Positions 1-12,437 of a stretch of DNA of 12,437 bases are shown here, one piece after another. Made by a program: the position numbers and the translations under genes. Where the stretch lies: positions 1 to 12,437 of the forward strand of contig JAIWNU010000100.1 in assembly GCA_020216655.1 (NCBI GenBank). Direction: 5' to 3'. The number at the start of each line of letters is the position of its first letter. Within the stretch, counting starts at the first letter, position 1. The notes beneath the pieces are model-generated. The model ran no database searches, was not told the DNA's origin, and saw nothing but the letters and a program-made list of their open reading frames with translations. The DNA is from Treponema sp. (GTDB lineage: Bacteria > Spirochaetota > Spirochaetia > Treponematales > Breznakiellaceae).

Positions 1-590
1 GGACCAAGGCTTTTACCACAGGGCTTGCTAAAATCACCATCCCAGGTCTCAAGGATATTCCAATTCTTGGGCCAACCCTCTTTGACCATGTGTATCCAAC
101 TTTTTATGTTGCCCTTGCTTTGGTATTGCTCACCTGGTTCCTGGTGTATAAGACCCCCTTTGGACTGCGGCTCAGGGCCTGCGGCGAGCATCCCCAGGCA
201 GCGGCCTCTATGGGTATAAATGTGTACCGCATGCGCTATATGGGAGTCATGGCGTCGGGGATATTGGCAGGCCTCGCGGGGGGTGTCATGGTATTGACCC
301 AGGATATTCAGTATACCCTGACTTCCATTCATGGTACGGGCTTTATTGCCCTGGGCTCTCTCATTTTCGGAAAATGGAGTCCCTGGGGAGTGCTCGGCGC
401 AGGGCTCTTTTTCGGATTTTCCCAGGCCCTTTCTTATTATGCTAAGGATATACCGTTTATGGCTTCCTGGCCCCTGGAATTCTTCTATCTCTTTCCCTAT
501 GTGCTGACCATCATTGCCCTGATTCTCTTCTCCGGCAAGGCGGTGGGTCCCAAGGCAGCGGGCGAGATTTACGACGCGGGTAAGCGATAA
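1..590 (+). CDS. ABC transporter permease, Bmp/YufQ nucleoside/simple-sugar type (3' part)
   Basis: This is the C-terminal 196 residues of an inner-membrane permease; the reading frame is open from base 3 and its start lies upstream of the window. It would form part of the transmembrane channel of an ABC importer of the BPD_transp_2 family, working with a Bmp-type lipoprotein and a double ATPase. The segment FGLRLRACGEHPQAAASMGI followed by a YMGVMASG stretch is the cytoplasmic coupling-loop signature I know from YufQ/BmpD-like permeases. It is followed by hydrophobic segments (SGILAGLAGGVMVL, GTGFIALGSLIFGKWSPWGV, VLGAGLFFGFSQAL) and a final helix, FPYVLTIIALILF. Internal GTG or TTG codons such as the GTG at 90 are not real starts, because the homologous sequence continues upstream. 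Family assignment is firm; the substrate (nucleoside or sugar) is inferred from family only. Confidence 0.85.
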   Translation, partial: TKAFTTGLAKITIPGLKDIPILGPTLFDHVYPTFYVALALVLLTWFLVYKTPFGLRLRACGEHPQAAASMGINVYRMRYMGVMASGILAGLAGGVMVLTQDIQYTLTSIHGTGFIALGSLIFGKWSPWGVLGAGLFFGFSQALSYYAKDIPFMASWPLEFFYLFPYVLTIIALILFSGKAVGPKAAGEIYDAGKR

Positions 591-612
591 AAGGTTGATC
601 GGCACCTACATG

Positions 613-652
613 AAAGGCTGGCGGACTTAGCTTTCGCCAGCCTTTTTTTTTT
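613..652 (+). terminator. Rho-independent terminator of the ABC permease operon
   Basis: A perfect 8-bp GC-rich stem (GGCTGGCG at 616-623, CGCCAGCC at 635-642) with an 11-base loop is followed directly by ten T residues (643-652). The AAA before the stem can pair with the first Ts. It lies 23 bases after the permease stop and separates it from alaS. Confidence 0.95.
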
Positions 653-685
653 AAGAGGCTTCTCACTGTTCCCTGTCCGGGTCTC

Positions 686-714
686 TTGACGAGCTTCTTA
701 CAGTCCCCTACTAT
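686..714 (+). promoter_or_regulatory. Sigma-70-type promoter of alaS operon
   Basis: TTGACG (686-691) and TACTAT (709-714) are separated by exactly 17 bases. The -35 box matches the consensus at 5 of 6 positions and the -10 at 4 of 6. The predicted transcription start is near 721, only about two bases before the alaS ATG at 723. No other good promoter is seen between the upstream terminator and alaS. Confidence 0.6.
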
Positions 715-722
715 GGTTCACC

Positions 723-2510
723 ATGGACGCTAATGAATTAAGATCGAAATATATCGAATTTTTTAAATCCAAGGGTCATGCCCAGATCCAGGGGAAATCC
801 CTTATCCCCGATAATGACCCCACAGTTCTGTTTACCACCGCCGGAATGCACCCCCTGGTGCCCTACCTTTTAGGAGAACCCCATCCTGCGGGCAACAGAT
901 TAACGGACTATCAAAAGTGTATCCGCACCGGCGATATTGATGCAGTAGGGGATCCCAGCCATTTGACCTGTTTTGAAATGCTTGGAAACTGGTCCTTGGG
1001 AGACTATTTTAAGGAAGGGGCTATAACCATGAGTTTCGAGTTCCTCACGGATCCGAAATGGCTTGGAATTCCCCTGGAAAAAATTGGTGTTACTGTCTTT
1101 GCCGGTGAAGAAGGCATTCCCCGGGATGAAGAATCGGCGGCAATATGGAAACGGCTTGGCATCCCAGAAGAACGGATCCGTTTCCTCCCCCGGGAAGACA
1201 ATTGGTGGGGACCCGCGGGTACCACCGGCCCCTGCGGCCCTGATACGGAGATGTTTATCGATACGGGGCGGCCCTCCTGCGGCCTCGATTGCGGGCCGGG
1301 CTGTAAATGCGGAAAATGGCTCGAGATTTGGAACGACGTGTTCATGCAGTACAACAAGACCGCAGAGGGCACCTACGAGCCCCTGGCAAGAAAGTGTGTG
1401 GATACGGGTATGGGCATCGAGCGGACCGTTACCATTCTGAATGGTAAGAAGTCTGTCTATGATACGGAAATTTTTGCGCCCCTTATTGCGGCGGTTGAAC
1501 GGATTTCTGGATATACCTACGGCACCGATTCGGAAAAGGACAAGTCGGTCCGGATTATCTGCGATCATGGCAGGGCTGCTACCTTTATTCTTGGGGATCC
1601 CAAAGGCGTGAGCCCCTCCAACGTGGGAGCAGGCTATGTACTCCGCAGGCTCATCCGCCGTGCGGTTCGGCATGGCCGTAAGCTCGGTATCGAAACACTG
1701 TTCCTTACCGAAATTGCCGAAGTGGTGGTCGAAAAATTTTCAGCCCCCTATCCGGAGCTGGCGGAAAACCGCAGCCGGATCATGGAAGAGCTTCAGCAGG
1801 AAGAACAGAGGTTCCTGGAGACCTTGCAGAAAGGGGAGCATGAGTTCGAAAAACTGCTTCCCAACCTGCTTAAGGATCCGCGGAAAATTATTTCCGGCCG
1901 CCTGGCCTTTAAGCTCTACGACACCTACGGTTTCCCCATCGAACTCACGGAAGAACTGGCTGCTGAGCATGGTATGACCATTAACCGGGAAGAATTTGAT
2001 GAGGCCTTTAAAAAGCACCAGGAACTCTCCCGGGCCGGTAGTGAACAGGTCTTTAAGGGAGGTCTGGCGGACCACGGCGAACAGGCTGTTAAATACCATA
2101 CGGCTACGCATCTGCTCCATAAGGCCCTCAGGATGGTTTTAGGTGAGCATGTTGCCCAAAAGGGTTCCAACATTACCGCAGAACGGATGCGGTTTGACTT
2201 TTCTCATCCTTCCCCGATGACCGCCGAAGAGATTGCAAAGGTAGAAGCGATCGTGAACGAGCAGATTAAGCGGGATTTACCGGTCACTATGGAAATTATG
2301 TCATTAGAGGATGCCAAGGCTGCAGGGGCGATCGCCCTGTTTGGCGAAAAGTACGAATCCCAGGTCAAGGTGTACACCATTGGAGACTTTTCCAAAGAAG
2401 TCTGCGGCGGTCCCCATGTAGACCGGACCGGCAAGCTTGGTACCTTTAAGATACAGAAGGAACAATCTTCCTCCGCCGGTGTACGCCGGATCAGGGCTGT
2501 ACTTGAGTAA
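723..2510 (+). CDS. alaS: Alanyl-tRNA synthetase, short spirochaete form
   Basis: Cytoplasmic class II synthetase that charges tRNA-Ala and edits mischarged Ser/Gly. The N-terminus (ELRSKYIEFFKSKGH, then FTTAGMHPLVPYLLG) and the NDVFMQYNK segment are typical of the AlaRS catalytic domain. A Cys cluster (C186, C190, C194, C196) precedes the latter, as I recall for Borrelia. The editing domain carries both zinc motifs: HTATH (H459/H463) and CGGPH (C561/H565; P replaces the usual T of CGGTH). At 595 residues it ends right after the editing domain (SSSAGVRRIRAVLE), so the C-terminal oligomerisation/C-Ala region of the usual ~875-residue enzyme is absent. This is known for spirochaetes and is not a truncation. 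The ATG at 723 is the only start that gives the conserved N-terminus; an in-frame stop lies at 687-689 and no alternative start lies between. No Shine-Dalgarno is visible. First gene of a probable four-gene operon. Confidence 0.97.
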   Translation: MDANELRSKYIEFFKSKGHAQIQGKSLIPDNDPTVLFTTAGMHPLVPYLLGEPHPAGNRLTDYQKCIRTGDIDAVGDPSHLTCFEMLGNWSLGDYFKEGAITMSFEFLTDPKWLGIPLEKIGVTVFAGEEGIPRDEESAAIWKRLGIPEERIRFLPREDNWWGPAGTTGPCGPDTEMFIDTGRPSCGLDCGPGCKCGKWLEIWNDVFMQYNKTAEGTYEPLARKCVDTGMGIERTVTILNGKKSVYDTEIFAPLIAAVERISGYTYGTDSEKDKSVRIICDHGRAATFILGDPKGVSPSNVGAGYVLRRLIRRAVRHGRKLGIETLFLTEIAEVVVEKFSAPYPELAENRSRIMEELQQEEQRFLETLQKGEHEFEKLLPNLLKDPRKIISGRLAFKLYDTYGFPIELTEELAAEHGMTINREEFDEAFKKHQELSRAGSEQVFKGGLADHGEQAVKYHTATHLLHKALRMVLGEHVAQKGSNITAERMRFDFSHPSPMTAEEIAKVEAIVNEQIKRDLPVTMEIMSLEDAKAAGAIALFGEKYESQVKVYTIGDFSKEVCGGPHVDRTGKLGTFKIQKEQSSSAGVRRIRAVLE

Positions 2511-2566
2511 GGAATATTCCGTAACCTTTGAGCATCTGATATATTCTATTTTTAAGAAGGATACAT

Positions 2567-3613
2567 ATGAAACGCAATGTACTTGTGATGCTTTTTACCC
2601 TTGCTGTGGCAGCCCTTGTTAGTGCCCAGGCCGATTTACAGTCCGTAGCTTTGGTAAAGTTAACTAAAACAGAGCCAATTACGGTTAAACAGCTTAAGGC
2701 AGAGGTTCAAAAAATCGAAGCCCAGACCGGAAAAGCCCTTACCATCGATGAACGGAAACAGGTTCTTGATGTAATGATTAATGAGCGGCTTGCCCTGCAG
2801 GCTGCAGAACGGGACAAGGTAACGGTAAGCGATGCTGAAATAAACCAGCAGCTGCAGCAGGCCAGAACTGCAATGGCCCAGAGCCTGGGCCGGCAGCCCA
2901 CGGATGCTGAGTTCGAAGCGGCTATTAAGCAGCAAACCGGCATGGACCTGGCCTCATATAAGGAACAGATGAAACGGCTCGTGACGGTTCAGAAATACCT
3001 CATGACAAAAAAGCAGGACCTTATCAATTCTATTAAAAAGCCGACCGAGAACGAAATTAAAAACTTCTACGAGCTCAATAAGGCAAAACTGGTGCGGCCC
3101 GATACGGTTCGGTTTTCCATGATTTTCGTCCCCTATGGCAATGATGCAGCTTCCAAGGCCAAGGCAAAAGAGCTGGCAGATAAGCTTGTGAAAGACATTG
3201 GCACGAGCCCATCCAAATTTGATGAAGCGGTTCTCCGGGGCCAGTCCCCATCTGCGGGCTATCAGGCCGGCGACGGCGGCTATCTGCCGAAAACCGCAGA
3301 AGCCCAGAGTATTGTCGGCCCGGATTTCATGAACGTAGCCTTTTCTCTGAAACAGGGAGAAGTCTCCCGGCTCATCGAAAATACCAAAGGGTACCAGATA
3401 ATTAAAATTACCGAAGCCTACAGCCAAAAAAACCTGGACCTGGATGATATTTATCAGTTGGGCAACAAGATTACCGTGCGGGAGTATATTGGCAATCTTC
3501 TGTATCAGCAGAATCAGCAGGCCATATTTGATAAGGCGAGCAAAGAGCTTGTAGATGAACTCCGCGCTGGCGGCAAATCTTTCCAAATTTTTGAAAAAAA
3601 CATAGCATATTAA
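2567..3613 (+). CDS. Secreted parvulin-type peptidyl-prolyl cis-trans isomerase (SurA/PrsA-like)
   Basis: A 348-residue exported folding factor. Residues 1-20 form a Sec signal peptide (MKRN, a hydrophobic core LVMLFTLAVAALV, then SA|QA). There is no lipobox Cys, so the product is probably periplasmic and soluble. Residues about 30-155 resemble the helical SurA N-terminal chaperone domain, rich in Gln, Ala and Lys. Residues about 181-285 form a parvulin rotamase domain: VRFSMIFVPYG, then AGDGGYLPK, VAFSLKQGEVSRLI and GYQIIKITE. A C-terminal helical tail follows. The start has a good Shine-Dalgarno (AAGAAGGA at 2554-2561). It lies 56 bases after alaS with no terminator between, so co-transcription is likely. 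A likely role is chaperoning of outer-membrane or periplasmic proteins. I believe the T. pallidum homologue was first named a basic membrane protein (Tpn39b), but this is recall only. Confidence 0.85.
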   Translation: MKRNVLVMLFTLAVAALVSAQADLQSVALVKLTKTEPITVKQLKAEVQKIEAQTGKALTIDERKQVLDVMINERLALQAAERDKVTVSDAEINQQLQQARTAMAQSLGRQPTDAEFEAAIKQQTGMDLASYKEQMKRLVTVQKYLMTKKQDLINSIKKPTENEIKNFYELNKAKLVRPDTVRFSMIFVPYGNDAASKAKAKELADKLVKDIGTSPSKFDEAVLRGQSPSAGYQAGDGGYLPKTAEAQSIVGPDFMNVAFSLKQGEVSRLIENTKGYQIIKITEAYSQKNLDLDDIYQLGNKITVREYIGNLLYQQNQQAIFDKASKELVDELRAGGKSFQIFEKNIAY

Positions 3614-3615
3614 TT

Positions 3616-4047
3616 ATGGCATCGAGACGAAAAGCGCGTATATTGGCTTTCCAGGCCCTCTTTTCCTGGGAAGCCTCGGGGGCAAGTGTTCAGGAACTAG
3701 TCAGTTTTTCCTGGTTAGACCAGGAAAAACGAGATGCCCTTGATGAAGGAACCGCTGTATTCGCACGGTTATTGATTGCGGGAACAATTGAAAACATTGA
3801 AACCATCGACAGCCTTATTAAGGCTCATTTGAAGAACTGGAATTTTGATCGTCTTAATAGGGTCGATTTGGCAATTATGCGGATGAGTGTCTATTCACTC
3901 AAATACCAAGAGGATATTCCTGCCTCCATAGTAATAGACGAAGCCATAGATATTGCAAAAGAATATGGTACCGACGATTCGTTCCGCTTTATTAACGGCG
4001 TATTGGACGCAATTAAAAAGGACATTCAGGGTGGTTTAGGAGTATGA
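3616..4047 (+). CDS. nusB: Transcription antitermination factor NusB
   Basis: A small helical RNA-binding protein of 143 residues, the usual NusB length. With NusE/S10 it binds boxA RNA and supports rRNA antitermination. The N-terminal SRRKARILAFQALFSWE and the C-terminal run through RLNRVDLAIMRMSVYSL, IPASIVIDEAIDIAKEYG and FINGVLDAI are classic family signatures. The ATG follows the PPIase stop after two bases (TAA-TT-ATG), and no Shine-Dalgarno is present upstream. Translation therefore probably depends on coupling to the preceding gene. It overlaps the next gene by four bases (ATGA). Confidence 0.95.
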   Translation: MASRRKARILAFQALFSWEASGASVQELVSFSWLDQEKRDALDEGTAVFARLLIAGTIENIETIDSLIKAHLKNWNFDRLNRVDLAIMRMSVYSLKYQEDIPASIVIDEAIDIAKEYGTDDSFRFINGVLDAIKKDIQGGLGV

Positions 4048-5684
4048 CGAGCAAGAACCGGTTCCCTATTCGGTTCGCTGTCAATCCTCGGCTTCTTATT
4101 ATCGGCCTCGGCTGCGCTGCGGTCCTGGCCGCTCTTCTTACTTTTATCTTCAAAAGCCCCCAAACCCAAACTAATAAACTCGATTTTACCTATCTGGATA
4201 GCCAAATAGATGCCTGGGATGGCGTGTCCAGCCCTGATAAGATTTTAAAAACCCTTCAGAGCTATGAAAAAGAACAGATTGGATCAGGTGCCGCGCTGTC
4301 CCTTCTCAAACGGTACCGACTTTTAGCCCTTAAAGGGCTCCGATACGATATCTATACTGCAAAGGCCCGAGAGTTTTACGAGAAATATCCCAAACAAGGC
4401 GCAATCTTGTCTTTATTTCTGGATAGCTTCCTTCTCGTGCCCCATGAATTGTCTCAAGCTGAGATAAAACTTTTGCTCCATCTGGATCCTCGGGATATTT
4501 CGCCTGAAAATGCTTCGCTTCTGCTGCTTGTGCTGTATAAAGCCGATTTTATAGATACTCCTCAACGGTTTTTGCAGATTCCCTATGGAATAGAATTGAT
4601 GAACCAGCTGCTTGCTAATGCAGACCCTACTCATTCATCAATCTTTACAAACAACGCAGTTGTGGCGCTCGTACTTTCCGGGAATATTCAGGCTGCTCTT
4701 GCCGCAGGAAAAGGTGTGGTAGGAACAACGGTGAATTTTGATGCCCTCTATGCCAATCTCTTGTATGATTTTGGTTCCCCGGAAGAAGCTGCCTTTTTAT
4801 TCCGTAAACTCTATGAGCAGGACGGAAACTACAAGTACCTGCTTCATGAAGCAGATGCTTTTGTAAAAAGCGGAGATATTCAAAAAGCCCGCGGTGTCTG
4901 GATAGAACTTGAACCGAACCTTTCCGGTCCAGCATTGCTTACGGTGCTGTATAACCTAGGATCCACGGGAGCTGATCCTGCTGAACGGAAAGACTATTTC
5001 TTGCGTTTATTAGACATAGATAAACTCCATGAATACGGTGTTTTGCAGTACACGAGGCTCTTGCCTGATACAGAAGCCCTGAGCTTTTTGCGCTCCTTGC
5101 CGATCTACAAAACCCATGCTCTCTTGCAGCTCGAAACGCTCAGGCTTGAGTATTCTGGGGCAAACCGGCCGTTTGTACCCGGATCTTTGTGGATCTTACT
5201 GAACAGATTTCCTCAGGATGAACGGCTCTATCACTGGGGAGCATGGTATTTATACACTATAGGAAATATACAGGAGCTTGAGAAACTGCTTGCCATGGCT
5301 AAAGAAAAGGGAATACAGCATCCTTCCCTTGTCTTATATCCCGCTTTGCGTGCTCTGGAACAGGGAAAGCTGGAAACCGCCCAAAAGTTGCTATCTTCAT
5401 ATCCCAGCACGGAGTGGTATATTCCCGCTAACCTGGGGAAACTGTACCAAAAAAACTACAGAATCTTAGACGCCATTGAGATGTATCAATTAGCCGCTTC
5501 ATTAGCTCAAGATGAAAAAATTGAATCCCGTCTGTATCATCAGATTGGAGATTGCTTTTTATCATTGGAAAAATTGTCAGAAGCCCGCAGAAGTTATGAA
5601 TATGCGATCCAGCTGAATCCTGGTAATATGGAAGCCGCATTTGCACTCCAGAAGCTGAATGCTCGCATGATTAATCCGCGCTGA
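4044..5684 (+). CDS. Membrane-anchored TPR-repeat protein
   Basis: A 546-residue protein with a basic N-terminus and one transmembrane helix at about residues 17-36 (LLIIGLGCAAVLAALLTFIF). The rest is an almost entirely helical, probably periplasmic domain. Clear TPR-like helices occur near the C-terminus, for example the stretch from ANLGKLYQKNYRILDAIEMY through YHQIGDCFLSLEKLSEARRS to YEYAIQLNPGNMEAAFALQ. Weaker repeats occupy the middle (PEEAAFLFRKLYEQDGNYKY and KSGDIQKARGVWIEL). It overlaps nusB by four bases, so translation is coupled. A TAGGAG lies too close to the ATG, and AGGGTGG at 4028-4034 may be the effective ribosome site. No enzymatic motif is seen; the likely role is a scaffold in the cell envelope. 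The specific function is unknown. Last gene of the alaS operon. Confidence 0.8.
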   Translation: MTSKNRFPIRFAVNPRLLIIGLGCAAVLAALLTFIFKSPQTQTNKLDFTYLDSQIDAWDGVSSPDKILKTLQSYEKEQIGSGAALSLLKRYRLLALKGLRYDIYTAKAREFYEKYPKQGAILSLFLDSFLLVPHELSQAEIKLLLHLDPRDISPENASLLLLVLYKADFIDTPQRFLQIPYGIELMNQLLANADPTHSSIFTNNAVVALVLSGNIQAALAAGKGVVGTTVNFDALYANLLYDFGSPEEAAFLFRKLYEQDGNYKYLLHEADAFVKSGDIQKARGVWIELEPNLSGPALLTVLYNLGSTGADPAERKDYFLRLLDIDKLHEYGVLQYTRLLPDTEALSFLRSLPIYKTHALLQLETLRLEYSGANRPFVPGSLWILLNRFPQDERLYHWGAWYLYTIGNIQELEKLLAMAKEKGIQHPSLVLYPALRALEQGKLETAQKLLSSYPSTEWYIPANLGKLYQKNYRILDAIEMYQLAASLAQDEKIESRLYHQIGDCFLSLEKLSEARRSYEYAIQLNPGNMEAAFALQKLNARMINPR

Positions 5685-5700
5685 TGCTGATTTATTGATA

Positions 5701-5738
5701 AAAAAAAGGGGATATCCTCAACTTTTCGGACATCCCCC
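5701..5738 (-). terminator. Intrinsic terminator of groES
   Basis: Read on the minus strand, a 10-bp stem with one mismatch (GGGGATGTCC and GGATATCCCC, plus-strand 5737-5728 and 5717-5708) with a 10-base loop is followed by seven Ts (plus-strand A-run 5701-5707). It sits between the convergent TPR gene and groES. On the plus strand there is no T-run after the hairpin, so it should act mainly for groES. Its 5' arm is identical to that of the terminator at 8034. Confidence 0.85.
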
Positions 5739-5768
5739 GTAGTGCCATATTTAAAAGTCGGTTGCTTG

Positions 5769-6035
5769 CTATTCGATAATGGCAATGATATCGGACATTT
5801 TCAGAATAAGGTATTCAACACCATCAACCTTAATCTGGGTGCCGGCATATTTGTCATACATGACCTTCTGCCCCACAGCTACCTTGATGACATCCTTGTT
5901 ATCACCAATAGCGGTAACGACACCGGTCTGGGTCTTTTCCTGGGCAGTATCGGGAATAATGATACCCCCGGCGGTTTTGGATTCGGTTTTTTCAAGCTTT
6001 ACCATGACACGGTCGTCTAAGGGTTTTACAGTCAT
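5769..6035 (-). CDS. groES: Co-chaperonin GroES (Hsp10)
   Basis: An 88-residue lid subunit of the GroEL/GroES folding chamber, slightly shorter than typical (about 95). MTVKPLDDRVMVKLEKTESK opens the protein. The mobile loop TAGGIIIPDTAQEKTQTGVV binds GroEL, and the GQKVMYDKYAGTQIKVDG and EYLILKMSDIIAIIE segments complete the beta barrel. The start is fixed by a near-perfect Shine-Dalgarno (AGGAGGA, plus-strand 6041-6047). groEL is not adjacent; the gene is monocistronic between its own promoter and terminator. From memory, groES and groEL are also separate in T. pallidum. No CIRCE element (TTAGCACTC-N9-GAGTGCTAA) is present upstream. Confidence 0.97.
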   Translation of the reverse strand: MTVKPLDDRVMVKLEKTESKTAGGIIIPDTAQEKTQTGVVTAIGDNKDVIKVAVGQKVMYDKYAGTQIKVDGVEYLILKMSDIIAIIE

Positions 6036-6087
6036 ATAATTCCTCCTGAGGTACAGATATTGTTGTAGTAATGGATATTACGGTTTA

Positions 6088-6117
6088 AATATACGGAAAA
6101 AGACCTGCAAAGGTCAA
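6088..6117 (-). promoter_or_regulatory. Sigma-70-type promoter of groES
   Basis: On the minus strand TTGACC (plus 6112-6117) and TATATT (plus 6088-6093) are spaced by 18 bases. The predicted start near 6081 gives a leader of about 45 bases ending in the strong ribosome site. A short inverted repeat, GACCT-N4-AGGTC (6102-6115), overlaps the -35 box. A heat-shock sigma-32-type or CIRCE control signal was not recognised. Confidence 0.65.
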
Positions 6118-6140
6118 CAAAAATCGGCGGTAACTTGAAT

Positions 6141-6169
6141 TTGCTTATTAAGAAAATTATTGGTATCTT
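6141..6169 (+). promoter_or_regulatory. Candidate promoter of the TPR/SEC-C gene
   Basis: TTGCTT (6141-6146) and TATCTT (6164-6169) are spaced by 17 bases, divergent from the groES promoter. The predicted start is about 6176, at or just before the candidate start codons (GTG 6176, GTG 6179, ATG 6185). The match is moderate. Confidence 0.4.
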
Positions 6170-6184
6170 ATCGTTGTGGTGAAT

Positions 6185-6883
6185 ATGAAAGACTGGTTTG
6201 GACCCTTTGAACGGGGCCGGAAGGCCCTGGCAAAACATAAAACAGCCTATGCAATTAAGGAATTCAAGAAAGCTGTAGAAATCTGTCCGGTCCGGGCATC
6301 TAAAGAGTTGGCTCGAATCCTTTATTACCTTGGACTCGCATTGGATCGTTCCGGTCAGCCGGGGCTAGCGGCAAAAAGCTGGGTAAATGCCAGAAAGCTC
6401 GTTCGTTCTGGTCCCTTTGTGTCATTATATTCACGGTGGATTAACGGCTATGGCATGCGGAAAAGCGAAAGTCCGCTGCTGGATGATTACCGGGCGTTTC
6501 AGTCTGTTCAGGTCCTCAGGTATTTAAGCAAACGGGGATCAGGACGATTTTGTTCCGAAGCTGAACGGGATGTGGTCTATGCAGTAATAGACGATGCTTG
6601 GAAACTTATATCGAAGAGTAAGGTGCTTTATTCCCTTTCGTGTACTGAAAAATTAGCAATTTTTAGGAAAGCTAAGTTAGATTTTCCCTACCTGTACATA
6701 GAAGATGTTTTCCAGACCGATTGTGATCCTATAATAGGCAATTTTAGGCAAAAACATTCAGTCGCTTCTGTCCGCTTAACCGATGACGATCCCTGTTCCT
6801 GCGGTTCAGGGCTGCCCCGCAGAATGTGCTGCGGAAGGCTCTATTCGTGTACAGAACAGGAGTATGCCCACCCAAAGCACTAG
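6185..6883 (+). CDS. Small TPR-like protein with C-terminal SEC-C zinc motif
   Basis: A 232-residue cytoplasmic protein with no signal peptide or membrane segment. The N-terminal third (FERGRKALAKHKTAYAIKEF, then ILYYLGLALDRSGQPGLAAK) looks like a pair of TPR helices. The C-terminus holds a SEC-C-type metal motif, PCSCGSGLPRRMCCG, with C204, C206, C215 and C216. Such a motif binds zinc and is known from the SecA tail and many small proteins. Start choice is uncertain: GTG codons at 6176 and 6179 are in frame, but ATG 6185 is preferred; none has a good Shine-Dalgarno. It lies divergent from groES and upstream of the sigma-factor gene. Possible roles include contact with ribosome, SecB or nucleic acid, but the sequence does not decide. 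The reading frame is well supported; the function is unknown. Confidence 0.75.
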   Translation: MKDWFGPFERGRKALAKHKTAYAIKEFKKAVEICPVRASKELARILYYLGLALDRSGQPGLAAKSWVNARKLVRSGPFVSLYSRWINGYGMRKSESPLLDDYRAFQSVQVLRYLSKRGSGRFCSEAERDVVYAVIDDAWKLISKSKVLYSLSCTEKLAIFRKAKLDFPYLYIEDVFQTDCDPIIGNFRQKHSVASVRLTDDDPCSCGSGLPRRMCCGRLYSCTEQEYAHPKH

Positions 6884-6965
6884 ATGCCTGGGAATGTGTC
6901 ATTAGGAACCAATAATTTACGAAATTTGAGATGCTGTATCATTTAGACCCACATTTTTGCAAGCC

Positions 6966-6982
6966 ATAGCAAATAGTGCTAT
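6966..6982 (+). promoter_or_regulatory. Dyad ATAGC-N7-GCTAT, candidate activator site
   Basis: A perfect 5-7-5 inverted repeat lies in the intergenic region about 124-140 bases upstream of the predicted sigma-54 transcription start. It overlaps a second short dyad, TTTGC-N8-GCAAA (6956-6973). The distance suits an enhancer-binding-protein site, but the arms are short and could arise by chance. Confidence 0.25.
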
Positions 6983-7020
6983 ACAATTCTATTGGCTGCC
7001 GATATATGTAATCATTTAAG

Positions 7021-7037
7021 TATTTATCATATAAATA
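7021..7037 (+). promoter_or_regulatory. Dyad TATTTAT-CAT-ATAAATA, candidate activator site
   Basis: A perfect 7-3-7 inverted repeat lies about 69-85 bases upstream of the predicted start of the sigma-factor transcript. It sits in a very AT-rich stretch, which lowers its significance. The remainder of the 242-base gap before the sigma gene holds no gene or terminator that I can see. Confidence 0.3.
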
Positions 7038-7078
7038 GATATCTAAAATATATTTTCATCCTTTTAATTTCATCTTGC

Positions 7079-7095
7079 TTGGCATGATATTTGCT
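7079..7095 (+). promoter_or_regulatory. Candidate sigma-54 (-24/-12) promoter of the sigma-factor gene
   Basis: TTGGCATGATATTTGCT fits the sigma-54 consensus TTGGCACG-N4-TTGC(A/T) with one mismatch (T for C after GGCA). GG at 7081-7082 and GC at 7093-7094 have the required spacing. The start is predicted near 7106, giving a leader of about 20 bases that contains the ribosome site GAGGAGG (7113-7119). An overlapping weak sigma-70 alternative exists: TTGCTT at 7075-7080, 18 bases, TATAAG at 7099-7104. Confidence 0.6.
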
Positions 7096-7125
7096 ATATA
7101 TAAGTACCTATTGAGGAGGTACAAC

Positions 7126-8010
7126 ATGACCGCAACCAAAAAAACAGCTCTTTCAAAACAGGCGAAAAAGGAAACCATGAACGATAAAAATGTTCTTTCC
7201 ATATATCTCAAAGAAATAAACAAGATTCCCCTCCTGACCAGGGAAGAGGAAGATGCAATAGCCCGCGCTGCAGCTAAGGGCGACAAGGCTGCCAGGGACA
7301 AGCTTGCCGCTGCCAATCTGCGCTTTGTGGTTAATGTGGCTAAAAAGTATCAGAATCAGGGCCTATCCCTTTCGGATCTTATCAGCGAAGGCAATATTGG
7401 GCTTTTGAATGCCATTGAACGGTACGATGTGGATAAGGGGTATCACTTTATATCCTATGCAGTATGGTGGATAAGGCAGGCAATCCTTAGAGCGATTTGC
7501 GAAAAATCCCGGATGATCCGGCTGCCACTGAATCGGGCCAATGAACTTGTACAGATTGAAAAGGCCCGCAAGGTACTGCAGGGCGGGGCGTCAAGCGATG
7601 CGGAAATTAATGAGGTTGCCCGGCTGCTTGATATGGATCCTTCACATGTGGCGGATCTCATCAATATAAGCCGTGACCTGGTGTCCTTAGAAAGTCCAGT
7701 GTATACCGAAAAAGATTCTTCCATTTTGGGTGATTTTCTGGAAGATACGACCTACAAGGCTCCGGAAGATGCGGCCATCGAGTCTGCATTACGGGAAGAC
7801 ATTGAAACGGTGCTCCAGACCCTTTCAGAAAAGGAAGCGGAAATCATTCGGTACCGCTTTGGTCTTAACGGAACGGCTCCCATGTCTCTCAAAGAAATCG
7901 GGGAAAGGTTTCATCTTACTAAAGAACGGATTCGGCAGATTGAGAAAAAGGCCCTTAAACGGCTCCAGCATCCTGCACGGAAACAGTATCTGGAAAGTTA
8001 TGTAGCATAA
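7126..8010 (+). CDS. Alternative (group-2-like) sigma-70 family RNA polymerase sigma factor
   Basis: A 294-residue sigma factor without the region 1.1 and non-conserved segment of a primary RpoD. Region 1.2 lies at about residues 20-52 (LSIYLKEINKIPLLTREEE). Region 2 is at about 60-130 (NLRFVVNVAKKYQ, DLISEGNIGLLNAIERYD, YAVWWIRQAI). Region 3 is at about 135-210, and region 4 at about 226-282 with its helix-turn-helix in MSLKEIGERFHLTKERIRQI. In region 2.4 the Gln that reads the -10 box is kept (Q118), but the following Thr of RpoD is Leu (L121). The start at 7126 is set by a strong GAGGAGG six bases upstream; the frame stays open to a TTG at 7075, but that lacks support and would include the promoter. 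A terminator follows 24 bases after the stop. It may correspond to the sigma-43 gene TP1012 of T. pallidum (recall, unverified). RpoS-like or rpoD paralogue status is not decided. Confidence 0.9.
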   Translation: MTATKKTALSKQAKKETMNDKNVLSIYLKEINKIPLLTREEEDAIARAAAKGDKAARDKLAAANLRFVVNVAKKYQNQGLSLSDLISEGNIGLLNAIERYDVDKGYHFISYAVWWIRQAILRAICEKSRMIRLPLNRANELVQIEKARKVLQGGASSDAEINEVARLLDMDPSHVADLINISRDLVSLESPVYTEKDSSILGDFLEDTTYKAPEDAAIESALREDIETVLQTLSEKEAEIIRYRFGLNGTAPMSLKEIGERFHLTKERIRQIEKKALKRLQHPARKQYLESYVA

Positions 8011-8033
8011 GTTCCGGTGAGTTTGAATTAAGC

Positions 8034-8077
8034 GGGGGATGTCCAAGATCCATACACGGACATCCCCCTTTTATTTT
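8034..8077 (+). terminator. Intrinsic terminator of the sigma-factor gene
   Basis: A perfect 11-bp stem (GGGGGATGTCC at 8034-8044, GGACATCCCCC at 8058-8068) with a 13-base loop is followed by TTTTATTTT. It lies in the convergent gap to asnA, and the T-run overlaps the asnA stop codon. On the minus strand the hairpin also follows the asnA stop but without a good U-tract, so termination in that direction is less sure. Confidence 0.93.
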
Positions 8078-9110
8078 ACATGAGGTGTACACCCTGTTTT
8101 TTGCAGAGATCTAAAGTTTCCTGGGGCCAGACCGAAGCCTGTACTTCTCCGATATGGGCCTTACGCAGGAAGAACATACAGAGCCGGGATTGGCCGATAC
8201 CGCCGCCGATCGTCTGGGGGAATTCACCCGCCAAGAGCCGGCTGTGCCAGTACAGTTTAGCCCGGTCTTCTGTGTTTGTCAGTGCAAGCTGTCGTTTCAT
8301 GCTTTCCGCATCCACCCGGATACCCATGGATGAAAGTTCAAGTGAATCCTGCCGCACCGGATCCCAGACGATGATATCCCCGTTTAATCCCGCCGTTCCA
8401 TCTTCGGCTATGGTAGTCCAGTCATCATAGTCGGGCGCCCTGCCTCCATGTATGGTCCCATCGGATAGCTTGCCGCCGATACCGATGATAAAAATAGCGC
8501 CGTATTCCCGTGCCAGTTCCCGTTCCCGCTCCTGGGGACTCAGTTTGGGGTAACGGCGGAGGGCTTCTTCTGAGTGAATAAAGGTAATATGTTCAGGAAG
8601 GACCGGCGTTATTTCTTCGTAGTGCTCACTGACCACAAATTCGGTACGTTTAAGCACTTCGTAGATTTTTTCTACCACCTTTTTTAGAAAGGCCCGGTTC
8701 CGCTGGCCCTGTTTCATCACCAGTTCCCAGTCCCACTGATCGACGTATATGGAGTGGATTGCATCGATGTCATCATCGGGACGCAGGGCATTCATGTCTG
8801 TATATAGGCCGGTTCCTTCCTTGTAGCCGTAATCAGCCAGGGCCATGCGTTTCCATTTTGCGAGAGACTGGACAACTTCCATCTCCTTGTCTCCAAGGTT
8901 TTTAACAGGGAATCGCACCGGCCGTTCTATACCATTGAGGTCATCATTGATACCCGAACCGCGGGGCACAAAGAGGGGAGAGGTTACCCGGGATAGCTGC
9001 AGCTCCGCGGAAAGGTTGCGTTCAAAAAAATCTTTTACAAGCTTAATAGCCTGTTCGGTCTGTTTAAGACTTAATAAGGGTTTATAGTTTTTCGGCAGAA
9101 TCTCTGGCAT
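8076..9110 (-). CDS. asnA: Aspartate-ammonia ligase (ammonia-dependent asparagine synthetase)
   Basis: A cytoplasmic enzyme making asparagine from aspartate, ammonia and ATP through a beta-aspartyl-AMP intermediate. It is structurally related to the class II aminoacyl-tRNA synthetase core. At 344 residues it is slightly longer than E. coli AsnA (330). Recognised segments are LSRVTSPLFVPRGSGINDDL, RPVRFPVKNLGDKEMEVVQS, KWKRMALADYGYKEGTGLYT and SIYVDQWDWE. The C-terminal GGGIGQSRLCMFFLRKAHIG is followed by EVQASVWP. The start has AAGGAG (plus-strand 9118-9123) seven bases upstream. It lies 91 bases downstream of the pdxR-like gene on the same strand, with its own candidate promoter between. It is convergent with the sigma-factor gene. 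Confidence 0.96.
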   Translation of the reverse strand: MPEILPKNYKPLLSLKQTEQAIKLVKDFFERNLSAELQLSRVTSPLFVPRGSGINDDLNGIERPVRFPVKNLGDKEMEVVQSLAKWKRMALADYGYKEGTGLYTDMNALRPDDDIDAIHSIYVDQWDWELVMKQGQRNRAFLKKVVEKIYEVLKRTEFVVSEHYEEITPVLPEHITFIHSEEALRRYPKLSPQERERELAREYGAIFIIGIGGKLSDGTIHGGRAPDYDDWTTIAEDGTAGLNGDIIVWDPVRQDSLELSSMGIRVDAESMKRQLALTNTEDRAKLYWHSRLLAGEFPQTIGGGIGQSRLCMFFLRKAHIGEVQASVWPQETLDLCKKQGVHLM

Positions 9111-9130
9111 GTAAGTACTCCTTGGACTCT

Positions 9131-9159
9131 ACTGTACCAGTTGGGGCTTAGGGCCGCAA
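9131..9159 (-). promoter_or_regulatory. Candidate promoter of asnA
   Basis: On the minus strand TTGCGG (plus 9154-9159) and TACAGT (plus 9131-9136) are spaced by 17 bases. A TGG immediately before the -10 box makes it an extended -10. The -35 box is weak. The start near 9124 would leave a very short leader holding the AAGGAG ribosome site. Confidence 0.4.
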
Positions 9160-9165
9160 TAGAGC

Positions 9166-9203
9166 AATATAAAAACCTAATGCCCCCCTGAAAGGCCAGG
9201 TTT
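9166..9203 (-). terminator. Weak candidate terminator after the pdxR-like gene
   Basis: On the minus strand AAACCT, overlapping the stop codon, can pair with AGGTTT. An inner GCC/GGC pair extends the stem, and TTTTTA follows. The stem is short and bulged, so read-through into asnA is plausible. Confidence 0.3.
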
Positions 9204-10605
9204 ACTTTTCTCCTGCAATACCTTTCATAATCAAAGAAAGCCGGTAGATTGCTTCATTGATAGAGTGCGGCTCGATACAGGCATAGCTCAGGCGGATATG
9301 GGACTCATCATGAAAAGCTTCTCCGCTTGTGATCCGAATCCCCTGTTCCAGGGCTTTGTAATATAATTCGCTACTTTTTAATTCCCGAGGAAGTCTTACC
9401 CAGAGGTGCAGTCCTCCATCGCAGAAATGGGCGGTACAGCCTAAGGGTTCTAGGTGTGTTTGCACCGCCTGGTACATGATATTATGAAAGTCTCGGAAAT
9501 GTACACGCAATTCTTCCATGCGGCTTTTGTGGTAATTCCGCTGCAAATAGAGCTCTACCGTCCGCTGCATAAAGCCGTCGGTGGCAATATCGGAACTGCG
9601 TTTTGCCTGTTCATACAGGGACTGCAAGGCTGGGGGAATAATCAGAAGCCCTAGCCTGAGACCGGGGAACAAAACCTTGGAAAAACCTCGGACATAGAGT
9701 ACCCGGTTGTTTTTATCTATCGATTTGAGGGTAATCGGCTCTGGAGGCTGGTGAAAATAGAGATCCGAGAGGAGGTCATCTTCCAAAATATAAAAATCGT
9801 ATTGATCTGCCAATTCAAGTAGCCGATGCAGCTTATCTGCACTCCAGCTATAAGTCGTTGGGGTCTGGAAACGGGTCTGTATATACAAAAGCCGCGGCCT
9901 TGTCTGTCTCAGCCGTTGTTCCAGGACTTCCATATCCATGCCCTCATGGTGTATTTCTAAGGAAATAGTATCTGCAGCGCGGGACCAGAATGCCCCGAGG
10001 GCACCCCGATATGTGGGCTGTTCTACAATGACCCGATCTCCGGGATGCAATAGCGCCTTGGCGGTGAGATCTATACCTTGTTGGGCCCCTGATACGACCC
10101 AGATAGCGGAAGGATCGGCCTGAATTTGGAGCGTTTCTGCCGCATAGCGGGAGAGGGTCTTGCGGAATGGTTCCCAGCCAGCAATGTTTTGGTATTCAAA
10201 GGCCCACCCCACATCACGCTCAATAACTTCCAGTACTATTTCCTTAAATTGTTCCACCGGAAACATGTCAGGCGACGGTGTTCCTGCGGCAAGGTCAATT
10301 ATTTGCCCTTCTTTTGCATAGAATAAAGTTTCTGTATATTCAGCCTCGATTGGAGACCGTTTTCGCTGAACGTACACGCCGCTTCCCGGCCGAGACCTTA
10401 CCCAGCCTTCCTGTTCAAGAATGCGGTATGCAGCCACGGCGGTTGCCGGATTTACCTGCAGGGCCCTGGATAGCCGGCGGATAGAAGGGAGCCGTTCCCC
10501 ATCTATGACGTCCCCCCGGTGTATGGACTGTCTGAGCCGGTCTGCGAGCTGCAGATATAAGGGTGTTTCGCTGTTGGCATCGAGCACCAGGGCGCTGTAA
10601 TTCAT
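9202..10605 (-). CDS. pdxR: MocR/PdxR-type transcriptional regulator (GntR wHTH + aminotransferase fold)
   Basis: A 467-residue PLP-dependent regulator. Residues about 13-80 form a GntR winged helix ([50 protein letters not shown]). Residues about 100-467 form a fold-type-I aminotransferase domain. The PLP Schiff-base lysine is K310 in [14 protein letters not shown], the ring-binding Asp is in ILEDDLL (D276), and a C-terminal HIRLSYA carries the carboxylate-binding Arg. All key PLP residues are present, so it should sense PLP. The start at 10605 has a GGGAG just upstream; an in-frame ATG at 10659 lacks a ribosome site and would run through the operator region. It is divergent from pdxS-pdxT, the usual target of PdxR, which normally activates them when PLP is low. 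The name rests on context and family; other MocR regulators exist. Confidence 0.85.
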
Positions 10606-10615
10606 ATTTCTCCCA

Positions 10616-10646
10616 ACTGTATCGGTACTGTATTGACAGTCACTGT
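10616..10646. promoter_or_regulatory. ACTGT repeat cluster, candidate PdxR operator
   Basis: Two direct repeats ACTGTAT (10616-10622 and 10627-10633) are offset by 11 bases, one helical turn. The second also forms a perfect inverted repeat with ACAGT (ACTGT-N4-ACAGT, 10627-10640). A further ACTGT at 10642-10646 makes ACAGT-C-ACTGT. The cluster lies at and just upstream of the pdxS -35 box and between the divergent genes. MocR/PdxR regulators are known to bind repeated sites placed this way. Confidence 0.6.
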
Positions 10647-10662
10647 TTATTGGATACATATT
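10633..10662 (+). promoter_or_regulatory. Promoter of pdxST
   Basis: A perfect -35 box TTGACA (10633-10638) has only a poor -10 partner: CATATT at 10657-10662 (18-base spacer) or TACATA at 10655-10660 (16). A weak -10 suits a promoter that needs an activator. The transcript would start near 10669, close to the ribosome site AGGGAG (10669-10674). Confidence 0.55.
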
Positions 10663-10669
10663 CTATCCA
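10651..10669 (+). repeat. Perfect dyad TGGATA-N7-TATCCA over the pdxS start region
   Basis: A 6-7-6 inverted repeat covers the candidate -10 box and ends at the ribosome site of pdxS. It could be a second protein site. If transcription starts further upstream, it could be a hairpin that limits ribosome access. Confidence 0.4.
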
Positions 10670-10682
10670 GGGAGTGAACAAA

Positions 10683-11561
10683 ATGGAAGACAGATTTGCG
10701 ATTAATCGTGACTTGGCCCGTATGCTTAAGGGCGGAGTCATTATGGATGTGGTCAATGTGGAACAGGCTAAAATTGCCGAAGCTGCAGGGGCAGTGGCGG
10801 TGATGGCCCTGGAGCGTGTTCCCTCAGATATTCGGAAACAGGGCGGTGTGGCCCGGATGAGCGATCCAGCCATGATTACGGAGATTAAAAATGCGGTCAG
10901 TATTCCGGTTATGGCAAAATGCCGGATCGGACACTTTATAGAAGCGAGAATTCTTGAGGCCCTGGGTATCGATTATATTGATGAAAGTGAAGTGCTTACC
11001 CCGGCCGATGAGTCATATCATATCGACAAAAAGGCTTTCCGTATTCCCTTTGTGTGCGGTGCCCGTGATCTGGGCGAAGCCCTCAGGCGTATCGGTGAAG
11101 GGGCTGCTATGATCCGGACCAAGGGCGAAGCTGGCACAGGCAACGTGGTCGAAGCGGTGCGGCATTTACGGACCGTGAACGACGGCATCCGCCGGCTCCA
11201 GGGCCTGCCCCGGGAAGAGCTCATGACCGCCGCCAAAGAACTGGGGGCCCCCTATGATTTGGTCTGCTATGTGGCCGAAAACGGAAAGCTTCCGGTAGTG
11301 AACTTTGCAGCTGGCGGCGTTGCAACGCCGGCGGATGCCGCCCTGATGATGGCCCTTGGGGCTGACGGGGTTTTTGTTGGGTCCGGTATCTTTAAGTCTG
11401 CGGATCCTGAAAAGCGGGCTAAGGCTATTGTTAAGGCCGTAACCTACTGGCAGGATGCTCAGGTGCTCGCGGAGGTTTCCGCAGGGCTGGGAGAACCCAT
11501 GTCCGGCATTGACCTGCGGGACCTGGCTCCCCAGGAGCGGCTTGCGGAGCGGGGCTGGTAA
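10683..11561 (+). CDS. pdxS: PLP synthase, synthase subunit PdxS (Pdx1)
   Basis: A 292-residue (beta/alpha)8 barrel that joins ribose 5-phosphate, glyceraldehyde 3-phosphate and ammonia into pyridoxal 5'-phosphate. It forms a dodecamer with PdxT. Catalytic residues are visible: D22 in [10 protein letters not shown]79 in VMAKCRIGH (first Schiff-base lysine) and K147 in [10 protein letters not shown] (second lysine). [14 protein letters not shown] and [20 protein letters not shown] are diagnostic. The barrel ends with the phosphate-binding [12 protein letters not shown] segment. The length is normal. The start at 10683 has AGGGAG (10669-10674); upstream in-frame starts, as far as a GTG at 10563, would cross into the pdxR-like gene and are rejected. 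The stop overlaps the pdxT start by one base (TAATG), so the two are coupled. Confidence 0.98.
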
Positions 11562-12148
11562 TGGTGCGGATTGGGGTTTTAGCCCTGCAGGGCGGGGTGG
11601 CCGAACATGCGGACATGCTCGCCCGCATCCCCGGTGTGGAGCCGGTTTGGGTTCGAACCGCCGGGGATTTAGAGTCCACCGATGCCCTCATTATTCCCGG
11701 AGGTGAAAGTACCGCGGTGGGTACTATCCTGGCCCACGACCGGCGGGGACAGGCATTGCGGGAACTTCTATTATCCCGTATACAAAAGGGCTTCCCGGTG
11801 TGGGGCACCTGTATGGGGGCCATACTCCTTGCCCGCAATATCCGGAACGATCACCGGCGGCACCTGGCAGTTATGGATATCGAGGTTCATCGAAATGCCT
11901 ACGGGAGCCAGCTGGATAGTTTTACCGTTTCTGAGCCAATCGAAGGACTAGAAGGCGGCCCCTTCCCCATGATTTTTATCCGGGCTCCGGTTATATCTGA
12001 CGTTGGCGCGGGGGTTCAGGTGCTTGCCCGTCATGGGGGGCAGATTGTAGCCTGCAGGCAGCAGAACCTATTGGCATCGACCTTTCATCCTGAGCTTACC
12101 GAGGATGACCGGTTTCACCGCTATTTTGTCTCCTTTGTAAAAAAATGA
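11561..12148 (+). CDS. pdxT: PLP synthase, glutaminase subunit PdxT (Pdx2)
   Basis: A 195-residue class I glutamine amidotransferase that frees ammonia from glutamine and channels it into PdxS. The N-terminal RIGVLALQGGVAEH and the oxyanion strand ALIIPGGEST are typical. The catalytic triad is C84 in WGTCMGAILLA with H176 and E178 in FHPEL. RNAYGSQLDSF and FIRAP match the family. The length is normal. It overlaps pdxS by one base and is the last gene of the PLP operon; a hairpin without a T-run follows 12 bases after the stop. Confidence 0.98.
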   Translation: MVRIGVLALQGGVAEHADMLARIPGVEPVWVRTAGDLESTDALIIPGGESTAVGTILAHDRRGQALRELLLSRIQKGFPVWGTCMGAILLARNIRNDHRRHLAVMDIEVHRNAYGSQLDSFTVSEPIEGLEGGPFPMIFIRAPVISDVGAGVQVLARHGGQIVACRQQNLLASTFHPELTEDDRFHRYFVSFVKK

Positions 12149-12160
12149 TTGTAATGTAAT

Positions 12161-12193
12161 AGTTCCGCACGAGCATCGAGCCTGTGCGGAACT
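12161..12193 (+). other. Perfect 10-bp hairpin after pdxT, no U-tract
   Basis: AGTTCCGCAC (12161-12170) pairs perfectly with GTGCGGAACT (12184-12193) across a 13-base loop. Only CACGGAATTAGTGG follows, so it is not a standard intrinsic terminator, unlike the other hairpins in this window. It may stabilise the pdxST mRNA end, mark factor-dependent termination, or be an operator for the next gene. Confidence 0.55.
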
Positions 12194-12231
12194 CACGGAA
12201 TTAGTGGAATTATTAAAAAGCGGCTCGAAAT

Positions 12232-12259
12232 TTGCCTTTTTCATTGTTTTCTGTAATAG
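12232..12259 (+). promoter_or_regulatory. Weak candidate promoter of the partial membrane-protein gene
   Basis: TTGCCT (12232-12237) and TAATAG (12254-12259) are spaced by 16 bases. Both boxes are weak matches. The predicted start near 12266 would leave almost no leader before ATG 12268. Confidence 0.22.
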
Positions 12260-12267
12260 TTAAACCA

Positions 12268-12437
12268 ATGAAAACTGCTAAAAACCGAAAAGTAGGCACC
12301 TTTACTATTATCCTCCTTATGCTGTTCTTTTCGATTTTTATTCCCCTTTCGCTGACTTTGGTGTTATGGCGGGTAATGTACTGGGGTTCAACAACAAGAG
12401 CCCTTGGACTCTCGCAAATAGAAAGCACACTGAACGG
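12268..12437 (+). CDS. N-terminus of a membrane protein (partial, unrecognised)
   Basis: Fifty-six codons are visible before the window edge. A short basic N-terminus (MKTAKNRKVG) is followed by a strong hydrophobic segment (TFTIILLMLFFSIFIPLSLT, continuing to LVLW) and then a polar stretch (GSTTRALGLSQIESTLNG). This suits a signal anchor of an envelope or sensor protein, but no family is recognised. No Shine-Dalgarno is present before ATG 12268; an in-frame TTG at 12244 is an alternative. An overlapping minus-strand frame (12213-12428) has no ribosome site and looks less protein-like. Confidence 0.5.
   Translation, partial: MKTAKNRKVGTFTIILLMLFFSIFIPLSLTLVLWRVMYWGSTTRALGLSQIESTLN

Follow-up and report, generated by a model that had tools for sequence, protein, structure and literature searches.

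Introduction

At NtrC-type promoters, a -24/-12 element is combined with tandem palindromes 100-250 bp upstream and with a receiver-AAA-HTH activator that carries a GAFTGA motif. A related arrangement has been described in Borrelia burgdorferi, in which, according to the cited parts of three papers, an RpoN promoter precedes the sigma-70-family gene rpoS, an Rrp2-type activator acts on it, and an alternative sigma factor is the output (PMC1976401, PMC2940757, PMC11109971). In PMC1976401, Borrelia Rrp2 is reported to activate rpoS with no need of an enhancer, and a 238-bp upstream fragment gave no sign of binding; low-affinity binding is left open there. RpoN control is termed a unique feature of Borrelia rpoS in a passage of PMC2940757, and according to PMC11109971, rpoS alone among B. 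burgdorferi genes has been found to carry a promoter of the sigma-54 type. In Treponema denticola, Hpk2 and Rrp2 correspond to TDE1970 and TDE1969; Rrp2 is presented as a predicted, unstudied sigma-54 enhancer-binding protein, and the sections consulted in PMC12070737 name no target for it.

Here, we describe the locus of sigma-A, an alternative sigma factor of a treponeme. It resembles the Borrelia system in all three of the above respects, but the Borrelia rpoS corresponds to another gene, sigma-B, rather than to sigma-A. It also resembles NtrC-type systems in having a -24/-12 element, upstream tandem palindromes, and a receiver-AAA-HTH activator candidate, and differs from them in its target, which is a sigma factor gene, and in the palindrome itself (TGTRTCAWWWTGAYACA, at 40-bp spacing). 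Searches of an open-access library returned no report that sigma-A is controlled by sigma-54 or has an enhancer, or that sigma-A and sigma-B form separate groups, and none of such a design outside Borrelia.

Predicted promoter and leader of sigma-A

The window, i.e. the whole stretch of 12,437 nucleotides analysed, is contig C112 of G000, a draft genome of 2.66 Mb. The following features were assigned around the start of sigma-A.

7079..7095, + strand: predicted sigma-54 -24/-12 promoter TTGGCATGATATTTGCT, from motif match and orthologue conservation
7106, + strand: predicted transcription start, 12 bases past the C of GC, placed from the site position
7113..7119, + strand: ribosome-binding site GAGGAGG, a block kept in four genus members
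7126..8010, + strand: sigma-A (294 aa), a sigma-70-family member containing regions 1.2, 2, 3, and 4, from Pfam and family trees

The first-pass annotation had noted invariant GG and GC at exact sigma-54 spacing, a single mismatch to the extended consensus, and a GAGGAGG leader ahead of the ATG at 7126, and each of these was confirmed. On the + strand, GG occupies 7081-7082 and GC occupies 7093-7094, giving GG-N10-GC at -25/-24 and -13/-12 in a TGGCAY-N5-TTGCW context. TTGGCATGATATTTGCT differs from the consensus TGGCACGNNNNTTGCW at one position, which is C in 55% and T in 45% of the sigma-A family. In sigma-54 promoters, +1 is placed from the C of GC taken as -12. The start codon of sigma-A is 7126-7128. 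A scan of the window for sites with at most two mismatches to the sigma-54 consensus gave three matches against 1.74 expected; judged from these 12.4 kb alone, TTGGCATGATATTTGCT is not beyond chance.

Pfam domains r1.2, r2, r3, and r4 were detected in sigma-A, placing it in the sigma-70 family, and we take it to be group 2-like. It did not reach the curated score thresholds of the RpoS models (TIGR02394, 262.2 vs 378.7 bits; PRK05657, 256.2 vs 394) or of the RpoD models (289.6 vs 555 and 265.7 vs 354). At G000:C45 there is, in addition, a distinct RpoD-like frame (582 aa). RpoN and eight strong AAA+ sigma-54 activators are encoded in the same genome. The best reading of these features is that the window carries a complete predicted promoter that depends on sigma-54 and serves an alternative factor of the sigma-70 family.

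Conservation of the sigma-54 site

Relatives of sigma-A were drawn from the genome set and from named records. The 233 loci collected corresponded to 218 distinct proteins after 15 duplicates had been dropped, and 217 were scanned, L198 being without upstream DNA. GG and GC were required, nine other positions were scored, and the threshold was set at ≥10/11; this rule was fixed after the first 30 loci had been inspected. Extending the scan from an initial 300 bases to 320 brought in L232. A ≥10/11 site was present at 133/133 of the first loci, duplicates included, and upstream of 192/217 distinct orthologues. Far lower values were obtained with the controls: 2/217 for reversed windows, 19 matches in 1,271,242 background positions (approximately 0.006 per scan), and 0/20 for sequences upstream of rpoD, the best score of which was 9. 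The match at TTGGCATGATATTTGCT becomes significant because it is conserved upstream of the orthologues, and a chance match is thereby excluded. Two of the checks proposed with the first-pass annotation, conservation of GG and GC in orthologues and the presence of RpoN and an enhancer-binding protein in the genome of the window, gave the result that it had anticipated.

Sited loci were found in 110/117 cases in the class of the window or closer, in 66/66 named records, and in 16/34 cases elsewhere in the phylum. Seven loci in the class lack a site of this score. Five of them have TAGCAT instead of TGGCAT at the equivalent position (L186, L187, L217, L218, and L200, the last with one further mismatch); the other two are L274, with a 9/11 match, and L190, an extra sigma-A copy of G034. 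This genome has three copies (L188, L189, and L190), with a sigma-54 site at two and none at one. The TAGCAT loci keep the upstream palindrome described below and offer a natural test of the G at -25. In the presumed T. denticola genomes, this G is A in four of five and the palindrome is kept; T. denticola Rrp2 is expected to belong to the same family as the Rrp2 considered here. The RpoN DNA-binding domain was identified in 16/16 genomes tested, including genomes without sites. In G128, a Borrelia-like genome, the frame of this domain (G128:C1:472400-472828) contains several stops, owing to either decay or an assembly problem, and the sigma-54 site of rpoS is kept.

The aligned sites read TTGGCAYR..TTGC(A/T). 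We considered whether an ordinary sigma-70 promoter, TTGCTT (7075-7080)-N18-TATAAG (7099-7104), drives the gene, the sigma-54 motif being a chance or secondary feature. Both hexamers are indeed present, and the DNA past GC is A/T-rich in the orthologues. However, TTGCTT shares just 3/6 bases with TTGACA, and neither -35 nor TATAAT-like columns were observed over the sited orthologues, in which the sigma-54 columns stand out. The scan itself demanded GG and GC, but the unscored flanking positions also fit the sigma-54 consensus: -27 is T in 82%, and -20 is G in 73% or A in 24% (together 97%). A sigma-70 promoter in this role is therefore extremely improbable, and it was rejected, as the orthologues share a general A/T-richness past GC and not the hexamers.

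Tandem palindromes upstream of the promoter

Alignment of four genus members indicated a second conserved block near -145, from which the palindrome motif TGTRTC-N5-GAYACA originated. A dyad search returned mostly A/T runs; GTATC-N5-GATAC occurred in 9/191 loci, the best dyad of shuffled sequences reaching 3-6, and was pursued on the strength of the genus alignment. The R and Y letters were added after the first version of the motif. Three matches of ≥10/12 were found in the 12.4-kb window, and two of them form a tandem pair that was absent from the list of features in the first-pass annotation.

6895..6911, no strand assigned: distal enhancer-like palindrome TGTGTCATTAGGAACCA (10/12), beginning 40 bp ahead of the proximal copy
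6935..6951, no strand assigned: proximal enhancer-like palindrome TGTATCATTTAGACCCA (11/12), from motif match

A palindrome of ≥10/12 was observed at 139/191 sited sigma-A loci against 6.2 in shuffles, in contrast to the enhancer-free rpoS described in the cited part of PMC1976401, and a 12/12 palindrome was observed at 28 of the 191 against none in shuffles; the remaining 52 loci have no palindrome of ≥10/12. It was also present in 6/6 loci with near-miss sigma-54 sites, in 2/19 sigma-A loci without the site (Fisher p 1.3e-7), and in 0/20 sequences upstream of rpoD. A partner palindrome lay 39-42 bp away in 93/140 loci, with a mode of 40 bp; the stretch used for this count was slightly wider than that used for the enrichment, giving 140 rather than 139 palindrome loci. 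Thus, tandem palindromes occur upstream at a fixed spacing, as at NtrC-type promoters, and the pair in the window has the same 40-bp spacing.

The enrichment at sigma-A is partly circular, because the sigma-A loci themselves served to discover and sharpen the motif. Independent tests were therefore sought in genome-wide scans and in genomes with a single activator. A genome-wide scan of G000, G001, G003, and G036 with the stricter palindrome (≤1 mismatch) carried little information: the pattern was not above control in G003 (one place against two) or G036 (one against three), and its two places in G000 are both away from sigma-A. In G044, the T. pallidum-like genome, the sigma-A site is perfect and the palindrome is absent. 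With the first version of the motif, ≥10/12 was reached in just 2/18 loci labelled sigma-B and in 0/4 Borrelia-like rpoS loci.

Rrp2 as the candidate activator

Rrp2 consists of a receiver, a sigma-54 activator AAA+ domain with GAFTGA, and HTH_8, a Fis-type DNA-binding domain. By best BLAST hits, an orthologue was identified in each of the seven genomes of the first comparison (G000, G001, G036, G044, G291, and two Borrelia-like genomes) and in all nine further genomes of 1.5-2.2 Mb. Since G000 has eight strong activators, Rrp2 was assigned there by orthology, on best BLAST hits and no tree. In G000 and G001, the gene preceding rrp2 is kinase-like by motif. The gene in the same kinase-like position in G044 (L461:4638-5941) is split over two overlapping reading frames.

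Exactly one activator at E ≤ 1e-30 was detected in each of G197, G284, G310, and G321, and in all four it was the Rrp2 orthologue, with 58-64% identity to that of G000. The sigma-A palindromes of these genomes scored 12, 11, 11, and 11 of 12, respectively. Strict palindromes were found genome-wide at 2 places in G197, 8 in G284, 2 in G310, and 1 in G321, against 0, 1, 0, and 0 for the reversed pattern, and in every one of the four genomes these places included sigma-A. The strict palindrome also led to sigma-54-sited hsp20 genes in G197, G284, and G310, identified by Pfam HSP20 for G310 and by resemblance for the other two. Upstream palindromes were likewise present at both sigma-54-sited hsp20 genes of G001 and at the Hsp20-like gene of G000. 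Four further near-perfect palindromes of G284 (C3, C4, C23, and C51) are located away from sigma-A and hsp20.

These results suggested that Rrp2 reads the sigma-A palindromes, a prediction drawn from the single-activator genomes. It is also conceivable that the promoter is sigma-54-dependent and that a different activator recognises the palindromes, such as one of the GAF-domain type (L035, L355, or L352). The eight strong activators of G000 leave room for such a protein, and the T. pallidum-like genome has Rrp2, yet has neither the palindrome nor activators of the L352 or L358 type. On the other hand, four genomes retain the palindrome with Rrp2 as the sole activator detected, Rrp2 keeps its DNA-binding domain, and rrp2 is linked to sigma-A at a distance of approximately 3-7 kb in four f13 genomes. 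We thus regard another activator as unlikely and Rrp2 as the preferred candidate. No palindrome of ≥12/14 was found beside activator genes in the 28 loci scanned.

Proposed circuit

Here, we propose a circuit in which the kinase and Rrp2 act through the tandem enhancer on the RpoN promoter to produce sigma-A, together with Hsp20. What was directly observed comprises the conserved sites with their tandem spacing, RpoN, and the Rrp2 orthologues, including those of the sole-activator genomes, and the circuit is, in our judgement, highly probable. A response regulator of the Borrelia Rrp2 type, encoded just downstream of the kinase-like gene, would bind both palindromes, which sit 40 bp apart and precede the -24/-12 element by approximately 145 and 185 bp. 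Bound Rrp2 would then loop to the RpoN-RNA polymerase waiting at TTGGCATGATATTTGCT and open it, so that transcription would begin near 7106 and yield sigma-A. The latter would redirect polymerase to its gene set, and hsp20 would be turned on directly through an enhancer of this type. The predicted part of this mechanism comprises the binding and looping steps, the start point, the signal, and the targets of sigma-A. With the palindrome, Rrp2 gains a specific candidate site to bind, none having been found at Borrelia rpoS in PMC1976401, and free-living relatives are indicated as safe systems for studying an Rrp2-RpoN-sigma circuit.

Sigma-B and Borrelia rpoS

A second sigma-70-family gene of G000, termed sigma-B (G000:C136:4439-5309; L050, L277), is preceded by an exact sigma-54 site. 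Such a site was found at 17/18 sigma-B-type loci, the sole exception grouping elsewhere in the tree, and at 4/4 Borrelia-like rpoS loci. Two tree rows were set aside: L336, on a long branch, and L285, which had been labelled B and groups with the second sigma factor of presumed Brachyspira genomes. In the sigma search, just RpoD and RpoS were found in the four Borrelia-like genomes; sigma-A and RpoD, together with a third, weak match, were found in G044, a single contig of 1,139,633 bases whose T. pallidum-like identity is presumed.

The first-pass annotation had likened the locus to the RpoN-RpoS cascade of Borrelia, which raises the reading that sigma-A is the treponeme version of rpoS and that the circuit was inherited gene for gene. 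The logic of the two circuits is the same, Rrp2 orthologues exist on both sides, and a topology uniting Borrelia RpoS with sigma-A withstood the AU test taken alone (p 0.147). However, Borrelia-like RpoS grouped with sigma-B with an ultrafast bootstrap of 100 and an SH-aLRT of 99. The order sigma-B/rpoS, PF04748 deacetylase, tsaD is shared by G001 and a Borrelia-like genome (Pfam-checked except for tsaD of G001), and the same order was observed by reading frames in G291 and G052. The sigma-A of the T. pallidum-like genome instead shares alaS, ppiC, nusB, a TPR gene, and groES with the neighbourhood in the window. Since the AU test is not decisive, gene order decides, and Borrelia rpoS is the positional orthologue of sigma-B. 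Judged by clade and neighbours together, the orthologue of Borrelia rpoS is sigma-B of G000 and not sigma-A. The cascade logic of the first-pass annotation therefore stands, and its gene-for-gene identity with Borrelia rpoS, which we hold to be very improbable, was rejected on the tree plus gene order.

A sigma-54 promoter before sigma-A, usually with enhancer-like sites, was found in most spirochaete relatives examined and looks ancestral. As the same logic applies to two different sigma genes over much of the phylum, an ancestral origin is more likely than an invention of the Lyme-disease lineage. We lean towards a model in which the kinase, Rrp2, the tandem enhancer, and RpoN formed an ancestral stress or growth-phase switch of Spirochaetia for sigma-A and Hsp20, with a mostly enhancer-free sigma-B alongside, and in which the parasites kept one arm each. 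If so, Borrelia would have kept sigma-B as rpoS, without sigma-A, and the T. pallidum line would have kept sigma-A, without sigma-B and with the palindrome gone. Borrelia Rrp2 would then have a DNA-binding domain and no known site at rpoS because its enhancer target left with sigma-A.

The sigma-A site of G044 is TGGCATGATATTTGCT, and the sigma gene of this genome gains a predicted upstream regulator. In the proteome table of PMC5015957, TP1012 is listed as an RNA polymerase sigma factor, and we infer that it is equivalent to the G044-type sigma-A. A search for TP1012 in the open-access literature returned just a proteome paper.

Other sigma-54-sited genes

In G001, 24 exact sigma-54 sites were found against 1 in the control, and approximately 11 were promoter-placed on reading. 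G044 had 6 against 5, hardly above the control; 2/6 were promoter-placed on reading, upstream of sigma-A and of a ferritin-family (Dps-like) gene. Ferritin-family (Dps-like) genes of G001 (L398) and G044 (L397/L419) have exact sites 40-54 bases upstream. Within 350 bases scanned, no palindrome of ≥9 was found at Dps or sigma-B of G001, or, in G000, at sigma-B or the glutamine-synthetase-like gene. A single palindrome, scoring 10, lies at -73 of the G001 peroxiredoxin promoter, and for five other G001 promoters the palindrome scan covered approximately 150-170 upstream bases. Contig C123 of G000 (L046-L048) carries three exact sigma-54 sites, two of which precede lipoprotein-like or secreted-protein-like genes.
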